Of a stretch of 64,000 nucleotides of DNA, positions 1 to 64,000 are shown piece by piece. Origin of the DNA: Raoultibacter timonensis (GTDB lineage Bacteria; Actinomycetota; Coriobacteriia; Coriobacteriales; Eggerthellaceae); assembly GCF_900240215.1 (NCBI RefSeq), contig NZ_LT964679.1, positions 583,970 through 647,969 on the forward strand, written 5' to 3'. The notes under the pieces are model-generated. The model made no database searches, was not told where the DNA came from, and saw only the letters and a list, made by a program, of their open reading frames with translations. How positions within the stretch are numbered: the first letter of the stretch is position 1; each line of letters starts with the position of its first letter. The translations under genes and the position numbers were made by a program.

Positions 1-2
1 TA

Positions 3-716
3 AAGAGCTTCGTCGACGGCTTCATCGAGCTGCACGGAGATCGTTCTTTCGCCGACGACGGCGCGATCGTGGCCGGCATCGGGTGGATCGGCACGCATCC
101 GGTTACCGTGATCGTGCAGGAAAAGGGCTCCGACCTCAAAGAGCGCCTCGCGCGCAATTTCGGCTGCCCTCAGCCCGAGGGCTATCGCAAGAGCCTGCGC
201 CTCATGAGGCAGGCCGAGAAGTTCGGCCGCCCAGTCGTATGCCTCGTCGATACGCAGGGGGCGTTCTGCGGTACCGAGGCCGAAGAGCGCGGAGCGGGTA
301 ACGCGATCGCCGATAACCTGATAGCCATGGCGGGTCTGCGCGTTCCCATCGTGAGCGTGCTCGTCGGGGAGGGCGGAAGCGGGGGAGCGCTCGCGCTCGC
401 GCTCGCCGACCGTGTGGCCATGCAGGAGCATGCCGTGTATTCGGTGCTCTCGCCGGAGGGTTTCGCGTCGATCCTCTGGAAAGATCGGACCCGCGCGCCC
501 GAAGCGGCGGCTGCCATGAAAATGAGCGCGCACGAGGCCCAAGAAATGGGCGTCGTCGATGCGGTGCTTTCGGAAGGCGAGGCGCCGGCTCACGAGAATT
601 GCGAGGTGGCGGCTGCGATCGTGCGCGGCTACATCGTCCGCGCGCTCGAAGAGCTCGACGGCACCCCGGTCTCCCAGATGCTCGAAGAGCGCTATGCGAG
701 GTTCCGCTCCTTTTGA
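3..716 (+). CDS. accA: acetyl-CoA carboxylase carboxyltransferase subunit alpha, 5' truncated by window
   Basis: The reading frame is already open at base 3, so the N-terminus lies outside the window; 237 residues are visible. The visible start reads KSFVDGFIELHGDRSFADD, the signature of the AccA crotonase-like fold, followed by a Gly-rich acyl-CoA/oxyanion segment (GEGGSGGALALALADRV). AccA and AccD together move the carboxyl group from biotin to acetyl-CoA, making malonyl-CoA for fatty acid synthesis in the cytoplasm. The C-terminal part is complete and ends in a normal stop. The next gene starts 143 bases downstream behind its own promoter, so this is probably the last gene of its operon. 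Identity is secure from the motifs; it could be the alpha half of a fused AccDA protein, which the window edge hides. Confidence 0.93.
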   Translation, partial: KSFVDGFIELHGDRSFADDGAIVAGIGWIGTHPVTVIVQEKGSDLKERLARNFGCPQPEGYRKSLRLMRQAEKFGRPVVCLVDTQGAFCGTEAEERGAGNAIADNLIAMAGLRVPIVSVLVGEGGSGGALALALADRVAMQEHAVYSVLSPEGFASILWKDRTRAPEAAAAMKMSAHEAQEMGVVDAVLSEGEAPAHENCEVAAAIVRGYIVRALEELDGTPVSQMLEERYARFRSF

Positions 717-785
717 TGCGCGGCTTCGTGTGATTCGACCGTTCGATCCTTCGGCTCGCCGCTCGCATATCTGACGAAGATGCGT

Positions 786-831
786 CGTGAAACCCGTCGG
801 TTCAGGGTACAATGATCCGACGGGTTTCACG
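786..831. promoter_or_regulatory. 15-bp perfect inverted repeat enclosing a -10 box
   Basis: CGTGAAACCCGTCGG (786-800) is repeated as its exact reverse complement at 817-831. The 16-base spacer holds TACAAT (808-813), a good -10 box for the EIIC-EAL gene at 860. No T-tract follows the second arm, so it is a poor terminator. An operator for a dimeric repressor is the simplest reading. Confidence 0.65.
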
Positions 832-859
832 GAGTTTCCGAAGACGGGAGTGGCGGGGA

Positions 860-2986
860 ATGTTCGACAGGGTCGACGCGTGGTTCGCACGTTTAGAGGA
901 CGTCATGGCGTTTCAGGCCATCCGCCAGGGTCTTATCCTGACGATCCCGGTTCTGCTCGTCGGATCGTTCAGCCTCATCTTCTTGAACCTGCCGATCGAA
1001 CCGTATCGGGAATTTCTTGCGGGCGCGCCGTGGTTTCAGGGCGTGCTCGATACGGCTTACGCCGCCACGATGGGCATATTCTCGCTCTACGTTTCGGTGG
1101 CGATCGCGCTGCGCTACGCAAGCGCCTACGCCGAGCGGTTCGGCGGGTTCTTCACGCAAGGCGCCCCGTTTGCCGCCCTCGCCGCCTATCTCATGTTCGT
1201 GGGCTTCGGCAGCGAAGCGTTCGATCAGGTTGTTCTGAGCACGCGGTCGCTGTTCATCGCCATCGTATGCGGGCTCGTTTCCTCGATGCTCTACTGCCGC
1301 ATCATCCGCGCAAGGAAGAAGCGGCGTTTGTACGGCGACAGCATCGACGGCGTGTTCAACCAGGCAGTAGAGGGGCTTATTCCCATCGCGGCGGTCATTG
1401 CGGTCTTTGCCGTCTTCGAGACGGTTGCGACCTCGCTTTCGGGCGCCGGCAGCATCGAGGAGCTGTTCTTCCTCGGCGTGAGCGCCCTGTTCCCCTTGGC
1501 GACGCCCACGTGTGCGAGCGGGCTTCTGTACCTGCTCATGAACAACGTCATGTGGTTCTTCGGCATACACGGCGGCAACATGCTCGACGGCGTTGCGCAG
1601 AGCATTTTCGTGCCCGGCACCGCCGCGAACGCCGCTGCTTTGGCGGCTGGGGGAGAGCCGGTGCAGATCGTTACGAAGACGTTCTTCGACGTATTCGCGT
1701 CGATCGGCGGCGCCGGAGCGTTGCTGTCGCTGCTCATCGCCATCCTGCTGTTCGGCAGGCGGCGCAACGTGCGGCGCCTCTCGGCGTTTGCGACCGTGCC
1801 CATGGTGTTCAACATCAGCGAGATCATGATGTTCGGTCTGCCGGTGGTATGGAACCCCGCCTTGTTCGTGCCGTTCATCATCGTCCCGCTCGTGAACATG
1901 GTCGTAGCGTATGCGGCGATGGCTGCGGGCCTCGTGCCGCCTACGATCGTCGACGTATCGTGGACGACGCCGCCGATCGTAGGCGGCTACGTTGCTACGG
2001 GATCGGTGGCGGGCGCGGTGCTCCAAGTTGCGAACCTTGCCATCGGCGCGGCTATCTACCTTCCGTTCTTGCGCCGCTACGAGCGGCTTGCTAACGAGCG
2101 CGATTGCGTTGAGTACCGAGGCCTTCTCCGCACCTTCCAGGAGGCCGAGAAATCGCAACGCGACGTCGATCTCATGCAGGCTCCCGGCGCCCTTGGCGCC
2201 GTTGCGCGATCGCTTGCCGAAGATATCCGCCGGGCGGTGGACGACCGGGCGCTGACGTTGCACTACCAGCCGCAGTTCGATGCGACGGGCAATGCGGTGG
2301 GCGCCGAAGCGCTGCTACGCTTCGAGCATCCGGTGTACGGGCCCATCTATCCCCCGCTCGTCGTAGAACTCGCGCAGGAAAGCGATCTTCTCGACGACCT
2401 CGAACGGGCGGTGTTCGATGCGGCGCTCGACGATGCGGCGATCGTGGAATCCCTTGCGGCGCAAGGGGTCCTGCGCTCCGATTTCTCGGTGAGCGTGAAC
2501 GCGACGGCGCGCATGCTGCAGGACGAGACGCGCGTCGATTTCATCATAGCGGCTGTGCGTGCACGGTCGCTCGGCGAGGGACGCGTCATCGTGGAGGCAA
2601 CCGAGCGCGAGGCGCTCAGGTGGGATAGCGGAGCGTCCGATCTGCTTCGGCGCATCGCCGATGCCGGCATTCCGCTGGCCATCGACGACTTCTCTATGGG
2701 ACGTACGTCGTTTCAGTATCTGGAGACGAGCGTGTTCACGGTGGTGAAGCTCGACGGCACGATAGCGAAGGGCGTCATGGAGAACGAACGCTATGCCGAG
2801 ATCGTCTCTTCGATCACGCGTTTGTCGGAGCAGCTGGGCTTTACGGTTTTGGCCGAATACGTGGAGACCGAGGAGCAGCGCGCCCGCCTCGAGGCGTTGG
2901 GATGCTCGTACTTCCAGGGATATCTGTACGCGCCTGCTCTGCCGTTCGACGAGATGGTCGAGCGCGTGAGCGGAAGACGGGTTTGA
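860..2986 (+). CDS. PTS EIIC-like transporter fused to an EAL (c-di-GMP phosphodiesterase) domain
   Basis: 708 residues. Residues about 1-410 form a multi-helix PTS EIIC membrane domain of the cellobiose/lactose type, including the conserved stretch NNVMWFFGIHGGNML. A linker leads to a cytoplasmic EAL domain (about 440-700). The EAL catalytic landmarks are present: EALLRF near residue 483, SVNATARM, the metal-binding EATE, AIDDFSMG near 608 (canonical DDFGTG), KLDG, AEYVETEEQ and QGYLYA. This suggests an active phosphodiesterase, although the loop-6 DDFSMG and AEYVE forms are slight variants. The start at 860 is chosen because GGGAG lies about 9 bases upstream, while the upstream in-frame ATG at 812 falls inside the -10 box. 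No EIIA/EIIB or HPr gene is nearby, so it may be a sugar-sensing signalling protein rather than a classical phosphotransferase. Confidence 0.85.
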   Translation: MFDRVDAWFARLEDVMAFQAIRQGLILTIPVLLVGSFSLIFLNLPIEPYREFLAGAPWFQGVLDTAYAATMGIFSLYVSVAIALRYASAYAERFGGFFTQGAPFAALAAYLMFVGFGSEAFDQVVLSTRSLFIAIVCGLVSSMLYCRIIRARKKRRLYGDSIDGVFNQAVEGLIPIAAVIAVFAVFETVATSLSGAGSIEELFFLGVSALFPLATPTCASGLLYLLMNNVMWFFGIHGGNMLDGVAQSIFVPGTAANAAALAAGGEPVQIVTKTFFDVFASIGGAGALLSLLIAILLFGRRRNVRRLSAFATVPMVFNISEIMMFGLPVVWNPALFVPFIIVPLVNMVVAYAAMAAGLVPPTIVDVSWTTPPIVGGYVATGSVAGAVLQVANLAIGAAIYLPFLRRYERLANERDCVEYRGLLRTFQEAEKSQRDVDLMQAPGALGAVARSLAEDIRRAVDDRALTLHYQPQFDATGNAVGAEALLRFEHPVYGPIYPPLVVELAQESDLLDDLERAVFDAALDDAAIVESLAAQGVLRSDFSVSVNATARMLQDETRVDFIIAAVRARSLGEGRVIVEATEREALRWDSGASDLLRRIADAGIPLAIDDFSMGRTSFQYLETSVFTVVKLDGTIAKGVMENERYAEIVSSITRLSEQLGFTVLAEYVETEEQRARLEALGCSYFQGYLYAPALPFDEMVERVSGRRV

Positions 2987-3036
2987 GATGCGAAGCACGG
3001 GTGTCGAAATGGCGAGAGGAAAGGGCGGTCGAGGGT

Positions 3037-3714
3037 ATGGTAAATAGGCAGGACGATACGCGCAGCTGCGCGAACTGCGCGACGATGGCGTGCGACGACG
3101 GAGAAGCGCAGGCGCCGTTTCCCGATTTCTGCATGACGACGCGTGCGTCTGACGAGGTGTTCGAAGATGCGCTTTCCGCCTATCGCGACGATCCCGAAAC
3201 CGCGCGCATATTCCAGGCGGCGGCTGAGGTAGAAGGGCTTTACTACGGAAGGCTCACGCGCGTCGAGGAGGTCATGGTGTTCGCCCGACGCATCGGAGCC
3301 GAAACGATCGGCATCGCAAGCTGCTCGGGCTTGCTTGCGGAAACGCAGGCGTTCGCGAAGATCCTGAAAGCAAAGGGATTCGAGGGCGTTTGCGCCGTTG
3401 CGTGCAAGGTGGGCAAGATCGACAAAAAGCGCGCGGGCATCGCCGACGACATGAAAGTGCACCCCGGCGGCTTCGAGCCGACGTGCAATCCGATCGCTCA
3501 GGCCCGCATCCTCAACGAAGCCGGCACCGACCTCAACGTGATCGTCGGGTTGTGCGTCGGACACGATACGCTGTTCATCAAGCATTCCGAAGCGCCGGTC
3601 ACCTATCTGGTGGTGAAGGACCGGGTGCTCGCACACAATCCCGCCGCCGCCCTGTATACGAAGGGTTCGTACTACGGGCGCCTCATGACCCCCGATTTGC
3701 CCGAGCCGCGGTAA
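3037..3714 (+). CDS. DUF1847 family cysteine-rich protein
   Basis: 225 residues. The N-terminus holds a Cys cluster (SCANCATMAC) followed by DFCMTT, which resembles a metal-binding site. The body carries GIASCSGLLAETQAF, CAVACKVGKID and ACDDG-type segments, ending with GLCVGHDTLFIKHSEAPVTYLVVKDRVLAHNPAAALY, a conserved block of DUF1847. No biochemical function is established for the family; the eight or more conserved Cys point to metal or Fe-S binding (inference). Start chosen at ATG 3037; an in-frame GTG at 3001 is possible. It follows the EIIC-EAL gene by 50 bases on the same strand and may be co-transcribed. The leftward LuxR gene ends only 6 bases beyond its stop. Confidence 0.8.
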   Translation: MVNRQDDTRSCANCATMACDDGEAQAPFPDFCMTTRASDEVFEDALSAYRDDPETARIFQAAAEVEGLYYGRLTRVEEVMVFARRIGAETIGIASCSGLLAETQAFAKILKAKGFEGVCAVACKVGKIDKKRAGIADDMKVHPGGFEPTCNPIAQARILNEAGTDLNVIVGLCVGHDTLFIKHSEAPVTYLVVKDRVLAHNPAAALYTKGSYYGRLMTPDLPEPR

Positions 3715-3720
3715 GCCCCG

Positions 3721-5169
3721 CTACGCGTCGTCTTCGATATACGAATGCAGCAGATCGACGAGTTCCCGGCGGCTGTGCACCGACGTTTTACCGTATATGT
3801 TGCGAAGATGCGTGCGCAACGTGCTCTCGGTAATGCAGAGGCGTTCTTGTATGACGGCGTTGTTCTTGTCCTTCATCACCAGCTCCGCGATCTCCTCCTC
3901 TCGCTTCGACAGCCCGTATTCTTGCGCGGCGAGCTGAACGCACAGCGTAAACGATTCATCCGTATCGGGCTTCCGCTTCGCCGTTTTACGCTTCTCGAAG
4001 AACCGCTTGATATCGCTTTCGCTCATGACGAAAGCGGACGTGCCGACGGTCAGCACGATAACGCCCGAAATCATGACGGGAAAGGGTATGTCGATGGCGG
4101 GCAGTACGGCGTCGCAGGTGATTTGGGCTATCGTGCTGCAAGCGGTAAGGGCGAACTGGCCTGCGGCGAACACGCAAGCGGCGGGAACGCGCGAGCGCAG
4201 CGCGATACTGCACCAGAGCGTCCAGGTGAAAATCCGAAAGAACGTCCAGCCGACTCCGATGACGAACGCCTCGTATTGCTGGTGGCCGCTTTCGAGCGTG
4301 AGGACCGGTATGATGCTTGCGATGATGAGGGGTGTGAGCGTTCGGTACAGGAAGGTAAAATCGATCTTTTCGCTGCGCCGCGTTGCAAAAACGGCGATGA
4401 AGAGCGATACCGCAAGTCCGGCGAGAAGCGTATACAGCTCGGCGGCTGCGGAGGATTTCGTTTCGGAGAGCGTGTTGGTGAACAGAATGACGGCACCGAA
4501 TATCCCCACGCCGACAAAGAGGCGCAACGGGAGGCGCGACAGGGGCTTCGCTTCGTGGGGCAAGGGGCTTTGCAGGGCGTAGAAGGCTTGATCGCTTCGG
4601 AGCACTAAGAGTGCTCCGCCGGAAAGCAGGGGGAGCACCGAATGCGTAATCAGGGCCGGAACCGGTTGGAGGCCCGCCACTAGGAGGCATAGGGCGAACA
4701 CTACGGCGTAGGCGAGCGAAACGCACAAAAGCGCATCGCGGAACCGGACGCGGCACAGGCATTCGGCCCAAAGCAGCAGCAGCGCGGCCTTCGAGGCGTT
4801 GAGCACCGTGCCTGCCACGACGCCTGCGGGTATATCGAGCACCCATCCGCAGAGGTACGTGCATGCGGAGGACGAGCAGACGAGAACTGCCGCAGCGGCA
4901 ACGAGCGGTTTGCTCGACAGCAGATCGCCTCGTTTGTTCGCAAACCACGCCACGACGGCGAGCAGTGTAAGGAACAAAGCGGTTTGCAGGTAGCTCGTCG
5001 TTTCGATGAGCTCGGGGATTCCGGCGTGCGGTTGGGGGAACAGCGTCGGCGATATGCCGACCGTCTGCCATCCCATGTACAGACCGAGCCCGCATACGAG
5101 CACGGCAAACGTGGGGGCGGGCAAAGCTCCTGACGAAGCGCCGTCCCTCGTTATGGCTGGAGCGTTCAT
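3721..5169 (-). CDS. LuxR-family regulator with N-terminal 12-helix membrane domain
   Basis: 482 residues. About twelve hydrophobic helices fill residues 20-390, followed by a charged linker (FFEKRKTAKRK) and a C-terminal LuxR/NarL helix-turn-helix at about 415-480 (LSKREEEIAELVMKDKNNAV ... TLRTHLRNIYGKTSVHSRREL). This membrane-LuxR architecture is abundant in Eggerthellaceae, typically next to genes for respiratory reductases whose expression it is thought to control in response to a substrate. Start at 5169 is set by a strong GGGAGGA ribosome site 4 bases away; an upstream in-frame ATG at 5274 has none. It is divergent from the FMN lipoprotein / flavoprotein pair at 5601-7678, so those are its likely targets (inference). 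No receiver domain, so it is not a two-component partner. Confidence 0.88.
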   Translation of the reverse strand: MNAPAITRDGASSGALPAPTFAVLVCGLGLYMGWQTVGISPTLFPQPHAGIPELIETTSYLQTALFLTLLAVVAWFANKRGDLLSSKPLVAAAAVLVCSSSACTYLCGWVLDIPAGVVAGTVLNASKAALLLLWAECLCRVRFRDALLCVSLAYAVVFALCLLVAGLQPVPALITHSVLPLLSGGALLVLRSDQAFYALQSPLPHEAKPLSRLPLRLFVGVGIFGAVILFTNTLSETKSSAAAELYTLLAGLAVSLFIAVFATRRSEKIDFTFLYRTLTPLIIASIIPVLTLESGHQQYEAFVIGVGWTFFRIFTWTLWCSIALRSRVPAACVFAAGQFALTACSTIAQITCDAVLPAIDIPFPVMISGVIVLTVGTSAFVMSESDIKRFFEKRKTAKRKPDTDESFTLCVQLAAQEYGLSKREEEIAELVMKDKNNAVIQERLCITESTLRTHLRNIYGKTSVHSRRELVDLLHSYIEDDA

Positions 5170-5600
5170 GATCCTCCCATTCCCAAGGATATCTGAAAGT
5201 GCAGAAGAGCTTCGGTACGCCGGTGACCCCACGTTTCGCGCGTACCGCAATCTCGAATGCACCGAATGTAACAATACTACAGATTATCGTAAGGTAAAGG
5301 ATCTTCGGCGGACTTAGTTTTACGGCTATCAGGGGTTTTCCTGAAAATACCTCAGCTCTACCTCACGAATACCCCACTGTTTAGGGGAATACCTCACGAA
5401 GCGGATTGACGTTACTCGCGCCGCTTCGCTTAAATACGGGCGGTCGAACCGATGGGCGAGCCGAGCGCTCGGGCGTGGGCGCTTCGGGCTTCGGGATTGC
5501 GGTTTCGGGTGTCGAAGCTGCGCGAGAAGTTGCAGCGATGCCGGCCGCAACGACGGCTCCTCGGTGCGCAAAGGGATGCAAACCGTTGAATCAGGAAAGG
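5170..5600. promoter_or_regulatory. Divergent intergenic region with triple TACCTCA repeat
   Basis: This 431-base region separates the LuxR regulator from the reductase pair. TACCTCA occurs at 5348-5354, 5359-5365 and 5390-5396, the last two extended to TACCTCACGAA. TACCCC and GGGGAA between copies two and three form a short imperfect inverted repeat (about 5369-5389). The heptamer fits the NarL/LuxR-type half-site TACYYMT at six of seven positions. It is a candidate binding site for the adjacent LuxR protein. No gene is seen here. Confidence 0.5.
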
Positions 5601-6059
5601 ATGATGGATATGAAGAGGCAGATTGCCGTTGCCGCGTGCTGCTTGGCGATGTCGGTGAGCCCCATGCTCGCCGGGTGCAGTGCCGGTACGGATGCGAAAG
5701 CCGAGCAACCGGAAGCGGGCGTCGAATCGAGCCAAAGCGCCAACGCGGCGGCTGGCGATTCCAAGCAGGAGGCCGCAAAAAAAGATTACAAGGACGGCAC
5801 GTACCAAGGCGAAGGCAAAGGCATGCACGGTCCCATCAACGTGACGCTTACCGTTGCCGATGGCGTCATCACCGTTGACGAACTGACCGGGCCGTCCGAA
5901 ACCGAAGGCGTCGGCGGCAAGGAGGCCATTGAAGACGGCACGTTCAAAGCGCAGATCGAAGAGGCGCAGTCCGCCGATATCGATGGCGTTTCCGGTGCAA
6001 CCATGACTTCCGGCGGCGTCATGAAAGCCGTTGAGGCGGCACTTGCCCAGGCGAAGTAG
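5601..6059 (+). CDS. FMN-binding domain lipoprotein (electron-transfer partner)
   Basis: 152 residues. A short signal peptide ends in the lipobox LAGC (residues about 20-23), then a low-complexity Ala/Glu/Ser linker, then a single FMN_bind domain (about 60-152) that ends with DGVSGATMTSGGVMKAVEAAL. SGAT is the covalent flavinylation motif: ApbE-type transferases attach FMN to its Thr. The protein should sit on the outer face of the membrane and pass electrons to a soluble flavoprotein. The next gene, a Tat-exported flavoprotein, is the obvious partner. AGGAAAGG precedes three closely spaced ATGs (5601, 5604, 5610); 5601 is given, but 5604 or 5610 have better ribosome-site spacing. Confidence 0.85.
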   Translation: MMDMKRQIAVAACCLAMSVSPMLAGCSAGTDAKAEQPEAGVESSQSANAAAGDSKQEAAKKDYKDGTYQGEGKGMHGPINVTLTVADGVITVDELTGPSETEGVGGKEAIEDGTFKAQIEEAQSADIDGVSGATMTSGGVMKAVEAALAQAK

Positions 6060-6214
6060 ACGTGATTTTTGTACGTGCGCTACCCCCCGCGGTTCGCATG
6101 CGAAGTTCGGATTCGGTTTCGCTGTGGACTGCCGAGGATGAACGGCCGACGCAGCTTTCATCATACAAAAGGGAAAGCTGAGGGGATAAGACACATGAAG
6201 ATAAGGAGAACAGG

Positions 6215-7678
6215 ATGAATATCAATCGTCGTCAATTCTGCGCACTCGGTACCGCCGGTGCCCTGGCAGCCATCGCGGGAGGCGTTGCCGTCGGATGCTC
6301 TTCCGAGAGCGCTTCCGCGAAGGACGGGGGATCCGCACCTGCGGCATCCGCCATGGCTATCGGCGATGCGAACGTGAACTTCAGCAAAGAGGTCGACGTT
6401 CTTATCGTGGGTGCCGGCATTTCGGGCATGCTCGCCTCCATCGATCCCGCAAAAGCGGGCAAGAGCGTTCTCATCGTCGAGCAGAACGGAACCTACGGCG
6501 GAGACGCAATCTATTCCGCAGCGTGTCAGATGTGCACTACGGCCGAGCTCACGAAGGAGGAGCGCCCCGACAAGTACTCGAGCGAAGACGAGATCCGCGA
6601 GAAGTTCGCCCCCTACTACGAAGGCAACGAGGCTGGTCTCGAGCGTACCGTCCTGCTTCAGAAATGGGGTGGCAAGTTCATCGATACTATGCACTACGAT
6701 TGGGGCTACGAGTTCCAGGAGTTGCGCGAGAGTCCGTATCATCAGGCGTTCTTCCCCAAAAACGGTCTGTGCACCATGAAAGACGAGTTCGAGCTCATGA
6801 ACGAAAAGGTTACCGAGGCGGGTGCCGAGTACCTGTTCGAGACCACCTTCAAAACCCTCATCACCGACGAGAACGGCACCATTGCAGGCGGGCGCTTCAT
6901 CTCGAAGGACGGTTCGGTCGTCGACATCAAGGCAAAGGCCGTGGTGCTGGCGGGCGGCGGCTACATCTCCAACCAAGAATGGATGGTGAAGTACGCACCC
7001 GAGTGGGCGTTCGTCGGCAATATCGTTTCCGGCCGCAAGGGCGACACCATCGCAGCAGGCGTTGCTGCGGGCGGTACGCTCTCGGGCATGATGGCATCGA
7101 GCAACCTCAATCCCCTCTACGAGGCGGGTCACATGCTTGCCACGTTCTATCCGTTGATCGCTCTTCTACCCAACGGAAAGCGCTTCTACTGCGAAACCGC
7201 CGTGCACAATGCCGCTACCGGATGCTTGGCTGCGGGCTACAACGAGTGGTACAGCATTTGGGACGGCACAGCTCAAAACGGCATCGACCAGGAGGTTATC
7301 GCCCATGCGGGCGACGCCATCCAGAGCGCGGACTCCATCGAAGAGCTCGCCGAGAAGATGGGCCTTGCGCTCGAAACCGTGCAGGCAGCCTTCGACAACT
7401 GGGATACCATCTGCGACAACCAGGAAGACCCCGAGTTCGGAAAGACCCTCTTCCTGCAGAAGCTCGTTCCCCCGTACTACTTCCTGCGCAACGTTCCCGT
7501 ACGCTACAAGAGCTGCGGCGGCCTGACGGTGAGCGATCGCATGGAGGTTCTCGACGGAGACGGAAACCCCATCCCCAACCTGTACGCCGCTGGATGCACT
7601 GCCGGCACCGAGGACATCGTTCCCGCAGCGGGTTCGGGTCTGCTGCTCGGCACGGTGCTTGCCGAGGACGTTGCCTAG
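6215..7678 (+). CDS. Tat-exported FAD-dependent reductase (fumarate reductase flavoprotein-like)
   Basis: 487 residues. The N-terminus MNINRRQFCALG is a twin-arginine signal, followed by a hydrophobic stretch and a Cys (GVAVGC), so the protein is probably exported folded and lipidated. VDVLIVGAGISG near residue 67 is the Rossmann FAD-binding motif; the end, NLYAAGCTAGTEDIVPAAGSGLLLGTVLAE, is the C-terminal FAD-binding signature of the FAD_binding_2 family. Members reduce fumarate, urocanate, cinnamates and similar acceptors, using FMN-binding partners. In the active-site region the usual His-x-Thr-Met-Gly-Gly-type segment is replaced by YKSCGGL, so fumarate is not a safe guess and the substrate is unknown. 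It is preceded by the FMN lipoprotein and likely controlled by the divergent LuxR protein. Confidence 0.85.
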   Translation: MNINRRQFCALGTAGALAAIAGGVAVGCSSESASAKDGGSAPAASAMAIGDANVNFSKEVDVLIVGAGISGMLASIDPAKAGKSVLIVEQNGTYGGDAIYSAACQMCTTAELTKEERPDKYSSEDEIREKFAPYYEGNEAGLERTVLLQKWGGKFIDTMHYDWGYEFQELRESPYHQAFFPKNGLCTMKDEFELMNEKVTEAGAEYLFETTFKTLITDENGTIAGGRFISKDGSVVDIKAKAVVLAGGGYISNQEWMVKYAPEWAFVGNIVSGRKGDTIAAGVAAGGTLSGMMASSNLNPLYEAGHMLATFYPLIALLPNGKRFYCETAVHNAATGCLAAGYNEWYSIWDGTAQNGIDQEVIAHAGDAIQSADSIEELAEKMGLALETVQAAFDNWDTICDNQEDPEFGKTLFLQKLVPPYYFLRNVPVRYKSCGGLTVSDRMEVLDGDGNPIPNLYAAGCTAGTEDIVPAAGSGLLLGTVLAEDVA

Positions 7679-7721
7679 GGTAGGCCGCCTGGGTGCTTGC
7701 CTTTCGAAAGAAGGCCGGACG

Positions 7722-7754
7722 GGAGCCGCGTCGGAGACGATGCGGCTCCTTTTT
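7722..7754 (+). terminator. Rho-independent terminator after flavoprotein gene
   Basis: GGAGCCGC (7722-7729) pairs with GCGGCTCC (7742-7749), followed by TTTTTG. It ends the reductase transcript. Confidence 0.85.
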
Positions 7755-7802
7755 GCTTCTCTGAAAAGGTGCTGATGCTCGCCGTATGCTAGTATCGGTT
7801 CG

Positions 7803-8140
7803 ATGAGAGGAGTCTGTTTGAACGATGCTGCACCCGCGCGGGAGCCGAGCCATTACATGTATGTGCTCGAATGCGCCGATGGGACTTTGTATACGGGATA
7901 TGCTGCCGACGTCGAGCAGCGCGTTGCCACCCATAACGAGGGGAGGGGGCGAAGTACACGCGCTCGCGCCTTCCGGTGAAGCTCGTCGCCTGCGCCGCGT
8001 TCGCCACGAAGAACGAGGCGATGAGTGCGGAATACCGGTTCAAGCAGTTGACGCGGTCGCAGAAGCTGCGGCTTTTGGATGCAGCGCGTGAGTCTCCGTT
8101 TGAAATCGTACTGGATGAGTGGCTTTCTGATCAGCGATAA
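7803..8140 (+). pseudogene. GIY-YIG endonuclease-like gene broken by a 1-base deletion in a G-tract
   Basis: Frame one from ATG 7803 reads [20 protein letters not shown] then [12 protein letters not shown], the GIY-YIG motif of the small UPF0213/YhbQ-type nucleases, and then runs into a stop at about 7977-7979. A -1 shift at the run GGGGG (7945-7949) restores the family continuation [18 protein letters not shown] and [20 protein letters not shown], which runs to the stop at 8138-8140. The combined product of about 112 residues is the usual family length. It is either a true frameshift, a slippage-controlled gene, or a sequencing error in a homopolymer. The product is a predicted DNA nuclease of unknown role. 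Confidence 0.8.
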
Positions 8141-8193
8141 TGCAGCCTTGCTTTTATGATGCTTGATTTAGGATAATTTAAATGATTGAGTGA

Positions 8194-8260
8194 CATAGTA
8201 GACTATGATACTATGAATCCAATGATTCGGCCGAATCTGATCAAATGGGGGAGTTTGATC
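8194..8260. promoter_or_regulatory. Palindrome-rich promoter region of the molybdoenzyme operon
   Basis: Three palindromes lie in 67 bases: CATAGTagACTATG (8194-8207), GATTCGGCCGAATC (8224-8237) and GATCAAA ... TTTGATC (8239-8245 / 8254-8260). TGATACTAT (8206-8214) is a perfect extended -10. The 11-mer ATGATACTATG (8205-8215) recurs at the promoter of the GntR gene at the operon end (13657-13667), making GntR a candidate regulator of this site. Confidence 0.55.
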
Positions 8261-8336
8261 TAGATCGCCATTACGTTGGTCGATCGAGACCGGAACATCT
8301 CCTCGGAGGAGCTTTGCATGAGGTAAAGGAGGAGGC

Positions 8337-10772
8337 ATGGGGCTTAATCTTACGAGACGAAGGTTCTTTGAAGGCGCAGCTGCCCTCGGGGCGCTTGCTT
8401 TGGTGAGCGGTTGCGCTCCGAAGGCGCTCGAAGAAGAAAAAGAGCAGCAATCTCAGGCTCAGCAGGATGAGGTCATCGACATCGACGCGCTTGAAGTCAA
8501 GTATTCGTGGTGCTACATGTGCGGTTCGTGCAAGACGATCTGTGCGACGAAAAACTACGTTAAGGACGGCAAATTCGCGTTTGTCGAAGGCAACCCTGAA
8601 GCAGGGAATAACTGGGGATATGGGTGCAAGACCCTCTGCGCCAAGGGAAATACGGCGATGCAAACCGTGTACGATCCGACCCGTATCGAATACCCCATGA
8701 AACGCGTCGGTGAAAAAGGGGAAGGCAAGTTCGAGCGGTGCACGTGGGATGAGGCTCTTGAGGGTTTGGCTGCCCGATTGCTCGAAAACAGGGAGAAGTA
8801 CGGACCGTGGACCTATGCGGCGCTTTCTCCGCAGGGCGGCAGCACCGTCAACTCGGTGGGACGTCGCTTCCTGAACGTATACGGCAGCCCGAACTACCTG
8901 CACAGCGCCATCTGCCAGGAGCAGATCACCTCGAGTCGCTACATCACGCTCGGCACGTCGGCCAACCCCTACCCTGTGCAGCTCACAAAGACGAAGCTGC
9001 TTGTCAACTGGGGTGTTAACGGCGAAAATGCCGATGTAAACAACACGAACGACCGCGCGAATCCCGTACGGCGATTCGATGCGATGGAAGAAGGACTCGA
9101 GTTTATCGACATTCGTCCGATGCTCGATCCGCTTGCGGCTCATGCTGCGGAATGGGTGCCGGTGCGGCCTGGAACCGATCTCGCCCTCGCCCTCGCCATT
9201 CTCAATGTTTTGGTGGAGGAAGATCTTTATGATCACGAGTTTTGCGAAACCTGGTGTAATGGCTTTGATAAATTCGCCGACCATGTGAAACAGTTCCCGC
9301 CGTCGTGGGCCGCTCCCATAACCGGCATATCGGAAGAGCAGATCACGCGAATATCCCAGAAGATCGGCACCGTTAAGCCGATGGGGCTCATGTACGGCAA
9401 CAGCGCGGGCGATCAGTCTAACGACGGAAACTGGTTGTGCTGCTGCATCAACATGATAGCCGCGATCACCGGTAATCTTGATGTTCCCGGTGGCGGCGGT
9501 GCGGGTATGAAGATGCCCGAGGCGTTGTTCGAGGTTGGTAAGATCAAGACGCTCAAAGATCGTCTGCCCGTCTATGACGAAGATACTGAAAACGGTTGGG
9601 CTGCGAGCCGTTCGAAGCTTGTCGCTCCCGAATTTCCTCGTTGGTATCAAAACCCCGATGATGAGGCGCTCGATCTATGGCCGAAGGAACCCTCGTCAGC
9701 CTACAACGGGGGGCTGCAGTCGATTCTGACGGAGAAGCCTTACCCGTTGAAGAGCGTTTTTGCGCACAATACGAATCCCCTATCGCAAACGCGGCAACCG
9801 CAGATCATTGCCGAAGCGCTCAAAAAGCTCGATCTTTTCTACGTCATGGATACCCATTGGAACCCCTCGTGCAACTATGCGGACTATGTGTTCCCCGCTT
9901 GCACCCGCTATGAGGCGAGCGCCCAAATCGGAACGCGCAATATGGAAGAAGGCACGTTCATCTGCATAGAGCAGCAGGTTGTCGAGCCGCTTGGCGAATC
10001 CCGATCCGATTGGCAGTTCTACTGCGATCTTGCTGTGAAAATGGGCTGGGAGGCCGATTTTTGGGACGGCGATTTCGATGGGTGCCTGCGCGAACAGCTT
10101 GAAGGATCGGGTTTTGAACTCGAAGAGCTTCGCGAGAAGGGCTACGTTTTCGTCGAGCGTACCGATGGGGCGAAGGCGTCGGAGCCGGAATATCAGAATT
10201 ACGAGAAGCTGTTCAAGGGGCTGCCGAACGGCAAGGTTCAGCTGTACAACGAGCTGATCGGCGGCAAGCCGAACAACCGCGAAGACGGCGAGCTGACCTT
10301 CTTGCCCGAATACGTCGGTCCCCCCGAAGGCCTTTCCGAAACGCCTGAGCTTGCCGACGAGTATCCGCTTATTTTCACGGACGTCCATGCGCATCGCCTC
10401 AGCGTACACAGCTATTTTTCGAGTTTGCCGTATCTGCGTGAGCGCAACCGCAAGCCGTGGGTGAAAATCAATCCTGCGACCGCTAAGAAGTACGGCATCG
10501 AGGACGGCGATTGGATGAGGATCGAGTCGCCCCATGGATGGATAAAAATGGTGGCCGAGTACTTCGAGGGGATCTCTCCCGAAGTAATCATGGGCAAGCG
10601 AGGTTGGTGGCAGGAATGCGAGGAGCTTGGCGAGCCCGGCTACGATTGCTTCGACGGCGGTAGCGAAGTGAATGCTCTCTACGACGCGACGGTCGAGAAC
10701 TTCGATCCCTTCCATGCCGGCATGGCCAAGCAAACGCTCGTTAAGATCAGCAAACTGGAAGGGGGGGAGTAA
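8337..10772 (+). CDS. Tat-exported molybdopterin oxidoreductase, catalytic subunit (DMSO reductase superfamily)
   Basis: 811 residues. TRRRFFEGAAALG is a twin-arginine motif and VSGC a possible lipobox. WCYMCGSCKTIC with the later GCKTLC (residues about 58-102) supplies the N-terminal [4Fe-4S] site, followed by molybdopterin, Mo-binding and C-terminal dinucleotide-binding domains (YPLIFTDVHAHRLSVHSYF onward). SPNYLHSAIC places Cys193 where enzymes of the thiosulfate/polysulfide reductase and acetylene hydratase type carry their Mo-ligating Cys, so a Cys-ligated Mo is likely. It heads an operon with two Fe-S subunits, a TorD-like chaperone and an NrfD-like anchor, i.e. a membrane-attached respiratory complex working outside the cytoplasmic membrane. 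AAAGGAGGAGG precedes the start. Electron acceptor unknown. Confidence 0.9.
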   Translation: MGLNLTRRRFFEGAAALGALALVSGCAPKALEEEKEQQSQAQQDEVIDIDALEVKYSWCYMCGSCKTICATKNYVKDGKFAFVEGNPEAGNNWGYGCKTLCAKGNTAMQTVYDPTRIEYPMKRVGEKGEGKFERCTWDEALEGLAARLLENREKYGPWTYAALSPQGGSTVNSVGRRFLNVYGSPNYLHSAICQEQITSSRYITLGTSANPYPVQLTKTKLLVNWGVNGENADVNNTNDRANPVRRFDAMEEGLEFIDIRPMLDPLAAHAAEWVPVRPGTDLALALAILNVLVEEDLYDHEFCETWCNGFDKFADHVKQFPPSWAAPITGISEEQITRISQKIGTVKPMGLMYGNSAGDQSNDGNWLCCCINMIAAITGNLDVPGGGGAGMKMPEALFEVGKIKTLKDRLPVYDEDTENGWAASRSKLVAPEFPRWYQNPDDEALDLWPKEPSSAYNGGLQSILTEKPYPLKSVFAHNTNPLSQTRQPQIIAEALKKLDLFYVMDTHWNPSCNYADYVFPACTRYEASAQIGTRNMEEGTFICIEQQVVEPLGESRSDWQFYCDLAVKMGWEADFWDGDFDGCLREQLEGSGFELEELREKGYVFVERTDGAKASEPEYQNYEKLFKGLPNGKVQLYNELIGGKPNNREDGELTFLPEYVGPPEGLSETPELADEYPLIFTDVHAHRLSVHSYFSSLPYLRERNRKPWVKINPATAKKYGIEDGDWMRIESPHGWIKMVAEYFEGISPEVIMGKRGWWQECEELGEPGYDCFDGGSEVNALYDATVENFDPFHAGMAKQTLVKISKLEGGE

Positions 10773-10775
10773 GCG

Positions 10776-11324
10776 ATGGCAGAGCAATACGGATTCTTCG
10801 TCGATTCGACGCGTTGCATCAAATGCTATGCTTGCGAGGTCGCCTGCCAGCAATGGCACGGCATCAAGGCCGATACGGTCCACCGCAGGACGGTCCAAGA
10901 GGAATGCACGGGCACGTTTCCCGATGTGAAGCGCAGATTCACGTCGCTCTCGTGCATGCATTGCGAGAGCCCCCTGTGCGTGGCATCCTGTCCGCAGGGC
11001 GCCATCAGCAAGCGGGAGGAAGACGGGCTTGTGGTCGTGGACAAGGCGAAGTGCACGGGCGATAAAACGTGTGCGACCGCCTGCCCGTTCGACGTTCCCG
11101 AATTCATCGAGCTCGAGGGCGGCGGCGTTGTCATGGACAAGTGCGACGGCTGCCTGTCGCTGAGCAGGGAGGCCGACGAGATGCCCCGCTGCGTCAACAC
11201 GTGCCCGACCAAGGCGCTCCACTTCGGCAAGCTTGCGGATATGGCGGCGCTTGCGAAGGAGAAGGGCGGAAGCCAGCTGGAAGGCGGAACCGTACCGTCG
11301 GTGTACGTGGCTTACGACGCATAG
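10776..11324 (+). CDS. 4Fe-4S electron-transfer subunit (DmsB-like), with CxxDxxC variant cluster site
   Basis: 182 residues with four ferredoxin motifs: CIKCYACEVAC (14-24), CMHCESPLCVASC (60-72), CTGDKTCATAC (93-103) and CDGCLSLSREADEMPRC (123-139) with later VNTC. This is the electron wire of DMSO-reductase-type complexes between membrane anchor and catalytic subunit. In the third motif Asp96 replaces the second Cys; the tandem paralogue 160 bases downstream has Cys there. CxxDxxC is the known form of Asp-ligated or [3Fe-4S]-convertible ferredoxins, so one cluster may have an unusual potential (inference). It starts 3 bases after the catalytic gene, so translation is probably coupled. It has no Tat signal of its own and should ride with the catalytic subunit. 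Confidence 0.9.
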   Translation: MAEQYGFFVDSTRCIKCYACEVACQQWHGIKADTVHRRTVQEECTGTFPDVKRRFTSLSCMHCESPLCVASCPQGAISKREEDGLVVVDKAKCTGDKTCATACPFDVPEFIELEGGGVVMDKCDGCLSLSREADEMPRCVNTCPTKALHFGKLADMAALAKEKGGSQLEGGTVPSVYVAYDA

Positions 11325-11482
11325 GCGGCGATTGGCGCGCAGGTAAGCGCGACGATGCGAGTGCTTTAAACCTTGGGCTGCGATATCATGGAGGCAATCG
11401 ATGATCGTTGGCCCGAAGCCGTTCGGCGGCGGCTTGCGGGAGTTTGGCAAGGCGCCGCTTGAACGGCTCGGGGGATGGCGGG

Positions 11483-12040
11483 ATGGTTGTGAGACAGTAC
11501 GGGTTCTTCGTCGATACGACGAGATGCATAAAGTGTTACTCCTGCGAGGTCGCTTGCCAGCAGTGGCACCAGATGAAAGCGGGAACTTTCATGCGCCGAG
11601 AGGTGCACGAGGAGTGCACGGGCACGTTTCCCGATGTGAAGCGCAGGTTCACATCGCTCTCGTGCATGCATTGCGAGCATCCCGCATGCGTCGGCGTCTG
11701 TCCGGTGGGAGCGCTGTCGAAGCGCGATGAGGACGGCCTGGTCGTTGTCGATAAAGCGAAGTGCATCGGATGCCGAAGCTGCGCGCTCGCCTGCCCTTTC
11801 GACGTACCGCGCTACGGAGATAAGAAGATCATGGACAAGTGCGACGGGTGTTTGAGCTTGGGGCGCAGAACCGATGAGGCGCCCCGGTGCGTCAACACGT
11901 GCCCGACGAGGGCGCTTCATTTCGGGGATCTCGGCGAGATGGAAGCGCTTGCCGCCAGGAAGGGCGGCAAGCGGATGGACGGCGATACGGCTCCGTCGGT
12001 ATACATCGCATCCGCAGAAACCCAGCCAGCGAACGAGTGA
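11483..12040 (+). CDS. 4Fe-4S electron-transfer subunit (DmsB-like), second tandem copy
   Basis: 185 residues from ATG 11483 (MVVRQYGFFVDTTRC); GTG 11489 is an alternative. All four cluster motifs are intact: CIKCYSCEVAC, CMHCEHPACVGVC, CIGCRSCALAC and CDGCLSLGRRTDEAPRC. It is a close paralogue of the preceding subunit over its whole length, including a 32-base block of identical DNA. Unlike its neighbour it has the full CxxCxxC in site three. The 158-base gap between the copies contains no gene. Two B subunits in one operon may serve alternative complexes or arise from recent duplication. Confidence 0.88.
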   Translation: MVVRQYGFFVDTTRCIKCYSCEVACQQWHQMKAGTFMRREVHEECTGTFPDVKRRFTSLSCMHCEHPACVGVCPVGALSKRDEDGLVVVDKAKCIGCRSCALACPFDVPRYGDKKIMDKCDGCLSLGRRTDEAPRCVNTCPTRALHFGDLGEMEALAARKGGKRMDGDTAPSVYIASAETQPANE

Positions 12041-12055
12041 ACGAGGGGAACGATT

Positions 12056-12703
12056 ATGGATGACGTAACGCGTGAAAACACCGAACTGCTCGAAGACACC
12101 GCCACGCGCAAAGCGGTTTTCGAGTTTCTGTCCGCAGCGTACCTCAACGAGATGAGCTTCGAGTTCCTCGAGGGCCTGCGGGACAGCCGAATCGAGCTCG
12201 AAGGCGAGCTCGGGAGCTTCGTCGATTCGCTGGCTCGCGCCGATCTGGAAGAGGTGCGGGTGGACCTCGCGTCAGAATACGCGCGGATATTCTTGGGGAT
12301 GAGCCCGTCTCCGGTGGCCCCCTACGAGTCGGTATACGTAAGCGACTTGCATATCCTCATGCAGGAGCCGCGCGATCAGGTGCTCGGGGAATACCGGGCC
12401 GAGGACATCGCCGTGGTGAAAGACCTGAGGCTGCCCGAGGACCATGTTGCCTTCGAATTCGCTTTCATGGCTCACATGTGCCAGAAAACCATCGACGCCT
12501 TGCGGTCGGGCGATGAGCCCGAGGCGCAACGATGCCTGTCGAAGCAGAGGGAATTCCTCGCCGACCATCTGCTTGCCTGGGTACCCGATTTGTGCGCCGA
12601 TGTGCTGAAGCGCGCACGTACGCCGTTCTATCGGGGCGTTGCCGTCTTGACGCAGGATTGCCTCGAGTCCGATCGCGCCTATCTTGCGGCGCTCGCCGCA
12701 TAA
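12056..12703 (+). CDS. TorD/DmsD-family molybdoenzyme maturation chaperone
   Basis: 215 residues, all-helical, no Cys motifs and no export signal. It carries LASEYARIFLGMSPSPVAPYE and VYVSDLHILMQEPRDQVL, and later EDHVAFEFAFMAHMC, all typical of the TorD/NarJ-like family. Such chaperones hold the Tat signal and the apo-catalytic subunit until the molybdenum cofactor is inserted, preventing premature export. Its client should be the 811-residue Tat-tagged enzyme of the same operon. It lies 15 bases after the second Fe-S subunit with GAGGGGAACG upstream of the start. Confidence 0.86.
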   Translation: MDDVTRENTELLEDTATRKAVFEFLSAAYLNEMSFEFLEGLRDSRIELEGELGSFVDSLARADLEEVRVDLASEYARIFLGMSPSPVAPYESVYVSDLHILMQEPRDQVLGEYRAEDIAVVKDLRLPEDHVAFEFAFMAHMCQKTIDALRSGDEPEAQRCLSKQREFLADHLLAWVPDLCADVLKRARTPFYRGVAVLTQDCLESDRAYLAALAA

Positions 12704-12724
12704 AGCGGCGTTTCGGGTGGCGCT

Positions 12725-13627
12725 GTGGTCAATTCCTTCATCGCATGGTATCTGTTTCTCGCCGGTATGGGCGGCGGCGCCTTCTTGACCGGCGCGGTCG
12801 TCGATATCCTGCTGAGGTTCAGCGACGATCCCCGGCTGGAGCGCGTCGGCGCGGTAACGGACGGGGGCCTTATCCTGGGACCTGCGACGGTGGTGCTCGG
12901 AGCGGTGTTTCTCCTTGCAGACCTCGGTTCTCCCGAACGGGCCTTTCAGGTGTTTTTCACTCCCTCGACGAGTTTGCTGACGCTCGGCTCATGGGCTATC
13001 GCCCTGTTCTGCGTATGCTCGATCGCCGCGCTGCTCGTCGGCGGCTTGGTGGAAACCACGGTTTCGCGGGTCGTGGAAGCGGTGCTGCACGGGCTTGCGA
13101 CGCTTGCCGCTTGCTGCGTGATCCTGTACTCGGGCGTGTACCTGTCCACGTTCCCCTCGGTGCCGTTTTTGCACAATCCGATCGTACCCGTGCTCTTCGT
13201 CGCGTCGGCGCTGTCGACGGGCATGGCGCTGCTTTTGATCTTCGGGTTCGTCTTGCGCGACCACGAAGACGTCTCCGAGGGCCTTTCGAGCTGTGCGCGG
13301 ATCGATCTGGTGCTGCTCGGGATCGAGGTGGCCGCGCTCGGTGCGCTACTTGCGGTTTCGCTGGGTTCGGGCGAGGCAGCCGCCGATTCGGCATGGGCTT
13401 TGATAAGCGGTGATCAGGCGGGGCTGTTCTGGCTCGGCGTGGTCGCGGTGGGCGTTGCGGCCCCTATCGCACTCGAGGTTTCCCATCTGAGGGGAGCGGA
13501 TCTGTTCACGCTCGTCGTCGGAGCCGGCTGCGTGTCGGTCGGCGGCTTGTGCCTGCGCTACGCCCTGCTGCTTGCGGCGGTGAGATTCAGCGCGATCGAC
13601 ATGAGTGCGGTTGCTTTTTGGGGATGA
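12725..13627 (+). CDS. NrfD/DmsC-like membrane anchor subunit
   Basis: 300 residues with eight or more transmembrane helices and very few charged residues between them. It begins VNSFIAWYLFLAGMGGGAFL, the characteristic first helix of NrfD/PsrC/DmsC quinol-interacting subunits. Start is GTG 12725, 21 bases after the chaperone gene. The protein should anchor the Fe-S and molybdenum subunits and oxidise (or reduce) menaquinol on behalf of the complex. The lack of haem-binding His pairs in the helices fits an NrfD-type rather than a cytochrome b-type anchor. It completes the respiratory operon starting at 8337. Confidence 0.87.
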   Translation: MVNSFIAWYLFLAGMGGGAFLTGAVVDILLRFSDDPRLERVGAVTDGGLILGPATVVLGAVFLLADLGSPERAFQVFFTPSTSLLTLGSWAIALFCVCSIAALLVGGLVETTVSRVVEAVLHGLATLAACCVILYSGVYLSTFPSVPFLHNPIVPVLFVASALSTGMALLLIFGFVLRDHEDVSEGLSSCARIDLVLLGIEVAALGALLAVSLGSGEAAADSAWALISGDQAGLFWLGVVAVGVAAPIALEVSHLRGADLFTLVVGAGCVSVGGLCLRYALLLAAVRFSAIDMSAVAFWG

Positions 13628-13656
13628 TGGGTGATGGCGTGATGCCGGTTCGATTA

Positions 13657-13676
13657 ATGATACTATGGTGATCATG
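13657..13676 (+). promoter_or_regulatory. -10 box almost on the GntR start codon (leaderless candidate)
   Basis: TGATACTAT (13658-13666) is an extended -10; transcription would begin near 13673-13674, at the ATG 13674. No ribosome site precedes either ATG (13665, 13674). The 11-mer ATGATACTATG is shared with the operon promoter at 8205-8215. Confidence 0.5.
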
Positions 13677-14108
13677 AGTGAAGACGCGATCGATAGGGAT
13701 GTCGCAAGCGACGCGATGGGTACGTTCCAGGTGGACGAACGCAGTGTTGTGCCCATATGGATACAGATTCGCAAAAGGATCATCTACCTCATCACCTCGG
13801 GCAAGTACAAGGCCGACGAGCGGCTGCCCTCGGTGCGCGATCTCTCCGTGCGCCTGGGGGTCAACTACAACACCATCAACAAGGTGTATCAGGATCTCGA
13901 GCGCGACGGTTTCATATTCACGAAGCGTGGCAAGGGGACGTTCGTCTCCGATGTCACCTCGATCGAATATTCTCCTGACGACGGGGAGATGGAGGCGCTT
14001 GCCGCCGATTTCGTTCAGAACGCCCTCGGCAAGGGGATGGAGCCCGAGGACATCATCGATCTGGTGAGAACTGAGATCGAAAAGCTCGAGGGTCCGAAAG
14101 GGCTTTGA
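13674..14108 (+). CDS. GntR-family transcriptional regulator, YtrA type
   Basis: 144 residues from ATG 13674 (147 if ATG 13665 is used). An N-terminal winged helix begins at VPIWIQIRKRIIYLITSGKY and contains the GntR signature RLPSVRDLSVRLGVNYNTIN then KVYQDLERDGFIFTKRGKGTFV. Only about 45 residues follow, too short for a FadR, HutC or MocR effector domain, which matches the YtrA subfamily. These usually repress their own operon. It directly follows the molybdoenzyme operon and its promoter shares an 11-mer with that operon, so it may regulate both (inference). Confidence 0.85.
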   Translation: MSEDAIDRDVASDAMGTFQVDERSVVPIWIQIRKRIIYLITSGKYKADERLPSVRDLSVRLGVNYNTINKVYQDLERDGFIFTKRGKGTFVSDVTSIEYSPDDGEMEALAADFVQNALGKGMEPEDIIDLVRTEIEKLEGPKGL

Positions 14109-14145
14109 GTCCGCGGAGTTTCGGTGCATCAGGAAAGGGGTAGCG

Positions 14146-15072
14146 GTGCGCAATAGAAACGGAAGACGGGAAGACAGGGCTGGTGCCCAACAGAATCCCG
14201 CAACGAAAAACAACGGGCCGAAGGGGAAGAAGACGTCGCGCAACGGCGTGTACCTGTTCTCTCTGACCATCTTCCTTATCGGGCTGGCGGCGGTGCTCGC
14301 GGCGTTTTGGGGAAACCTTTCGGTTCCCGCCATCATCGTCGGCATCGTCGTCGGCTTCGTGCTTGCTTCGAGCGTTCGCATCGCGCCCCAGTGGGAGCGC
14401 GTCGTGGTGCTGCGGCTCGGCAAGTTCAACCGCATAGCCGGGCCGGGCCTGTACTTCCTCATACCGATCGTCGAGCACGCCGCGGCCCACGTCGACCAGC
14501 GCATCATCACGACGCCGTTCACGGCCGAAGAAGCGCTGACGGCCGATCTCGTGCCGCTCGACATCGACGCGGTGCTGTTCTGGCTCGTATGGAACCCGAA
14601 AGACGCATGCGTGGAGGTCGAAGACTACTCTTCGGCCATCTGGTGGGCCGCCCAGACCGCGCTGCGCGACGCGATCGGGCGCATCAACCTCGCGGAGGTC
14701 GCGACCAGGCGCGAGCAGCTCGACAACGAGATCAAGGAGATCCTCGACGCGAAAACGCGCACCTGGGGCATCACGGTGGTGTCGGTGGAGATCAGGGATA
14801 TCGCCATACCGAAAGAGCTGCAGGACGCCATGTCGAAGGAGGCCCAGGCGGAGCGCGAGCGCAATGCGCGGCTTTTGCTGGCTGAAATCGAGAAGGACAT
14901 CTCCGAGATGTTCGTCGACGCGGCTGCCGTGTACGACCAGAACGATAAGGCCATGCAGCTGCGTACGATGAACCTCATCTACGAGAGCGTCAAGGAGAAG
15001 GGCGGCCTCGTGATCGCCCCGAGCGCGTTCGGCGAGGCGTTCAACAACATCAAGGGGTTCGGCGGGGAATAG
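14146..15072 (+). CDS. Slipin / stomatin-like SPFH (band 7) membrane protein
   Basis: 308 residues. Positions about 25-70 are two hydrophobic helices in a hairpin, followed by an SPFH/band 7 domain: RIAPQWERVVVLRLGKFNRI, PIVEHAAAHVDQRI, and the typical AIGRINLAEVATRREQLDNE. A charged helical tail (KEAQAERERNARLLLAEIEK) supports oligomerisation. Such proteins form membrane microdomain scaffolds, often with an NfeD partner, which is absent here. The start is GTG 14146 behind AGGAAAGGGG. Its last 23 bases overlap the 3' end of the convergent YaiI gene. Confidence 0.88.
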   Translation: MRNRNGRREDRAGAQQNPATKNNGPKGKKTSRNGVYLFSLTIFLIGLAAVLAAFWGNLSVPAIIVGIVVGFVLASSVRIAPQWERVVVLRLGKFNRIAGPGLYFLIPIVEHAAAHVDQRIITTPFTAEEALTADLVPLDIDAVLFWLVWNPKDACVEVEDYSSAIWWAAQTALRDAIGRINLAEVATRREQLDNEIKEILDAKTRTWGITVVSVEIRDIAIPKELQDAMSKEAQAERERNARLLLAEIEKDISEMFVDAAAVYDQNDKAMQLRTMNLIYESVKEKGGLVIAPSAFGEAFNNIKGFGGE

Positions 15073-15574
15073 CTTCGCGCACCAGCCGATCGAGGTTCGC
15101 GGCGAAATGCTCGCGGTCTTCGTCGGTGAATGCGGCGGGCCCCTTCGTCCGTCCGCCTTGGCGGCGTATCTTCTTCTCCTGATGGCGTATTTCCATGTCC
15201 ATATCGATGGTTGCAAGCGAGTAAACGCGTCCGCGCACGCCGATGGCGCTCGCTTTGCGTCCGAGCACCATGGCGGCAAGGCCGATGTCCTGGGTGACGA
15301 CGATGTCTCCGGGAGAAAGGCGCTCGACAATGGCGAAATCGGCCGAATCGGCTCCGACGCCGACCGCGAGCGTGTCAACCCAGAATCCGCCCGAGTCTTC
15401 CCGCGGATCGCTACGGCGGATATGCCGGGCCAGGTTCTGCGTCGAATTGCCCGCGATAACCGCCGGCAGGGCATGCTTTCGGGCAACTGCGATCGCCTCG
15501 GCCGTTACCGGGCAGGCGTCGGCATCGACGAATATCGTCGGTCGATCGGGACGGTCTGTCGTGCGCTGCGCCAT
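15050..15574 (-). CDS. YaiI/YqxD family (DUF188, UPF0178) protein
   Basis: 174 residues. The conserved start IFVDADACPVTAEAIAVARK, then VGVGADSADFAIVERLSPGDIVVTQDIGLA and the C-terminal GRTKGPAAFTDEDREHFAANLDR define the YaiI/UPF0178 family. The Asp-rich pocket (DADACP, DSADF, TQDIGLA) resembles the PIN-nuclease fold, so an RNA- or nucleotide-processing role is plausible but not demonstrated. It is convergent with the slipin gene and overlaps its last codons, so the two transcripts share sequence. Confidence 0.88.
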   Translation of the reverse strand: MAQRTTDRPDRPTIFVDADACPVTAEAIAVARKHALPAVIAGNSTQNLARHIRRSDPREDSGGFWVDTLAVGVGADSADFAIVERLSPGDIVVTQDIGLAAMVLGRKASAIGVRGRVYSLATIDMDMEIRHQEKKIRRQGGRTKGPAAFTDEDREHFAANLDRLVREAIPRRTP

Positions 15575-15695
15575 GCGGTTCCTTTCTGCCTCAAGCCGTA
15601 TTGTACCCGACCTGTAACTTGCCTGCAGGGGCTTTCGTGGCGGACAATGATTTGAAAAATGGAGTTATGTGCGATGCAAGACAGGAGCGGCTACC

Positions 15696-16931
15696 ATGGG
15701 CGAATTGGGGTACATCGAAGAAGCCGAAGCTTTGCGGGACGACATCGTCGCCGATCGCCGCTGGCTGCACCGGCATCCGGAAACCGGCTTCGACCTTCCT
15801 GAAACGACGGCGTACGTTGCGAGCCGTTTGCGCGAGATCGGCTGCGAGCCGTGCGAGATAATCCCCGGCGGAATCGTTGCCCATGTGGGAAACGTCGAAG
15901 GGCCGTGCTTCATGCTGCGGGCCGACATGGACGCGCTCCCTTTGCGCGAAGAAGCCGACGTGCCGTTCGCTTCGGCCAACGGGAACATGCATGCTTGCGG
16001 GCACGACGCCCATACGGCGATGCTCCTCGGCGTTGCCCGCATCCTTAAGAACCACGAGGCGGAGCTTAAAGGTTGCGTGAAGCTGATGTTTCAACCCGAT
16101 GAGGAGGGAACGGCTCCCGACGAGGTCACGGGGAGCGGGGCGATGCTTGCGGCGGGCGTGCTCGAGAATCCGCCCGTCGAGGCAGCGGCGGCCATCCACC
16201 TTATGACCGTCGACTACGCGCGCGGACGCGTGTACACGCGGTTCGGTGCTGCGTTCTCGTCGGTTGACGACGTCGACATCGAAATAGTCGGGAAGGGATG
16301 CCACGGCTCCCAGCCCCAGCACGGCATCGACCCCATCAACATCGCGGCTCATGTTTTTCTCGCGCTCGAAAACCTGATCGCGCGCGAGGTCGACCCTACC
16401 GAGCAGTGCGTGCTCACCTTCGGGTCGATTCACGGCGGATCGGCGGCCAACATCATTCCCGACAGCGTGCACATGCTCGGAACTTTGCGCACCGTCTCGG
16501 AGAAAACGCGCGATCGCATGAAGAAGCGCACCGCTGCGATTGCCGAGCGGATCGCCGAGGGGTTCGGCGGCACGGCGAAGGTGCGGTTCCTCCGCGGGGT
16601 GCCGAGCGTGTACAACGATCCGGCGCTTACCGAAGAGCTCGTCGGCTACATCGAAGGCGAGGCCATCGCGGAAGTCGAGCTGCTCGAAAAGCCCCTTCCC
16701 GGATCGGATGACATGAGCGTCATCTCGCAGGCGGTGCCGACGAGCTACTTCGTGCTCGGGGCGGGGTCTGCCGAAGAGGGATGCGCCTATCCCGTGCATA
16801 GCCCCCATGTTGTCTTCGATGAAAGCGTGTTTCCGCAGGGTTCGGCGCTCGCTGCCGCCATCGCCATGCGCTGGTTAGAGAACCGAGGAGGCGGCGAGCG
16901 GCCGCGCGGGCGCGCTCGACTTGCCGATTGA
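15696..16931 (+). CDS. M20-family amidohydrolase / peptidase
   Basis: 411 residues. It has the M20D amidohydrolase order: DRRWLHRHPETGFDLPETTA, the metal site RADMDALPLREE, the Zn-binding HACGHDAHTAMLLG, QPDEEGT with the catalytic Glu, a dimerisation insert (GKGCHGSQPQHGIDPI) and the final ValHis segment PVHSPHVVFDE. Relatives hydrolyse N-acyl amino acids, hippurate, indole-acetyl conjugates or aminobenzoyl-glutamate; the precise substrate cannot be told. Start at 15696 has AGGAG 8 bases upstream; an in-frame ATG at 15669 does not. It stands alone, divergent from yaiI. Confidence 0.9.
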   Translation: MGELGYIEEAEALRDDIVADRRWLHRHPETGFDLPETTAYVASRLREIGCEPCEIIPGGIVAHVGNVEGPCFMLRADMDALPLREEADVPFASANGNMHACGHDAHTAMLLGVARILKNHEAELKGCVKLMFQPDEEGTAPDEVTGSGAMLAAGVLENPPVEAAAAIHLMTVDYARGRVYTRFGAAFSSVDDVDIEIVGKGCHGSQPQHGIDPINIAAHVFLALENLIAREVDPTEQCVLTFGSIHGGSAANIIPDSVHMLGTLRTVSEKTRDRMKKRTAAIAERIAEGFGGTAKVRFLRGVPSVYNDPALTEELVGYIEGEAIAEVELLEKPLPGSDDMSVISQAVPTSYFVLGAGSAEEGCAYPVHSPHVVFDESVFPQGSALAAAIAMRWLENRGGGERPRGRARLAD

Positions 16932-17002
16932 TTCCGCATTCGGCCGCCCGAGCGGCGAGTGAGCTTTATTCGACCATTTGTGCACAAGGAGGCGCTCTGG
17001 TC

Positions 17003-17063
17003 TTGACATTCTTTTCTGCGATATTACAATCACATGTTGGCACTCGAACACTGAGACTGCTAA
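17003..17063 (+). promoter_or_regulatory. htpG promoter with CIRCE operator
   Basis: TTGACA (17003-17008), a 16-base spacer and TACAAT (17025-17030) form a near-consensus promoter. Directly downstream, TTGGCACTC (17037-17045), nine bases, then GACTGCTAA (17055-17063) match the CIRCE element (TTAGCACTC-N9-GAGTGCTAA) at 16 of 18 positions. CIRCE binds the heat-shock repressor HrcA. Confidence 0.85.
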
Positions 17064-17111
17064 AACTGCCGCTCATAGTTATGAATAGTATCCGTAAGGA
17101 AGGTAATCGGT

Positions 17112-19049
17112 ATGCGCAAGTTCAAGACTGAGAGCAAGAAACTGCTCGACCTCATGATCAACTCGATCTACACGAACAGGGAGATTTTCCTGCGGGAGCT
17201 TATCTCGAACGCTTCGGACGCGGTCGACAAGCTCTACTTTAAAAGCCTGACCGACTCCAAAGTCGAGATTTCGAAAGACGACCTGGCAATCCTCGTCTCC
17301 TTCGACAAGGATGCTCGGACGATCACCGTTTCCGACAACGGCATCGGCATGGACAAAGACGATCTCGATCGCAACCTCGGTACGATCGCCCACTCCGACA
17401 GCCTCGAGTTCAAATCGGAGAACGCCGAGACCCAGGGTGAGGACATCGACATCATCGGGCAGTTCGGCGTCGGGTTCTACTCGGCGTTCATGGTGGCGAG
17501 CAAGGTGAAGGTGGTTTCGCGCGCTTACGGAGCGGATGCGGCCTACTCGTGGGAAAGCGACGGCGTCGAGGGCTACACGGTCAAGGAAGCCGAACGCGCA
17601 AGCCACGGCACCGACGTTATCCTCACGCTCAAAGAGGATACCGACGAGGAGAACTACGACAGCTATCTGAGCGAGTACAAGCTGAAAAGCCTCATCAAGC
17701 GCTATAGCAACTACGTGCGCTATCCCGTGCAGATGGAGGTGGAGAAAACCCGCGAGCTTCCCAAGCCCGAGGATGCCGACGACGACTACAAGCCCGAGTT
17801 CGAGCACTACCGCGAACTCGATACCATCAACTCGATGATTCCCATCTGGAAGCGCCCGAAGTCCGAGGTCACGCAAGAGGAGTACAACGAGTTCTACAAA
17901 TCCGACTTCCATGATTTCTCTGATCCGGTTCGCACGATCACCGTGCATGCGGAGGGCTCGTTCTCCTACGATGCCCTGTTATTCGTGCCGGGGCGCGTGC
18001 CGTTCGATCTGTACAGCAAGGATTACAAGAAGGGCCTCGCTCTTTACAGCTCGAACGTGCTCATCATGGAGAAATGCGAAGAACTCGTTCCCGATTACTT
18101 CAACTTCGTCCGCGGCGTCGTGGACAGCCAGGATCTCACGCTCAACATTTCACGCGAGACGCTGCAGCACAACAGCCAGCTGCGCGCCATCGCCAAGCGT
18201 ATCGAGAAGAAGATCAAATCCGATTTGGCCGACATGCGCGATACCGATCGCGAGGGTTACGAGAAGTTCTTCGAGAACTTCGGGCGCGGCATTAAGTACG
18301 GCATCTATTCGAGCTACGGCATGAAGAAGGACGAGCTCGCCGACCTGCTGCTGTTCTATTCCGCCAAGCAGGATAAGATGATCACGCTCGACGAGTACGC
18401 GAGCGCCATGCCCGAAGGCCAGGAATCGATCTTCTACGCGGCGGGCGATTCGGTCGAACGCTTGGCGAAGATGCCCATCGTGTCGACGGTGCTCGACAAG
18501 GGCTACGACGTGCTGCTGTGTACCGAGGACGTCGACGAGTTCTGCATGACGGCTATGGCCGATTTCGCGGTGGCCGATGCCGACGATCCCGATTCGCTGA
18601 CCGCTTATCCGCTCAAGAACGTCGCGGGCGGCAATCTCGGCCTCGAGACCGAGGAGGAGAAGGAGGCTGCCGAGGCGGTTGCCAAGGAGAACGAGGATCT
18701 GTTCTCGGCTATGAAGGAGGCGCTCGGCGACAAGGTGGCGAAAGTGGCCGTGTCCACCCGTCTTTCCGGATCGCCCGTAGCGCTTACCGCCGAGGGCCCG
18801 ATCTCGCTTGAGATGGAGCGCGTGCTTTCCGGCGCGCCGGGCAACGATGACGTGAAATCGGAGCGCGTGCTCGAAGTGAACGCCGAGCACCCGATCTTCG
18901 AGACGCTCAAGGCGGCTCAGGATGCAGGCGATGCAGACAAGGTGAGACTCTACACCGATATCCTCTACAACCAGGCTCTGCTCGTCGAGGGTATGCCCAT
19001 CGACGATCCGGTGGGATACGCCCAAGCAGTCGCGAAGCTCATGGTGTAG
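17112..19049 (+). CDS. htpG: HSP90-family molecular chaperone HtpG
   Basis: 645 residues, normal length. The N-terminal GHKL ATPase domain is clear: REIFLRELISNASDAVDKL, SDNGIGMDKDDLDRNLGTIA and GQFGVGFYSAFMVA (residues about 15-125). The middle domain begins at INSMIPIWKRPKSEV and includes ISRETLQHN; the C-terminal dimerisation domain ends with ILYNQALLVEGMPIDDPVGYA. It is an ATP-dependent cytoplasmic chaperone. A CIRCE element sits just after its promoter, so HrcA control is expected, rather than the uncharacterised control of the Bacillus homologue. Single gene with its own terminator. Confidence 0.97.
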   Translation: MRKFKTESKKLLDLMINSIYTNREIFLRELISNASDAVDKLYFKSLTDSKVEISKDDLAILVSFDKDARTITVSDNGIGMDKDDLDRNLGTIAHSDSLEFKSENAETQGEDIDIIGQFGVGFYSAFMVASKVKVVSRAYGADAAYSWESDGVEGYTVKEAERASHGTDVILTLKEDTDEENYDSYLSEYKLKSLIKRYSNYVRYPVQMEVEKTRELPKPEDADDDYKPEFEHYRELDTINSMIPIWKRPKSEVTQEEYNEFYKSDFHDFSDPVRTITVHAEGSFSYDALLFVPGRVPFDLYSKDYKKGLALYSSNVLIMEKCEELVPDYFNFVRGVVDSQDLTLNISRETLQHNSQLRAIAKRIEKKIKSDLADMRDTDREGYEKFFENFGRGIKYGIYSSYGMKKDELADLLLFYSAKQDKMITLDEYASAMPEGQESIFYAAGDSVERLAKMPIVSTVLDKGYDVLLCTEDVDEFCMTAMADFAVADADDPDSLTAYPLKNVAGGNLGLETEEEKEAAEAVAKENEDLFSAMKEALGDKVAKVAVSTRLSGSPVALTAEGPISLEMERVLSGAPGNDDVKSERVLEVNAEHPIFETLKAAQDAGDADKVRLYTDILYNQALLVEGMPIDDPVGYAQAVAKLMV

Positions 19050-19069
19050 AAGCGGTTTCTCCCGTTCGA

Positions 19070-19107
19070 AACGCCCGTGCAGCCGTTGGGTTGCGCGGGC
19101 GTTTTTT
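19070..19107 (+). terminator. Rho-independent terminator of htpG
   Basis: AACGCCCGTGCA (19070-19081) pairs with TGCGCGGGCGTT (19092-19103), one G-U pair, followed by TTTTTT. Confidence 0.85.
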
Positions 19108-19219
19108 CGCTGTGCATCTGTGGTCGGCGTGCATGTTTTTCCGACCGCCGCCATAGCCGCGCGCCATGCGCTACTATGGAAATCCGCCTCATTGACTGAG
19201 TCCGAAAGAAGGATACCCC

Positions 19220-19870
19220 GTGCCCGATGCGCCCCGTATAGCCGAAGACCTGACCAGCCTGGCCGATCTCGTCGAGGCTACGGCCGAGGATCGCGAGGCG
19301 GAGCGTCCGGTATTTGCGCTTATCGTCGAAGGCCAGTTCGTGGAGGATGCCGATCTCGCACGCCTCGAGCTTTCGGCGTCGCGCCTTCTGAGGTGCTCGT
19401 TTCTAGCCTCGGACTTTTCCAATGCCACGTTCGAGGACGTCGCATTCGAGCAATGCGATTTCTCGAATGCCGATTTCTCCTCGTCGTACTTTCTCCGCTG
19501 TACGTTTTCGTCGTGTCGGTTCGTTGGCGCCGACTTCTCCGAAGCTGTATTCAAGCACGTATCGGCGGGCGAATCGACGTTCCAGTATGCGAGCTTCTCG
19601 CGCGGCGGATTCGATTGCTGTTCGTTTGCCGACTGCGATTTTTCGCAGGCGTCCATTTCGGAAGCCGAGATGAAACGATTCGAGATAGCCGGATCCAAGC
19701 TGGCGAACGTCGATTTCTTCAGGACGAGTTTGCGCGACGTTGATCTGTCAGACAACGATATCGCGGGATTCCTCGTTTCGGACACCATGCGCGAGCTCGA
19801 CGGGTGCATCATGGATCCGTATCAAGCCGCTTCGGTTGCCCGCAAGCTCGGCATCGTGGTGAAGGAGTAG
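19220..19870 (+). CDS. Pentapeptide-repeat protein
   Basis: 216 residues. From about residue 50 to 180 the sequence repeats every five residues with Phe/Leu in the centre and Ala/Cys/Ser before it: CSFLASDFSNATFEDVAFEQ, CDFSNADFSSSYFLRCTF, CRFVGADF and so on. This folds into a right-handed quadrilateral beta-helix. Some relatives mimic DNA and protect gyrase (Qnr, MfpA), but most have no known role, and nothing here proves gyrase binding. Start is GTG 19220 behind GAAAGAAGG. Single gene. Confidence 0.85.
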   Translation: MPDAPRIAEDLTSLADLVEATAEDREAERPVFALIVEGQFVEDADLARLELSASRLLRCSFLASDFSNATFEDVAFEQCDFSNADFSSSYFLRCTFSSCRFVGADFSEAVFKHVSAGESTFQYASFSRGGFDCCSFADCDFSQASISEAEMKRFEIAGSKLANVDFFRTSLRDVDLSDNDIAGFLVSDTMRELDGCIMDPYQAASVARKLGIVVKE

Positions 19871-20071
19871 GATGCCCGCCGCCCATGCGTTACGGGCGTC
19901 CGTTGTGTGCGTAAAGCAACGCTTGTCTTGCTGGTCGTTAAACGATGCGGCACCCCCTTGCTCGAAACGGTATAATGTGCCCGAACAAGATGATTTCCCG
20001 TTGTGCGCGGAACCGTGTCTCATGCACGGGATGCCCGCCGAGCGGGTTCGTACGCATAAGGAGTATCTGCA

Positions 20072-21220
20072 ATGAAGAAGAAAGACCTCAAGTTTCTCAA
20101 GCGCATGCTCGAAACGCCTTCGCCGACCGGATCGGAAGAGGACGTCGCCTCGGTTGTGCGCGAGCGCCTTGCCGATTCGGCCGACGAGATCGAGACGAAC
20201 GTGCTCGGTTCGGTGCACGCCACGCTCAAGGGTACGGGCGAAGGCCCCTCGGTGATGCTCGCCGCCCATATGGACGAAGTGGGACTCATGGTCACCTACA
20301 TCAGCGATGAAGGCTACCTGAGCGTTGCGGCCATCGGCGGCGTGGACGCCGCCATCCTGCCCGGCATGCGTGTAGACGTGCATACCGAAGGCGGGGTGTT
20401 GCGAGGCGTGGTCGGCCGCAAGCCCATCCATCTCATCGTTCCCGACGAACGCAAAAACGTTACGCCCATAGACAAGCTGGTGATCGATCTCGGCATGCCT
20501 GCGAAGGCTGTCAAGAAGCGTGTGCGAATCGGCGATTCCATCACCTACGGCGCCGGCTTCGAGCGCTTCGGCAAAGGCATGGCCGTCTCTCGCGCATTCG
20601 ACGATAAAGCGGGTGTGTGGGTGGCGGTTCGCGTGCTCGAGGAGCTTGCCGCCGCCGGGCGCGCTCAAGGGGATTTCATCGCCGCCGCGACCGTGCAGGA
20701 GGAGATCGGCGTGCGCGGGGGAGAGACGTCCGCCTACGGCGTGCATCCCGATGTGGGCCTGGCGTTCGATGTGACCCATGCAACCGATTACCCCGGTATC
20801 GACAAGACCAAGCACGGCAACATCGTGTGCGGCCAAGGCCCTGTGATCGCGCGCGGCCCGAACATCAACCCCGTTGTGTTCGACCGCTTGATCGCCGCTG
20901 CAAAAGCCGAGGGGATACCGTACCAGATCGAAGCGGAGCCCGGTGTGACGGGAACCGATGCCCGTGCCATTCAGATTTCGCGCGGTGGCAAAGCGACGGG
21001 GCTCGTCTCGGCGCCTCTGCGCTACATGCATACGCCCACCGAGGTCGTTGCGCTTGCCGATCTCGAGGCAACCGTGAGGCTCATCGTTCGCTTCGTACTC
21101 GATCTCGACGAGGACGTCTCGTTCGTCCCGGGCATGTCGAGCACGAGCGAAGTCGACGACGGGGCAACAGGCGCGGGCGAAAAAGCCGCCGCGCAAGCCG
21201 AAGCGGGAACGGACGAATGA
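20072..21220 (+). CDS. M42-family metallopeptidase (glutamyl/deblocking aminopeptidase type)
   Basis: 382 residues. The co-catalytic zinc motifs of clan MH are visible: AAHMDEVGLMVTYI (about 70-83), SRAFDDKAGVWVAVRVLEEL, VQEEIGVRGGETSAY with the catalytic Glu, and the late SAPLRYMHTPTEVVALADL with a zinc His. A domain inserted at about 90-165 (GGVDAAILPGMRVDVHTEGG) is typical of M42. These form large tetrahedral cytoplasmic aminopeptidases that finish peptide breakdown. TATAAT at 19971-19976 is a likely -10. Its stop overlaps the smpB start (ATGA), so they are translationally coupled. The final 25 residues are a low-complexity tail not needed for the fold. Confidence 0.92.
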   Translation: MKKKDLKFLKRMLETPSPTGSEEDVASVVRERLADSADEIETNVLGSVHATLKGTGEGPSVMLAAHMDEVGLMVTYISDEGYLSVAAIGGVDAAILPGMRVDVHTEGGVLRGVVGRKPIHLIVPDERKNVTPIDKLVIDLGMPAKAVKKRVRIGDSITYGAGFERFGKGMAVSRAFDDKAGVWVAVRVLEELAAAGRAQGDFIAAATVQEEIGVRGGETSAYGVHPDVGLAFDVTHATDYPGIDKTKHGNIVCGQGPVIARGPNINPVVFDRLIAAAKAEGIPYQIEAEPGVTGTDARAIQISRGGKATGLVSAPLRYMHTPTEVVALADLEATVRLIVRFVLDLDEDVSFVPGMSSTSEVDDGATGAGEKAAAQAEAGTDE

Positions 21221-21681
21221 AGAACGAAGAAACCATAATCGCTAAGAACAAGCGGGCGTTCCATGAATACGAGGTGCTCGACCGCTTTGAGGCGGGCATC
21301 GAGCTCAAAGGAACCGAAGTCCGCTCGCTGCGCGATAACAACTGCCAGCTCACCGATGCCTTCATCATGATCAGGAACGGCGAGGCGTGGCTGCACAACC
21401 TGCATATCTCGCCGTTTGCGAACGGGAACATCAACAACGTCGACCCCGATCGCAAGCGCAAGCTCCTGCTTCACAAAAAGGAGATCAGGCAGCTGCACGA
21501 AGCGGTGAAGGAAAAAGGCATGGCTGTAGTGCCGCTTAAGATGTACTTTGCAAAAAACGCGCTGGTAAAAGTCGAGATAGCCGTTGCCCGCGGCAAGAAG
21601 CTCTACGATAAACGGGCGAGCATGGCGGCGCGGGATTCGCGTCGGGAAATCGAACGTGCGCTCAAGGAACGCAGTCGGTAA
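21217..21681 (+). CDS. smpB: SsrA-binding protein SmpB
   Basis: 154 residues, normal length. Family landmarks: NKRAFHEYEVLDRFEAGIEL, KGTEVRSLRDNNCQLTDAFI, LHISPFANGN, RKRKLLLHKKEI, VVPLKMYFAKNALVKVEIAV and ARGKKLYDKRASMAARDSRR. SmpB binds tmRNA and fits it into stalled ribosomes for trans-translation. The start codon overlaps the stop of the M42 gene. ssrA itself lies 780 bases downstream, so both parts of the rescue system are together. Confidence 0.97.
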   Translation: MKNEETIIAKNKRAFHEYEVLDRFEAGIELKGTEVRSLRDNNCQLTDAFIMIRNGEAWLHNLHISPFANGNINNVDPDRKRKLLLHKKEIRQLHEAVKEKGMAVVPLKMYFAKNALVKVEIAVARGKKLYDKRASMAARDSRREIERALKERSR

Positions 21682-21719
21682 AGCGAGCGTCGCGGTATGC
21701 GACACGGATAGGAGCAGCA

Positions 21720-22307
21720 ATGGATTTGGATGAAGAGCTCGAAGTGTTGGAAGACGGCGTGGAAACGGAAGGCATTGCTGCCGAAGACGAGTCCGATCTT
21801 GAAATAGAAGACGAGTTCGAAGACACCGCTTTGGGTGCGGATGCCGATGAGGAGAACCTCGAGGACGTGTACAAGGATTTCGAGAACGATGAGGCCGATA
21901 TCGACGGTGCGCCTGCGCCCAACATCGGATTCGAGGTTGTCGATCTGGAAGACCTTGAAGAGGAAGAAGAGGAGGACGAGGAGGAGTACATCGAGGTCGA
22001 ACTTGAGATAGACGAGGACGATATCGAAAGCTACCTGCTCGACGAAGACGGCAACGAGATCGGTTTTACGATGCTCGACGAAGACGGCAACGAGGTCGAG
22101 TACTTCTACGTCGAGGACGACGAGGAAGAAGGCGAGGACGAGGACGACAACGAGTTCGATCTTGGAATCACCAAAGAGGGCGTCGCCCAAGCTACGAGCG
22201 ATATCAACTCCATCTACAAGGACGGCGTCGCCGTTGCAACGGAGCTCAAGGGTGCATTCGACGACATTAAATCGGCGTTCGATTTCAAGAGCGTTTTGAA
22301 GAAATAG
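21720..22307 (+). CDS. Extremely acidic protein of unknown function between smpB and ssrA
   Basis: 195 residues, of which roughly the first 155 are dominated by Asp and Glu with no membrane segment. There are runs such as LEDLEEEEEEDEEEYIEVEL and a tandem repeat (LLDEDGNEIGFT then MLDEDGNEVEYFY at about 104-128). The last 40 residues (ATSDINSIYKDGVAVATELK, then GAFDDIKSAFDFKSVLKK) form a different, amphipathic module. I do not recognise a family. Possibilities are a nucleic-acid mimic, a metal buffer or a ribosome-associated factor, none supported directly. It lies 38 bases after smpB in the same direction and probably shares its transcript. Confidence 0.8.
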   Translation: MDLDEELEVLEDGVETEGIAAEDESDLEIEDEFEDTALGADADEENLEDVYKDFENDEADIDGAPAPNIGFEVVDLEDLEEEEEEDEEEYIEVELEIDEDDIESYLLDEDGNEIGFTMLDEDGNEVEYFYVEDDEEEGEDEDDNEFDLGITKEGVAQATSDINSIYKDGVAVATELKGAFDDIKSAFDFKSVLKK

Positions 22308-22314
22308 ACTTTGC

Positions 22315-22343
22315 TTGCTGAATACGCGCTTGCGCGTTAGAAT
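22315..22343 (+). promoter_or_regulatory. Putative ssrA promoter
   Basis: TTGCTG (22315-22320), a 17-base spacer and TAGAAT (22338-22343) precede ssrA by about 110 bases, giving a precursor leader to be trimmed by RNase P. Confidence 0.5.
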
Positions 22344-22460
22344 GTAGAGTCCTGCTTCGGGCTGCTGGGTGCAGCGGTTCGTATGCGGGTTGCACATTGA
22401 AAAGGTGGGGCCATCGACCCATGCGGCATCGTCGCAGCGCGACGTGCGTGCACTGTTTAC

Positions 22461-22829
22461 GGGGGCGACTGGTTTCGACATGGTAAGTTTGAAATGAGGA
22501 GCAGGTCGTGGTCTCCTCGCCACGTTAAACAGGGGTACCGTCAATTTAATTGGCAAAACCAAAACTCAGAGCGCTCCGGCGCTCGCCATGGCTGCTTAAT
22601 CGCGCTTGGCTGTCGGCCTAGGGATTTCCCCGACCCTGGGTTCGGCATCATCTGAGGGGAACGCTCTTGGACACGTGGTCGGTATGGTCCAAGCTAAGAT
22701 CGAACCGGCTAGGAATCGTTTAGTTCGTCAACGAGCAGAGCGGTTCCGAATCTTAAACGTTGACTAAGCTTGTAGGGCCTCATGGACGATTTAGTATGGA
22801 CCGGAGTTCGATTCTCCGCGCCTCCACCA
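22461..22829 (+). ncRNA. ssrA: Transfer-messenger RNA (tmRNA)
   Basis: The 5' end GGGGGCGACTGGTTTCGAC and the 3' end with TTCGATTCTCC plus the CGCCTCC acceptor strand and encoded CCA form the tRNA-like domain (seven pairs, one G-U). The tag reading frame is GGC AAA ACC AAA ACT ... GCC ATG GCT GCT TAA (22552-22599), giving a tag ending ALAMAA. tmRNA with SmpB rescues stalled ribosomes and marks the products for proteolysis. The last 8 bases (CTCCACCA) are repeated at 30050-30057, because a mobile element is inserted exactly at the 3' end. Confidence 0.97.
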
Positions 22830-24309
22830 CTTGAGAGTCGGGAGCGTTTTCCTCCCGATTTATGCATAGACATCTGGGCAAACGGGAAGTTCCAAATTTT
22901 TCACCGTAAAAAGTGACGAGTTCGGGGAAAAGCCAATTTTGGAACTCCCGCCGGATGTTTATATCATCCAGGCTGTCCAGCGTGTCGCCAATATGCGATA
23001 GCACTTCTATCCCAAAATCTAATACTTGTTCGGTCACGAGAATCGTATCTGATAAATCGCTTAATTCCGCTTTAATCGTTAATGCTTTTCGGTCATTCTC
23101 TTCCAAAACCTTTTGCATATAGGCATCTGAGATAACTCCTCTATGGTTCTTATACATGACATCCAAGCTGTACTCATCGAGGTCTTGCAGCTCCTTCTCA
23201 AGCTGCTTGCGCCGCTTGCAATCGAGAGCTTGCTCTTCGTCAAGATTGAGCCTCACGGCCTCTGCAAGAGCTTTAGCGAACGAGGGATTGTAACTCAACG
23301 TATCGGCATAATCGCGAAAATCGCGCTCTACCTTCATCGCGTCGTAATACTTCCCTTTGCCCCTACACTTACAATGATATTTTCGGTAATATTTTCCGCT
23401 ACTGCCCCGCGACGAACTACCGGTCATCTTATGCCCCTCGGAGCACATCAGTAAACCGCGAAGGGGGAAATCAGGATTCACCATGCAATACTTCGACGGA
23501 TTGTCTTTTTGTCCTTCGAGCCGGTTGTAGACGCGCCACCACATTTCTTTGTCAATGAGGGGTTCAATGGTGTCGCTGCTAATAAGTTCTTCCGTAAGCT
23601 TTGTTTCAATGACCCCCATGTATATCTTTTTGCGAAGCATTTTCGAGAAAGCCTGAAAGGATATGGGCTTCCCGCTTTTTCCAGTCAGCCCCTTGCGGAC
23701 AACTGTACGCCAAGCCTCCGTTACGGAATACCCGCTATCAATTAGTTCCCACGATTCCTTAATAAGCGCAATGCGAAGCGGATTGTCTTCCGGTACAAGG
23801 TTCTTCTTCCCGTTTACCCGGGCGTTCTCGTATCCAAGCGGCGCAACCCACATCCAACGGCCATCTTCCGCGCCACTGACCATGCCACCTCTACACCGCT
23901 CGGCTCTTATCTCGTTTTCTAATTGCGCGTTGAGGGCAAGAGAACCTTCTAAATAGTGCCCAACAGGATTGTCGCCAAATGGTTCGGTAGCGGACACGAT
24001 TCGTACTCCGCATCCGGAAAAGTATTCTTTGAGCTTCGTGTAGTCGGGACTGCTACGAGCCATGCGGTCTAACTTGTATACAATCACCGCATTAATGCCC
24101 CGTTTTGCCGACGTGCAATAACGCATCATATTTTGAAGTTCGTGGCGCTTGGTTGTAGTTGCACTCTCGCCTTTCTCTATAAAGACTTTATCGACTTCGT
24201 ATCCGTTGTGATGGGCGTATTCTCTGCAAATGCGCTCTTGGCTCGCAAGGCTTCCACCGTCATTCACCTGACCGGTAGTCGATACCCTTGTATAGATTAT
24301 CGCTTTCAT
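22780..24309 (-). CDS. Large serine recombinase (site-specific integrase)
   Basis: 509 residues. The N-terminal resolvase domain starts MKAIIYTRVSTTGQ with the catalytic Ser in RVST, followed by VIVYKLDRMARS. The recombinase domain (about 165-270) contains GKSGKPISFQAFSKMLRKKIYMG. A zinc-ribbon region (MCSEGHKM ... YHCKCRGKGKYY, about 290-325) and a long coiled coil (about 340-420) follow. This is the integrase of the island. Its last 15 codons (VEARRIELRSILNRP) and stop lie inside ssrA on the opposite strand, so the host supplied the C-terminus on integration. A 62-residue frame overlaps its start by 50 bases. Confidence 0.93.
   Translation of the reverse strand: MKAIIYTRVSTTGQVNDGGSLASQERICREYAHHNGYEVDKVFIEKGESATTTKRHELQNMMRYCTSAKRGINAVIVYKLDRMARSSPDYTKLKEYFSGCGVRIVSATEPFGDNPVGHYLEGSLALNAQLENEIRAERCRGGMVSGAEDGRWMWVAPLGYENARVNGKKNLVPEDNPLRIALIKESWELIDSGYSVTEAWRTVVRKGLTGKSGKPISFQAFSKMLRKKIYMGVIETKLTEELISSDTIEPLIDKEMWWRVYNRLEGQKDNPSKYCMVNPDFPLRGLLMCSEGHKMTGSSSRGSSGKYYRKYHCKCRGKGKYYDAMKVERDFRDYADTLSYNPSFAKALAEAVRLNLDEEQALDCKRRKQLEKELQDLDEYSLDVMYKNHRGVISDAYMQKVLEENDRKALTIKAELSDLSDTILVTEQVLDFGIEVLSHIGDTLDSLDDINIRREFQNWLFPELVTFYGEKFGTSRLPRCLCINREENAPDSQVVEARRIELRSILNRP
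22822..22829 (+). repeat. attL core, left direct repeat of the ssrA insertion
   Basis: CTCCACCA is the end of ssrA and matches 30050-30057. Insertion here leaves tmRNA intact. Confidence 0.7.
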
Positions 24310-24448
24310 AGTGTTGCCTCGCCATCTTGATTATTAGCCGCGCCAACGCGTTGACATCCTTCGCTGCCTCCAATCGCTCCTCTTCGGTCACGGCATCGGG
24401 CAGCTTGGCTGCAATGCACTCAATACGCTCTTCGGGTGTTTTAGGCAT
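24260..24448 (-). CDS. Small acidic helical protein upstream of the recombinase
   Basis: 62 residues, MPKTPEERIECIAAKLPDAV onward, predicted mostly helical and charged, without recognised motif. AAGGAG lies about 12 bases before the start. Its last 50 bases overlap the recombinase start in another frame, so translation may be coupled. It could be a recombination directionality factor, judging only from size and position; I do not recognise the family. Confidence 0.55.
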   Translation of the reverse strand: MPKTPEERIECIAAKLPDAVTEEERLEAAKDVNALARLIIKMARQHYESDNLYKGIDYRSGE

Positions 24449-24560
24449 GGGGATAGACGCTCCTTCGCGTCATTCCCCGGGTCTTTCCCGATAAAACGAC
24501 AGTACAATGTTCGATTGTTTATCTCACGGCCTGCGGTGTATTCCGCCCAGCCATTGCTTG

Positions 24561-25436
24561 TTACAGCTTTACAGTAATCCGATTCTTGACATGCACGATT
24601 TCACCGTTGCTCAGTGAAAAGGTCATGTCGCCAAAGTCTTGGCTTCTCATGCGTTTCAAGATTTCGCGATCAGTGAGCACACGCTCTTCGTTCGTCGTTA
24701 CGTGCATCACGAACGGCTTGCCATCTTTTTTGGTGATTTCCACTCGATAATAACCACGATTTCTGATGGCTTCTAGTGCTTGCTTCTCCGCCTCTGTGAG
24801 TCCCGCATCGCTGCTTAAGAGTCTCGCAAGTGATACCTCGGTTTCCACGGACTTCTTATTAGTACTCGCCAGCACTTCGTCAACTACAGCATTGAGGTTG
24901 AGATGGATAGCGGGCCTACTTTTATCGAGAAACATACCGCCAACTCTTTCGTCGGCAGAGCGCACAATAGGGCACATCACGAAACCGGTGCCGTCGCTAT
25001 ATATCGTCATCGTCATCTCTGTGGCGGCAATGCAAGCGAAGATAACCTCATCCATAGTCCGCGGCTCTTCGTAGAATAAGGAATGAAGCCCCCTTAACTG
25101 CATGTAGCTCATGCCGAATTCGCGATATTTTTGGAGGATTCGCAGATAAACAACGTCTCGAAACCGAAACTTTTTCCAACCGCCCTCGCCGGGTTTCACC
25201 TCAGGATTGAGCATATTGTGCTCAGCAAGATAGCTTATTTGCCTGTAACTCACTCCCGTATATGTGACAGTATATGAATCGTCATTAATGATGCGCTCTA
25301 TGATTTGCGTATCATCATTGATGGAAACAATGGAGTCCCAATACGCTTGAGCTACAAGAACAGCTATATTTGTCCCCGACTTCCTGATTGAGCAATCAAT
25401 GTCTTCGCCATAAACCATCCAGTGCCCCTTCTTCAT
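24561..25436 (-). CDS. MerR-like DNA-binding regulator of the island
   Basis: 291 residues. A MerR-type winged helix lies at about 57-115: YTGVSYRQISYLAEHNMLNP, then KKFRFRDVVYLRILQKYREF and GMSYMQLRGL. The N-terminal 55 residues and the C-terminal 170 residues match no effector family that I know. The C-terminal part ends in a small basic beta-rich module. A perfect palindrome with TATAAT on both strands lies 10 bases upstream (25446-25479), the expected place for an autoregulatory operator. ATG 25418 (residue 7) has a better ribosome site (AAGAAGGGG) than ATG 25436 and may be the true start. Confidence 0.75.
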   Translation of the reverse strand: MKKGHWMVYGEDIDCSIRKSGTNIAVLVAQAYWDSIVSINDDTQIIERIINDDSYTVTYTGVSYRQISYLAEHNMLNPEVKPGEGGWKKFRFRDVVYLRILQKYREFGMSYMQLRGLHSLFYEEPRTMDEVIFACIAATEMTMTIYSDGTGFVMCPIVRSADERVGGMFLDKSRPAIHLNLNAVVDEVLASTNKKSVETEVSLARLLSSDAGLTEAEKQALEAIRNRGYYRVEITKKDGKPFVMHVTTNEERVLTDREILKRMRSQDFGDMTFSLSNGEIVHVKNRITVKL

Positions 25437-25445
25437 CTGCTTTAT

Positions 25446-25479
25446 GACTTAAATTATACCTTTACGTATAATTTAAGTC
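25446..25479. promoter_or_regulatory. Perfect palindromic operator/promoter of the MerR-like gene
   Basis: GACTTAAATTATAC (25446-25459) and GTATAATTTAAGTC (25466-25479) are exact reverse complements with a 6-base centre. TATAAT occurs on both strands within the arms, so the site can drive transcription leftward and perhaps rightward. Confidence 0.75.
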
Positions 25480-25507
25480 AAACATTACGAAAGGGCATGG
25501 AGCTGCT

Positions 25508-26113
25508 TTAGGGAAGAATCATGTCTGCATCATCATTCAAGAAGCCATCTTCAAGCAGCTCGCGGCGCGTTCTCGTTCGACTAAGAGTGTGTAAATCCTT
25601 TACGCATTGCGCCATAGGGTCCCTATCGTCCTGCAATGCGATTTCTCCAAAGACCGGAAGATCGCTCGTCGCTCGTACAACGGCTTTGAGGTAGCGCTCC
25701 GGCACGTTGGCTCGCAATGCGTCTGCATATGCGCTCATCGTGGCGTAGAACATGATGTTTTCGGGTCTCTCAGAAGCATGCATAGCGCCGTCCAGGCCCT
25801 GCAAGGTTCTCTGCTCTTTCACGATACTCAGGGCAAGCCGGAGGTCGTCAGCGTCCACAGCCTTTCCATACAGGGCTTCTAGGCGTGCCTCGGCGAGCGC
25901 ATAGCTGGCCTTGCGGTCACGGGAGCAGTCGGCCTGGATGCGCTCGCGTGCTTTTGCTATGTAGCGGTCTACCTGCGCGTCGCTCACGTCCCACCGCGCC
26001 GTTTCCCGCGCATATTCGCATATACGGGCGCGGCTCCACCCATCCACGAGCAGTTCGGCCACCTTGGCCGTCCGTACTTCAACCGTTGCCGCCGTAGACT
26101 TCTTACCGCTCAT
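25508..26113 (-). CDS. HTH protein resembling phage terminase small subunits
   Basis: 201 residues from ATG 26113, chosen because AAGGAG lies 9 bases upstream (an earlier ATG at 26143 lacks one). The N-terminal part (VAELLVDGWSRARICEYARE, then DAQVDRYIAKARERIQ) looks like the helix-turn-helix plus helix of terminase small subunits and related phage proteins; a following ASYALAEARLEALYGKA segment fits the same group. The C-terminus is unassigned. It may bind DNA to recruit packaging by a helper phage or may simply be a regulator; no terminase large subunit is present. Separated from the HEPN gene by 26 bases, so the two form an operon. Confidence 0.6.
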   Translation of the reverse strand: MSGKKSTAATVEVRTAKVAELLVDGWSRARICEYARETARWDVSDAQVDRYIAKARERIQADCSRDRKASYALAEARLEALYGKAVDADDLRLALSIVKEQRTLQGLDGAMHASERPENIMFYATMSAYADALRANVPERYLKAVVRATSDLPVFGEIALQDDRDPMAQCVKDLHTLSRTRTRRELLEDGFLNDDADMILP

Positions 26114-26139
26114 TCGGTATCTCCTTCGTTCTTTGCGAA

Positions 26140-27414
26140 TCAAAGATACCGTTTTCGTTTCGCTTTCGCTACGCTGGCTGGTTGACCGTCAATCCAAAGG
26201 TCCTCCTGGATGTCCAAGATGCGCCACTCGCAATTCGGAGCGGGCAAGTTTCTCGGTGTTGATTGACCGCCCTCGTCTTCGTACCAAAAAATGAAAGTCT
26301 TGTACTCTTTAGCTTCAGATTCATATACGAGTTCCACCCCAACATTAGCGACGGCAGCAGCCCTATTGTGCACTTCAACGATTCGGTACGATGACAGCCG
26401 CCTGTTCCCGAATTCTTGTCGAACAGTACCAGGGGCCTTCGAAACACTCTTGCAGAAATACGGCGACATTCTCCCATAGTTACCCTCCTTCCAGTATTCG
26501 AGGAATTCCAGAAGCCTCTCTTCCGGCGAATGGATGGCCACCGTGGAAGGGTCTTCGTTGATGCTGTCGATATACGCTTTTTCCGCGTGGCTATCTTTGA
26601 AAGAAAGCGACGCCGAAATGCTGGGGTAATGTTTGGCTCGGATATCCTCGTTCTGCGCTACGACTTCAGCGACTGACTCCGGCTCCCTTTTTGCCTTTCT
26701 CGTATTCTCCGTTTCCTTGTTTGCCGCCCAGTCGGACACTACAAATAGGAAACACCAGCATTTTGCGGCAACCGTGCTATTCGCATACCCAAGGTCTCTG
26801 CCGTGAAGTATTCCATGCCTATACGGCATGTCTATCGGCTCCGTCCTCGTTTTGTTTCTTGCTCTGCAATATATGTCTCGCACTTGCTCTAGCGCCCCAT
26901 CGACATTCGTAATACTTCCCCAGCAGTCTAAATCGGCGGTTTCGGAATGAAACCCCCTCCCAACGGTATCGTTCACTATCCCGTCAATGAGGGTTACGAG
27001 ATTAAGAATGACCGCATGGTATCGGCTCTCATCATAATCATCATAAGCAAGGTCAAGCAATTCCATCCTGCGCCGCCCAGCGTTTGACCTACGAAGAAAC
27101 GGCCTATGCCCTCTTACCTTGTCGGGAGAATAGTATGAAAGTATGACCCGCTCTGCTTCTTCCATGCCGTCACGGTCGTATGCGGCAACCGCCTGGGCTT
27201 GATGCGTGGGGTCGAGCGAATCGTATACCACCCAGCCTTTTGCGGCGAACAAATCGTTGTAAAGCTGGGCGTTTTTAATTAGCTTCTCAAGCTCAGCTTT
27301 CGTAGCTTTCAGCTCTGCCTTTTGGTCTTCGTCGGCTCGGTGCCAATAGTTTTTCTCTATGTCTTCCACCATTCGAAGCGTGCTTCTCACAGATGGTATT
27401 TCTTCAAATCCCAT
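26140..27414 (-). CDS. HEPN-motif protein with C-terminal NTF2-like domain (candidate RNase effector)
   Basis: 424 residues. Helical N-terminal half; at residues 197-208 the sequence PYRHGILHGRDL contains R199-H-x3-H204, matching the R-polar-x3/4-H motif of HEPN ribonucleases and several abortive-infection proteins. The preceding helices (YHAVILNLVTLIDGIVNDTV) fit a HEPN bundle. Residues about 290-410 (LLEFLEYWKEGNYGRMSPYF onward, then beta strands) look like an NTF2-like fold. I know no named family with this pairing. SD GAGGGAG is 4 bases before the ATG; a perfect 20-bp palindrome covers its promoter region, and a structured RNA candidate lies just beyond. Effector of a defence or toxin-antitoxin system is inference. 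Confidence 0.65.
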   Translation of the reverse strand: MGFEEIPSVRSTLRMVEDIEKNYWHRADEDQKAELKATKAELEKLIKNAQLYNDLFAAKGWVVYDSLDPTHQAQAVAAYDRDGMEEAERVILSYYSPDKVRGHRPFLRRSNAGRRRMELLDLAYDDYDESRYHAVILNLVTLIDGIVNDTVGRGFHSETADLDCWGSITNVDGALEQVRDIYCRARNKTRTEPIDMPYRHGILHGRDLGYANSTVAAKCWCFLFVVSDWAANKETENTRKAKREPESVAEVVAQNEDIRAKHYPSISASLSFKDSHAEKAYIDSINEDPSTVAIHSPEERLLEFLEYWKEGNYGRMSPYFCKSVSKAPGTVRQEFGNRRLSSYRIVEVHNRAAAVANVGVELVYESEAKEYKTFIFWYEDEGGQSTPRNLPAPNCEWRILDIQEDLWIDGQPASVAKAKRKRYL

Positions 27415-27425
27415 ACGCTCCCTCT

Positions 27426-27445
27426 TCCTAAATAATTATTTAGGA
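27426..27445. promoter_or_regulatory. 20-bp perfect palindrome upstream of the HEPN gene
   Basis: TCCTAAATAATTATTTAGGA is a perfect palindrome 12 bases upstream of the HEPN start codon. Its A+T-rich centre can serve as a -10 and the whole as an operator. Confidence 0.65.
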
Positions 27446-27490
27446 TAGAACAATTTGCTATTGGGTGCGAGCATCGGTACAATTCATAAT

Positions 27491-27646
27491 CGCCAAACCA
27501 CAAGACGGAACGTGCTTCGCGCGGGCCAACATAGACTCACCTAAACCGCAGCTACGCGGTTGATTTCGAGGGTTCAGCATCTTGAAGAAGGGCATCTGCC
27601 CCAACAGGATGCTATCTCTCTATGAGGTGAGTCTTGTGGTTTGGCG
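27491..27646. ncRNA. Strongly structured candidate RNA in the divergent HEPN/nuclease intergenic region
   Basis: A 16-bp perfect long-range stem (CGCCAAACCACAAGAC 27491-27506 with GTCTTGTGGTTTGGCG 27631-27646) continues into TCACCT 27537-27542 pairing with AGGTGA 27625-27630. Inside are hairpins CGTG/CGCG (27511-27523), AACCGC/GCGGTT (27544-27561), AGCATC/GATGCT (27576-27581 / 27608-27613) and, nested in that, GGGC/GCCC (27590-27593 / 27598-27601). No protein frame fills the space. It could be transcribed on either strand: it lies upstream of both the leftward HEPN gene and the rightward nuclease gene. It does not match tRNA, tmRNA, SRP, RNase P or a T-box that I can recognise. A DNA element such as a recombination site or MITE remains possible. 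Confidence 0.55.
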
Positions 27647-27758
27647 ACCAGGGGTGGATGCTCTTCCTCTTGCAGGTCGCCTTGCGATTCTCGCGAATCA
27701 TCCTCCCTACACATGTGCCCGCTTTTGTTGAAAAGCTGGCCCCGATGAAGGAGGATGC

Positions 27759-28403
27759 ATGGCAAATAAAATCAAGTACCCCGTCATACGGTGCACGCCG
27801 AAGACCGGCGGCGAACCCATCCTGTGCGAGGGCAGGAAGATTGCGTGCGTGCAAGACTACTGGCGTTGGGCGCACTCCGAGCTGAACAGCAACGCCGAGC
27901 GCGGCAAGTTCGCGGAGTACCTCGTGAGCCTCGCGCTCGGATGCGCGGGCGGCACCAGCGAGGAGTGGGGGGCCTACGACATACTGTGGGAGGCCGAGCG
28001 GGTCAAGGTGGAGGTGAAGACCTCCGCGTACATTCAAGTATGGGGGCAGAAAGCGCTCTCCATCCCCTCGTTCAGCACGCGCCCGTCGCGCGCATGGAAC
28101 CCGGAAGACAACACCTATGAAGAAGCGGTGCGCCGTCAGGCCGACGTGTACGTGTTCGCCCTTGAGAACTGCACCATTCAGGACATGGTGAACCCCAACC
28201 CGCTCGACCTATCGCAATGGGAGTTCTACGTGCTGCCGACCTCGAAGCTGAACGAACGCGGCGCGCAGGCGAACATCAAGCTCCCCCAGCTCGCCGCCCT
28301 AGGCGCACGCAAGGTCATCGAGCTGGAAGACCTTCCCATTGCCGTGAGAGAGGCCGCGCAGGAGAACGCGAAGAACGCCCAGCCGAGCGAAGGGAGCCTG
28401 TGA
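27759..28403 (+). CDS. PD-(D/E)XK nuclease-like protein
   Basis: 214 residues. ERGKFAEYLVSLALG (about 47-61) followed by WGAYDILWEAERVKVEVKTS gives Asp74, Glu85 and Lys87, spaced D-x10-E-x-K, with an upstream Glu in the FAEYLV helix: the restriction-endonuclease core. The hydrophobic strands around VKVEVKTSAYIQVWG fit. It resembles stand-alone proteins often found beside restriction or defence genes, but no methyltransferase accompanies it. GGAGG precedes the ATG. It is G+C rich, unlike the left part of the island, and its stop overlaps the next start (TGATG). Cleavage activity is inferred only from the motif. Confidence 0.7.
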   Translation: MANKIKYPVIRCTPKTGGEPILCEGRKIACVQDYWRWAHSELNSNAERGKFAEYLVSLALGCAGGTSEEWGAYDILWEAERVKVEVKTSAYIQVWGQKALSIPSFSTRPSRAWNPEDNTYEEAVRRQADVYVFALENCTIQDMVNPNPLDLSQWEFYVLPTSKLNERGAQANIKLPQLAALGARKVIELEDLPIAVREAAQENAKNAQPSEGSL

Positions 28404-28621
28404 TGTATACGTACAAAGGGAAGACCGACCCCGGCACCCGCGCCATCGTCTTCGAGGACGGCATGCGGGAAGTCTACGCGACCGTCTCCGGGTGGTCGGG
28501 CTGCGGCAGCGACATTGCGTCGGTGTCCATAGACGGCACCGTGGCGACCGTGGAGCTGACCGGCGGCATCCGCAAGCGCTTCGAGCTGGACACGGGCACC
28601 AACACCGCCCGCGAACTGTAA
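28403..28621 (+). CDS. Small beta-rich protein coupled to the nuclease gene
   Basis: 72 residues, MYTYKGKTDPGTRAIVFEDG onward, predicted to be beta strands with a Gly-rich loop (SGWSGCGSDIASVS). The start codon overlaps the nuclease stop by one base, and AAGGGAG lies 9 bases upstream, implying coupled translation and a functional link, for example an immunity or accessory factor. I do not recognise a family. Confidence 0.65.
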   Translation: MYTYKGKTDPGTRAIVFEDGMREVYATVSGWSGCGSDIASVSIDGTVATVELTGGIRKRFELDTGTNTAREL

Positions 28622-28630
28622 GGAACAGCT

Positions 28631-29707
28631 ATGAAACTCAGAACCGAAAGCAAGGGGATGCCGCTTCTCGGCGCTAAGGCATCGGCCTTGGTCGCGTCGT
28701 GCATGCTGGCCTGCGTGCTGGGAGGATGCGCGGCAGAGGAGAGCGTGCCGCAGGAAAGCGTGGAACAGGCGCTGCTTGCAGCTGCCGACAACGGGGAGTT
28801 CGCAGCCGCCGACTACGTGGAAGCGTCGGCCTACCGCCTCGAAAGCTGCGAGGTCGCCGGGCAGGAGCGGAACGAGGACGGGGCAACCGCCGTGACTGCC
28901 CGCGCCGTCCTGGCGAACGACAGCTTCAACGTAGAAGCGCAGACCGTGCTCGATTTCGCCAAAGAGGGCGACCGTTGGGTTCTGGCCGGGTCCGACTTCG
29001 CAGGAACGAAGGTCAAGGCCATCAAGGGCGTTGACTACCTCGTAGGGCCAGCAGACCAGGCGAGCCTGTCGGGGGACTCCTCGGGAGCCGAGAACAAGGA
29101 GCCGCTGTCGGGTTATTCGGGAGCGGAAGCAGCTTTCGACGAGACGGCCCAAACCTGCACCGTGACGCTTCCCGTCGCTCAGGACGGGGGCAACTGGTTC
29201 GTGCGCCCTGCGAACAGCGCTTCCATCAAGTTCGTGTTCGACGGCAGGAAATGGGCGAACGCGGGCACGGAGAGCGCGAGCGACTTCACGTCAGACTACC
29301 TCGGGCAGACCTTCACCGACGGCCCCTGCTCCGTTACGCTCGTCAACGTGACGGAGAGCGTCATACAAGTGGAGTTCGCATGGTCGGGAGAGAAGTACGA
29401 GCAAGACCCCGATAGCGAGTACACGTACCTTCCGGGCACATACGCTGGCCTTGCGGGTCAGGGAGCCATAGCCGTGCCCTTCGAGGCATCGGCCACCTAC
29501 TCGGGCGAGTACAGCCTTGGGGATTCAACGGCGGTGAACAAGTACAGCCAGCAGTCGGGCAAGGGCTTCGTCTTGACGCGGGATTCAGGATTCGAGGACA
29601 CCGACACGCCGTCAGAGTTCGAGTGCCGTTTCACCGCAGACAAGTCTTTGAGCATGACGTGGAGTTTTCAGGATACGACGCATCAAGCAACGTTCAGGCT
29701 CGTCTAA
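28631..29707 (+). CDS. Secreted lipoprotein of unknown function in the island
   Basis: 358 residues. The N-terminus has a signal sequence (ALVASCMLACVLGGC) ending in the lipobox LGGC, so it should be anchored on the outer face of the membrane. A DUF4878/NTF2-like region (VEQALLAAADNGEFAAADYV then EASAYRLESCEV) is followed by a beta-rich domain (about 150-358) of extracellular type without recognised motif. It is the last gene of the rightward group and ends near a hairpin terminator. Its presence on the island suggests surface exclusion or another fitness function, but that is speculation. Confidence 0.75.
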   Translation: MKLRTESKGMPLLGAKASALVASCMLACVLGGCAAEESVPQESVEQALLAAADNGEFAAADYVEASAYRLESCEVAGQERNEDGATAVTARAVLANDSFNVEAQTVLDFAKEGDRWVLAGSDFAGTKVKAIKGVDYLVGPADQASLSGDSSGAENKEPLSGYSGAEAAFDETAQTCTVTLPVAQDGGNWFVRPANSASIKFVFDGRKWANAGTESASDFTSDYLGQTFTDGPCSVTLVNVTESVIQVEFAWSGEKYEQDPDSEYTYLPGTYAGLAGQGAIAVPFEASATYSGEYSLGDSTAVNKYSQQSGKGFVLTRDSGFEDTDTPSEFECRFTADKSLSMTWSFQDTTHQATFRLV

Positions 29708-29747
29708 CTAGTTGAGCCTAACAAGCTCGACCCCTTGGTAGGCTATA

Positions 29748-29782
29748 AAGGAGGGCTGGCCTGTTTATGGTCCGCCCTCCTT
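29748..29782 (+). terminator. Hairpin after the island lipoprotein gene
   Basis: AAGGAGGGC (29748-29756) pairs perfectly with GCCCTCCTT (29774-29782). Only a weak T-rich tail follows, so termination may be partial. The next 267 bases up to the attR core hold no gene that I can see. Confidence 0.55.
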
Positions 29783-30049
29783 ACGTTCTGATTCTTGTGT
29801 CATGTATTGACCAGAAGTTCCATGCGAAGTGAAACTCATCTTCTTGAATACAGCTATCGTCTTCTGGAAGAGCATCCTGACCGCATTGCCCTATCTAGTA
29901 CCCACCTCCGTTCCATTCGGTACTGGTAAGGACATCATTTTTTAAACAACAGCTTTCACCTGCGGGAACACAATTTTTCTCTGACTGTTTAATATCTCAT
30001 ACAGCTCATTTAGCTCGATAGCTATAGAGTTCCAAGCTAGAATACGGTG

Positions 30050-30057
30050 CTCCACCA
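30050..30057 (+). repeat. attR core, right direct repeat of the ssrA insertion
   Basis: CTCCACCA repeats the ssrA 3' end (22822-22829). Beyond it resumes the chromosome, starting with the stranded ssrA terminator. Confidence 0.7.
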
Positions 30058-30065
30058 ATTTCCTC

Positions 30066-30112
30066 AGCCGTTCGATCTGTGTAAAGCTGCAGATCGAACG
30101 GCTTTTTCTTTT
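30066..30112 (+). terminator. Original ssrA terminator, displaced by the island
   Basis: AGCCGTTCGATCTG (30066-30079) and CAGATCGAACGGCT (30090-30103) form a perfect 14-bp stem followed by TTTTCTTTT. No gene immediately precedes it apart from the island end, which fits a terminator once directly behind ssrA. Confidence 0.85.
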
Positions 30113-30208
30113 ACCGATATCCTTTGATTGGAGTCCTTCGGTTGTCTCGATGCGCCGCTCATCGGATAAACCGGACGACGCGCTTTAGACAGGCGACGAT
30201 GCTCTATA

Positions 30209-30676
30209 GTGGTTATAAAAGGGAATGCATTCTATTTCGACGAGGGAGCTGTCATCTACTATCTCGGCATCGTAGGATCGGTGATCTTATTCGTCATAAC
30301 CGGATTCCACGTGTACTGGCTTTTCGGCGGAAAAGCCGGAACGGATCGCTACATCCAAGCCGACAGAAACGGCGATAGGATCAAAATCTCAAAACCCGTC
30401 ATCCTTGCGACGGCGTTGGTGTTCTTTGCCGCCGCCGTGCTTCCCCTTGCGGCATTGGGAATCGTCGAGATTCCTCTTCCTCGTCCGTTGGTCGACATCG
30501 GTCTGGTTTTCGGGATCACCGCGTTCTCCCTCCGCGGCCTGGCGGGCGCGGTTTGGTCGGTTACGCGGCGCAAGCCGAGGGATATATTCCATCGCTGGAA
30601 CCTTATCCTGTACACGCCCATCTGCATCGTGCTCGCCGTTTCATATTGTGCATGCTACGCAGTGCTTAATTTCTGA
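30209..30676 (+). CDS. DUF3995-like four-helix membrane protein
   Basis: 155 residues with four hydrophobic helices (about 14-38, 62-84, 92-112, 130-152). FHVYWLFGGKAGTDRYIQAD and RNGDRIKISKPVILATALVF match the DUF3995 pattern of small integral membrane proteins of unknown role. The annotated start is GTG 30209, which overlaps a TATAGT -10-like hexamer and has no ribosome site, so the true start is uncertain. It lies just past the ssrA terminator, i.e. it was ssrA's downstream neighbour before the insertion. Confidence 0.7.
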   Translation: MVIKGNAFYFDEGAVIYYLGIVGSVILFVITGFHVYWLFGGKAGTDRYIQADRNGDRIKISKPVILATALVFFAAAVLPLAALGIVEIPLPRPLVDIGLVFGITAFSLRGLAGAVWSVTRRKPRDIFHRWNLILYTPICIVLAVSYCACYAVLNF

Positions 30677-30761
30677 AAGCGCGCATCTCGCATTCAAGCG
30701 ATAAAAATCGCAGGTCATCGCGACGACACGAATCGTGTCTTGCGCTATTGGCGCGCTCGGG

Positions 30762-30776
30762 CATAATGGGCGCATG
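30762..30776 (+). promoter_or_regulatory. -10 box directly before the XRE membrane regulator (leaderless candidate)
   Basis: CATAAT (30762-30767) ends 6 bases before ATG 30774, and no ribosome site is visible, so the transcript probably begins at or next to the start codon. Confidence 0.45.
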
Positions 30777-31400
30777 GAAAAGCGAAAGAAATTCAGCGAA
30801 ACGTTGCAAAGCTTGAGAAGGAGAAGTGGGCTCACGCAGGAGCGGCTTGCCGAAAAGCTCTATGTGTCGAGAACCGCCGTTTCGAAATGGGAGACGGGCG
30901 GGGGATACCCTGGGCTCGATACGCTTGTGGATATTGCTGCGCTGTTCGACGTTTCGGTTGACGAACTGCTTTCGGGGGCGGAGATAGTCGACATCGCCGA
31001 AAGCGAGTCGCGCGAGCGTGCTGCCGGCATGTTCGGCATCGTTGCCGGCGCACTCGATCTCGCCGCCGGTCTGCTGTTCGTGCTTCCTCTCTTCGGCGTT
31101 GAGCGGGCTGGCATGGTCCAAACCGTTTCGCTCGTCGAGTACTGCGGCATAACGCAATTCGGTTATTCGTTCGTCTGCGTTGTCTTGCCGCTCGTTATTG
31201 CGGGTGCGGCGGAGATCGTCGCTCGGTTGCTTGCCGGAAATCGCTTGGCAAACGGAATGCTCGTCGTATCGGCAGCCATCCATGTGCTCGCCGTCCTGCT
31301 GCTTGCGGCAGCGCGGCAGCCGTATGCGACGGCTCTGCTGTTCGTGCTGTTCGTGGCGAAGGCTGCGATTGCCCTGTACACGGTAAGGCGCCTGCGCTGA
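30774..31400 (+). CDS. XRE-family regulator with C-terminal membrane domain
   Basis: 208 residues. An XRE helix-turn-helix occupies residues 1-65 (LQSLRRRSGLTQERLAEKLY, then SRTAVSKWETGGGYPGLDTL and DIAALFDVSVDELLSG). About four transmembrane helices follow (residues 85-205). The DNA-binding domain should sit in the cytoplasm tethered to the membrane, an arrangement common in Firmicutes and Actinobacteria with unknown signals. The start is ATG 30774; the -10 box is so close that the mRNA may be leaderless. It is 38 bases before the PAP2 gene and may be in one transcript with it. Confidence 0.85.
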   Translation: MEKRKKFSETLQSLRRRSGLTQERLAEKLYVSRTAVSKWETGGGYPGLDTLVDIAALFDVSVDELLSGAEIVDIAESESRERAAGMFGIVAGALDLAAGLLFVLPLFGVERAGMVQTVSLVEYCGITQFGYSFVCVVLPLVIAGAAEIVARLLAGNRLANGMLVVSAAIHVLAVLLLAAARQPYATALLFVLFVAKAAIALYTVRRLR

Positions 31401-31438
31401 TCGCGGTCGCCTTGCCCGCAAACGGAAGGAATCGATGT

Positions 31439-32113
31439 ATGGAACTTACGATGGCGGCCGAATGGCTCAATACGGCGTTTGCGGGCTACGATCTTGCGAT
31501 CTTGTCGGCCCTGCACGAACTGGCGGTGCTCGCGGGCTGGTTTTTCACCCCGGCGTTCGTTTTCATCAGCCTGTTTGCTGAAAACGGCATCGGTCTTATT
31601 CTGCTTTCCCTCGTACTTATGCTGTTCAGGAAAACGCGTCGAGCGGGGATCTGCATGTTCGTGGCCATTCTCGTCGGCGCGCTCATTACGAACGTGCTGG
31701 TGAAGAACTTCGTCGCCCGTCCGCGTCCCTTCGCCGACGAGGCCGGTCTATTCCATGCATGGTGGGTCTTCACCGGGGCGACCGAGGAATCGAGCTTTTC
31801 GTTCCCCTCGGGGCATACGACTGCGACGATGGCGGCGATGTTCGCCCTGTTCCTCAGTTTGAAAACCCGGGCGCGGTGGCTGTGCTTCGTTCCCGTCGTG
31901 CTCATGGGCCTGTCGCGCAATTACCTTATGGTCCATTACCCCTCCGATATCCTCGGGGGAATCCTTGCGGGGGCGCTTGGGGCGCTCGTCTCGTACTTTC
32001 TCGTGCGGGCGTTGTATCGCCGCCTCGGCTACCATGCTGATTCTCGCTTGGCTCGGCTGGTGGCGGGCTTTGACGTCCGCGACGTATTTGTCCGCAAGGA
32101 GTCTCTTCGCTAA
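31439..32113 (+). CDS. PAP2-superfamily membrane phosphatase
   Basis: 224 residues with about six helices. The three phosphatase motifs are complete: KNFVARPRP (KX6RP), PSGH in SFSFPSGHTT, and SRNYLMVHYPSDILGG (SR-x5-H-x3-D). Such enzymes dephosphorylate undecaprenyl pyrophosphate or phosphatidate at the outer membrane face, recycling the lipid carrier for cell-wall synthesis or altering lipids. GGAAGGA lies 9 bases before ATG 31439. Which lipid is used cannot be told from sequence. Confidence 0.9.
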   Translation: MELTMAAEWLNTAFAGYDLAILSALHELAVLAGWFFTPAFVFISLFAENGIGLILLSLVLMLFRKTRRAGICMFVAILVGALITNVLVKNFVARPRPFADEAGLFHAWWVFTGATEESSFSFPSGHTTATMAAMFALFLSLKTRARWLCFVPVVLMGLSRNYLMVHYPSDILGGILAGALGALVSYFLVRALYRRLGYHADSRLARLVAGFDVRDVFVRKESLR

Positions 32114-32221
32114 CGGGTTCAAAACGGTTTTCTCCTGCTGATCCGCCGATGCTATCCTTGCATTCGGAAAGCGGTGCCGCGCACGGTCTGCCGCAATGCG
32201 AAACTCGGACAAGGAGTCGGT

Positions 32222-32773
32222 ATGAAACGGTTCGTCGAAGCGGTCTCATCGAGCATCGTCGTGCAGGCGGTGCTCGCGATACTGTTCGGATTGCTCTTGG
32301 CCGTATGGCCGCAGGCGACCACGGTAACGGTCGTGTACCTGTTTGCGGCATACCTTGCCATTACCGGGGCGGCGTCGCTCGTATCGTACGCCCGGCATCG
32401 CAGCGATCGCCCCGGGTATCAGGGAGCTCTTGCGACGGGTATCTTCCTGCTGATCCTCGCTTTGATCGTGTTCGTGTTCCCTGAGGCCGTTGCCGGCTTC
32501 TTCTCGCTTCTGCTCGGTATCTTGCTTGCGATGAGCGGCATCGTGAACGCCGTCCGCTCGTTCGAGCTTCGGCGGTTCGGCGGCGGATCGTGGCTGGGGA
32601 TGCTCATCGTGAGCATCGCTGTGGCGATCGGCGGCGTGGTCGTGATCGTCAACCCCTTCGACACGACGGTTACCTTCGTGCTCGTGCTCGGGTTGCTCCT
32701 CATCGCGAAGGGGGTCATCGACCTTGTGATCGTGGGGCTTACCTCGAGCAAGGAGAAAGCGCAATACCGCTGA
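32222..32773 (+). CDS. HdeD/DUF308-family membrane protein
   Basis: 183 residues forming six hydrophobic helices arranged as three pairs, with the family pattern of ...GLLLAVWPQATTVTVVYLFA, LALIVFVFPEAVAGFFSLLL and GGVVVIVNPFDTTVTFVLVL: each pair carries a Pro-containing turn after a helix. HdeD in E. coli is linked to acid resistance; most DUF308 proteins have no known function. AAGGAGTCGG precedes ATG 32222. The copper ATPase gene begins 20 bases downstream, probably in the same transcript. Confidence 0.85.
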   Translation: MKRFVEAVSSSIVVQAVLAILFGLLLAVWPQATTVTVVYLFAAYLAITGAASLVSYARHRSDRPGYQGALATGIFLLILALIVFVFPEAVAGFFSLLLGILLAMSGIVNAVRSFELRRFGGGSWLGMLIVSIAVAIGGVVVIVNPFDTTVTFVLVLGLLLIAKGVIDLVIVGLTSSKEKAQYR

Positions 32774-32793
32774 CGGGCGGGGTGCGCGGGCGT

Positions 32794-34860
32794 ATGGACA
32801 AAAACGGGAATACCGAAGCGGGCGACGAACGAACGCGCGAGCACGGCTCGCGGGCCGGTCACGCCGGCATGGGCGCCATGACGGGAGGGCATGCGATGCA
32901 CGGGGGCGATCTGAAGCGCCGCTTCTTCGTGTGCCTGGTGCTCGCCGCGCCCGTGCTCGCGCTTTCCCCGATGATGGGGATCGATCTTCCGTTCCGGATT
33001 TCGTTTCCCGGCTCCGACTGGCTCGTTGCCGGTTTGGCTACGATACTGTTCTTCTACGGCGGGAAGCCGTTTCTCGCGGGCGCCGCAAGCGAGCTTAGGG
33101 AGAAAAAGCCCGCGATGATGACGCTCATCGCGCTCGGCATTACCTCGGCCTATGCTTACAGCCTCTATGCGTTTGCAGCCAACCTGCTCAATGGCTCTGC
33201 CGGGCATGTGATGGATTTCTTCTGGGAGCTCGCTACGCTGATCGTCATCATGCTGCTCGGCCATTGGATCGAGATGCGCGCGGTGTCGGGTGCGGGCGAT
33301 GCTCTTGAGAGAATGGCTGCGCTGCTGCCATCTAAGGCAAACGTCCGCCAGCCCGATGGGAGCTACGTTGAAACGGAGCTGCCGCAGGTTCGGGTTGGCC
33401 AAACCGTTATGGTGAAGGCGGGGGAGAAGGTTCCCACCGATGGAACGATCGAGCAGGGCTCGACGACGGTCGACGAATCGCTCGTCACCGGGGAGTCGAG
33501 GGCGGTTGCGAAGACTGCGGGCGATGCGGTTGTCGGCGGATCGCAGAACGGCGAAGGAACCGTGCTCGTCAAGGTTTCCGCAACGGGCGAGAGCGGATAC
33601 CTCGCTCAGGTTATGGAGCTCGTATCGTCGGCCCAGAGCGAGAAGACGAAAACGGAGGCGAGGGCCGACAAGGTTGCCCGGGCTCTGTTCTACGCTGCAG
33701 TGCTCTTCGGGCTTGCGGCCCTTGTCGTGTGGTACTTCATTACGCTTGATTTCGGGGTGGCGCTCACGCGCATGGTCACGGTGCTCGTCATCGCCTGTCC
33801 GCATGCGCTCGGACTCGCCATCCCCCTTGTCACGGCGCGCACAACGTCCATCGCCGCAGAAAACGGCTTGCTCATCCGAAGGCGCCAAGCGCTGGAAACC
33901 GCAGTTAAGGCTACGGTTGTCATGATGGATAAAACCGGTACGTTGACGGAAGGCGATTTCAAGGTGATCGAGGTGGCTTCGTCCGATTCGAGCCGAACCG
34001 ATGACGAGGTTCTTTCTCTCATGGCCGGACTCGAGGCATCGTCGTCCCACCCTTTGGCCGCTAGTGTTCTCGCCGAGGCCGCATCGCGCGGCGTCGAGGC
34101 GGCGGAGGTGCCCGACGTCCAAACCATCCCGGGTTCCGGCATCGGCGCCACGCTGCCCGACGGCTCATCGACCGCGCTTGTGAACGCGCGCTATCTCGAA
34201 GATCGCTCGATCCCCTACGAACCGGATGGGGCTCGCGGTGTGCGGGATGGTGCCTATACGGTGAGCTACCTTGTGGTGGACGGTGCCGTCGCCGGCATCG
34301 TCGCTCAGGGAGACGAGATCAAACCCGATGCGGGAAGCGCAGTGCGAAAGATCAAGGAGCGGGGCCTTGTACCCGTGATGCTGACCGGCGATAACGATAA
34401 GGTCGCGTCTGCGGTCGCGGCCGAGCTCGGCATCGCCGAGTACCGCTTCGGGCTGCTCCCGCAAGACAAGGAGAGGCTCGTACGCGAGCGACAGCAGGCC
34501 GGCGATGTGGTGGTTATGGTGGGAGACGGCATCAACGACGCCCCGAGTTTGGCGCGCGCCGACGTCGGCCTGGCTATCGGTGCGGGAACCGATGTTGCCA
34601 TCGGATCGGCCGATGCCGTTCTCGTCAGAAGCGACCCCGGGGACATTGTGCGCTTCCTTTCCCTGGCTGTCGCTTCGTCGCGAAAGACCGTGCAGAATCT
34701 CTGGTGGGGCGCTGGATACAACATCGTTGCCATCCCGCTTGCAGCCGGCGTGCTCGCTCCCGTCGGCATCGTTTTGAGCCCGGCGGTCGGCGCCGTGCTC
34801 ATGAGCCTCTCGACGGTGGTCGTGGCGGTGAACGCGCTCACACTCAAGATCGGGCGGTAG
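32794..34860 (+). CDS. P1B-type copper-exporting ATPase, CopB-like (CPH motif)
   Basis: 688 residues. The short N-terminus is His/Met-rich (GHAGMGAMTGGHAMHGGD) instead of a CxxC metal domain. The A-domain TGES, the transmembrane metal motif CPH (VIACPHALGLAIPLV), the phosphorylation loop DKTGTLTEG and the hinge GDGINDAPSLA are all present. CPH places it in the P1B-3 group, which exports Cu(II)/Cu(I). The start is ATG 32794, 20 bases after the DUF308 gene. No CsoR or CopZ gene is beside it. Function as copper efflux is likely, ion preference uncertain. Confidence 0.93.
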   Translation: MDKNGNTEAGDERTREHGSRAGHAGMGAMTGGHAMHGGDLKRRFFVCLVLAAPVLALSPMMGIDLPFRISFPGSDWLVAGLATILFFYGGKPFLAGAASELREKKPAMMTLIALGITSAYAYSLYAFAANLLNGSAGHVMDFFWELATLIVIMLLGHWIEMRAVSGAGDALERMAALLPSKANVRQPDGSYVETELPQVRVGQTVMVKAGEKVPTDGTIEQGSTTVDESLVTGESRAVAKTAGDAVVGGSQNGEGTVLVKVSATGESGYLAQVMELVSSAQSEKTKTEARADKVARALFYAAVLFGLAALVVWYFITLDFGVALTRMVTVLVIACPHALGLAIPLVTARTTSIAAENGLLIRRRQALETAVKATVVMMDKTGTLTEGDFKVIEVASSDSSRTDDEVLSLMAGLEASSSHPLAASVLAEAASRGVEAAEVPDVQTIPGSGIGATLPDGSSTALVNARYLEDRSIPYEPDGARGVRDGAYTVSYLVVDGAVAGIVAQGDEIKPDAGSAVRKIKERGLVPVMLTGDNDKVASAVAAELGIAEYRFGLLPQDKERLVRERQQAGDVVVMVGDGINDAPSLARADVGLAIGAGTDVAIGSADAVLVRSDPGDIVRFLSLAVASSRKTVQNLWWGAGYNIVAIPLAAGVLAPVGIVLSPAVGAVLMSLSTVVVAVNALTLKIGR

Positions 34861-34986
34861 CTTCCCGCTTCCTGCAGCCCCGTTTTCCGTGAGCGGGGCG
34901 CGCAAACCGCCCGCTGGTCCCACAGGGACGCTCGTCAACGAAATCTTGCAACATCCCATTACGTCGCTTTATACGGCATCCGTCCT

Positions 34987-34994
34987 GTTACAAT
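34987..34994 (+). promoter_or_regulatory. Extended -10 of the L,D-transpeptidase gene
   Basis: TGTTACAAT (34986-34994) is an extended -10 with start expected near 35001, leaving a leader of about 30 bases. No convincing -35. Confidence 0.5.
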
Positions 34995-35031
34995 GAATGC
35001 CAGTGTTGACGTATTGAAAAAGTAAGGTCTT

Positions 35032-36687
35032 ATGGATAAGAATAAAAAGGCGAAGCTCAAGGCGTCAAAGGGGAGGCATGCTGCGAAGGCGAAAGCCGAA
35101 AGCGAGGCGCAGAGCGCTCGTCCGCCGGTGGAGATCGGTGCCGATGGGAGGGCGTCGGCTGCCGCCCGAAGCCCGGAGCCCGGTGAGACGATATCGCCCG
35201 ATCCGGGTGCCGTTCCCGTGCAAATCCAGGAGCAGCCGTTTGTCCTCGCCGATACGGGCAAGCGCCCGGGCAAACGCGGGCGCAAGGTGCTCAAAGCGTT
35301 CGGCATTCTGCTCGGCTCGATCGCGGGCCTCGCCGTTATCGCTTACGCGGCCGGTTGCTTCTACTTTGCCGATCGGTTCTTTCCCAACACCGTCATAGGC
35401 GATTTCGACGTATCTTTGCAGACGACGGCAGAAGCGCAGGAAACACTGCAGGCGGGATTGGCCGACTACCGTATCAAGGTCGAGGGGCAAGGCCTCTCGT
35501 TCGAGCTTGGGGCGCAGGATGCGGGGCTCACCCTTGATGGCGACGAGATATTGGCAAAAGCGCTCGGAGACGGTCATATGTGGACATGGCCGTTCGAATT
35601 GCAAAAGCATCACGACGAGAGCGATAAGCTATCTGCGGAATTCAGCGAAACTTCTCTCGACGGAGCCGTGAGGCAGCGCGTCGAGGCGTTCAACGAAGAT
35701 GCGACGCCACCCGAAGACGCGACGGTCGGCTATGCCGATGACGCGAAGAAGTTTCAGGTTGTGCCCGAGAAGCTCGGCACCGCGCTCGATCCCGACGCGG
35801 TGGTCGAAGCGGTCGGGAATGCGATGGCTTCGATGGCCCCCAAGGCAACCGTCGGGGCCGATTCTCTGCTGAAGCCGCCGATCCTTTCCGACGATCCCGC
35901 GCTCGCTGCGGCATGCGATGACGCCAATGCGCTCATGGCGGCCGATTTTACGCTCACGACGGGTGGAACGCAGGCGGCTGCCGTCGGTCCCGATCAGATA
36001 TCCTCCTGGATCGTGTTCGATGAGAACCTCGAGGCGTCGCTTGACGAGGGGCTCATGATCGCGTGGATCGAGGAGTTGGCAGCGGGTTTCAATACGGTCG
36101 GATCCGAGCGCACGTTCACGCGGCCTGACGGCAAGGTGGTTACGGTTGCGGGGGGAACGTACGGCTGGTCGGTCGACCACGATACGCTTCTGACGGTTGT
36201 GCGCGACGGCGTTGCGGGCGGCCAGACGGGGGAGGTGGAGATCCCCGTTTTCCAGAGTGCGGCATTCTATGCCGGAGCCGGTCAGCGTGATTGGGCGGGG
36301 TATGTCGATGTCGACCTCTCCGAGCAGTACGCGCGGTTCTACGACAACAACGACAACGTCATTTGGGAGACCGCCATCATCACCGGCGTTCCCAATGCCG
36401 AGAAGGCAACGCCTGCGGGCGTGTACTATGTGACCACGAAGGCGAGCCCGACGACGCTCAACACCTACGAGGGCAAGAAGGAGCCGAAGAAGACGGTGGT
36501 CCAGTACTGGATGCCGTTCGTCGGCAACGTCATTGGCTTGCATGACGCGTGGTGGCAGCCCGGGTTCGGCGGCACGATGTACCGCGATGGCTACGGGAGC
36601 CACGGATGCGTGAATCTGCCGAGCGCGAAGGCCCAAGAGCTCTACGGCATGCTCGGCATCGGCGACGTCGTGGTCGTCCACTGGTAG
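35032..36687 (+). CDS. L,D-transpeptidase (YkuD) with tandem peptidoglycan-binding domains
   Basis: 551 residues. A basic Lys/Ala-rich cytoplasmic tail (1-85) precedes one transmembrane helix (about 86-112). Residues about 115-410 hold PG_binding_4-type repeats, and the C-terminal YkuD domain (about 425-551) carries GYGSHGCVNLPSAKAQELYG with the catalytic Cys526 and His524. It crosslinks peptidoglycan between two mesodiaminopimelate residues (3-3 links) outside the membrane and is insensitive to most beta-lactams. Single gene behind its own promoter. Identity is secure from the active-site motif. Confidence 0.93.
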   Translation: MDKNKKAKLKASKGRHAAKAKAESEAQSARPPVEIGADGRASAAARSPEPGETISPDPGAVPVQIQEQPFVLADTGKRPGKRGRKVLKAFGILLGSIAGLAVIAYAAGCFYFADRFFPNTVIGDFDVSLQTTAEAQETLQAGLADYRIKVEGQGLSFELGAQDAGLTLDGDEILAKALGDGHMWTWPFELQKHHDESDKLSAEFSETSLDGAVRQRVEAFNEDATPPEDATVGYADDAKKFQVVPEKLGTALDPDAVVEAVGNAMASMAPKATVGADSLLKPPILSDDPALAAACDDANALMAADFTLTTGGTQAAAVGPDQISSWIVFDENLEASLDEGLMIAWIEELAAGFNTVGSERTFTRPDGKVVTVAGGTYGWSVDHDTLLTVVRDGVAGGQTGEVEIPVFQSAAFYAGAGQRDWAGYVDVDLSEQYARFYDNNDNVIWETAIITGVPNAEKATPAGVYYVTTKASPTTLNTYEGKKEPKKTVVQYWMPFVGNVIGLHDAWWQPGFGGTMYRDGYGSHGCVNLPSAKAQELYGMLGIGDVVVVHW

Positions 36688-36748
36688 GTGTCCGATTTTT
36701 ACCGCCGCGTAGATCGGTGCGGTTCGCTGCGATGTGCCGGCTTGCGTG

Positions 36749-37234
36749 CTAGCGCACGGTAAGATCGGCCGTCGTGAGATCGACTACGCGCTCGAGGTCG
36801 CCGAGCGGCACTTCGATCTGGGTTCCGATGCGTCCTCCCGAAAACACGATGCGGTCGAACAGGATGGCGGTTTCGTCGACGACGGTTGCGAAGGTCTTCT
36901 TCATTCCGATGGGGGAGCATCCCCCGTGGATGTAGCCGGTGAGCGGCAGCAGCTCTTTCGACTTGATCATGGCGATCGATTTCTCGCCGACGGCTGCGGC
37001 CGCTTTCTTCAGGTCGAGCTCTTCGGCGACGGGGATCATGAACACGTAATGCTCTCGGGACCGCCCTTCGGTGACGAGCGTTTTGAATACCCGTTCGGGG
37101 TCGAGGTCGAGCAGGCGTGCGACCTCGACCCCGCTGAGCGCTTCGGGGCATTCGAAGATACGCGAGACGTACTCGACGCCGGCAGCATCGAGTACGCGCA
37201 TCGCGTTGGTTTTCTGGTCGTGGGGTTTGGGCAT
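36749..37234 (-). CDS. ybaK: YbaK/EbsC-family Cys-tRNA(Pro) deacylase
   Basis: 161 residues from ATG 37234. KTNAMRVLDAAGVEYVSRIF, VFKTLVTEGRSREHYVFMIP, LDLKKAAAAVGEKSIAMIKS and GYIHGGCSPIGMKKTFATVV are the family blocks, including the Lys and Gly residues of the deacylation pocket. YbaK hydrolyses Cys-tRNA(Pro) made in error by prolyl-tRNA synthetase. It is 14 bases after the flavoprotein gene on the same strand, so the two are probably co-transcribed, though no functional link is known. Confidence 0.93.
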   Translation of the reverse strand: MPKPHDQKTNAMRVLDAAGVEYVSRIFECPEALSGVEVARLLDLDPERVFKTLVTEGRSREHYVFMIPVAEELDLKKAAAAVGEKSIAMIKSKELLPLTGYIHGGCSPIGMKKTFATVVDETAILFDRIVFSGGRIGTQIEVPLGDLERVVDLTTADLTVR

Positions 37235-37248
37235 GGCGGCGTTTGGCT

Positions 37249-37887
37249 CTAGGCGGTCGGCCTGATGAAGTTGGTTGCGATCTTTGCTTCCATCTGGGGG
37301 TGATCGCCGCCCGCTTCGCGATCGGCCTCGATGCAGCGAAGCATCCAAGCCATGTTCTTGCCGAGCATCCGCATGGTTTGCAGTCCCTCTTCGTCTTGAA
37401 GCACCTGCTCGGCGCTCTGCCCGTGCACCATCGGCCAGTACGTGCTGGAAACGACGGGCATCTTGTTGATCTGGAAGTACTTGTTGATCTGATCGATCGC
37501 GGGCGTTGTGCCCGCGCGGCGGGCCGAGGCGATGCCCGCGGCGGGCTTGAACTGCATGAGCGCTCCTCCTGCGTAGAGCATGCGGTCGAGCACGGCGAGC
37601 AGAGCTCCGTTGGCTCCCGCGTAGAAAACTGGCGTTCCAACCAGGTAGCCGTCGGCGCGCTCGGCCTTTTCGAGCAAACGGTTGACCACGTCGTCATCGA
37701 AGATGCAGCGGTTGTTGCCGAGCTTGCTGCAGCCCCCGCATCCGATGCAGCCGCGCAGCGGATCTCTGCCGATCCAGGCGATCTCGGTTTCGACTCCCTC
37801 GGCTTCAAGGGAGCGTGCCGCTTCCGCAAGCGCCGTGTACGTGCAGCGATCTTCGTTGGGGCTTCCGTTGATGAGCAGAACCTTCAT
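37249..37887 (-). CDS. NAD(P)H-dependent FMN reductase / iron-sulfur flavoprotein-like
   Basis: 212 residues from ATG 37887 with GAGGAAAG upstream. MKVLLINGSPNEDRCTYTAL is the flavodoxin-like phosphate loop, followed by CIGCGGCSKLGNNRC (about 47-61), a compact Cys motif as in iron-sulfur flavoproteins, and GTPVFYAGANGALLAVLDRM. It belongs to the FMN-reductase/NADPH-dependent family. Likely roles are quinone or nitro-compound reduction, or electron transfer; a bound [4Fe-4S] is possible from the Cys spacing. Upstream it is divergent from murI. Confidence 0.85.
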   Translation of the reverse strand: MKVLLINGSPNEDRCTYTALAEAARSLEAEGVETEIAWIGRDPLRGCIGCGGCSKLGNNRCIFDDDVVNRLLEKAERADGYLVGTPVFYAGANGALLAVLDRMLYAGGALMQFKPAAGIASARRAGTTPAIDQINKYFQINKMPVVSSTYWPMVHGQSAEQVLQDEEGLQTMRMLGKNMAWMLRCIEADREAGGDHPQMEAKIATNFIRPTA

Positions 37888-38053
37888 GTGCTTTCCTCGT
37901 CTTTCCAAGTGCGGGCGCCGCAATTTGCCCGAGGCCCTGCGGCCGCGTGGCGGCGCCCAAGCGCGTATACGTTTCACGTTTAGATTAGCAGATACTATGG
38001 CTGATGCGGCGGTTTTGTAACAAGCCGCATACCCTGCGCTATACTGGGCAACC

Positions 38054-39016
38054 ATGAGCGATCGGATTTCACAACCATCCCCTGCGGACAGCCGCCCTTC
38101 CTACGTGCCCGCCTTTACCGCCTTCGGCGACGGGTACTGTCGTCCGGGCGGCGAGTTCGACAACGCCCCCATCGGGATCTTCGATTCCGGGTACGGCGGC
38201 CTTACCGTGGCGCGCGAGATCGTGAAGGCTCTGCCCGACGAGAGCATCGTGTACTTCGGCGATACGGCGCGCTGCCCCTACGGCCCCCGCTCGCTTGATG
38301 AGGTGGACGGGTTCGTGCAGCAGATCGGCGCGTGGCTTATCGAGCGGGGCGTCAAGATCGTCGTCATTGCGTGTAATACCGCGACCGCGGCGGGTCTAAC
38401 GCACGCGCAGCAGGCGTTTCAGGTGCCGGTGGTCGGCGTCGTGGAGCCGGGCGCTCGCGCCGCGGTTCATGCGACGACGAACCGGCATGTGGGCGTGATC
38501 GCCACCAAGGGCACGATCGAGTCGGGCGCCTATGCGGGCGCGATACGCAACCTCGATGCGGGCATCACGGTGTTCTCGGTGCCGACGCCCCGCTTCGTCG
38601 AAATCGCCGAGCAGGGCATCCGCATGACCGAAGGGCCCATCGAGGATTTCACGTCGCTCGCATCGAACGTGTACATCAGGCCTGCGTTCCAGGAGATAGC
38701 CAAGGAGTACCTCGAGCCGCTCAGGCGCTGCGAGATCGATACGCTGGTGCTCGGCTGCACGCACTTCCCGCTGCTCAAGGCGCTTATCGGGGGAGTGGTC
38801 GGGCGCGATGTGCTGCTCATCTCGTCAGCGAAGGAGGCGGCGAAAGACGTTGCCGAAATCCTGACACGACGAGGGAAGAGGGCCGAATTCGGCCACGAGG
38901 CAGCATACGAGTTCTTCACGACGGGCGATGATGTGGGGGAGTTCGAGCGGTTCGGTGCGCGCGTTCTGCGGATGCCGCTCGGCTCGGTTTCGCATGTCGA
39001 TGTTGGGAGCCTGTAG
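38054..39016 (+). CDS. murI: Glutamate racemase
   Basis: 320 residues. IGIFDSGYGGLTVAREIVKA, YFGDTARCPYGPRSLDEV, VIACNTATAAGL and LGCTHFPLLKALIGG carry the paired catalytic Cys residues (CNTA and CTHF). MurI converts L- to D-glutamate for peptidoglycan. A roughly 40-residue extra N-terminal segment precedes the family core. TATACT (38039-38044) ends 9 bases before the ATG, leaving almost no leader. Followed by rdgB, as in many bacteria. Confidence 0.95.
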   Translation: MSDRISQPSPADSRPSYVPAFTAFGDGYCRPGGEFDNAPIGIFDSGYGGLTVAREIVKALPDESIVYFGDTARCPYGPRSLDEVDGFVQQIGAWLIERGVKIVVIACNTATAAGLTHAQQAFQVPVVGVVEPGARAAVHATTNRHVGVIATKGTIESGAYAGAIRNLDAGITVFSVPTPRFVEIAEQGIRMTEGPIEDFTSLASNVYIRPAFQEIAKEYLEPLRRCEIDTLVLGCTHFPLLKALIGGVVGRDVLLISSAKEAAKDVAEILTRRGKRAEFGHEAAYEFFTTGDDVGEFERFGARVLRMPLGSVSHVDVGSL

Positions 39017-39137
39017 GGCTTCCGTCCGTCAGGCGAACGTCGTGGGCGTTACACGGTGCAGTTGCTGGTTCTCCACGATGCACGGCGTGGCGGGGCCTGC
39101 TTCGCGCAGAGGAACGAGGAAGATGCAAGGAGCAACC

Positions 39138-39737
39138 ATGAAGAAAGTCGTCATAGCAAGCAACAATGCCCATAAAGTCGAGGAAATCAAGACGGCACTC
39201 GATTTCGAGGGATGGGAATTCTTTACGCTCTCCGAACTCGGCATCGAGTCGGACCCCGAAGAGGATGCCGATACCTTCGAGGGCAACGCCCGCATCAAGG
39301 CTCGGGCTGCTCATGCCGCTGCAGGATGCGCGGCGCTTGCGGATGATTCGGGCATTGCCGTCGATGCGCTCGACGGTGCGCCCGGCGTCTATTCGGCACG
39401 CTACGCCGGCGAGCATGCGAGCGATGCGGACAACAACGAGAAGCTCTTGCGCGAGCTTTCCCAAGTTCCCGATGAGCTGCGAACGGGGCGCTTCGTGTGC
39501 ACCCTCGTGTTCGTCGACGAAGACGGTGCAGAAACGGTTGCCCACGGCACGATCGAAGGCCATGTGGGGCGCGAGCCGAAGGGCGACGAGGGCTTCGGCT
39601 ACGATCCGCTGTTCTATCCCGATCTGTTCGACGGGAAGCGGACGCTTGCGCAGGTGAGTCAGGACGAGAAGAACTCGGTCTCGCATCGGGGCAATGCTTT
39701 GCGTGAACTTAAGGCAAAACTTGCGGCATGCATCTGA
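39138..39737 (+). CDS. rdgB: RdgB/HAM1 non-canonical purine NTP pyrophosphatase
   Basis: 199 residues. KKVVIASNNAHKVEEIKTAL, then FEGNARIKARAAHAAAGCAA, LADDSGIAVDALDGAPGVYS and GFGYDPLFYPD are the HAM1 signature segments, with metal and base contacts in the GDEGFGYDP loop. The enzyme hydrolyses ITP, XTP and dITP to monophosphates, keeping deaminated purines out of nucleic acids. ATG 39138 follows GCAAGGAGCAACC; a long in-frame extension upstream overlaps the murI end and is unlikely. tRNA-Pro follows 33 bases later. Confidence 0.95.
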   Translation: MKKVVIASNNAHKVEEIKTALDFEGWEFFTLSELGIESDPEEDADTFEGNARIKARAAHAAAGCAALADDSGIAVDALDGAPGVYSARYAGEHASDADNNEKLLRELSQVPDELRTGRFVCTLVFVDEDGAETVAHGTIEGHVGREPKGDEGFGYDPLFYPDLFDGKRTLAQVSQDEKNSVSHRGNALRELKAKLAACI

Positions 39738-39770
39738 TCTTCTGATATAATTCAAAAGCTGTTCTGGCGT

Positions 39771-39847
39771 CGGGACGTGGCGCAGTTTGGTAGCGCGCCT
39801 GCTTTGGGAGCAGGATGTCGCAGGTTCGAATCCTGTCGTCCCGACCA
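39771..39847 (+). tRNA. tRNA-Pro (anticodon TGG), CCA encoded
   Basis: CGGGACG at the 5' end pairs with CGTCCCG (39837-39843). The anticodon stem-loop CCTGC TTTGGGA GCAGG gives TGG; the T loop GTTCGAATC is present and CCA is encoded at 39845-39847. Confidence 0.97.
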
Positions 39848-39973
39848 TTCGACTGCCCCGAACAAGCACTTTTTCTAAGTCTTTTCAACAACGAACGCTA
39901 TTGTAGGCAAGACGCCTTGCGCTTGCGCTTCTTGCTTTTGGCTTTGGGCGGCGGATGCACGATCGGAGCTTCG

Positions 39974-40945
39974 ATGACAAACGAGTTGCTTTCCCTCAGC
40001 GAGCCGTGGCTGCAATACGCTATCAGAATCAATCTGCTTGACCAGAACGCAGGTGATCTAGCGGCCCTGAGGGAAGAGGCGTTGCTGGATTCCAAGATAC
40101 AGCGGTCCCTGAGGATCGTCGCTGGCTATCACAGTACCTTGGTGACCAATCACAAGAATCTCGATTTGCCCATCCATAAGCTTTTGTTCCTGCTGGATCT
40201 CGGGTTCGATACGGGTGTTCCGGAAATCGAGTCGGCCGTTGCGCAGCTGATGGAGCACAGGGACAAGCACGGTGTATACCAATCCTTAACCAATATTCCG
40301 AAGCACTTTGGGGGAACCGGGGAAGATGGGTTCGGTTGGTGCCTTTGCGATGCGCCGCTGCTTCTCCTGGCATTGATCGAGGCTGGCGTTTCCTATGAAA
40401 AGCACATCCGGCAAGGTGTAGATTATCTGGTCTCCCTCGAGAAGGAGCAAGGCTTTCTCTGCTCGGTCTCGGAGGAGTTCGGTACGTTCAGGGGTCCTGG
40501 CAGAAAAGATGACTGCTGCCCGTATGCGACATTGGTAATGCTGAGACTGCTCTCTCGAATCGATGGATACAGGAATAGTGAACCCGCCATCAGGGCGATC
40601 GACGCTCTGCTTGATCTGTGGGAGCGTAGCCGAGAGAGGCATCCCTATATGTTTTATACGGGTACCGACTTCAGAAAACTCAAGGCTCCAGCTATCTGGT
40701 ACGACATCGTAGGCGTCGCCGACTGCCTCAGCGTATTCGAGTACGCGAGAGCCGATGCGCGATTCGGCGAAATGGTCGAGATAATCAGGAGCAAGCAGGA
40801 CGAAGACGGGCTTTTCACTCCTGAATCCGTTTATCAGAGGTCCAAAGGATGGGACTTCGGACAGAAAAAGACCGTATCGCCGTACCTGTCCTTTTTATGC
40901 CTGCGGATCCTTAAACGTTGCGAAGACCAGCTTCCGCAAGCTTGA
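39974..40945 (+). CDS. Alpha/alpha-toroid (prenyltransferase/squalene-cyclase-like) protein
   Basis: 323 residues from ATG 39974. The sequence is helical with repeating segments of about 45 residues, each holding a Gly/Phe turn (GVYQSLTNIPKHFGGTGEDG, EQGFLCSVSEEFGTFRGPGR, RHPYMFYTGTDFRKLKAPAI, QDEDGLFTPESVYQRSKGWD), as in terpenoid-cyclase/protein-prenyltransferase toroids. The DDxxD or DXDD catalytic motifs of true cyclases are not seen. Function unknown. Its codon use and A+T are close to the neighbouring accessory genes rather than to murI/rdgB; the tRNA-Pro end may mark an accessory region (inference). Confidence 0.6.
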   Translation: MTNELLSLSEPWLQYAIRINLLDQNAGDLAALREEALLDSKIQRSLRIVAGYHSTLVTNHKNLDLPIHKLLFLLDLGFDTGVPEIESAVAQLMEHRDKHGVYQSLTNIPKHFGGTGEDGFGWCLCDAPLLLLALIEAGVSYEKHIRQGVDYLVSLEKEQGFLCSVSEEFGTFRGPGRKDDCCPYATLVMLRLLSRIDGYRNSEPAIRAIDALLDLWERSRERHPYMFYTGTDFRKLKAPAIWYDIVGVADCLSVFEYARADARFGEMVEIIRSKQDEDGLFTPESVYQRSKGWDFGQKKTVSPYLSFLCLRILKRCEDQLPQA

Positions 40946-40993
40946 GCCGGCCGTTTGCGGATCACGTCGCCCCTCGATTTCGCAAGACAACGG

Positions 40994-41060
40994 TAATGCA
41001 CGCTTTTGTCAAGGAAAACCGCTAGAGTAAGCAAGGAATGCTTGACAAAAGCGTGCATTA
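40994..41060. promoter_or_regulatory. 20-bp perfect inverted repeat at the 3' side of the AbiEi/DUF559 gene
   Basis: TAATGCACGCTTTTGTCAAG (40994-41013) and its exact complement CTTGACAAAAGCGTGCATTA (41041-41060) are 27 bases apart. The arms resemble those at 42283-42341. No T-tract follows on either strand, so a terminator is unlikely. Confidence 0.7.
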
Positions 41061-41095
41061 ATTGGCTAGCGTGGATATGGTGCACGACCAAGGAA

Positions 41096-42241
41096 TCATA
41101 CCTGTCTACAGCGTGGAACATGGGCGGCCTCGAGGATGCGGCGCAGACGCTCAGGCTGCATGAGGTCGCTCCAGTCGATCCGCACGAAACGAAACCCAAG
41201 GTTTCCTATGGCGTTTTGCCTTCTTCGCTCCCTTTCCAAAACCTGACTGTAGTTTTGTTGATACTTTACCCTTCCGTCGAACTCGATGATGACCGAGCCG
41301 TTGTCCCCGAGCTGCTTGCATTGGAAAAAGCGCCCGAACCTGCTATCGCTTTGATAAAGGTTCTCCAGCACTGCATCCGAAGGCCAAAGGCCGTCCACGC
41401 GGCCGAGAAGTTTCCCGTTTGCGGGGTCGAGGATATTGACCTGCAGATAGGGGATATCGAAGCCAAGCTCGGCGCATCGGGCGATCAGCAGCGACTCGGC
41501 CGGCGATTCGGCTTGATCGGTGAAGTACAACCCCGTTTTCAGTGCCTTGCGTACTCCGCGCTTCCCTTTATGCAAAGCGCAGAGCTGCGCAAAGCCAAGC
41601 CACGCAAGCTCGGCCTCAGGCGAAATGAACCCGGTCCTGCGCACAGCGCTGTAGGTTGTAAGGAAGTTCGGTTCGTCCCCACGCAGCGTGCCGACATCGA
41701 GTGCGGCACGGATGCTCGCCTTGCTGTTTTGAGGGCTTACCGGTTGCCACACGAGGGCTTCGGTTGTTTTTTCGTCAAGGTCCCTGCTTGCGATAAGGCT
41801 TCCCTTCGCTTTTTCGGTAGAGCGGCGCAAGAGGTGGTTCGCTGCCAAAAGCGCATCCGGCAGGGGGGATGTGGCCGCGCACTCGAAGAGCGTCTGCGCT
41901 ACCGAATCCGAGGGCGCCACCAACAGCGCTTCATGAAAAGAGCAGCCAGCCTGCTTGCTCTTCGCATGGCTTCGTGCGCCCCCGAAGTGGAGAGGCGCTC
42001 CGCTGAGCACGGGTGCCCCGTCGAGTGCCGCCGCGGTGATCCCCCATGCTCGGAGCTTCGCGTGCGTCGCAAGGAACGCTTCAGCGCGGACGCGGTATTG
42101 TTCTGCGAAGGTAAGCGCTGCGTATTCCTGCGTGTTGACGTACGCTCCGCGAAACAAGCGCGTCAGGCGGCGCCTTTTCGCTTGTTGCTGCAGGGCCTGC
42201 CTGCTCAAGTTCGAATTTGAATGGGTGATGATATCGGGCAT
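41096..42241 (-). CDS. AbiEi-like wing-HTH protein with C-terminal DUF559-type nuclease-like domain
   Basis: 381 residues. The N-terminal 45 residues (NSNLSRQALQQQAKRRRLTR then LFRGAYV) match the winged helix of AbiEi antitoxin-family proteins. The centre (about 60-240) fits the AbiEi body. The C-terminal 120 residues carry DGLWPSDAVLENLYQ, GSVIIEFDGRVKYQQ and RRQNAIGNLGFRFVRIDWSD, the DUF559/Vsr-like endonuclease fold with an EFD-type acidic site. This combination occurs widely in Actinobacteria without demonstrated function. It is flanked on both sides by related long inverted repeats, of which the upstream one encloses its likely promoter; AbiEi proteins are known to repress themselves at inverted repeats. 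No AbiEii toxin gene is adjacent. Confidence 0.75.
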   Translation of the reverse strand: MPDIITHSNSNLSRQALQQQAKRRRLTRLFRGAYVNTQEYAALTFAEQYRVRAEAFLATHAKLRAWGITAAALDGAPVLSGAPLHFGGARSHAKSKQAGCSFHEALLVAPSDSVAQTLFECAATSPLPDALLAANHLLRRSTEKAKGSLIASRDLDEKTTEALVWQPVSPQNSKASIRAALDVGTLRGDEPNFLTTYSAVRRTGFISPEAELAWLGFAQLCALHKGKRGVRKALKTGLYFTDQAESPAESLLIARCAELGFDIPYLQVNILDPANGKLLGRVDGLWPSDAVLENLYQSDSRFGRFFQCKQLGDNGSVIIEFDGRVKYQQNYSQVLERERRRQNAIGNLGFRFVRIDWSDLMQPERLRRILEAAHVPRCRQV

Positions 42242-42282
42242 GGCGCCTTCTTCCTTGCGTGAAAGCCGGTGTTCCCATTAAA

Positions 42283-42341
42283 GCACGACTTTGACAAGCA
42301 TAAGTATGCAAATTTGGCCGATCTGCTTGTCAAAGTCGTGC
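42283..42341. promoter_or_regulatory. 18-bp perfect inverted repeat enclosing the AbiEi/DUF559 promoter
   Basis: GCACGACTTTGACAAGCA (42283-42300) and TGCTTGTCAAAGTCGTGC (42324-42341) are exact complements, 23 bases apart. On the minus strand the TTGACA of one arm serves as a -35, and TGCATACTT in the spacer as a -10. The second arm then covers the transcription start, an ideal repressor arrangement. Confidence 0.7.
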
Positions 42342-42605
42342 ATTAGCAAGCATGCAATGCGATGCTGGGCAGAGCGGGTGCAGATCGCTTCGCCAAAGGC
42401 CCCGTTTGATCCTGCTTGGACGAATCGGCCGTCTAAAGATCGGGATCTGGCTCCATATGTTTGTTTGCTAGGGAAAGTCAAGCGGCTCTCTTGTCGGGTT
42501 GGGGCCGTCCGGCGCCCGCCTTGACGTCAATGCTATCGGTTGCCACCCAGGAGTTCCGCTATCGGCGCTATCGACGAGCCCTTTTCTCGCTGCTATGCGA
42601 GCAGC

Positions 42606-42869
42606 CTATTGCGACACCTCTATGTTCCAGTCGAAGATGTCGAGGGAAACCGTTTTCGATGGAAGGTCGCGTCCCTGCGAAAGGTAATATCCAGCAGCAG
42701 GAACGTTTCGTCGAGCAGCGTGTTTCGGTCGACGATGGATCCGAAAACCTGCTCCTTGTTTTCCTCCTGCATCAATAGCGGAGATGGGTGCTACGATGAT
42801 GTTGTAACTGTCTTTTCGGGCATCGCTCTCGCTTACCCATGCGATGCCGATTCGCTTGGGCGACTGTGA
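42606..42869 (-). pseudogene. Probable decayed gene fragment
   Basis: On the minus strand protein-like stretches change frame: IGIAWVSESDARKDSYNIIV and APISAID in one frame, then QEENKEQVFGSIVDRNTLLD and ETFLLLDITFRRDATFHRKR in another (42640-42772), then SLDIFDWNIEVSQ in the first frame up to a stop at 42606. Two frame changes and no ribosome site suggest a remnant of one small protein. I do not recognise the family. Apart from the operator at 42283-42341, nothing else is evident between 42242 and 43044. Confidence 0.4.
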
Positions 42870-43044
42870 GTACTGTACTATGTTACACTTAATTCTCGAC
42901 AGGCATCTTCCCGATACGACAATGAAAAGCTCTCTCAAAAGGGTGTCTTTCGTGCTGTTTCCAGGAGTCGTTAAACACACGAAGGATGCATCGGATCGAT
43001 TCCCCGTTTTACTTATCGGCAAAAGCAACGGAAGGGGCCTTCTG

Positions 43045-43812
43045 ATGGAAGATAATTTGCATGAAGTCGCAAAAGTGATGGGCGTGAACGAGCGGGACGT
43101 CAGCGCACTGTCCAAAATCCCTTTCGAGGGCAATATGATGAATCCTTGGGGCGATGAGTTCCCCGGTGTTTTTCGCACATTGGGCCTAACCCCTCATAAA
43201 ACGGTGTTGGATATCCCGTGCGGGCAAGGTGGCGTTTCGGTGTATCTCGCTCGGGAATACGGCGTAACGGTTGACGGCTACGACCTAGTGCAGGGCTTTG
43301 TCGAGAAGGCGAACGAGCATGCGGCGAGCTGCCGGGTCCGAGAGCTCTGCGAGTACCATGTAGGCGATATACGAGCGGCCCTTGGGAAAGGCAAGGAGTA
43401 CGATCTGCTTCTCTGGAGCGCGCCGCCTCATATATGGGAAGACTACAAGCGGACCATCGAGAATCTGAGAAGATGCGTGAAACACGGAGGCTATCTGGTC
43501 ATCGCGGATGCCTATTTGTATTCAGACGAACACAAAGCGACGTACCCCGATTACGAAACGCTTTCCGAGACGGTCGAGGCGTTCACGGAGTTCGGTGATA
43601 GGGTAGTGCAGTGCCATGACTACCGGGATGCCCTTTGGGCGAAAAATTACCGCACCGATAAGGAGGCCGTCGAGGCGGCGATAGAGAATGCTGAAAGCTT
43701 GGAGGAAAGGGAATCTTTGATGAGATACCTTGAAGAGCTCACCGAAAGCGAATCGGCCGATATCGAATGCTTGGGGCTCTACCTTGCGGTCCTGCAGATT
43801 CAGAAGAAGTGA
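43045..43812 (+). CDS. SAM-dependent methyltransferase (class I)
   Basis: 255 residues from ATG 43045 with GGAAGGGG upstream. TVLDIPCGQGGVSVYLAREY is the glycine-rich SAM-binding motif I, followed by VDGYDLVQGFVEKANEHAAS, YHVGDIRAALGKGKEYDLLL and GGYLVIADAYLYSD (motifs II-IV). The Rossmann methyltransferase domain covers about 20-170; the C-terminus is helical. Substrate unknown; small-molecule methyltransferases look like this, as do many unassigned homologues. It stands alone between accessory genes. Confidence 0.85.
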   Translation: MEDNLHEVAKVMGVNERDVSALSKIPFEGNMMNPWGDEFPGVFRTLGLTPHKTVLDIPCGQGGVSVYLAREYGVTVDGYDLVQGFVEKANEHAASCRVRELCEYHVGDIRAALGKGKEYDLLLWSAPPHIWEDYKRTIENLRRCVKHGGYLVIADAYLYSDEHKATYPDYETLSETVEAFTEFGDRVVQCHDYRDALWAKNYRTDKEAVEAAIENAESLEERESLMRYLEELTESESADIECLGLYLAVLQIQKK

Positions 43813-43902
43813 CGTTTCGCACATTGCAGCTTATCGAGGATGAGCGCTCACGGAACGCCATGGCTGCCCTTTTGCTGAGAAAAGCTTCCGACTCCGAATG
43901 AT

Positions 43903-44379
43903 TCATACGATGTGCGGTCTAATATCGTCGATGATCCGCAGCGCCGATTGCTCGATCCGATCCGAAAGAGCGGGAAGGTCGCTGAAATCGGGGTCGTCGA
44001 CGAGTACCGTTTCGAGTACCGAATAGTGGGGCATGTCCTCGATGCCTTCGTTCCATTCGGTATCTTTGAGCAGGTTCCAGTATGCCTTCTGTGTTGCTTC
44101 ATTCTGTCCCATGAGCCACAGCTCGAAGCGCATGTTCCGGTGGTTCAGGATGATCCCGTAGCGGAGCTCTCTGCTCCGGAGGAAATCGTCGGAGAACGCA
44201 AAGTACGTATAGTCGAGGTAGCCGGGCGATACGTTTCTCACCGTGTAGCCGTCTATCCGCGAAAACTGCCTGCGCAGCGACATGACGAACCTGACGAGCG
44301 CCTTGTAGGCGATTTGCGTCTCGCCGGTCTGCAAGCGCTCCTGGTATATCGCTATGCACTCGCTGACGTTTTTCTTCAT
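43903..44379 (-). CDS. DUF7000-family protein
   Basis: 158 residues from ATG 44379. The start MKKNVSECIAIYQERLQTGE and IAYKALVRFVMSLRRQF, with GYLDYTYFAFSDDFLRSREL and KAYWNLLKDTEWNEG, match the DUF7000 group of small cytoplasmic proteins. No function is established; residues suggest an alpha/beta fold with no catalytic motif. It is convergent with the methyltransferase, about 90 bases apart. Confidence 0.75.
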   Translation of the reverse strand: MKKNVSECIAIYQERLQTGETQIAYKALVRFVMSLRRQFSRIDGYTVRNVSPGYLDYTYFAFSDDFLRSRELRYGIILNHRNMRFELWLMGQNEATQKAYWNLLKDTEWNEGIEDMPHYSVLETVLVDDPDFSDLPALSDRIEQSALRIIDDIRPHIV

Positions 44380-44548
44380 GGACGCATTCCTTTTCCGTGA
44401 TGCCGGTCGAAGCGGGCGCGCATTCGTCGCCACAGCGCAGCACGAGCGATGTGGAGCATCCGTCGCAGGCACGCATATCCGGAAGGTCTTTCCTATCATG
44501 TAAGTATACCGTACGGTCGACTTTTCGCGGACGCGGCGGGAGGCGGGC

Positions 44549-44554
44549 TATAAT
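44549..44554 (+). promoter_or_regulatory. -10 box of the DUF3810 gene
   Basis: TATAAT at 44549-44554; transcript start expected near 44561, leader of about 30 bases containing GGAG at 44581. No clear -35. Confidence 0.5.
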
Positions 44555-44590
44555 GGACGCCCAAGCGAAACCTACCACGCGGAGCGTGAT

Positions 44591-45760
44591 ATGAAGAAGT
44601 TCTTTCTCAAGCGGATGCTGTGCATCCCCCTCGGTATCGTCGCGCTCATCGCGACGTGGTACGCCCGTGCCAATCCCGATTGGACGGAGCAGGTGTTCAG
44701 CCGATCGGTGTATCCCGCCCTGTCTTCGGCGGTGGGCTTTCTTCCGTCGCTCGTGAGCTTTTCGGTGGCCGAGTGGGTTGCCGTGCTGTTCCTCCTGTTC
44801 TGCCTCGGCTATATCGTCTACTACGTCCGTAAGATCGTCAAAGGCGAAGGCGGGCGCAGCGTACCTTCGACGCAAGGCGAAGCGGCAAAAGCATCGAGCG
44901 GCGGACGCGGTATGATCGCCTATCGCGGCATCATGGGTGCGGTTGCGATATGCTGCGTGGTGTACTTCCTGTTCACGTTTTTGTGCGGGCTGAACTACTA
45001 CCGTTACACGTTCACCTCCTACACCGGCTATGATGTGGAGCAATCCGAGCAGGGGACGGAAGAGCGCCGTGACGAGCTCGTGCAGCTGTGCACGACGCTT
45101 GCGGACGGCATGGGCCAGGCGAGAGAAGAGCTGGGAAGCGATACCGACCCCTATACCGCCGATCCCGGAGATTTCGAGCGTTATGCGCGCGAATCGGTGT
45201 CGGCGATCGAGGAGCTCGCCGAGCAGTATCCCGTCTTGGACAGGCCGCTGTACTCGCCGCCGAAGCCGGTGCTTATGTCGGGGTTGCTGTCGGATATGGA
45301 CATAGGAGGCATATTCGTCCCGTTCACGATGGAATCGAACATCAACGTCGATGGGCCGTTCTTCACGATCCCCTCGACGATGGCCCATGAGCTTGCGCAT
45401 CAGTGCGGATTCATGCGCGAGGACGAAGCGAACTTCATAGCGTATCTGGCGTGCAGGGAATCAGACGACCCCCTGATGCGCTACAGCGGGTATCTGCTGG
45501 CGTTCGACCGATCCCTTGCCGCCCTGAGGAAGGTCGATCCCGAGGCGGCCTCGGCGATAAAGGCGAGCCTGCCCGAGGCGGTGCTGCGCGATATGGCGCA
45601 GCGCGAGCGGTTCTGGGCCGAGCACGAGGGAATCGTCTCCGACGTGTCCAACGCCGCCAACGACACCTACCTCAAAGCCAACAACCAGACCCATGGGGTG
45701 CAGAGCTACGGCAGGATGGTCGAGCTGCTGCTGGCAGAGCAGCGTGCTGCTGCCGAGTAG
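44591..45760 (+). CDS. DUF3810 membrane protein with HExxH metalloprotease motif
   Basis: 389 residues. Three transmembrane helices lie in the first 150 residues (IPLGIVALIATWYA, VAVLFLLFCLGYIVYYV, VAICCVVYFLFTFLCG). The extracytoplasmic-looking C-terminal domain contains TMAHELAHQCGFMREDEANF: HELAH plus a downstream Glu, the gluzincin-type zinc site. DUF3810 proteins are believed to be membrane metallopeptidases, with unknown substrate. GGAG lies close to the ATG. It precedes the S8 protease with a 260-base gap, so there is no evidence of shared transcription. Confidence 0.87.
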   Translation: MKKFFLKRMLCIPLGIVALIATWYARANPDWTEQVFSRSVYPALSSAVGFLPSLVSFSVAEWVAVLFLLFCLGYIVYYVRKIVKGEGGRSVPSTQGEAAKASSGGRGMIAYRGIMGAVAICCVVYFLFTFLCGLNYYRYTFTSYTGYDVEQSEQGTEERRDELVQLCTTLADGMGQAREELGSDTDPYTADPGDFERYARESVSAIEELAEQYPVLDRPLYSPPKPVLMSGLLSDMDIGGIFVPFTMESNINVDGPFFTIPSTMAHELAHQCGFMREDEANFIAYLACRESDDPLMRYSGYLLAFDRSLAALRKVDPEAASAIKASLPEAVLRDMAQRERFWAEHEGIVSDVSNAANDTYLKANNQTHGVQSYGRMVELLLAEQRAAAE

Positions 45761-45892
45761 CCCGCAGTGCGCGAACCCGCAGGTCGGATCAAGCCCTCAT
45801 CCCGCTTCACCGCTCTCGGGATAGGTGCCGTGCCACGCAGGCCGCGCTTCGCGCTGTCCGGCTGGCGGCGCAGCGAATGCTCGGTCGTGTGT

Positions 45893-45900
45893 GATACAAT
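45893..45900 (+). promoter_or_regulatory. Extended -10 upstream of the S8 protease gene
   Basis: TGATACAAT (45892-45900) is an extended -10. The start would fall near 45907, leaving a leader of about 114 bases to ATG 46021. Confidence 0.5.
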
Positions 45901-46020
45901 CTTTCCCGTGAAAAGCCCGGGGACTTTCTCGTCTCTAATATGGAATATCTTCCATAAATATGAGCGCGCCACGGAGCTTTTCGAAAGCGCGGTACGCATC
46001 GTCGAATCGGGAGTAGCACT

Positions 46021-49000
46021 ATGGAACACCGAAGCCAGCGTCATCGAACCACCCGTTCTCTTTTCGTTTTCCTGCTCAGCTTGCATCTTGCGTTCTCTTT
46101 GATGCCGAGCGTCTCTTCGTCTGCGGCCGCCGAACCTGCGGGCGTATCGATGCTGTCGGACGCCCGCATTCAGGAAATGGTCACACGCGATCACGTCGAG
46201 GGCGAAGCGGTGGTTCTCGTCGACAACGTTACTGAACCTGCGGGCATATCGGCACGGTCGGTCGATCTTCTCGATTCCGCCGAAACACTCATGTCGGTAT
46301 CGGGGGCCGTGTACGCCGAAACCGTTGCGAACGGGCCGACGGCCTCTGACGACGCGGATGCCCTGTCGCTGATGAGCGACAGCGAAGCGTATCGGGATGG
46401 CGATGCGCTCTCGATCAAGCTGGTGGCCGGCGACGGCCTGTCAACCGAGGAGCTGCTCGACTTGTTGCGAGACGATCCCCGGGTGCTCATGGCTGAGCCC
46501 AATTACCGGTATTCCTACGACGATGAAGTCGGTTTCGGGGCGGTGGGTGCAAGCGGGATCGGGCAGTCCGAGATTTCCGCTTCATCGAATCCGACGGGCG
46601 CGATCGAGCCCTTGGCGCCTACGACGCCGCTCGACCTCACCGATTATCAGTGGGCGTACGAGAACGACGGTGCCACGCTTGCGGGCGAGGCCACCGAGAT
46701 CGGCTTCGATGTGAAACCTCCTTCTTGGGCCAGCGATCGGACCCATCCTATCGCAGATAACGCAAAAGGCACGATCGCCGTGATCGATACCGGCATAGAC
46801 TACACCCATCCCGACCTCAGCCCTGTCGTGCGCAGCGACATGCAAAGCTATATCGACCCGAATGGAGCATACGCCTCGAGCGGCGCCCACGGGTACAATA
46901 CAGGGTCCGATCAAAGCCCGGCAGACCCCATGGATACGTCTGGCCACGGGACGCACTGCGCGGGCATCATCGCCGGCGCGTGGAACGACTTCGGCATCAG
47001 CGGCATTGCGAACGGCGTTAAGCTCGTAGCCGTCAGAGCCGTAGACGTGACAAGCGGATCGATCATCGACGGATACGGCTATCTGGCGGCCGCCGTCGAA
47101 GGCGGCCTGAGCGATCTGGTGGCGATCAACAACTCTTGGGGATACCGCTATCCCTCGCAGATATTCTCGGTGGCGGTTACCGAGCTCGGCAAGCTCGGGG
47201 CCGTTTCCGTCGTCGCCTCGGGCAACGACGGCCACGACAATGATGCGATGGCCGAGCTGGCCTCGACGCTGCAATCGAACCCTTACGCCGTGGTCGTCGA
47301 TTCCTCGACGGCGAACGGAGCACTGTCGGTCTTCAGCAATTTCGGTGCGGCGACAACCGATATCGTGGCGCCCGGTTCGCGCATCCTCTCGACCGTGCCG
47401 ATGGCGCAGGCGAGCTATCATCCCGAAGCGGTGTCGAGCAGCTTCGTCTACGAAAGCTACGGATCGGCGTTCGCCACAGATGCGCACGCTGTGCTGTACG
47501 GAAGCGAAGAGGATGCGGTTGCCGCTGTGAATCCGATTGGCAGCCAGGATACTTCGGTGCATTACGACCCAAACGATGCGGGGAGTTCCTGGAAGATCGC
47601 GCCGGCGGAGATGGAGGCGCATGCGGGAGGCACGATCAGCGCAACGGCCTACATGGCAATCGAGGTGCCTGCGGCAGACCAGGCATCGGTCAACCGCTTC
47701 GGTCTGCATGCGTATGCCAACAAGACAACGACGATTCCCTATTTCGCGGCGAAGGTATCGCTGAAGGTGCGCGACAAGGGCACGTCTGCCGAGACGTGGC
47801 TCTCCTCGCAGGATGTGGTCAGCGCCGAGGGGAACAGCTGGGCCGGTCTCTCGGTCAGAATCGATGAGCTGCTCGGCGATACCTACGAGCTGGTGTGGGA
47901 AGGCGATCGGATGCTTGCGAAGATCGATTTCGGATTCGTCGACACCGCTGATCCCGCCTGCGCTCTCTACATCGATTCCGTCGGGGTTGCCGGCTATGCC
48001 TCCGACGTAGCCTATGATTACAAGGACGGCACTTCGATGGCGACGCCGGCGGTAACCGGCGCAGCGGGCGTGCTGGCGAAGAGCGAGGACGACTCGGGTA
48101 CTGCCGGAAAGCGGGCGAAGCTCCGCGCAGCCAGCCTGAAGGGGAGCACGGCCGCCCTCGACGGGAGGTTCGCCGATCTCTGCACGTCGGGAGGCTCGCT
48201 TGACCTTTCGGTCGATCCGAGCAACTACGCTCCCGTCATCAACTCCGCTTCGGTCGAGGACTCAGGCGGAACCGCCACGGTCACGCTCGAAGGATACTTC
48301 TTCGGATCAACGGCGGGAACGGTGAGCATCGGGGGAAGCCAGGCGGTGGTTCAGAGGTGGACCGACAACGAGATCACGGTGGCGTGGCCTGCGCAGCTGG
48401 CGAGTGGATCGCAGGTCGTACGGGTTGAGAAAGCCATAGGACGAGCCGGCCAGAAGACCTTCGTGTTCGAGATGGCCGATCCTTCCCCCGAGACCGCCCT
48501 GCTCGATATCCAGTACCGTTTGCCTTCGGCTGACGAAGGGTATCCCTCCGGTGCCCTCGTGCGAGCCCTGTGCGGCTTGCATGGAAGCATCTACTTTCTT
48601 GCCGAGGAGGATACGACGACCCAGACATCGAACATGTCTTTGTGGGCGTTCGACCCCAATGGGCAAACATGGAAGCGGTGTAGTGATCTTCCCGGAAACG
48701 TCTCGTTCTTCTTCAACGCGAACGAGCCGGGAAGGCGCTCCATGACGACTTACGATGGAAGGATCCTGGTCAGCGGCATGGGCGTGCGGGGTGATAGCAT
48801 CGAGCAGATAATCTGCGCCTACGATCCGCTGACGGACGGTTGGGAGCTGCTCGACGGCTCATCGGTTGCCCCGAGCGCCACTCTGGTCAACTGCGACGAG
48901 GAGCTGCTCTTCATCGGGGGATCGACGTTCAGCGAAAGTGCAGGAGGCTTCGTCGCCGAATCCGCCATCGTCGTTTACGATCCGGTGACGGGCGGTGTTT

Positions 49001-49902
49001 CGAAGGTGGGCGATCTTCCGCGGGCAACCGCGTCGGTCACGGCCGCAGTCAACGGCAGCACGGTGTATGCGACGAGTTCCGAAGCCTCGAACTCGCAGGC
49101 TTTGATGATGGCGAGGATAGCGAAAACCGACCAAGGGTATTCGGTCGACGACATCTCGTCGGTTCTCCCGGACGCCGACCCTGCGCGGGCGAACCACCGA
49201 TCCCTGACGGCAACGCGCGACGGACTCATGCTGACCGGCTTCAGCGCGGTCGGGCAGGGAGGCGCTCTTCTCGATCAAGACACCTACGATCTCGACGTTT
49301 CGCAGATCGATCAGGGCGCGAGGTTCGAGGACTTCGGCAAGCGCGCTTCTCGGGAGGCGCTCTTCTATCCCGCCTCCACAGCCTACGACGGCCGCTACTA
49401 CGTCGTGGGGGCATCGTATTACGAGGACGGGGGATACGCGTTGAGGGCGGAGGCTGTAAGCACTCGCGAGCAGCCCGGCGACCTATACGACATCACGTAT
49501 CATAATGTGGCGGACAGCGAGCACGGCAATGCTGTGCACTACTCGCCGACGAGCCTGCCGCTTTCGCTCGAGAGCGCAAACCGCGAAGGCGCGACTTTCG
49601 AGGGCTGGTATGCCGACGAGGCCTTCTCGGGCAGCACGCTGTCGTCGCTCGATGCGGGAACCGTCGGCTCTGTGGAGCTCTGGGCTCGATGGACCGGCGC
49701 AACGCCTGGCGAAGATCCGAACCCTGCTGACGTGCCCGATAACAAAACGCATACGCTGAGCAAAGTCGGCGATGACGGCATGGCGATGGTGTCCCTCGCT
49801 GCCCTTGCAGTAGCGGCATGCTTGTTGGCGCTTTATGCGGTGCGGCGCACGAGCGGAGCACCGAATGGGAAGCGGCGGGATCCCTCTGCGCCTCGATACT
49901 GA
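46021..49902 (+). CDS. Giant cell-surface S8 (subtilisin-like) protease with kelch-like propeller and InlB-type repeat
   Basis: 1293 residues. Signal peptide at 1-38 (LFVFLLSLHLAFSLMPSVSS). A propeptide precedes the S8 catalytic triad: Asp256 (IAVIDTGIDYTHPDLS), His309 (SGHGTHCAGI), Ser672 (DGTSMATPAV); an insert of about 250 residues separates His and Ser. Then an IPT/TIG-type segment (GTATVTLEGYFFGSTAGTVS), a kelch-like propeller (about 830-1150, e.g. WKRCSDLPGNV, YDPLTDGWELL, YDPVTGGVSKVGDLP), an InlB-B-type repeat (TFEGWYADEAFSGS ... WARWTG), and a C-terminal sorting-like tail LSKVGDD, one helix and a basic end. It is probably anchored to the wall and degrades or binds host or competitor proteins (inference). 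Target unknown. Confidence 0.9.
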   Translation: MEHRSQRHRTTRSLFVFLLSLHLAFSLMPSVSSSAAAEPAGVSMLSDARIQEMVTRDHVEGEAVVLVDNVTEPAGISARSVDLLDSAETLMSVSGAVYAETVANGPTASDDADALSLMSDSEAYRDGDALSIKLVAGDGLSTEELLDLLRDDPRVLMAEPNYRYSYDDEVGFGAVGASGIGQSEISASSNPTGAIEPLAPTTPLDLTDYQWAYENDGATLAGEATEIGFDVKPPSWASDRTHPIADNAKGTIAVIDTGIDYTHPDLSPVVRSDMQSYIDPNGAYASSGAHGYNTGSDQSPADPMDTSGHGTHCAGIIAGAWNDFGISGIANGVKLVAVRAVDVTSGSIIDGYGYLAAAVEGGLSDLVAINNSWGYRYPSQIFSVAVTELGKLGAVSVVASGNDGHDNDAMAELASTLQSNPYAVVVDSSTANGALSVFSNFGAATTDIVAPGSRILSTVPMAQASYHPEAVSSSFVYESYGSAFATDAHAVLYGSEEDAVAAVNPIGSQDTSVHYDPNDAGSSWKIAPAEMEAHAGGTISATAYMAIEVPAADQASVNRFGLHAYANKTTTIPYFAAKVSLKVRDKGTSAETWLSSQDVVSAEGNSWAGLSVRIDELLGDTYELVWEGDRMLAKIDFGFVDTADPACALYIDSVGVAGYASDVAYDYKDGTSMATPAVTGAAGVLAKSEDDSGTAGKRAKLRAASLKGSTAALDGRFADLCTSGGSLDLSVDPSNYAPVINSASVEDSGGTATVTLEGYFFGSTAGTVSIGGSQAVVQRWTDNEITVAWPAQLASGSQVVRVEKAIGRAGQKTFVFEMADPSPETALLDIQYRLPSADEGYPSGALVRALCGLHGSIYFLAEEDTTTQTSNMSLWAFDPNGQTWKRCSDLPGNVSFFFNANEPGRRSMTTYDGRILVSGMGVRGDSIEQIICAYDPLTDGWELLDGSSVAPSATLVNCDEELLFIGGSTFSESAGGFVAESAIVVYDPVTGGVSKVGDLPRATASVTAAVNGSTVYATSSEASNSQALMMARIAKTDQGYSVDDISSVLPDADPARANHRSLTATRDGLMLTGFSAVGQGGALLDQDTYDLDVSQIDQGARFEDFGKRASREALFYPASTAYDGRYYVVGASYYEDGGYALRAEAVSTREQPGDLYDITYHNVADSEHGNAVHYSPTSLPLSLESANREGATFEGWYADEAFSGSTLSSLDAGTVGSVELWARWTGATPGEDPNPADVPDNKTHTLSKVGDDGMAMVSLAALAVAACLLALYAVRRTSGAPNGKRRDPSAPRY

Positions 49903-50021
49903 TCCTCGGATGCCCGTTATGCGGTGATCGACGTTCTTGGGAGTCTCTCAACTGCCGATCGGCTCGCCGTCTTGGGTAATCCGAAGTTTCGAGCCGATCG
50001 GGTCTTTCTGGTATCTAGTCA

Positions 50022-50054
50022 GGAAGGGGGCGCGCCACGCCCCCTTCCTTTTTT
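50022..50054 (+). terminator. Rho-independent terminator of the S8 protease gene
   Basis: GGAAGGGGGCG (50022-50032) pairs with CGCCCCCTTCC (50038-50048), followed by six T. Confidence 0.92.
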
Positions 50055-50093
50055 GTTCATGATCGGCTTGCGCGGTGTCGATTCGCTTTGCTG

Positions 50094-51680
50094 TTAGACG
50101 GCCTCGTAGGCCCTGCTGCGCGCCTTCTTCTTGTTCGAATCGCCCTGCCGCCGGTCGTTGCGGGCTTTTTGGGCGCGCCCGTCGCCCCGGGCATCCTTGC
50201 TCGCGGTATTCCTCTTGCCTCGGCTCTTGAAGCCGCCGCTCTTATGGTCGGCGGGAGCTCCCGAACGTTTTCTCTTGGCGTTCCCGTCTGCCTTTTTGCC
50301 CGGCTTTTTCTGCATGGGCTTTCGCGCGGAAGACTCGATGTCTTTCAGCCGATCGAATTGCTCGTCTCCGCCCATCAGCATCTCGGCTAAGGCGACGGCA
50401 ACGTTTCTTTCGGAACCTTCGAACAAATCGTTTTCAAGAAGGCTGTCAACGAGCTTGCGCGCTGCTTTCCCCGGGTGGCGTCCTGCCGCCTGCCCCCCGA
50501 TGATTTCCTGGGCTGCGCGCGCTATGGCCTTGTCCATGATCTCGTTGCTGGTTGGGAGGTTCCGCTCTTCGATGGTGTGCCCCGTGTACTTCATGAGAGC
50601 ACGCAGCGTTGCCTGCTGCTTCCCGCTGCATACGAGCGTTTGGGATATGCCTCGTCTTCCTGCGCGGCCGGTGCGCCCGATGCGGTGCACGTAGTATTCG
50701 AAGCTCTGCGGCAGGTCGTAGTTGACGACCACGTCGATATCGTCAACGTCGATGCCGCGTGCGGCCACGTCGGTCGCGATGAGCGCATGCACTCGTCCGC
50801 TGCGAAAACCCTGCATTACCTGGCTGCGGGCGGCCTGCGTCATGTCGCCGTGGAGCCCGGATGCCTTGAAGCCCTGCTTGCGAAGCATCTCGGCCAATTC
50901 GTCGACCATCGACTTCGTGTTGCAGAACACGACGGACCGTTGCCCGTTCGCGTGCATGAGAAGGCTGAGGACGTCTTTTTTCTTAGCCTGTGCAACGCGG
51001 TAGTACGTCTGCTCGATATCGGCTTGGTTTTCCTTGCCGGCGAGCGTTTCGACGGTCAGCGGATCGGTGAGGAAGGTGTTTGAGATCTTCAGCAACGGAG
51101 CCGACATGGTTGCCGAGAACAGTACCGTTTGGCGTTCGTCGGGCGTTGCGGTCAAGATGGTCTCGATATCGTCGATGAAACCCATGTTGAGCATCTCGTC
51201 CGCTTCGTCCAAAACGACGGTTTGGATCCGATCCAGCTTAAGGGTCTTGCGGCGCATGTGATCCATGAGGCGTCCCGGTGTGCCGATAACGATGTTCGCG
51301 TGGCGCAGCTGCTTGATCTGATCGTTCATGGCGGATCCGCCGTACACGACAGCGAGCGACACGCCTTCTTTGTACTTCGAAAACTTTTTCATTTCGACGT
51401 ATATCTGCATGGCGAGCTCGCGGGTGGGCGATAGTACGAGTACCTGCGCGTGGTGCGAGGAACCGTCGACGCCTTCGATTGCGGGAATGGCGAAAGCACC
51501 CGTTTTGCCCGATCCGGTGCAGCTGCGTCCGATCAGATCGCGTCCCTCGAGAAGCAAGGGGATGGCGCTTGCCTGGATATTCGTGGGCTTGGTATAGCCG
51601 ATCTCGTCGATCGCTCTGATGACGTGCGGGGTAAGCGGCATATCGCTGAATGCCGCAGGGCGGTTCTGGTTATTGATCAT
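50094..51680 (-). CDS. DEAD-box ATP-dependent RNA helicase
   Basis: 528 residues. Motifs in order: Q motif (PTNIQASAIPLLLEGRDLIG), TGSGKT, PTRELAMQ, VLDEADEMLNMGF (DEAD), SATM, and in the second domain VFCNTKSMVDELAE, ATDVAARGIDVDD and HRIGRTGRAGRRG. A long basic, Arg/Lys/Gly-rich tail (about 440-528) binds RNA, as in CshA/DeaD-type helicases that act in ribosome assembly and mRNA decay. GAGGAGAC precedes ATG 51680. The upstream gap (51681-52090) may hold a long 5' leader, as seen for cold-induced helicases. Confidence 0.95.
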   Translation of the reverse strand: MINNQNRPAAFSDMPLTPHVIRAIDEIGYTKPTNIQASAIPLLLEGRDLIGRSCTGSGKTGAFAIPAIEGVDGSSHHAQVLVLSPTRELAMQIYVEMKKFSKYKEGVSLAVVYGGSAMNDQIKQLRHANIVIGTPGRLMDHMRRKTLKLDRIQTVVLDEADEMLNMGFIDDIETILTATPDERQTVLFSATMSAPLLKISNTFLTDPLTVETLAGKENQADIEQTYYRVAQAKKKDVLSLLMHANGQRSVVFCNTKSMVDELAEMLRKQGFKASGLHGDMTQAARSQVMQGFRSGRVHALIATDVAARGIDVDDIDVVVNYDLPQSFEYYVHRIGRTGRAGRRGISQTLVCSGKQQATLRALMKYTGHTIEERNLPTSNEIMDKAIARAAQEIIGGQAAGRHPGKAARKLVDSLLENDLFEGSERNVAVALAEMLMGGDEQFDRLKDIESSARKPMQKKPGKKADGNAKRKRSGAPADHKSGGFKSRGKRNTASKDARGDGRAQKARNDRRQGDSNKKKARSRAYEAV

Positions 51681-52090
51681 GTCTCCTCATTCGACGTACT
51701 GCGGTTAGTTGCGGGCTGTGTGCGGCGAACGCAGGTATCGCGGGTGCGATCCGCAGCGTCGTCGTTTCTGCGCGCAGCAAAATACCATCCACCCGTCAAA
51801 CAAAGAGATAACCTTATTTGCAAGGGAAGAGTCTTACACTACATGAATCATTGGGAAGATGGATCATGTGGATGGCCTCTAGCGTTCGTGTAGTATAGCG
51901 ATACGGCAAGCTCTTTGTGTCGGCAACGCAAAGAGAACCCAAGAAAACCGCTATTTCGTACAAATGCGGCGCTGGCTTCCTCCTGTTCCGTGCTCTCGTT
52001 GAGGCTTTTTCGTCCCGACCAAACCGCATGCTCTTTTCAGGCGGTATAATGGCGAGTGTTTCAATCGAGCAAGTGAATAGGGAGGACAGC
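51681..52090. other. 410-base gap: leader and promoters, one stem-loop
   Basis: Apart from the helicase leader I see one hairpin, CTCTTTGTGT/ACGCAAAGAG (51911-51935) with a 5-base loop and no T-tract, and TATAAT (52045-52050) as the -10 of the DUF2510 gene. No protein-like frame is convincing. Confidence 0.5.
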
Positions 52091-52546
52091 ATGGCAGGCA
52101 ACGAAGCAGGGTGGTATCCCGATCCGTCGGGAGACCCCTCGAAAATGAGGTTTTGGAACGGTGTGCAGTGGACCGACGACTGCACTACCGTGCAGCCCAG
52201 TCAACCGATCACTGCCCAGCCGGGTTCGTACGGCGCTCAGCCCGGCGGACAGTACGGGTACGGGCAGGGGCAAGCGCAGGGGTATTACCAGGGATCCGTA
52301 GTCCAGCCCGCCATGGATAGCAACGACCAGACGTTGAGGATGGTCGCGTTCGTTTTCTGCATTCTGTCTACGGTATCGCTGGGTTGGGCGATTATCCCGC
52401 TCGCATGGATGATACCGATGAGCGTGCATTGTTGGGGAATCTACAAGGGCACCAAGGCCAACACGGCGGCGTTCGGCGTCTGCACGCTGATATTCGTCAA
52501 CCTCGTTGCCGGCATCCTGCTGCTCGTATCCAAAAAAGACGCGTAG
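52091..52546 (+). CDS. DUF2510-domain membrane protein
   Basis: 151 residues from ATG 52091 with GGGAGGACAGC upstream. A DUF2510 module (AGWYPDPSGDPSKMRFWNGV then QWTDDC, residues about 6-31) is followed by a Gln/Gly/Tyr-rich linker (GQYGYGQGQAQGYYQGSV) and two transmembrane helices (about 85-115 and 125-148). DUF2510 is a small Trp-rich domain typical of Actinobacteria, usually attached to membrane proteins; function unknown. It has its own -10 box and is followed by tRNA-Gly. Confidence 0.82.
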   Translation: MAGNEAGWYPDPSGDPSKMRFWNGVQWTDDCTTVQPSQPITAQPGSYGAQPGGQYGYGQGQAQGYYQGSVVQPAMDSNDQTLRMVAFVFCILSTVSLGWAIIPLAWMIPMSVHCWGIYKGTKANTAAFGVCTLIFVNLVAGILLLVSKKDA

Positions 52547-52655
52547 GCAGCGCCCGCCCGCGGTTGGTGTCGGCAAAAGACCACTTTTCAATGCGTTTCG
52601 TTTCGTGTATCATGCATAAGGTTGCTTGATGGGTTCGATGGAACCCGTGCAATAT

Positions 52656-52729
52656 GCGGGTGTGGTTCAATGGTAGAACTCCAGCCTTCCAAGCTGATAA
52701 CGCGGGTTCGATTCCCGTCACCCGCTCCA
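52656..52729 (+). tRNA. tRNA-Gly (anticodon TCC), CCA encoded
   Basis: GCGGGTG pairs with CACCCGC (52719-52725). The anticodon stem-loop CAGC CTTCCAA GCTG gives TCC; the T loop GTTCGATTC is present and CCA is encoded at 52727-52729. It closely matches other bacterial tRNA-Gly(TCC). Confidence 0.96.
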
Positions 52730-52740
52730 TTGAGAGCGCA

Positions 52741-52774
52741 GGCCAGAGCTACAAAGCTCTGGCCTTTTTGCTTT
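52741..52774 (+). terminator. Terminator after tRNA-Gly
   Basis: GGCCAGAGCT (52741-52750), loop ACAA, AGCTCTGGCC (52755-52764), then TTTTTGCTTTT. Confidence 0.9.
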
Positions 52775-52828
52775 TCTGGGCGTCGGTGCATGACTGCGCT
52801 GCAGAGTTGCGGGGGTTTGGATTCGACG

Positions 52829-52869
52829 GCGAAAAGGAAAGCCCGCATTGTGCGGGCTTTCCTTTTCGC
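52829..52869. terminator. Long hairpin terminator of the glutaredoxin gene
   Basis: A 19-bp stem (52829-52847 with 52851-52869) with a 3-base loop. Four A on one side and four T on the other let it work in both directions; on the minus strand it terminates the glutaredoxin gene that stops at 52907. Confidence 0.85.
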
Positions 52870-52906
52870 AACACCTCTCGGATCGATCTCGGCTCTTGCC
52901 GTCCGA

Positions 52907-53149
52907 TCAGCTGACCTGTGTTGCCAGATAGGCGATGATGTCGTCCGACTCGTACATCGCCTTGCCGCCGACAACGAGGCAGGGGACTTGCTTCTTGCCG
53001 CCGACGCACACCAGATCGTTTTGAATGCCGGGCTGAGTGGTGTCGCGCATATCGAGCGTGATGCCCTTCTCATCCATAAAGCGGAGTACTTTCTGGCAGA
53101 ACGGGCAGGTTTTCTTATAGTAAAGTGTATGGTCTTTCAAATACGACAC
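52907..53149 (-). CDS. Glutaredoxin-like protein
   Basis: 80 residues from GTG 53149, chosen because AAGGGAG lies 5 bases upstream; an upstream TTG start (53182) would add 11 residues. YYKKTCPFCQKVLRFMDEKG contains the CPFC dithiol centre, and QVPCLVVGGKAMYESDDIIA is the cis-Pro and GSH/GST-N type segment. It reduces protein disulfides or mixed disulfides in the cytoplasm; the partner reductant is unknown since coriobacteria generally lack glutathione. Confidence 0.87.
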   Translation of the reverse strand: MSYLKDHTLYYKKTCPFCQKVLRFMDEKGITLDMRDTTQPGIQNDLVCVGGKKQVPCLVVGGKAMYESDDIIAYLATQVS

Positions 53150-53365
53150 AGGCGCTCCCTTCGTTCCATCCTTGCATGCCAACCGCAGAAACGGGACAAT
53201 TCACTTTATCTTACTAAAGAGATGAGGTAACGGGGGGATGCGGAGTCTCTTGTTGCCGAGCGGTTGCTTTCCTTACGGGGGGTATTCGCGGATACTCGAA
53301 CCCAACGGAGCGTTTGTTGCGCGAACGTTGGGCGGACTATAGCATGCCTTCCGGAGGTGCATACG

Positions 53366-53953
53366 ATGAACAACGAGAAAACGGGAATCCTGATTCGACG
53401 GCTTCGCAGAGAGCGAAACATGACGCAAAAGCAGGTAGCCGACGCGTTGCATGTGAGCGATCGCGCGGTGTCGAAGTGGGAGCGGGGCTGTGGGCTTCCC
53501 GATGTGTCGCTACTCAGGGGCCTATCGGCCGTTCTCGGTGCGGATATGCAGAGCATTCTATCGGGTGACCTCAATCAAAACGATACCGACGGAGGAAATA
53601 TGAAGCGAATCAAACTTTATCGCTGCGCCTCGTGCGGCAATATCCTGACGAGCACGTCGGATGCCGAACTATCGTGCTGCGGTCGCTTGCTCGAGCCCCT
53701 CGAGGTCCAATCTGCAGCGGGAGAGCATGTGCTGTCTGTCGAGGAAATCGAAGATGAATACTATGTGCAACTCGACCATCCGATGGAAAAGGGCCATCAT
53801 ATCGCATTCGTCGCATGCGCGACCGATGAGCGCATCGTGCTGGTGCGCATGTATCCCGAGCAAGGCGCCCAGGCTCGCTTTCCGCGGATGCCGCGCAGCA
53901 CTTGGTACGCTTGCTGCACCGAGCATGGACTATTTTCGTTTCAGCATATTTAA
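53366..53953 (+). CDS. XRE-family regulator fused to a complete desulfoferrodoxin/superoxide-reductase-like domain
   Basis: 195 residues from ATG 53366 with CCGGAGG upstream. Residues 1-70 are an XRE helix-turn-helix (RRERNMTQKQVADALHVSDR, then VSKWERGCGLPDVSLLRGL). Residues 80-195 form a desulfoferrodoxin-like unit. The desulforedoxin centre is Cys87-x2-Cys90 and Cys104-Cys105. The superoxide-reductase centre has the ligand set His121, His138 (HPM), His144, Cys184 and His187 (C-x2-HG). All nine metal ligands appear conserved, so iron binding and redox sensing at a promoter are likely (inference). Its target genes are not evident. The gene stands alone. Confidence 0.85.
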   Translation: MNNEKTGILIRRLRRERNMTQKQVADALHVSDRAVSKWERGCGLPDVSLLRGLSAVLGADMQSILSGDLNQNDTDGGNMKRIKLYRCASCGNILTSTSDAELSCCGRLLEPLEVQSAAGEHVLSVEEIEDEYYVQLDHPMEKGHHIAFVACATDERIVLVRMYPEQGAQARFPRMPRSTWYACCTEHGLFSFQHI

Positions 53954-54256
53954 ATGTTCGGATATGCATGAGATGGCATAGATGCGGCAATGTATGCATT
54001 CTTTATTTGGAACGTGGAAGAAAACGTGCGTTTTGGCGCTATTCGGACTGATTTGCGGGAACTTACGATATGTCTTCAATGACTAGAATATCAAAAAAAA
54101 GTATGATAAAATATAAAATTTTTTCCTAACGATTGCCTTCTAGGTCACACGACGGAGCGTCAACGACTCCCAAAGATTCTACGCCCCTCGCTTCGGCTTC
54201 ATCGGACGCCGCGGGAAAAGTTGCGGTATAATACCTACGCACGCCAGTGCCGCAAT
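53954..54256. other. A+T-rich gap before tRNA-Arg
   Basis: A 303-base stretch whose centre is very A+T rich (54083-54125). The only signal is TATAAT at 54227-54232, the likely -10 for the tRNA. No gene is seen. Confidence 0.5.
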
Positions 54257-54333
54257 GCGCTCGTAGCTCAGCTGGATAGAGCAGTGGACTTCTAATCCGA
54301 AGGTCGCAGGTTCGAATCCTGCCGGGCGCACCA
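54257..54333 (+). tRNA. tRNA-Arg (anticodon TCT), CCA encoded
   Basis: GCGCTCG pairs with CGGGCGC (54323-54329, one G-U). The anticodon stem-loop GGACTTCTAATCC gives TCT; T loop GTTCGAATC present; CCA at 54331-54333. Confidence 0.97.
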
Positions 54334-54342
54334 CGTTAATGC

Positions 54343-54375
54343 AGCGGGTCGACTTCACGGTCGACCCGCTTTTTC
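54343..54375 (+). terminator. Terminator after tRNA-Arg
   Basis: AGCGGGTCGAC (54343-54353) pairs with GTCGACCCGCT (54360-54370), followed by TTTT. Confidence 0.9.
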
Positions 54376-54385
54376 ATTCTGCGGC

Positions 54386-54460
54386 TTACCGTGGGTGGTT
54401 CCGAATAGGTGAATGATGGTAAAACAGGGTAATGACAAGGACAAACAAATAAGTCAGCAT
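54386..54460 (-). CDS. Candidate 24-residue hydrophobic small protein
   Basis: From ATG 54460 the minus strand reads MLTYLFVLVITLFYHHSPIR and four more residues. GAGGAGG lies 8 bases before the ATG, one of the best ribosome sites in the window, and the first 14 residues are a membrane helix. It could be a small membrane protein or leader peptide. The evidence is only the ribosome site plus hydrophobicity. Confidence 0.4.
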   Translation of the reverse strand: MLTYLFVLVITLFYHHSPIRNHPR

Positions 54461-54942
54461 TGTCTTTCCTCCTCGCTTCCCGCAGTGAGCCAGAGTGGTT
54501 TTTCGTTGGCGGCACGCATGCGCCGCACGGCGGTCGAGGCGGTTTCGCACGTGTACGGAAGCGCCTTGGATTGCGCATGCTCCGAGGAGGTGAAAATCAT
54601 TTTGCATCTTTGGCATTCTTTATGCACTCGTATTCATAAAGAGCTTGAGCGTCGAAGTCCCTTTCACACGGGAGGAGGGACTCGGGTTGGTTTCTTACCA
54701 CTATTTCGCTTTACTGCGATGGAGCAAAACAAGGCAAGGATCTGAAAAGAAAACGTTTTGTCAATAACCGTTTACCGCTTAAAAACTACCGTTCGCCAAT
54801 CCTTTATTTCAGTTCGGTACTACCTGTTGCTTTTTCTTTTCCCGCATGAGATTTTGGCCGTGTCATGCGGTTGTGCTCAAAATATGAAGCAAAACCGAAA
54901 GTAAGAAACGTAAAGAATGCATAAAAGAAAAGGAGGGTTGCC
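54461..54942. promoter_or_regulatory. Upstream region of the arginine deiminase operon
   Basis: Besides the small frame there is a palindrome TCTTTATG ... CATAAAGA (54616-54641). Its core matches the ArgR box TGAATWWWWATTCA at 10 of 14 positions. Further on lie an AGTCCCT/AGGGACT hairpin (about 54655-54684) and the palindrome AAAACGTTTT (about 54751). No convincing longer gene. Confidence 0.4.
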
Positions 54943-56160
54943 ATGGCTGGTGTAAACGTCAAAAGTGAAATCAAGCCTTTGAAAAAAGTCTTGCTTCACC
55001 GACCGGGTAAAGAGTTGCTGAACCTCACACCAAACACGCTCGAAGAGCTTCTGTTCGACGACATTCCGTTTTTGAAGGTCGCCCAGGAAGAGCACGACGC
55101 GTTCGCCCAGATTCTTCGCGACAACGGCGTAGAAGTCGTGTATCTCGAAGATCTTATGGCGGAAGTGCTCGACCAGAAGCCCGAGTTGCGTGAACAGTTC
55201 CTGAAGCAGTTCATCGAGGAGGCTGGCATCCGCACCGATCGGTACCAGAAGATCATCTTCGATTACCTCAACGATAACTACAAGGACAGCAAAGAACTGG
55301 TTATGAAGACGATGGAGGGCATCAACCTCACCGAGCTTCACACCGACAAGAGCAACTCCCTCGTCGACCTGGTGAGCGAAGCGTCCAAGATGGTCGTCGC
55401 TCCCATGCCGAACCTCTACTTCACCCGCGACCCGTTCGCCATGATCGGCAACGGCGTCAGCATCAACAGGATGTACTCGGTCACGCGTAACCGCGAGACT
55501 ATCTACGGCGAGTACATCTTCAAGTACCATCCGGATTTCGAAGGAACTCCCGAGTACTACAGCCGCTACAACACCTTCCACATCGAAGGCGGCGATATCC
55601 TCAACATCAACGACAAGGTTCTCGCTATCGGTATCTCCCAGCGCACCGAGCCCGATGCGATCGACGCCATCGCCAAGAACATCTTCGAGTCGGATTCTCC
55701 GATCAAGACGATCCTGGCCTTCAATATCCCGAACTCCCGTGCGTTCATGCATCTCGATACGGTCTTCACCCAGATCGACTACGACAAGTTCACCGTTCAT
55801 CCGGGCATCCTCGGGCCGCTGACCGTGTTCGAGATCACCCCCGACGATAACGGCGGCATCAAAGTCAAGGAGATGCACGACACGCTGGAAGAGATTCTCG
55901 AAGCGTACATCGGCAACCCCGTCGAGCTCATTCCCTGCGGAGGCGGCGACCGTATCGCTGCCGAGCGCGAGCAGTGGAACGACGGCTCGAACACGCTCTG
56001 CATCGCTCCCGGTACCATCGTGGTCTACGAGCGCAACGACGTCACCAATGCCGTGCTCAAGGAGAAGGGCCTCAACGTTTTGGAGATGCCCTCCGCCGAG
56101 CTTTCGCGAGGCCGTGGCGGCCCGCGCTGCATGAGCATGCCCATCTGGCGCGAGGACTAG
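54943..56160 (+). CDS. arcA: Arginine deiminase
   Basis: 405 residues, normal length. EIKPLKKVLLHRPGKELLNL, FTRDPFAMIGNGVSINRM, HIEGGDILNINDKVLAIGIS, HLDTVFTQID and the terminal RGRGGPRCMSMPIWRED mark the family; Cys396 is the nucleophile with the catalytic His and Asp in the HLDTVF and EGGD segments. It hydrolyses arginine to citrulline and ammonia in the cytoplasm, the first step of fermentative ATP gain. AAGGAGGG lies at the right distance. Co-transcribed with arcB, arcC and the antiporter gene; a strong hairpin lies in the arcA-arcB gap. Confidence 0.98.
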   Translation: MAGVNVKSEIKPLKKVLLHRPGKELLNLTPNTLEELLFDDIPFLKVAQEEHDAFAQILRDNGVEVVYLEDLMAEVLDQKPELREQFLKQFIEEAGIRTDRYQKIIFDYLNDNYKDSKELVMKTMEGINLTELHTDKSNSLVDLVSEASKMVVAPMPNLYFTRDPFAMIGNGVSINRMYSVTRNRETIYGEYIFKYHPDFEGTPEYYSRYNTFHIEGGDILNINDKVLAIGISQRTEPDAIDAIAKNIFESDSPIKTILAFNIPNSRAFMHLDTVFTQIDYDKFTVHPGILGPLTVFEITPDDNGGIKVKEMHDTLEEILEAYIGNPVELIPCGGGDRIAAEREQWNDGSNTLCIAPGTIVVYERNDVTNAVLKEKGLNVLEMPSAELSRGRGGPRCMSMPIWRED

Positions 56161-56184
56161 CTCCTCATCTGGTTTACACCCTGT

Positions 56185-56211
56185 CGGCCCCCAGCCTTGC
56201 GGCGGGGGCCG
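56185..56211 (+). promoter_or_regulatory. Strong hairpin between arcA and arcB
   Basis: CGGCCCCC (56185-56192) pairs with GGGGGCCG (56204-56211); inner GCC/GGC pairs extend the stem. No T-tract, so it probably protects or attenuates the mRNA. Confidence 0.6.
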
Positions 56212-56287
56212 GTCGAGGCGAGGCGGATATAACTTGGCACCGCCTGTTTCAAGACAAATGTATATGCGCTATCGAAAGGAATGAGCA

Positions 56288-57283
56288 ATGCCTACTAGTT
56301 TGATCGGACGTAACTTTTTGAAGCTGCTGGATTTCACGCCCGACGAGATCCGCTACCTCATCAAGCTGTCCAAAGAGTTTAAGAACCTGAAATTGACGGG
56401 CACCCCCCATCGTTATCTCGAAGGCAAGAACATCGTTCTTCTCTTCGAGAAAACCTCTACCCGTACCCGCTGCTCGTTCGAGGTCGCAGGCATGGACCTC
56501 GGCATGGGCGTCACCTATCTCGATCCCGGCAGCTCCCAGATGGGCAAGAAGGAGTCCATCGAGGATACCGCCCGCGTGCTCGGCCGCATGTACGACGGCA
56601 TCGAGTACCGCGGCTACGATCAGTCGATTGTCGAGGATCTCGCTGCCAACGCCGGCGTGCCGGTGTGGAACGGCCTTACCACCGAGTTCCATCCCACCCA
56701 GATGATCGCCGACATGCTCACCGTGGAAGAGAATTTCCCCATGGGCATCAAGGGACTCAAGTTCGTATTCATGGGCGACGCCGAGAACAACGTGGCGAAT
56801 TCGCTCATGGTCGTGTGCGCCAAGCTCGGCCTGCACTTCGTCGCCTGCGGTCCGAAGGAGCGCATGCCGAAGGCCGAACTGGTCGAGCAGTGCAAGCAGG
56901 TTGCCGCCGAGACCGGCGCCACCATCACGCTGACCGAGGATGTCAAGGAAGCCTGCACGGGCGCCCATGTCATCTACACCGACATCTGGGTTTCCATGGG
57001 CGAGCCGGCCGAGCTTTGGGCCGAGCGCATCAAGCTCCTCGAGCCGTATCGCGTGACCACCGAGGTCATGGGCATGGCCGCCGATGATGCCATCTTCATG
57101 CACTGCCTGCCTTCGTTCCACGACACCAAGACCACCATCGGTGCCGATATCGCCGAGAAGTTCGGCGTGACGGAGATGGAAGTCGAGGACGCGGTCTTCG
57201 AGTCCCATCAGTCCAAGGTGTTCGACGAAGCCGAGAACCGCATGCACACCATCAAGGCCGTCATGTACGCGACCCTTTCGTAA
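56288..57283 (+). CDS. arcB: Ornithine carbamoyltransferase (catabolic)
   Basis: 331 residues. EKTSTRTRCSFEVA is the carbamoyl-phosphate site, FHPTQMIADMLTV contains HPTQ, and MHCLPSFHDTKT with HCLP is the ornithine site; all are in the expected order. In this operon it works backwards, phosphorolysing citrulline to ornithine and carbamoyl phosphate. ATG 56288 has GGAATGAGC nearby. arcC starts 16 bases after its stop, so they are translated from one message. Confidence 0.97.
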   Translation: MPTSLIGRNFLKLLDFTPDEIRYLIKLSKEFKNLKLTGTPHRYLEGKNIVLLFEKTSTRTRCSFEVAGMDLGMGVTYLDPGSSQMGKKESIEDTARVLGRMYDGIEYRGYDQSIVEDLAANAGVPVWNGLTTEFHPTQMIADMLTVEENFPMGIKGLKFVFMGDAENNVANSLMVVCAKLGLHFVACGPKERMPKAELVEQCKQVAAETGATITLTEDVKEACTGAHVIYTDIWVSMGEPAELWAERIKLLEPYRVTTEVMGMAADDAIFMHCLPSFHDTKTTIGADIAEKFGVTEMEVEDAVFESHQSKVFDEAENRMHTIKAVMYATLS

Positions 57284-57299
57284 GCGGAAGGAGACCGTT

Positions 57300-58253
57300 A
57301 TGGCTTATCAGAAAGGCGAAGGCAAGTCCGTGGTCATCGCGCTGGGCGGAAACGCCCTGGGCGACTCCCCGCAGGAGCAGCTCGAGCTCGTGAAGAACAC
57401 CGCGGAGCACATCGTGGACATGGTCGCCGAGGGCATCAACGTCGTGGTCTCCCACGGCAACGGCCCGCAGGTCGGCATGATCAACAACGCGTTCGACTAC
57501 GCGTCGACCCACGACGGCAAGACGCCCGCCATGCCCTTCCCCGAGTGCGGCGCCATGAGCCAGGGCTACATCGGCTACCAGCTCTCCCAGGCGATCCTCA
57601 ACGAGATGAAGCGCCGCGGCATCATGCGCTCGACGGCCTGCGTCGTCACGCAGACGGTCGTCTACCCCGAGGACCCGGCGTTCGACAACCCCACCAAGCC
57701 CGTGGGCGCCTTCCTCACCGAGGAGGAGGCCAAGAGGCGCGCCGAGGAGACCGGCTACACCTACAGGGAGGACTCCGGGCGCGGCTGGCGCCAGGTGGTC
57801 CCCTCGCCGAAGCCCCAGCGCATCGTCGAGTTCGACGCCATCAAGGACCTCATGGACGACGGCTACATCGTCGTGTCCACGGGCGGCGGCGGGGTCCCCG
57901 TGATCGAGCGGGACGACTCCTACCGCGGCGTGCCGGCGGTCATCGACAAGGACCGCTCGAGCGCCAAGCTCGCCGCGGACTTCCGCGCCGACATGCTCGT
58001 GATCCTCACGGCGGTCGAGAAGGTGGCCATCAACTTCAACACGCCCGAGCAGGAGGAGATCGACTCCATGACGGTGGCCGAGGCGAGGAAGTACATCGCC
58101 GAGGGCCAGTTCGCCCCCGGCTCGATGCTGCCGAAGGTCGAGGCCTGCATCGAGTTCGTGGAGGCCCATCCCGAGGGCCGCGCGCTCATCACGTCCCTCG
58201 AGTGCGCCGCCAAGGGCCTCAAGGGCGAGACGGGAACCGTCATCACCAAGTAG
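57300..58253 (+). CDS. arcC: Carbamate kinase
   Basis: 317 residues. VVIALGGNALGDSPQEQLEL, VSHGNGPQVG, GGGGVPVIERDDSYRGVPAV, VIDKDRSSAKLAADFRADML and ILTAVEKVAINFNTPEQEEI belong to the carbamate/amino-acid kinase fold. It transfers phosphate from carbamoyl phosphate to ADP, giving the ATP of the pathway. The codon usage is distinct: almost every third position is G or C and AGG is common for Arg, unlike arcA, arcB and the antiporter. This may reflect replacement from another lineage or very strong codon bias. Confidence 0.97.
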   Translation: MAYQKGEGKSVVIALGGNALGDSPQEQLELVKNTAEHIVDMVAEGINVVVSHGNGPQVGMINNAFDYASTHDGKTPAMPFPECGAMSQGYIGYQLSQAILNEMKRRGIMRSTACVVTQTVVYPEDPAFDNPTKPVGAFLTEEEAKRRAEETGYTYREDSGRGWRQVVPSPKPQRIVEFDAIKDLMDDGYIVVSTGGGGVPVIERDDSYRGVPAVIDKDRSSAKLAADFRADMLVILTAVEKVAINFNTPEQEEIDSMTVAEARKYIAEGQFAPGSMLPKVEACIEFVEAHPEGRALITSLECAAKGLKGETGTVITK

Positions 58254-58279
58254 TTTTGCAGCAAAGGGGTGCTTTACCG

Positions 58280-58324
58280 GGCGGACGGAGCCTGGACCGT
58301 AGAGAGCCTTAGGCTCGGTCCGCC
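58280..58324 (+). promoter_or_regulatory. Long hairpin between arcC and the antiporter gene
   Basis: GGCGGACGGAGCC (58280-58292) pairs with GGCTCGGTCCGCC (58312-58324) with one central mismatch. Without a T-tract it is not a classical terminator; mRNA processing or stability control is possible. Confidence 0.6.
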
Positions 58325-58375
58325 TGCAATTTCTCGTTCACCGTAAACAACGATCCCTACTAAAAAGGAGGGGCT

Positions 58376-59974
58376 ATGGCCGAGAAAGTTAAAGACAAGA
58401 GCAAGAAGAAGCGATCAATCAGTTCGTTTACTATTCTGCTCATCATGCTTATCGTGCTTGCCGTCATCACGGTTGTGATGTCGTTCGCAGGCGTCGAGGG
58501 CGTGGAAGGTGCGACGATCGCCAACGTGGCAACCGCACCGGTTAAGGGCTTCACCGACGCATTGCCGGTTTGCCTGTTCGTTTTGATCCTCGGTGGATTC
58601 TTGGGAATCATCACCGAAACCGGAGCGCTTGACGCGGGCATCGCCGCGCTGGTCAAGAAGCTCAAGGGCAACGAACTCATTCTGATTCCCATTCTCATGT
58701 TCATCTTCTCCATCGGCGGCACGACGTACGGCATGTGCGAGGAAACCGTACCGTTCTACCTGCTGCTGGCTGCGACAATGGTCGCCGCGGGCTTTGACAG
58801 CGTTGTCGGCGCGGCAACCGTTCTGCTCGGTGCTGGCTGCGGCGTGCTCGGTTCGACGGTCAACCCGTTTGCCGTGGGCGCTGCGGTCGACTCGCTCTCC
58901 GGTACGGGCATCGCGATCAACCAGGGTACGATCATCCTTCTCGGTGTCGTTCTTTGGCTCGTCACGCTGGCCATCTCCATCGTGTTCGTCATGCGCTACG
59001 CGAAGAAGGTCAAGGCGAACAAAGGCTCGACCATCATGTCTTTGCAAGAGCAGGAGACCATGAAGGAGGAGTTCGGCGAGGCGCAGCAGGAAGCCTTGGA
59101 CGCCGAGGCGAACCCCAGCCGCAAGCTCATGACCGGCCGTCAGAAGGGCGCTCTCATCGTGTTCGCCTTTACGTTCGTCGTTATGATCGTCGGCTTCATT
59201 CCGTGGGGCGACTTCAACATCAACGTGTTCGATGCCGGTGCGGCTTCCGAAGAGGTTGTAACGCCCGTTACCGGCGAGGAGATCGTCGCTTCGTGGGACG
59301 ATGCGCAGGTCGGCGGAGCGCTTGAAATTCCCGAAGGAGTCGAAGGTACGGTTACCGAAGACGTTGCGATTTCCGACGGATGGTCTTCGTTCCTTACGGG
59401 CGTGCCGCTGGGCGGATGGTACTTCGACGAGGCGTCTACGTGGTTCCTCATCATGGCGATCGTCATCGGCGTTGTCGGCGGGTTGTCCGAAAGCCGCTTC
59501 GTCAAGGCCTTCATCAACGGCGCTGCCGATATGATGAGCGTCGTGCTCATCATCGCGCTCGCACGTTCGATCACCGTCCTTATGGGCGAAACCGGTCTGG
59601 ACATGTGGATTCTCGAGAACGCCGCTGCGGCCCTTGCGGGAATGTCGGCGATCATATTTGCCCCGCTGTCGTTTTTGCTCTACGTGGTGCTGTCGTTCCT
59701 CATCCCGTCCTCTTCGGGCATGGCGACGGTGTCCATGCCGATCATGGGTCCCTTGGCGAACAACCTCGGGTTCTCGCCTGACGTCATGATCATGATCTTC
59801 AGCGCCGGCAACGGTCTCGTGAACCTGTTCACTCCGACGAGCGGTGCCATCATGGGCGGTCTTGCGCTCGCGAAGGTGGAGTACTCCACGTGGTTGAAGT
59901 TCGGTGCAAAGCTGTTCATCATCCTCGGCGTCGTCTGCATGGTTATCCTTACGGCGGCAATGCTGATCTTGTGA
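58376..59974 (+). CDS. YfcC-family arginine/ornithine antiporter (candidate ArcD)
   Basis: 532 residues, about twelve to thirteen helices. FTILLIMLIVLAVITVVMSF, GGTTYGMCEETVPFYLLLAA and SFLIPSSSGMATVSMPIMGP with SAGNGLVNLFTPTSGAIMGG are typical of the YfcC / C4-dicarboxylate anaerobic carrier superfamily, which replaces the APC-type ArcD in several arc operons. A soluble insert of about 60 residues lies in the middle (FDAGAASEEVVTPVTG onward). From position, its job is to exchange ornithine for arginine across the membrane. Preceded by AAAAAGGAGGGGC. Confidence 0.88.
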   Translation: MAEKVKDKSKKKRSISSFTILLIMLIVLAVITVVMSFAGVEGVEGATIANVATAPVKGFTDALPVCLFVLILGGFLGIITETGALDAGIAALVKKLKGNELILIPILMFIFSIGGTTYGMCEETVPFYLLLAATMVAAGFDSVVGAATVLLGAGCGVLGSTVNPFAVGAAVDSLSGTGIAINQGTIILLGVVLWLVTLAISIVFVMRYAKKVKANKGSTIMSLQEQETMKEEFGEAQQEALDAEANPSRKLMTGRQKGALIVFAFTFVVMIVGFIPWGDFNINVFDAGAASEEVVTPVTGEEIVASWDDAQVGGALEIPEGVEGTVTEDVAISDGWSSFLTGVPLGGWYFDEASTWFLIMAIVIGVVGGLSESRFVKAFINGAADMMSVVLIIALARSITVLMGETGLDMWILENAAAALAGMSAIIFAPLSFLLYVVLSFLIPSSSGMATVSMPIMGPLANNLGFSPDVMIMIFSAGNGLVNLFTPTSGAIMGGLALAKVEYSTWLKFGAKLFIILGVVCMVILTAAMLIL

Positions 59975-60010
59975 TAGTGCTTTAACACACTGTTTACGCG
60001 AAACGAGAGG

Positions 60011-60040
60011 GATCCCCCGCAAGTGCGGGGGATCTTTTTT
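60011..60040 (+). terminator. Terminator of the arginine deiminase operon
   Basis: GATCCCCCGC (60011-60020), loop AAGT, GCGGGGGATC (60025-60034), then six T. Confidence 0.95.
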
Positions 60041-60190
60041 ACGCCGAGGGAGCCGGCGCTTCCGATCCGAAAGACGTTGGACGGGCTTGACGGGAGCCGA
60101 CGGCCTCTCGTGCGCATCCTTCGCCACGTGTGATCGGTTTAGTCGATGACCCATCTGTTTTTCGAAAAACTACCCGCTGCGAGAGCCACG

Positions 60191-60196
60191 TATAAT
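60191..60196 (+). promoter_or_regulatory. -10 box of the second molybdoenzyme operon
   Basis: TATAAT (60191-60196) precedes the palindrome GATACGTATC (60214-60223), which could be an operator for the downstream LysR protein; start at 60238 has GAGGAG upstream. Confidence 0.5.
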
Positions 60197-60237
60197 CAAG
60201 GTAACGTTGGTCGATACGTATCACGTGAGGAGTTGTT

Positions 60238-62559
60238 ATGGATGAAGAACGAGTAGGCCACGAACAGCTCGACGCCAGGGCGCAAGGGGAGAAACCGGCG
60301 CCGGTCGCGAAGAGGGAAACCCAAGACGACCCGAGTGGGCGCGCATGGACATGGCAGGAGGACGGCTATACCGTCGTTCGGTCCAACGCGAGGTCGGGCC
60401 CCGGTTGCCACGATAACTGCGGCGTCCTCATGTACGTCAAGGACGGGGTGCTCGAGAAGATCGAGGGCGATCCCGAGAACCCCTACAACCAGGGAAGGCT
60501 CTGTCCGCGGTGCCTTGCCTTCAAGGAGATGCTCTACCACGAAGACCGTCTGAAGTACCCCATGAAGCGCGCCAAGGAAGACCGCGGCAAGAACGCGTTT
60601 ACACGCATCACGTGGGACGAGGCGTACGACATCATCGAGCGGGAGATGAAGGCCGTCATCGAAAAGTACGGCAACGAGGCAATCTGGGTTACCCAGGGCA
60701 CCGGCCGCGACATCAACGGCTACGGGCCCCTTATGGCCCAGTACCTCGGTACGCCGAATTACGGCACGGGATTCCTTTCGGGTCAGGCGTGCTACGCGCC
60801 CCGTATTTTCTCGACGGCGCTCAAAGCCGGCGGTCTCTTCATCTGCGATTACTCGCAGTTCTTCCCCGACCGCTACGACGATCCTCGTTGGGAGGCGCCC
60901 GAATACGTTCTCATTTGGGGAAACAATCCCGTTGTCGCAAATTCCGACGGCACGCTCGGCCACTGGATCGTGGAGAGCATGAAGCGCGGCAGCAAGCTCA
61001 TCGTTATGGATCCGATGCTCACCTGGGTTGCCGGAAAGGCCGACGTGTTCTTGCAGGTACGGCCGGGCACCGATGCCGCGCTCGCGCTCGCTCTCTGCAA
61101 CCAGATCATCGCCGACGGTCTGCAGGATCAGGAATTCATCGACTATTGGTGCTATGGATACGACGAATTCGCCGAGCACGTGAAGGGCAATACGCCGGCA
61201 TGGGCGGCCGAAATCTGCGGCGTCGACGAGGACCTTATCGTCGAGGCGGCTCGCAAGATCGGCAATGCGAAGTCGTGCTGCCTGCAGTGGGGCGTCGCCA
61301 TGGACCATACGTCCGAAGGCTTCATCACCGGCATGGCGTGCTTCGACCTTATGGCGCTGACCGGCAACTTCGAAAAACCGGGTACGATGGTGGCGGCGAA
61401 TCCCGTGTGGGATATGAGCGTCACCTGGATGCCGCGCGACAAGGTGTGGCGCGAATGCTCCGAGCCGGTCAAAGATCAGGGCCGTACCATGAACTTCGAT
61501 TACCCCGCCCTCAAGGCGATGGCCGCCATCAGCCCCGACATGCTCCTGACCGCCATGGAGACGGGCGAGCCGTATCCCATCAAGGCCATGTTCATGATGC
61601 AGAACAACGCGATCGCCTGCATGGGCGCCGCCCCGCAGCGCATTCTGCCCGCGCTCCAGAAGATGGAGTTCAACGTGGTGGTCGACCTGTTTTTGACTCC
61701 GACCGCCCTCGCGTGCGCTGATGTGCTGCTGCCGGCTGCGTGCTTCGCGGAGCGCATCGGCATCACGGGTCATCAGCCCTACGCGCTCGGATCGATCGCG
61801 CAAGCCGTCGAGCCGCTCGGAGAATGCAAGTCCGACCAGCGCATCATCTATGAGACGGGTAGCCGGTTCACCACCGACGAGTACAAGCAGTGGGACGATG
61901 AGCAGGGATTCTACGACTATCTGCTGAGAAATACCGGCTATAGCTACGAGGAGCTGCGCGAGCGCACCTGGGCGTACCCCGAGTTCGAGTACCGTAAGAA
62001 CGAGAAGGGCATGCTGCGCCCCGACGGCACGGTGGGCTTCGCTACCTCGACGGGTCGCTACAACTTCTACTGCCCCGAGATGCTGCACTTCGGCCTTTCG
62101 CCGCTTGCGACCTACGAGGAGCCGCCCGAGAGTCCGGTGTCCCGCCCCGATCTGGCCGAAAAGTACCCGCTTGTGTTGACGACCGGTGCTCGGCCGTGGG
62201 GATTCTTCCATTCCGAGCATCGTCAGAGCCCTTCGATGCGCCGTTTGCATCCCAATCCCGAGATTCGCATTCATCCCGAGACGGCGTCGAAATACGGTAT
62301 TGCGGAGGGGGACTGGGTTCACATCGAGAACAACTTCGGATCGTGCAAGCAGAAAGCGCATCTCACCACGCGCATTCGCAAGGATACGGTGTCGGCCGAC
62401 CATGCCTGGTGGTTCCCGGAGCGGGGGCCTGAGGACGGAACGCTCTTCGGCGTGATGGAGTCCAACATCAACCGGCTCGTTCCGATGCGTCCCGGCAAAG
62501 TAGGGCTTGGGGCGTCGTACAAGTCGCAGCTGTGCAGCATCAGCAAAATCGAGGAGTGA
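60238..62559 (+). CDS. Cytoplasmic molybdopterin oxidoreductase (acetylene hydratase / dehydroxylase-like)
   Basis: 773 residues, no Tat or signal peptide, so it works in the cytoplasm. The N-terminal cluster site reads GPGCHDNCGVLMYVKDG and later RLCPRC: Cys57, Cys61, Cys89 and Cys92. The first Cys of the usual CxxCxxxC is absent and an extra Cys follows the last. DRLKYPMKRAKEDRGKNAFT, then the Mo-bis-MGD binding domains (GNNPVVANSDG, VRPGTDAALALALCNQI, QNNAIACMGAAPQRILPALQ) match the DMSO reductase superfamily. SGQAC with Cys185 lies near the Mo-ligand position. Relatives include acetylene hydratase, transhydroxylases and the gut catechol dehydroxylases; the substrate is unknown. A small ferredoxin and a LysR regulator follow. 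Confidence 0.88.
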   Translation: MDEERVGHEQLDARAQGEKPAPVAKRETQDDPSGRAWTWQEDGYTVVRSNARSGPGCHDNCGVLMYVKDGVLEKIEGDPENPYNQGRLCPRCLAFKEMLYHEDRLKYPMKRAKEDRGKNAFTRITWDEAYDIIEREMKAVIEKYGNEAIWVTQGTGRDINGYGPLMAQYLGTPNYGTGFLSGQACYAPRIFSTALKAGGLFICDYSQFFPDRYDDPRWEAPEYVLIWGNNPVVANSDGTLGHWIVESMKRGSKLIVMDPMLTWVAGKADVFLQVRPGTDAALALALCNQIIADGLQDQEFIDYWCYGYDEFAEHVKGNTPAWAAEICGVDEDLIVEAARKIGNAKSCCLQWGVAMDHTSEGFITGMACFDLMALTGNFEKPGTMVAANPVWDMSVTWMPRDKVWRECSEPVKDQGRTMNFDYPALKAMAAISPDMLLTAMETGEPYPIKAMFMMQNNAIACMGAAPQRILPALQKMEFNVVVDLFLTPTALACADVLLPAACFAERIGITGHQPYALGSIAQAVEPLGECKSDQRIIYETGSRFTTDEYKQWDDEQGFYDYLLRNTGYSYEELRERTWAYPEFEYRKNEKGMLRPDGTVGFATSTGRYNFYCPEMLHFGLSPLATYEEPPESPVSRPDLAEKYPLVLTTGARPWGFFHSEHRQSPSMRRLHPNPEIRIHPETASKYGIAEGDWVHIENNFGSCKQKAHLTTRIRKDTVSADHAWWFPERGPEDGTLFGVMESNINRLVPMRPGKVGLGASYKSQLCSISKIEE

Positions 62560-62564
62560 GTGCT

Positions 62565-62888
62565 ATGAACCAAGTGCTTGTAGTTGATTACGATTACTGC
62601 TCGGGTTGCCATACCTGCGAGATAGCCTGCCAGCAGGAGCATGGTTTTGCTCCCGACCAGTACGGCATTAAGCTGACCCAGGTGGGCCCCGATCAGATTA
62701 CCGAGAGAAAATGGCAGTACGATTTCGTGCCGGTGCCGACCGACCGCTGCGACCGCTGCGCGAAGCGCCAGGACTCCGGCAAGGTGCCGAGCTGCGTGCA
62801 GCACTGCCAGGCGGGGTGCATCTACGTCGGCACGCTCGACGAGGTATCCGATAAGCTCGGCAAGGGCAAGGTCGTGCTATTCACCTGA
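62565..62888 (+). CDS. Small 4Fe-4S ferredoxin-type partner subunit
   Basis: 107 residues from ATG 62565, 5 bases after the molybdoenzyme stop. CSGCHTCEIACQQEH (12-26) and CDRCAKRQDSGKVPSCVQHC (about 63-82) followed by QAGCIYVG supply ligands for two [4Fe-4S] clusters. It is shorter than DmsB-type subunits, which have four clusters. It probably delivers electrons to the preceding cytoplasmic enzyme; no membrane anchor is present in the operon, so the donor is soluble or unknown. Confidence 0.87.
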   Translation: MNQVLVVDYDYCSGCHTCEIACQQEHGFAPDQYGIKLTQVGPDQITERKWQYDFVPVPTDRCDRCAKRQDSGKVPSCVQHCQAGCIYVGTLDEVSDKLGKGKVVLFT

Positions 62889-63037
62889 GCCCTCGCATCT
62901 TCTGCCTTGCGGTTGCGCGGCGTAGCGGATAGCGCAGTACGCAGATGATTTTCTGGCGGGACGGGGACTTGGCTTCCCGTCCCGTTTTCATGGGGTACAA
63001 TGGGCGTATTCGTAACTCTGAAATACATAGGAGGGCC

Positions 63038-63982
63038 ATGCGAATCGATACGCTCTACGAATTCTTGCTGCTGACATCGAACTTGAACTTTACCGAAACC
63101 GCGAAGAGCTTCTTCGTTTCGCAGTCGGTTTTGAGCAATCATATTTCGGGGCTCGAAAAGGAGCTCGGCATCCGCCTATTCGTGCGCGATCGCCATTCCG
63201 TGCGGCTGACCGAAGCGGGGTCGCTGTTTTTGGAGGACGCCCAGAAGATCGTGGCCGATTACGAGCATGCCCTGAGCCGCATATTCCAATATCGCGACGG
63301 TGTTTCCTCGGTCATCAGGATCGGGTATCTGCTGGGTTCGTACGGGTCGTTTCTCCCCTTGGTATGCAAGCGCTACAGCGAGCAGCATCCCGAGGTGGGC
63401 TTCCATTTCAAGACCATGGAGATCGGCGACGTTCAGGCAAAGTTGAGCGAAAACCGCATCGATATCGGATTCACTCTGTTCACCAAGGATATCCAGGGCG
63501 GGAAGTACGCGTATCGATGCCTGTACGAAGATCGCTACAAGCTTGCTGTGCCCAAAACGCATCGCTTGGCCGAACGCGAGAGCGTGACCCTATCCGATCT
63601 CAAGGGCGAGATCGTTTTGTCCCCCCGGTTCAACCGCACCCGCTCAACGCTATCGCAGGTGAGCGTGAAGCTGCGCAACGCCGGCATCGAAGTGCGTACC
63701 GACGATCAGATCGTCGATTCCGGAGCGCTCATGGCTACCATCGTGGCAACGGGCTACGTTGCGATGTCGCTTGACCACCACAAGCTGTACGGAAGCGGCA
63801 ACGTCGTGTTCGTTCCGGTCGACGACGACGGGATGGACCTATGCTGCGGGCCCATCTGGAAGAAGTCGAAAGAGAACGATACCATCCTCTCGTTCATAGA
63901 TTTCCTCTTCAAGGAGACCGAAGGCTTCACGAAAGAGGACTTCTTATCCCGCGAGGGAGCCGAAGGCCTCCCGCTTTTATAG
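63038..63982 (+). CDS. LysR-family transcriptional regulator
   Basis: 314 residues from ATG 63038 with TAGGAGGG upstream. The N-terminal winged helix (YEFLLLTSNLNFTETAKSFF, VSQSVLSNHISGLEKELGIR, LFVRDRHSVRLTEAG) is followed by the periplasmic-binding-like effector domain (VIRIGYLLGSYGSFLPLVCK onward). LysR proteins usually activate a neighbouring operon on binding its substrate or product; the adjacent molybdoenzyme operon is the natural target. It is transcribed in the same direction downstream of that operon, not divergently as is usual. Confidence 0.92.
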   Translation: MRIDTLYEFLLLTSNLNFTETAKSFFVSQSVLSNHISGLEKELGIRLFVRDRHSVRLTEAGSLFLEDAQKIVADYEHALSRIFQYRDGVSSVIRIGYLLGSYGSFLPLVCKRYSEQHPEVGFHFKTMEIGDVQAKLSENRIDIGFTLFTKDIQGGKYAYRCLYEDRYKLAVPKTHRLAERESVTLSDLKGEIVLSPRFNRTRSTLSQVSVKLRNAGIEVRTDDQIVDSGALMATIVATGYVAMSLDHHKLYGSGNVVFVPVDDDGMDLCCGPIWKKSKENDTILSFIDFLFKETEGFTKEDFLSREGAEGLPLL

Positions 63983-64000
63983 CAACCCGTTTTCGGACTT

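Follow-up and report, generated by a model that had tools for sequence, protein, structure and literature searches.

Translational riboswitches that contain a pseudoknot are 5' leaders in which a conserved domain of P1 and pseudoknot is combined with a separate platform of Shine-Dalgarno (SD) and anti-SD strands, whose pairings are mutually exclusive. The c-di-GMP-I and c-di-GMP-II riboswitches occur as multi-copy leaders ahead of surface proteins, and the T-box leaders of the translational type in Actinobacteria combine UGGN with a long leader that carries an anti-SD. A further structured RNA of Actinobacteria and the human gut is Collinsella-1 RNA, RF01700 (PMC2864571).

The RNA element that begins at position 27491 of the window (the whole 64-kb stretch of DNA analysed here) shares with the pseudoknotted translational riboswitches each of the features just named, and by analogy it may work like one of them or like a protein-responsive leader, but its architecture fits no Rfam class and the genes it precedes are surface and accessory ones of diverse kinds. 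Its occurrence in multiple copies before surface proteins is common to the c-di-GMP-I and c-di-GMP-II leaders, yet it has no covariance-model match to them and nine of its carriers have no GGDEF proteins. The GGUGG of its tail resembles the T-box UGGN, and both are long leaders with an anti-SD, which we take as a lead only, whereas the element matches no T-box model and the genes downstream are not amino-acid or tRNA genes. Collinsella-1 RNA is also unmatched, its one weak match in a relative (L180, 20.2 of 35 bits) lying outside the element. A scan with Rfam 15 of the window together with 8 relatives and 13 diverged ones gave no family that reached its cut-off at the element. A weak match to IMPDH RNA (RF02994) at 27637–27741 is attributed to chance because it is far below the cut-off (21.8 vs. 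95.4 bits) and absent in relatives, and the remaining weak matches of a permissive scan fall off the element. We found no description of the motif in the literature, where supplementary candidate lists such as those of PMC8040213 may hold it as an unnamed entry. The RNA family is a previously unlisted one of the Coriobacteriia (gut Actinobacteria), and sequence comparison makes it likely, in our judgement, that the leader in the window and its family constitute a translational switch and a new cis-regulatory RNA family in this class.

The original prediction, which was made from the letters alone, had described a perfect 16-bp outer stem and an inner helix, and both are present exactly as stated. 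The stem, P1 (Table 1), reaches 17 bp when T27490/A27647 is included, and the inner helix AGACTCACCT/AGGTGAGTCT (27533–27542/27625–27634) has 10 bp without a mismatch. The second copy of AGAC that it pointed out is equally real in that GTCT at 27631–27634 is common to both helices and can pair with AGAC at either 27503–27506 or 27533–27536; the orthologous locus L105 does not show this duplication, and its P1 is kept with different letters. This regularity is indeed beyond chance, with the + strand folding as RNA at −78.6 kcal/mol (z = −8.6) and with 4 inverted repeats of at least 16 bp within 300 nt in the 64-kb window vs. 0 in 10 dinucleotide-Markov versions. The − strand folds at −67.5 kcal/mol (z = −5.5), so the lower energy and lower z favor the + strand. 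The other perfect repeats of this kind, which have 16 bp or more and a short spacer, lie at 40994–41060, 42283–42341 and 52829–52869 and are probably terminators. As had also been claimed, the gap at 27415–27758 holds no plausible protein-coding gene among the open reading frames checked.

What had been missed is a pseudoknot of 9–12 bp, in which the apical loop pairs with a tail outside P1; the relatives each have the outer stem P1 together with a 9–12 bp pseudoknot. With this pseudoknot strand the full element runs past the stem to approximately 27674, and in functional terms it reaches as far as the start codon at 27759. The proposal of a structured noncoding RNA therefore stands as regards a conserved structured RNA on the + strand, but not as regards a self-contained one, because a pseudoknot strand lies outside the limits that were drawn, and the four internal hairpins that it stressed turn out to be the least conserved part of the element.

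The element is a real structured RNA. Compensatory changes in homologues, which the original prediction had put forward as its own test, proved massive: two-sided changes occur in all 24 pairs (355 cells) of 102 aligned copies, and 97.2% of the P1 and pseudoknot cells are paired compared to 40–58% in slid controls. The fitting of this alignment used P1 and the apical hairpin without the pseudoknot, and two of its rows are weak opposite-strand matches. A structure-free MAFFT alignment gives 97.6% paired vs. 42–48% slid. The loop:tail duplex has −20.1 kcal/mol with a leader's own tail and −16.0 with swapped tails, a difference reached in 0 of 5000 permutations. Entire strands have been exchanged in the course of this covariation, with the pseudoknot wholly rewritten in L218 (GGGGGAGTCT with AGACTCCCCC), L180 and L215, and P1 in many copies (ACCACAAC/GTTGTGGT, GATGAAC/GTTCATC and CGGTGAAT/GGTTCACCG among them). 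Invariant letters are found mostly within helices, and the little unpaired conservation consists of a GAATA joining motif and the AC-GGNGG tail. Conserved secondary structure with compensatory changes, one mark of a cis-regulatory leader, is present here. A small open reading frame in the tail (conserved GGUGGAUG) was considered and rejected because its AUG disappears where the pseudoknot covaries (L218, L165, L138 and L162) while the pairing persists.

Table 1. Features of the leader and the genes behind it (positions in the window)
Feature	Position	Strand	Remark
Promoter TTGCTA, 17 nt, TACAAT	27455..27483	+	−10 box stops 7 nt short of the RNA
P1 5' strand, RNA start	27491..27506	+	12 covarying pairs in relatives
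Small hairpin after P1	27507..27527	+	in many relatives, not all; letters not conserved
Variable arm	27533..27630	+	sequence and length free to vary among relatives
P2, within variable arm	27537-27542/27625-27630	+	can extend to 27533-27536/27631-27634
Side hairpin, within variable arm	27544-27561	+	
P3, within variable arm	27568-27584/27605-27620	+	
Apical loop AGAAGGGCATCTGC	27586..27599	+	pseudoknot 5' strand = 27587-27597
Small hairpin GGGC-ATCT-GCCC	27590-27601	+	also formed at apical loop
P1 3' strand	27631..27646	+	perfect pairing with 5' strand
GGCGACC with alternative partner GGTCGCC	27643-27649/27675-27681	+	alternative pairing tested over family
Tail GGGTGGATGCTCTTC	27652..27666	+	pseudoknot 3' strand = 27656-27666
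Tail segment pairing alternatively with anti-SD strand	27652-27660	+	
Anti-SD strand CATCCTCCC	27699..27707	+	perfect 8-bp inverted repeat with SD
SD region GGAGGATG	27750..27757	+	1 nt ahead of ATG at 27759
First gene, 214-aa protein	27759..28403	+	96% identical in L105
72-aa gene, probable operon member	28403-28621	+	no family named
358-aa lipoprotein-like protein, probable operon member	28631-29707	+	no family named

A plain DNA search gave one copy in the window's own genome and 7 diverged copies in 5 other genomes, which have in common GTTTGGCGAC followed by the tail GG(T/C)GGATGC(T/C)CT, partly beyond the interval first proposed. Of the two covariance models built here for the family search (R1 and R2), R1 alone returned 105 matches in 53 of the 398 genomes of the class, and after model R2 there were approximately 135 relatives in 72 of the 398 Coriobacteriia genomes (40 of 153 genera), with up to seven copies detected per genome. 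The covariance-model search of the phylum beyond Coriobacteriia yielded one weak match, i.e., essentially none. DNA search and models alike find one copy in the genome of the window, and the model search finds none in its same-genus relative G001. A scan of the genome collection for the tail pattern found 28 distinct copies with the P1 5' arm, nearly all with the apical loop AGAAGRGCATCTGC, in organisms that, where precisely named, are Eggerthellaceae or other Coriobacteriia (Adlercreutzia caecimuris included); stray matches in other phyla have neither loop nor P1. Identical sequences equate G059 with JAAVZC01 and G006 with A. caecimuris B7, and family f1 is therefore Eggerthellaceae. Plasmid and phage records contain no match to the element, and from viral contigs we discarded a sole tail-pattern match without apical loop or P1 arm as well as eight exact copies of the P1 16-mer whose surroundings bear no likeness to the element. 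Model R2 also revealed a compact subfamily of approximately 117 nt, mostly ahead of a 69-aa protein, with the GAATA joining motif and with P1 and P2 covarying. The orphan protein of approximately 69 aa behind these compact RNAs (L199–L212) has no family name, and its neighbours vary, with Abi-like, KAP NTPase and AlbA/Schlafen-like genes among them.

The promoter given in Table 1 is the sole promoter-like site in 27380–28900. Across the family the −10 box ends 5–7 nt upstream of P1 in 93 of 100 copies, and it follows from this fixed spacing that transcription probably begins at P1. Between the divergent gene at 26140–27414 and the RNA promoter sits a perfect 20-bp palindrome, TCCTAAATAATTATTTAGGA (27425–27444), which is operator-like and largely retained in L105. 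Gene starts were chosen automatically; their median distance downstream of the RNA is 83 nt, and usually the distance is 40–100 nt. Approximately one-third of them lie more than 100 nt away or are uncertain, and those beyond about 140 nt are uncertain. This proximity argues for a 5' leader rather than a stand-alone RNA, and another mark of a cis-regulatory leader, its own 5' promoter with a same-strand gene start shortly downstream, is also observed. A transcription attenuator was rejected, since the window leader showed no terminator-like site on its + strand.

In a set of 70 leaders, the SD is paired to a degree of 0.77 vs. 0.62 in shuffled sequences (p = 1.5e-9), and no effect is seen in 107 control genes of the same loci (0.56 vs. 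0.54, p = 0.64); the window's own leader, at 0.76 vs. 0.71, is near the shuffled level. The tail:anti-SD duplex, at −13.7, is stronger than shuffled (−11.4, p = 3e-7), swapped-tail (−12.5, p = 1e-4) and reversed controls, a statistic weaker than that of the pseudoknot, since the purine-rich character common to SD and tail is part of the reason why anti-SD strands resemble the apical loop. The P1 3' strand pairs with a GTCGCC-like stretch downstream in a test over the family. In 15 leaders not used earlier the p-values are 0.004 for the SD and 0.0004 for the tail, which are optimistic since many of these leaders are closely related. L216 and L218, in which loop, tail and anti-SD strand are all altered in concert, belong to these 15. 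All four competing strands (loop, tail, anti-SD and SD) are present in the window. Across the family the SD is usually sequestered and an alternative pairing is available, as in an expression platform; at the level of sequence, these pairings and the fact that they exclude one another are demonstrated. MFE folding of the window leader indicated no preference between the states, the program used being one that cannot predict pseudoknots. With a promoter just ahead of the first base in relatives, and usually a gene start nearby and a sequestered SD, the element most likely serves as 5' leader to the gene at 27759.

These pairings suggest a way in which the leader could act. Transcription would begin at P1 and the RNA would fold into P1, the variable arm and the pseudoknot, with the apical loop capturing the tail that directly follows P1 on its 3' side. 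For as long as this capture lasts, the downstream anti-SD strand would occupy the SD and translation would be OFF. If the P1/pseudoknot domain opens, the tail, which is an SD look-alike (GGYGGAUGC), would change its partner to the anti-SD strand, and the P1 3' strand to the downstream GTCGCC, which would free the SD (ON). We infer this direction of switching (pseudoknot OFF, tail on anti-SD ON), as well as the response to a signal, be it a metabolite, a protein, an RNA or a physical one. What the switch controls is probably the production of mainly surface and secreted proteins.

The 214-aa protein encoded directly behind the leader received no name from PADLOC, NCBIfam or Pfam. In G262 (L105) the block 27420–28624 is conserved at 88% and homology stops at 28624; the promoter and the first gene show near identity and the RNA much greater divergence, and P1 has gone from CCACAAGA/TCTTGTGG in the window to CCTCAAAA/TTTTGAGG by two compensatory changes at the orthologous position. 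A broken paralogue of the 214-aa protein lies in the same genome as the window at G000:C3:926998-927595 (L194), without a detectable RNA copy. By a simple hydrophobicity rule, and with some of the proteins being paralogues, an N-terminal signal or membrane segment is found in 40 of 67 first downstream proteins (60%) vs. 37 of 140 controls (26%, p = 6e-6). Aside from this secreted/membrane bias the downstream genes define no single pathway: they include zinc-ribbon proteins, BspA-type leucine-rich repeats, Listeria-Bacteroides repeats, fn3 and PASTA families, a signal peptidase and some restriction-like genes. Elsewhere in the window, a large serine recombinase (22780–24309, − strand) overlaps the 3' end of the tmRNA gene (22461–22829), and this region (22461–24309) probably marks an element that has inserted at the tmRNA gene; no repeat of at least 14 bases of the tmRNA 3' end, which would mark its other end, was found within the window.

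As to what such a leader would sense, it is a serious though tentative possibility that the family represents a riboswitch class that is new and occurs in Coriobacteriia alone, with a putative small molecule other than c-di-GMP or c-di-AMP stabilising the P1/pseudoknot domain and with the loop and anti-SD strand, which resemble each other, competing for the tail. Somewhat more doubtful, but still conceivable, is the same leader with a different kind of input, with a putative protein, trans RNA, ribosome or temperature/ions opening or closing the domain; this would sit well with targets that are surface, secreted and accessory proteins and not one pathway, with the small unpaired conservation, and with the exclusion of c-di-GMP and c-di-AMP, although a fixed core with fast-diverging arms equally suits a ligand-binding RNA. 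A variant of the c-di-GMP or c-di-AMP riboswitches, as the surface and adhesin-like targets might suggest, is very improbable in view of the missing Rfam riboswitch match, the lack of the GGDEF domain in nine carriers (G017, G018, G029, G058, G177, G253, G279, G305 and G340) and the lack of the DAC domain in 27 of 30 carriers; because carriers without the synthetases exist, neither dinucleotide is the general signal.

The original prediction had instead seen a noncoding RNA in a gap without proteins, and the reading that corresponds to it is a stand-alone small RNA with its own promoter that just happens to lie upstream of genes and acts in trans. The promoter at +1, the strong independent fold and the existence of some copies without a well-called gene within 140 nt would all agree with it, but it is unlikely given that the gene start lies at 40–100 nt in most copies, that the + strand of the window leader has no terminator-like site, and that SD sequestration and the tail:anti-SD complementarity extend into the downstream leader. 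The DNA-level mobility that the prediction itself named as an alternative, by MITE-like copies, or else a recombination element in which the inverted repeat matters as DNA, could draw on the long perfect terminal inverted repeat, the patchy distribution, the leader and first genes forming one conserved block and the serine recombinase adjoining the tmRNA gene nearby. We consider it refuted, and so hardly credible at all, because of the covariation throughout and the fixed position ahead of genes; there is also just one copy in the genome, relatives are alike in structure and not in sequence, and the placement of promoter and SD is strand-specific.

The Coriobacteriia, to which Adlercreutzia and the other Eggerthellaceae belong, are common in the gut, and the post-transcriptional regulation of their surface proteins is, to our knowledge, little understood. 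A translational leader of the kind proposed, with its very strong covariation and its co-change of loop, tail and anti-SD strand, would provide a ready assay for the signal that Coriobacteriia sense, the concerted change being a built-in test of the switch, and the leader RNA may serve as a genetic control element for these organisms. If the family is indeed a new riboswitch class, the competition between loop and anti-SD strand for the tail would determine how strongly surface, secreted and accessory proteins are translated.

Follow-up and report, generated by a model that had tools for sequence, protein, structure and literature searches.

The window, a 64,000-nucleotide stretch of the Raoultibacter timonensis genome, encodes a protein of the HTH-Dx-SOR class, in which a helix-turn-helix (HTH) domain of the XRE type is fused to a desulforedoxin (Dx) and superoxide reductase (SOR) module. 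The protein is probably an autoregulator, most likely activating its own promoter, with the Dx-SOR part serving as its input domain. Going beyond the original prediction for this locus, most of the HTH-Dx-SOR genes surveyed are preceded by a CTACG-N3-CGTAG dyad whose spacing to the -10 hexamer is constant. We know of few regulators by which strict anaerobes sense oxygen. The predicted operator, the promoter register and the opposition of an indispensable metal centre (centre I) to a dispensable one (centre II) make the family directly testable, in strains such as Gordonibacter sp. 28C, Acetobacterium dehalogenans DSM 11527 and A. wieringae DSM 1911.

The features of the locus are collected in Table 1. 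The ATG start of the fused gene is preceded by a GGAGG ribosome-binding site, and residues 10-61 of its product match Pfam HTH_3 (E 3e-12; 46.8 bits against a curated cut-off of 23). Both Pfam models of the second half score below their cut-offs, Desulfoferrod_N on residues 81-107 (19.6 bits, cut-off 23) and Desulfoferrodox on residues 136-190 (16.2 bits, cut-off 22.2). The SOR half is nonetheless undoubtedly genuine, because three other lines of evidence agree, namely TIGR00320 (dfx_rbo) on residues 81-190 (E 3.8e-12; 46.5 bits, short of the equivalog cut-off of 146.9), phmmer matches to the solved 2Fe-SORs 2ji2, 1vzg and 1dfx (E 1.5e-9 to 1e-8) and the predicted fold. In the AlphaFold2 model (pLDDT 90.4), residues 77-194 superimpose on SOR structures with Z of 13.9-14.8 and residues 4-68 on the P22 c2 repressor with Z of 12.2. 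The HTH_3, TIGR00320, phmmer and fold matches thus confirm the fusion of an XRE regulator with a desulfoferrodoxin that had been proposed for this gene. Re-reading of the translation also bore out the residue numbers given earlier for all nine iron ligands, which are complete in the window protein: the Cys4 set of centre I and the His4-Cys set of centre II (H121, H138, H144, C184 and H187).

Table 1. Coordinates of the HTH-Dx-SOR gene, its predicted control elements and the divergent neighbor, numbered from the first base of the window.
Feature	Coordinates	Strand	Remarks
HTH-Dx-SOR protein	53366..53953 (stop codon included)	+	195 aa; orthologue in the same-genus genome G001, 72% identity
Cro/C1 (XRE) helix-turn-helix, residues 10-61	53393..53548	+	Pfam HTH_3; P22 c2 repressor fold
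Desulforedoxin-like Cys4 site (centre I), residues 81-109	53606..53692	+	C87, C90, C104, C105; weak Desulfoferrod_N match; phmmer
Superoxide-reductase-like beta domain, residues 110-195	53693..53950	+	phmmer, ligand alignment, fold match
Predicted auto-operator CAACGGAGCGTTT, variant of CTACG-N3-CGTAG	53303..53315 (centre 53309)	+	Aligned with relatives; conserved in G001
Predicted -35 hexamer TTGCGC (3 of 6 bases match; weak)	53317..53322	+	Placed from 74 aligned promoters
Predicted -10 hexamer TAGCAT, at the family's constant offset	53340..53345	+	74 aligned promoters
Divergent glutaredoxin/GST-N-like gene, GTG start inferred	52907..53149	-	Pfam match obtained with a longer ORF reaching 53182

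The fused protein departs from canonical SORs in several respects. The Glu-Lys pair ahead of the first centre II histidine, which we take to be E47-K48 in desulfoferrodoxin numbering, is Gly119-Glu120 in the window protein, so that E120 occupies the position of Lys48, a residue with a catalytic role in SORs. Its ligand spacings are also compressed, at CX2C-X13-CC and H-X16-H, against X15 and X18-19 in standalone SORs (31 of the 32 in which the whole motif was measurable). On the HTH side, positions R14, T20-Q21, A25, S36 and W38-E39 show no variation across an alignment of 45 sequences that includes the window protein, and are presumably the residues typical of DNA-binding XRE domains.

Exact copies of CTACG-N3-CGTAG occur in the last 150 nt of 22 of 75 non-redundant upstream regions; in none of 60 shuffles did any single 5-base dyad reach more than 3 regions. 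When the dyad was scored in 88 upstream regions (those of a zinc-finger subtype left out), 27 were perfect, 22 had one mismatch, 24 had two and 15 had more, against dinucleotide-shuffle expectations of 0.01, 0.42 and 6.7 for the first three classes; scores of 8-10 out of 10 were therefore observed in 73 of the 88 regions and expected in about 7. Searches for exact inverted repeats within single upstream regions had given nothing consistent, and it was the count across many regions that succeeded. Dyad-bearing relatives span Bacillota and Coriobacteriia. The window site CAACGGAGCGTTT and the site of the G001 orthologue, CAACGAAGCGTTT, score just 7 of 10 against the dyad, so the support for the window site comes from its alignment with relatives, eight further members of the same bacterial family having the common form CTACGGAGCGTTCATTG.

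The zinc-finger subtype comprises ten members (L179-L183, L185-L189) in which an extra CX2C-type segment, PDYCGWC, is seen by eye ahead of the Dx-SOR part; no CTACG dyad occurs upstream of these ten genes. HTH residue 40 varies together with the right arm of the dyad, Arg occurring without AG (34/34), Ser or Thr with AG (35/35) and Cys in both settings (3 without, 1 with). This co-variation was rejected as independent evidence, as it corresponds to about one event on the tree.

Genome-wide, the exact pattern is nearly confined to the gene itself: in 40 gene-bearing genomes, 31 of 35 places lie before the HTH-Dx-SOR gene. Within the window's bacterial family, presumably that of Gordonibacter, ten gene-bearing genomes yielded 11 exact matches, 10 before the gene (one in each genome) and one extra. 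A further 21 gene-bearing genomes from the class contained 17 places, spread over 16 genomes; 16 of these places precede the gene, and in the remaining five genomes the gene's own site carries a mismatch. Nine genomes of relatives from the contig collection gave 7 places, 5 before the gene, as judged by comparing coordinates, and two stray ones in a single genome; three of the nine had no match, and in the four without a match at the gene the own site departs from the pattern. Among genomes bearing only standalone SORs, any exact match was found in 1 of 21 and 1 of 10. The reversed-pattern control is commoner than the pattern itself in the 21 gene-bearing genomes of the class and in the 21 standalone-only genomes (39 places each), so the argument rests on the place of the matches and not on their number. 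Allowing one mismatch in the ten family genomes gave 77 matches against 18 for the control, and all 19 of these 77 that were examined lie inside open frames no shorter than 204 codons, an observation of little weight where the DNA is GC-rich. The window's own genome holds an extra exact site (G000:C1:690733; L211:1501-1517) ahead of a small ORF that we take to be GIY-YIG-like and that had no match in G001 in a search run without a positive control; by our estimate, chance alone would give about 0.6 stray exact matches per ten genomes.

The own promoter is therefore the only conserved target found, although weaker or lineage-specific targets may exist, and this pattern of occurrence suggests that the HTH-Dx-SOR protein most likely controls mainly its own production. 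A dyad conserved before the gene and nearly confined there also makes it very probable that the protein is a sequence-specific DNA-binding regulator, in line with the transcription factor of the original prediction.

The dyad stands in a strict register with the promoter. Counting from its first base in 74 aligned promoters, which are related rows and hence not independent counts, T14 is present in 74 and G16 in 72 (the TnG of the -35 hexamer), and 69 have both A38 and T42 of the -10 hexamer, while at none of the other offsets between 22 and 49 does such an A...T pair occur in more than 11. The dyad directly adjoins the -35 hexamer on its upstream side and leaves both hexamers free, its centre falling at about -43 from a predicted transcription start placed 7 bases past the -10 box. 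The -35 hexamer matches TTGACA at 4 or more of 6 positions in 32 of the 74 members and at fewer than 4 in 42. The window's promoter was missed by a generic consensus scan, in keeping with a weak promoter.

The fixed distance to the -10 hexamer and the weak -35 hexamers suggest activation. The HTH, presumably as a dimer, would bind the dyad just upstream of its own -35 box and would most likely activate the promoter in a manner analogous to that of phage lambda CI, which activates PRM from a dyad near -42. The position of the dyad centre near -43, together with the fixed spacing and the weak -35, is the reason for favoring activation over repression. The likeness to lambda CI at PRM is a proposed parallel, and the HTH fold is common to the window protein and the P22 c2 repressor; unlike both phage proteins, the window protein has a Dx-SOR input domain, a single dyad and no phage context.

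A somewhat unlikely alternative is that the protein represses its own gene, the bound dimer blocking RNA polymerase at the -35 region until damage to the iron centre relieves repression. Many small XRE proteins with a single site at their own gene are repressors, the dyad directly adjoins the -35 hexamer, and some members have near-consensus promoters (L014 and L028, TTGACG-N17-TATAAT). Repression, however, would not require the dyad-to--10 spacing that is kept in 69 of 74 promoters, and it fits less well with hexamers left free by the dyad and with the prevalence of poor -35 matches. Repression from a site near -43 is feasible as well, and with a fair -35 in 32 of 74 members, dependence on activation is not general in the family.

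In order to survey the metal centres, two sources were combined. A scan of a contig collection gave 51 loci, from which 44 full-length proteins were used, and a Dx-SOR profile searched against a sample of 296 genomes of the window's class, presumably Coriobacteriia, gave 60 matches above 100 bits in 59 genomes (the next match listed had 81.8 bits, and at least one lower match, G002:C1:1480713, is a fragment). Loci were retrieved for 59 of the 60, the remaining one being the window. Left out were L046-L051 (partial or HTH only), L005 and five duplicates, giving a final set of 99 fused proteins, window included. L005 (3989-4558), from a relative of Litchfieldia salsa, has a stop in frame within the HTH, the remaining frame being open.

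Two iron centres had been predicted to act as sensors. What the family conserves is centre I, whose four cysteines are retained in 97 of the 99 proteins (the exceptions being L178 and L184, of which L184 has no N-terminal half that can be recognised), whereas the five ligands of centre II are complete in just 58 and incomplete in 41. Complete sets were found in 40 of 55 proteins from the class search, window included, and in 18 of 44 from the contig collection, and H138 is the sole centre II ligand that is invariant. In the zinc-finger subtype centre II is incomplete in 10 of 10 and centre I is retained. As for the conservation of the ligands in orthologues, all nine are complete in ten family members with the same form of operator (the window, L145, L004, L006, L155, L169, L142, L144, L140 and L158), but L010, which ranks fourth in closeness to the window protein on the tree, has lost H187. 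Centre II switches between complete and incomplete at least 13 times on a tree of 96 rows built without the ligand columns (L184, L163 and L156 dropped) and 11 times on one built with them and with ten standalone SORs (L184 dropped), counts that do not separate gain from loss. The fused domains fall on one side of a branch from the 10 standalone SORs with an SH-aLRT of 100, in a quick tree of few columns and many rows.

As a control, 52 standalone SORs of the window's bacterial family were examined, comprising the 30 best Pfam matches, those of the window's genome and of G001, and the 20 lowest strong matches; two partial matches (G108 and G008) were left out. Here the Glu-Lys-His motif and centre II are retained in 52 of 52, and centre I in 49. 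The three exceptions, L074, L253 and L258, have lost cysteines of centre I and retain the catalytic lysine and centre II. Among the fused proteins the catalytic lysine is retained in 5 of 99 and absent in 94, and Glu-Lys coexists with all five centre II ligands in one only (L016). Judging from these alignments, the enzymes protect centre II and the fused proteins protect centre I. This opposite conservation, together with the presence of a separate canonical SOR (L052, 126 aa) in the window's genome, makes a sensor based on centre I a more likely role for the fused domain than detoxification. Any enzymatic activity has probably become secondary or disappeared, and the earlier suggestion that the protein could also detoxify superoxide is weakened by the rarity of the lysine and by the canonical SOR encoded elsewhere in the genome. 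If the sensor reading is true, the family would exemplify the recruitment of an enzyme domain for sensing.

The near-invariance of the Cys4 site as the only such metal site could also reflect a zinc-ribbon regulator, in which centre I would hold a structural zinc and the signal would be unrelated to iron or oxygen. The fold is still predicted for L020, a fused relative lacking four of the five centre II ligands (pLDDT 88.3), and the zinc-finger subtype bears its further CX2C-type segment. We consider this reading unlikely, as the Cys4 pattern and the fold match desulforedoxin and centre II is complete in more than half of the family.

It is still less probable that the protein is a self-inducing superoxide reductase, whose main job would be enzymatic, the HTH tuning its own synthesis with other targets unneeded. 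Consistent with it, exact sites lie almost exclusively before the own gene, so that the protein itself may be the output, and the window protein and nine other members with the same form of operator keep all five centre II ligands. Against it stand the loss of the catalytic lysine in nearly all members, the canonical SOR in the same genome, and the persistence of the operator where centre II is incomplete: the dyad is retained in 54 of 58 members with a complete centre II and in 21 of 30 with an incomplete one (21 of 40 with the zinc-finger subtype included), which argues that regulation is independent of SOR activity.

An enzyme or structural protein with a non-regulating HTH-like domain, as in the iron epoxidase HppE with its N-terminal HTH fold, is brought to mind by HppE and MPnS among the fold matches of the HTH part, and is very improbable given the invariance of the DNA-binding-type XRE residues and a gene-specific dyad that is missing from 29 of 31 standalone-SOR-only genomes. 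HppE-type enzymes likewise join an N-terminal Cro/C1 fold to a mononuclear iron domain, which in them is a cupin; we know of no evidence of regulation by their HTH.

Under the preferred reading of an activating autoregulator, the Dx-SOR part would be the input domain, with the Cys4 centre I as its indispensable metal site and centre II, complete in the window protein and incomplete in many relatives, tuning the response as an optional second input. A change in the presumed iron centre, such as oxidation, iron loss or reaction with superoxide or oxygen, would alter DNA binding or the contact with RNA polymerase, detoxification being left to the standalone SOR of the same genome. Superoxide or oxygen as the signal is a guess. 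A more specific version can be put forward tentatively, as a possibility: a one-gene iron/redox switch whose only conserved target would be its own promoter, activated from -43 with positive feedback, and in which an SOR would have turned sensor, centre I being indispensable, the lysine lost and centre II decaying in many lineages. Such positive feedback, if true, might provide an oxygen memory.

With desulfoferrodoxin and other 2Fe-SORs (1dfx, 2ji1, 1vzg) the window protein shares the fold and the nine iron ligands; it differs from them in the HTH, which is absent there, in Gly-Glu for Glu-Lys, in its shorter spacings and in a TIGR00320 score below the equivalog cut-off. The architecture is not new, the HTH-Dx-SOR class having been named in 2011 by SORGOdb, where it holds 19 of 325 SORs (PMC3116461). 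As described in the available text of that paper, the class has the HTH before the Dx-SOR module, and inclusion required centre II, whose His4-Cys set is present in the window protein; the Dx motif is given as CXXCX15CC, and the window protein has the four cysteines with a spacing of X13 (PMC3116461). As only proteins with centre II were collected, that database could not, from its description there, reveal the loss of centre II, and the available text gives no operator, regulation or tested function for the class (PMC3116461). Among the matches listed in a search of open-access literature, with subscription papers mostly outside its scope, SORGOdb alone names the class. Two regulators were considered as relatives and rejected on the available text of their papers: TrtA of Treponema denticola, an XRE protein of 104 residues in which no C-terminal domain is recognised (PMC12724145), and OseR of C. 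difficile, which belongs to the Spx family (PMC11980386).

The fused gene diverges from a glutaredoxin-like gene across a common intergenic region. The corresponding ORF (to 53182) matches Pfam Glutaredoxin (E 2.4e-11) and GST_N_3 (E 2.3e-12), and its counterpart in G001 was detected only via a long ORF antisense to it. The glutaredoxin gene is a possible second target of the regulator. Between the two genes, a block at 53205-53220, TTTATCTTACTAAAGA, is conserved with the same-genus genome and may be part of the glutaredoxin promoter. Downstream lies an arginine deiminase pathway cluster (54943-59974) with arcA, ornithine carbamoyltransferase, carbamate kinase and a YfcC-like antiporter, and ornithine carbamoyltransferase and antiporter ORFs are also found near the fused gene in G001. 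The glutaredoxin gene and this cluster accompany the fused gene in the window and G001 only. A conserved neighborhood was rejected as a clue to targets, since no neighbor recurs family-wide. Upstream neighbors were grouped by BLAST only. Of 87 downstream same-strand ORFs, 72 were scanned with Pfam (ten of the zinc-finger subtype, two of L172 and three second ORFs were left out), and the commonest family was the CAT acetyltransferase PF00302, in 7 of the 72. By BLAST grouping, a chloramphenicol-acetyltransferase-like gene is next on the same strand in L003, L008, L010, L011, L012, L016, L017, L021 and L024.
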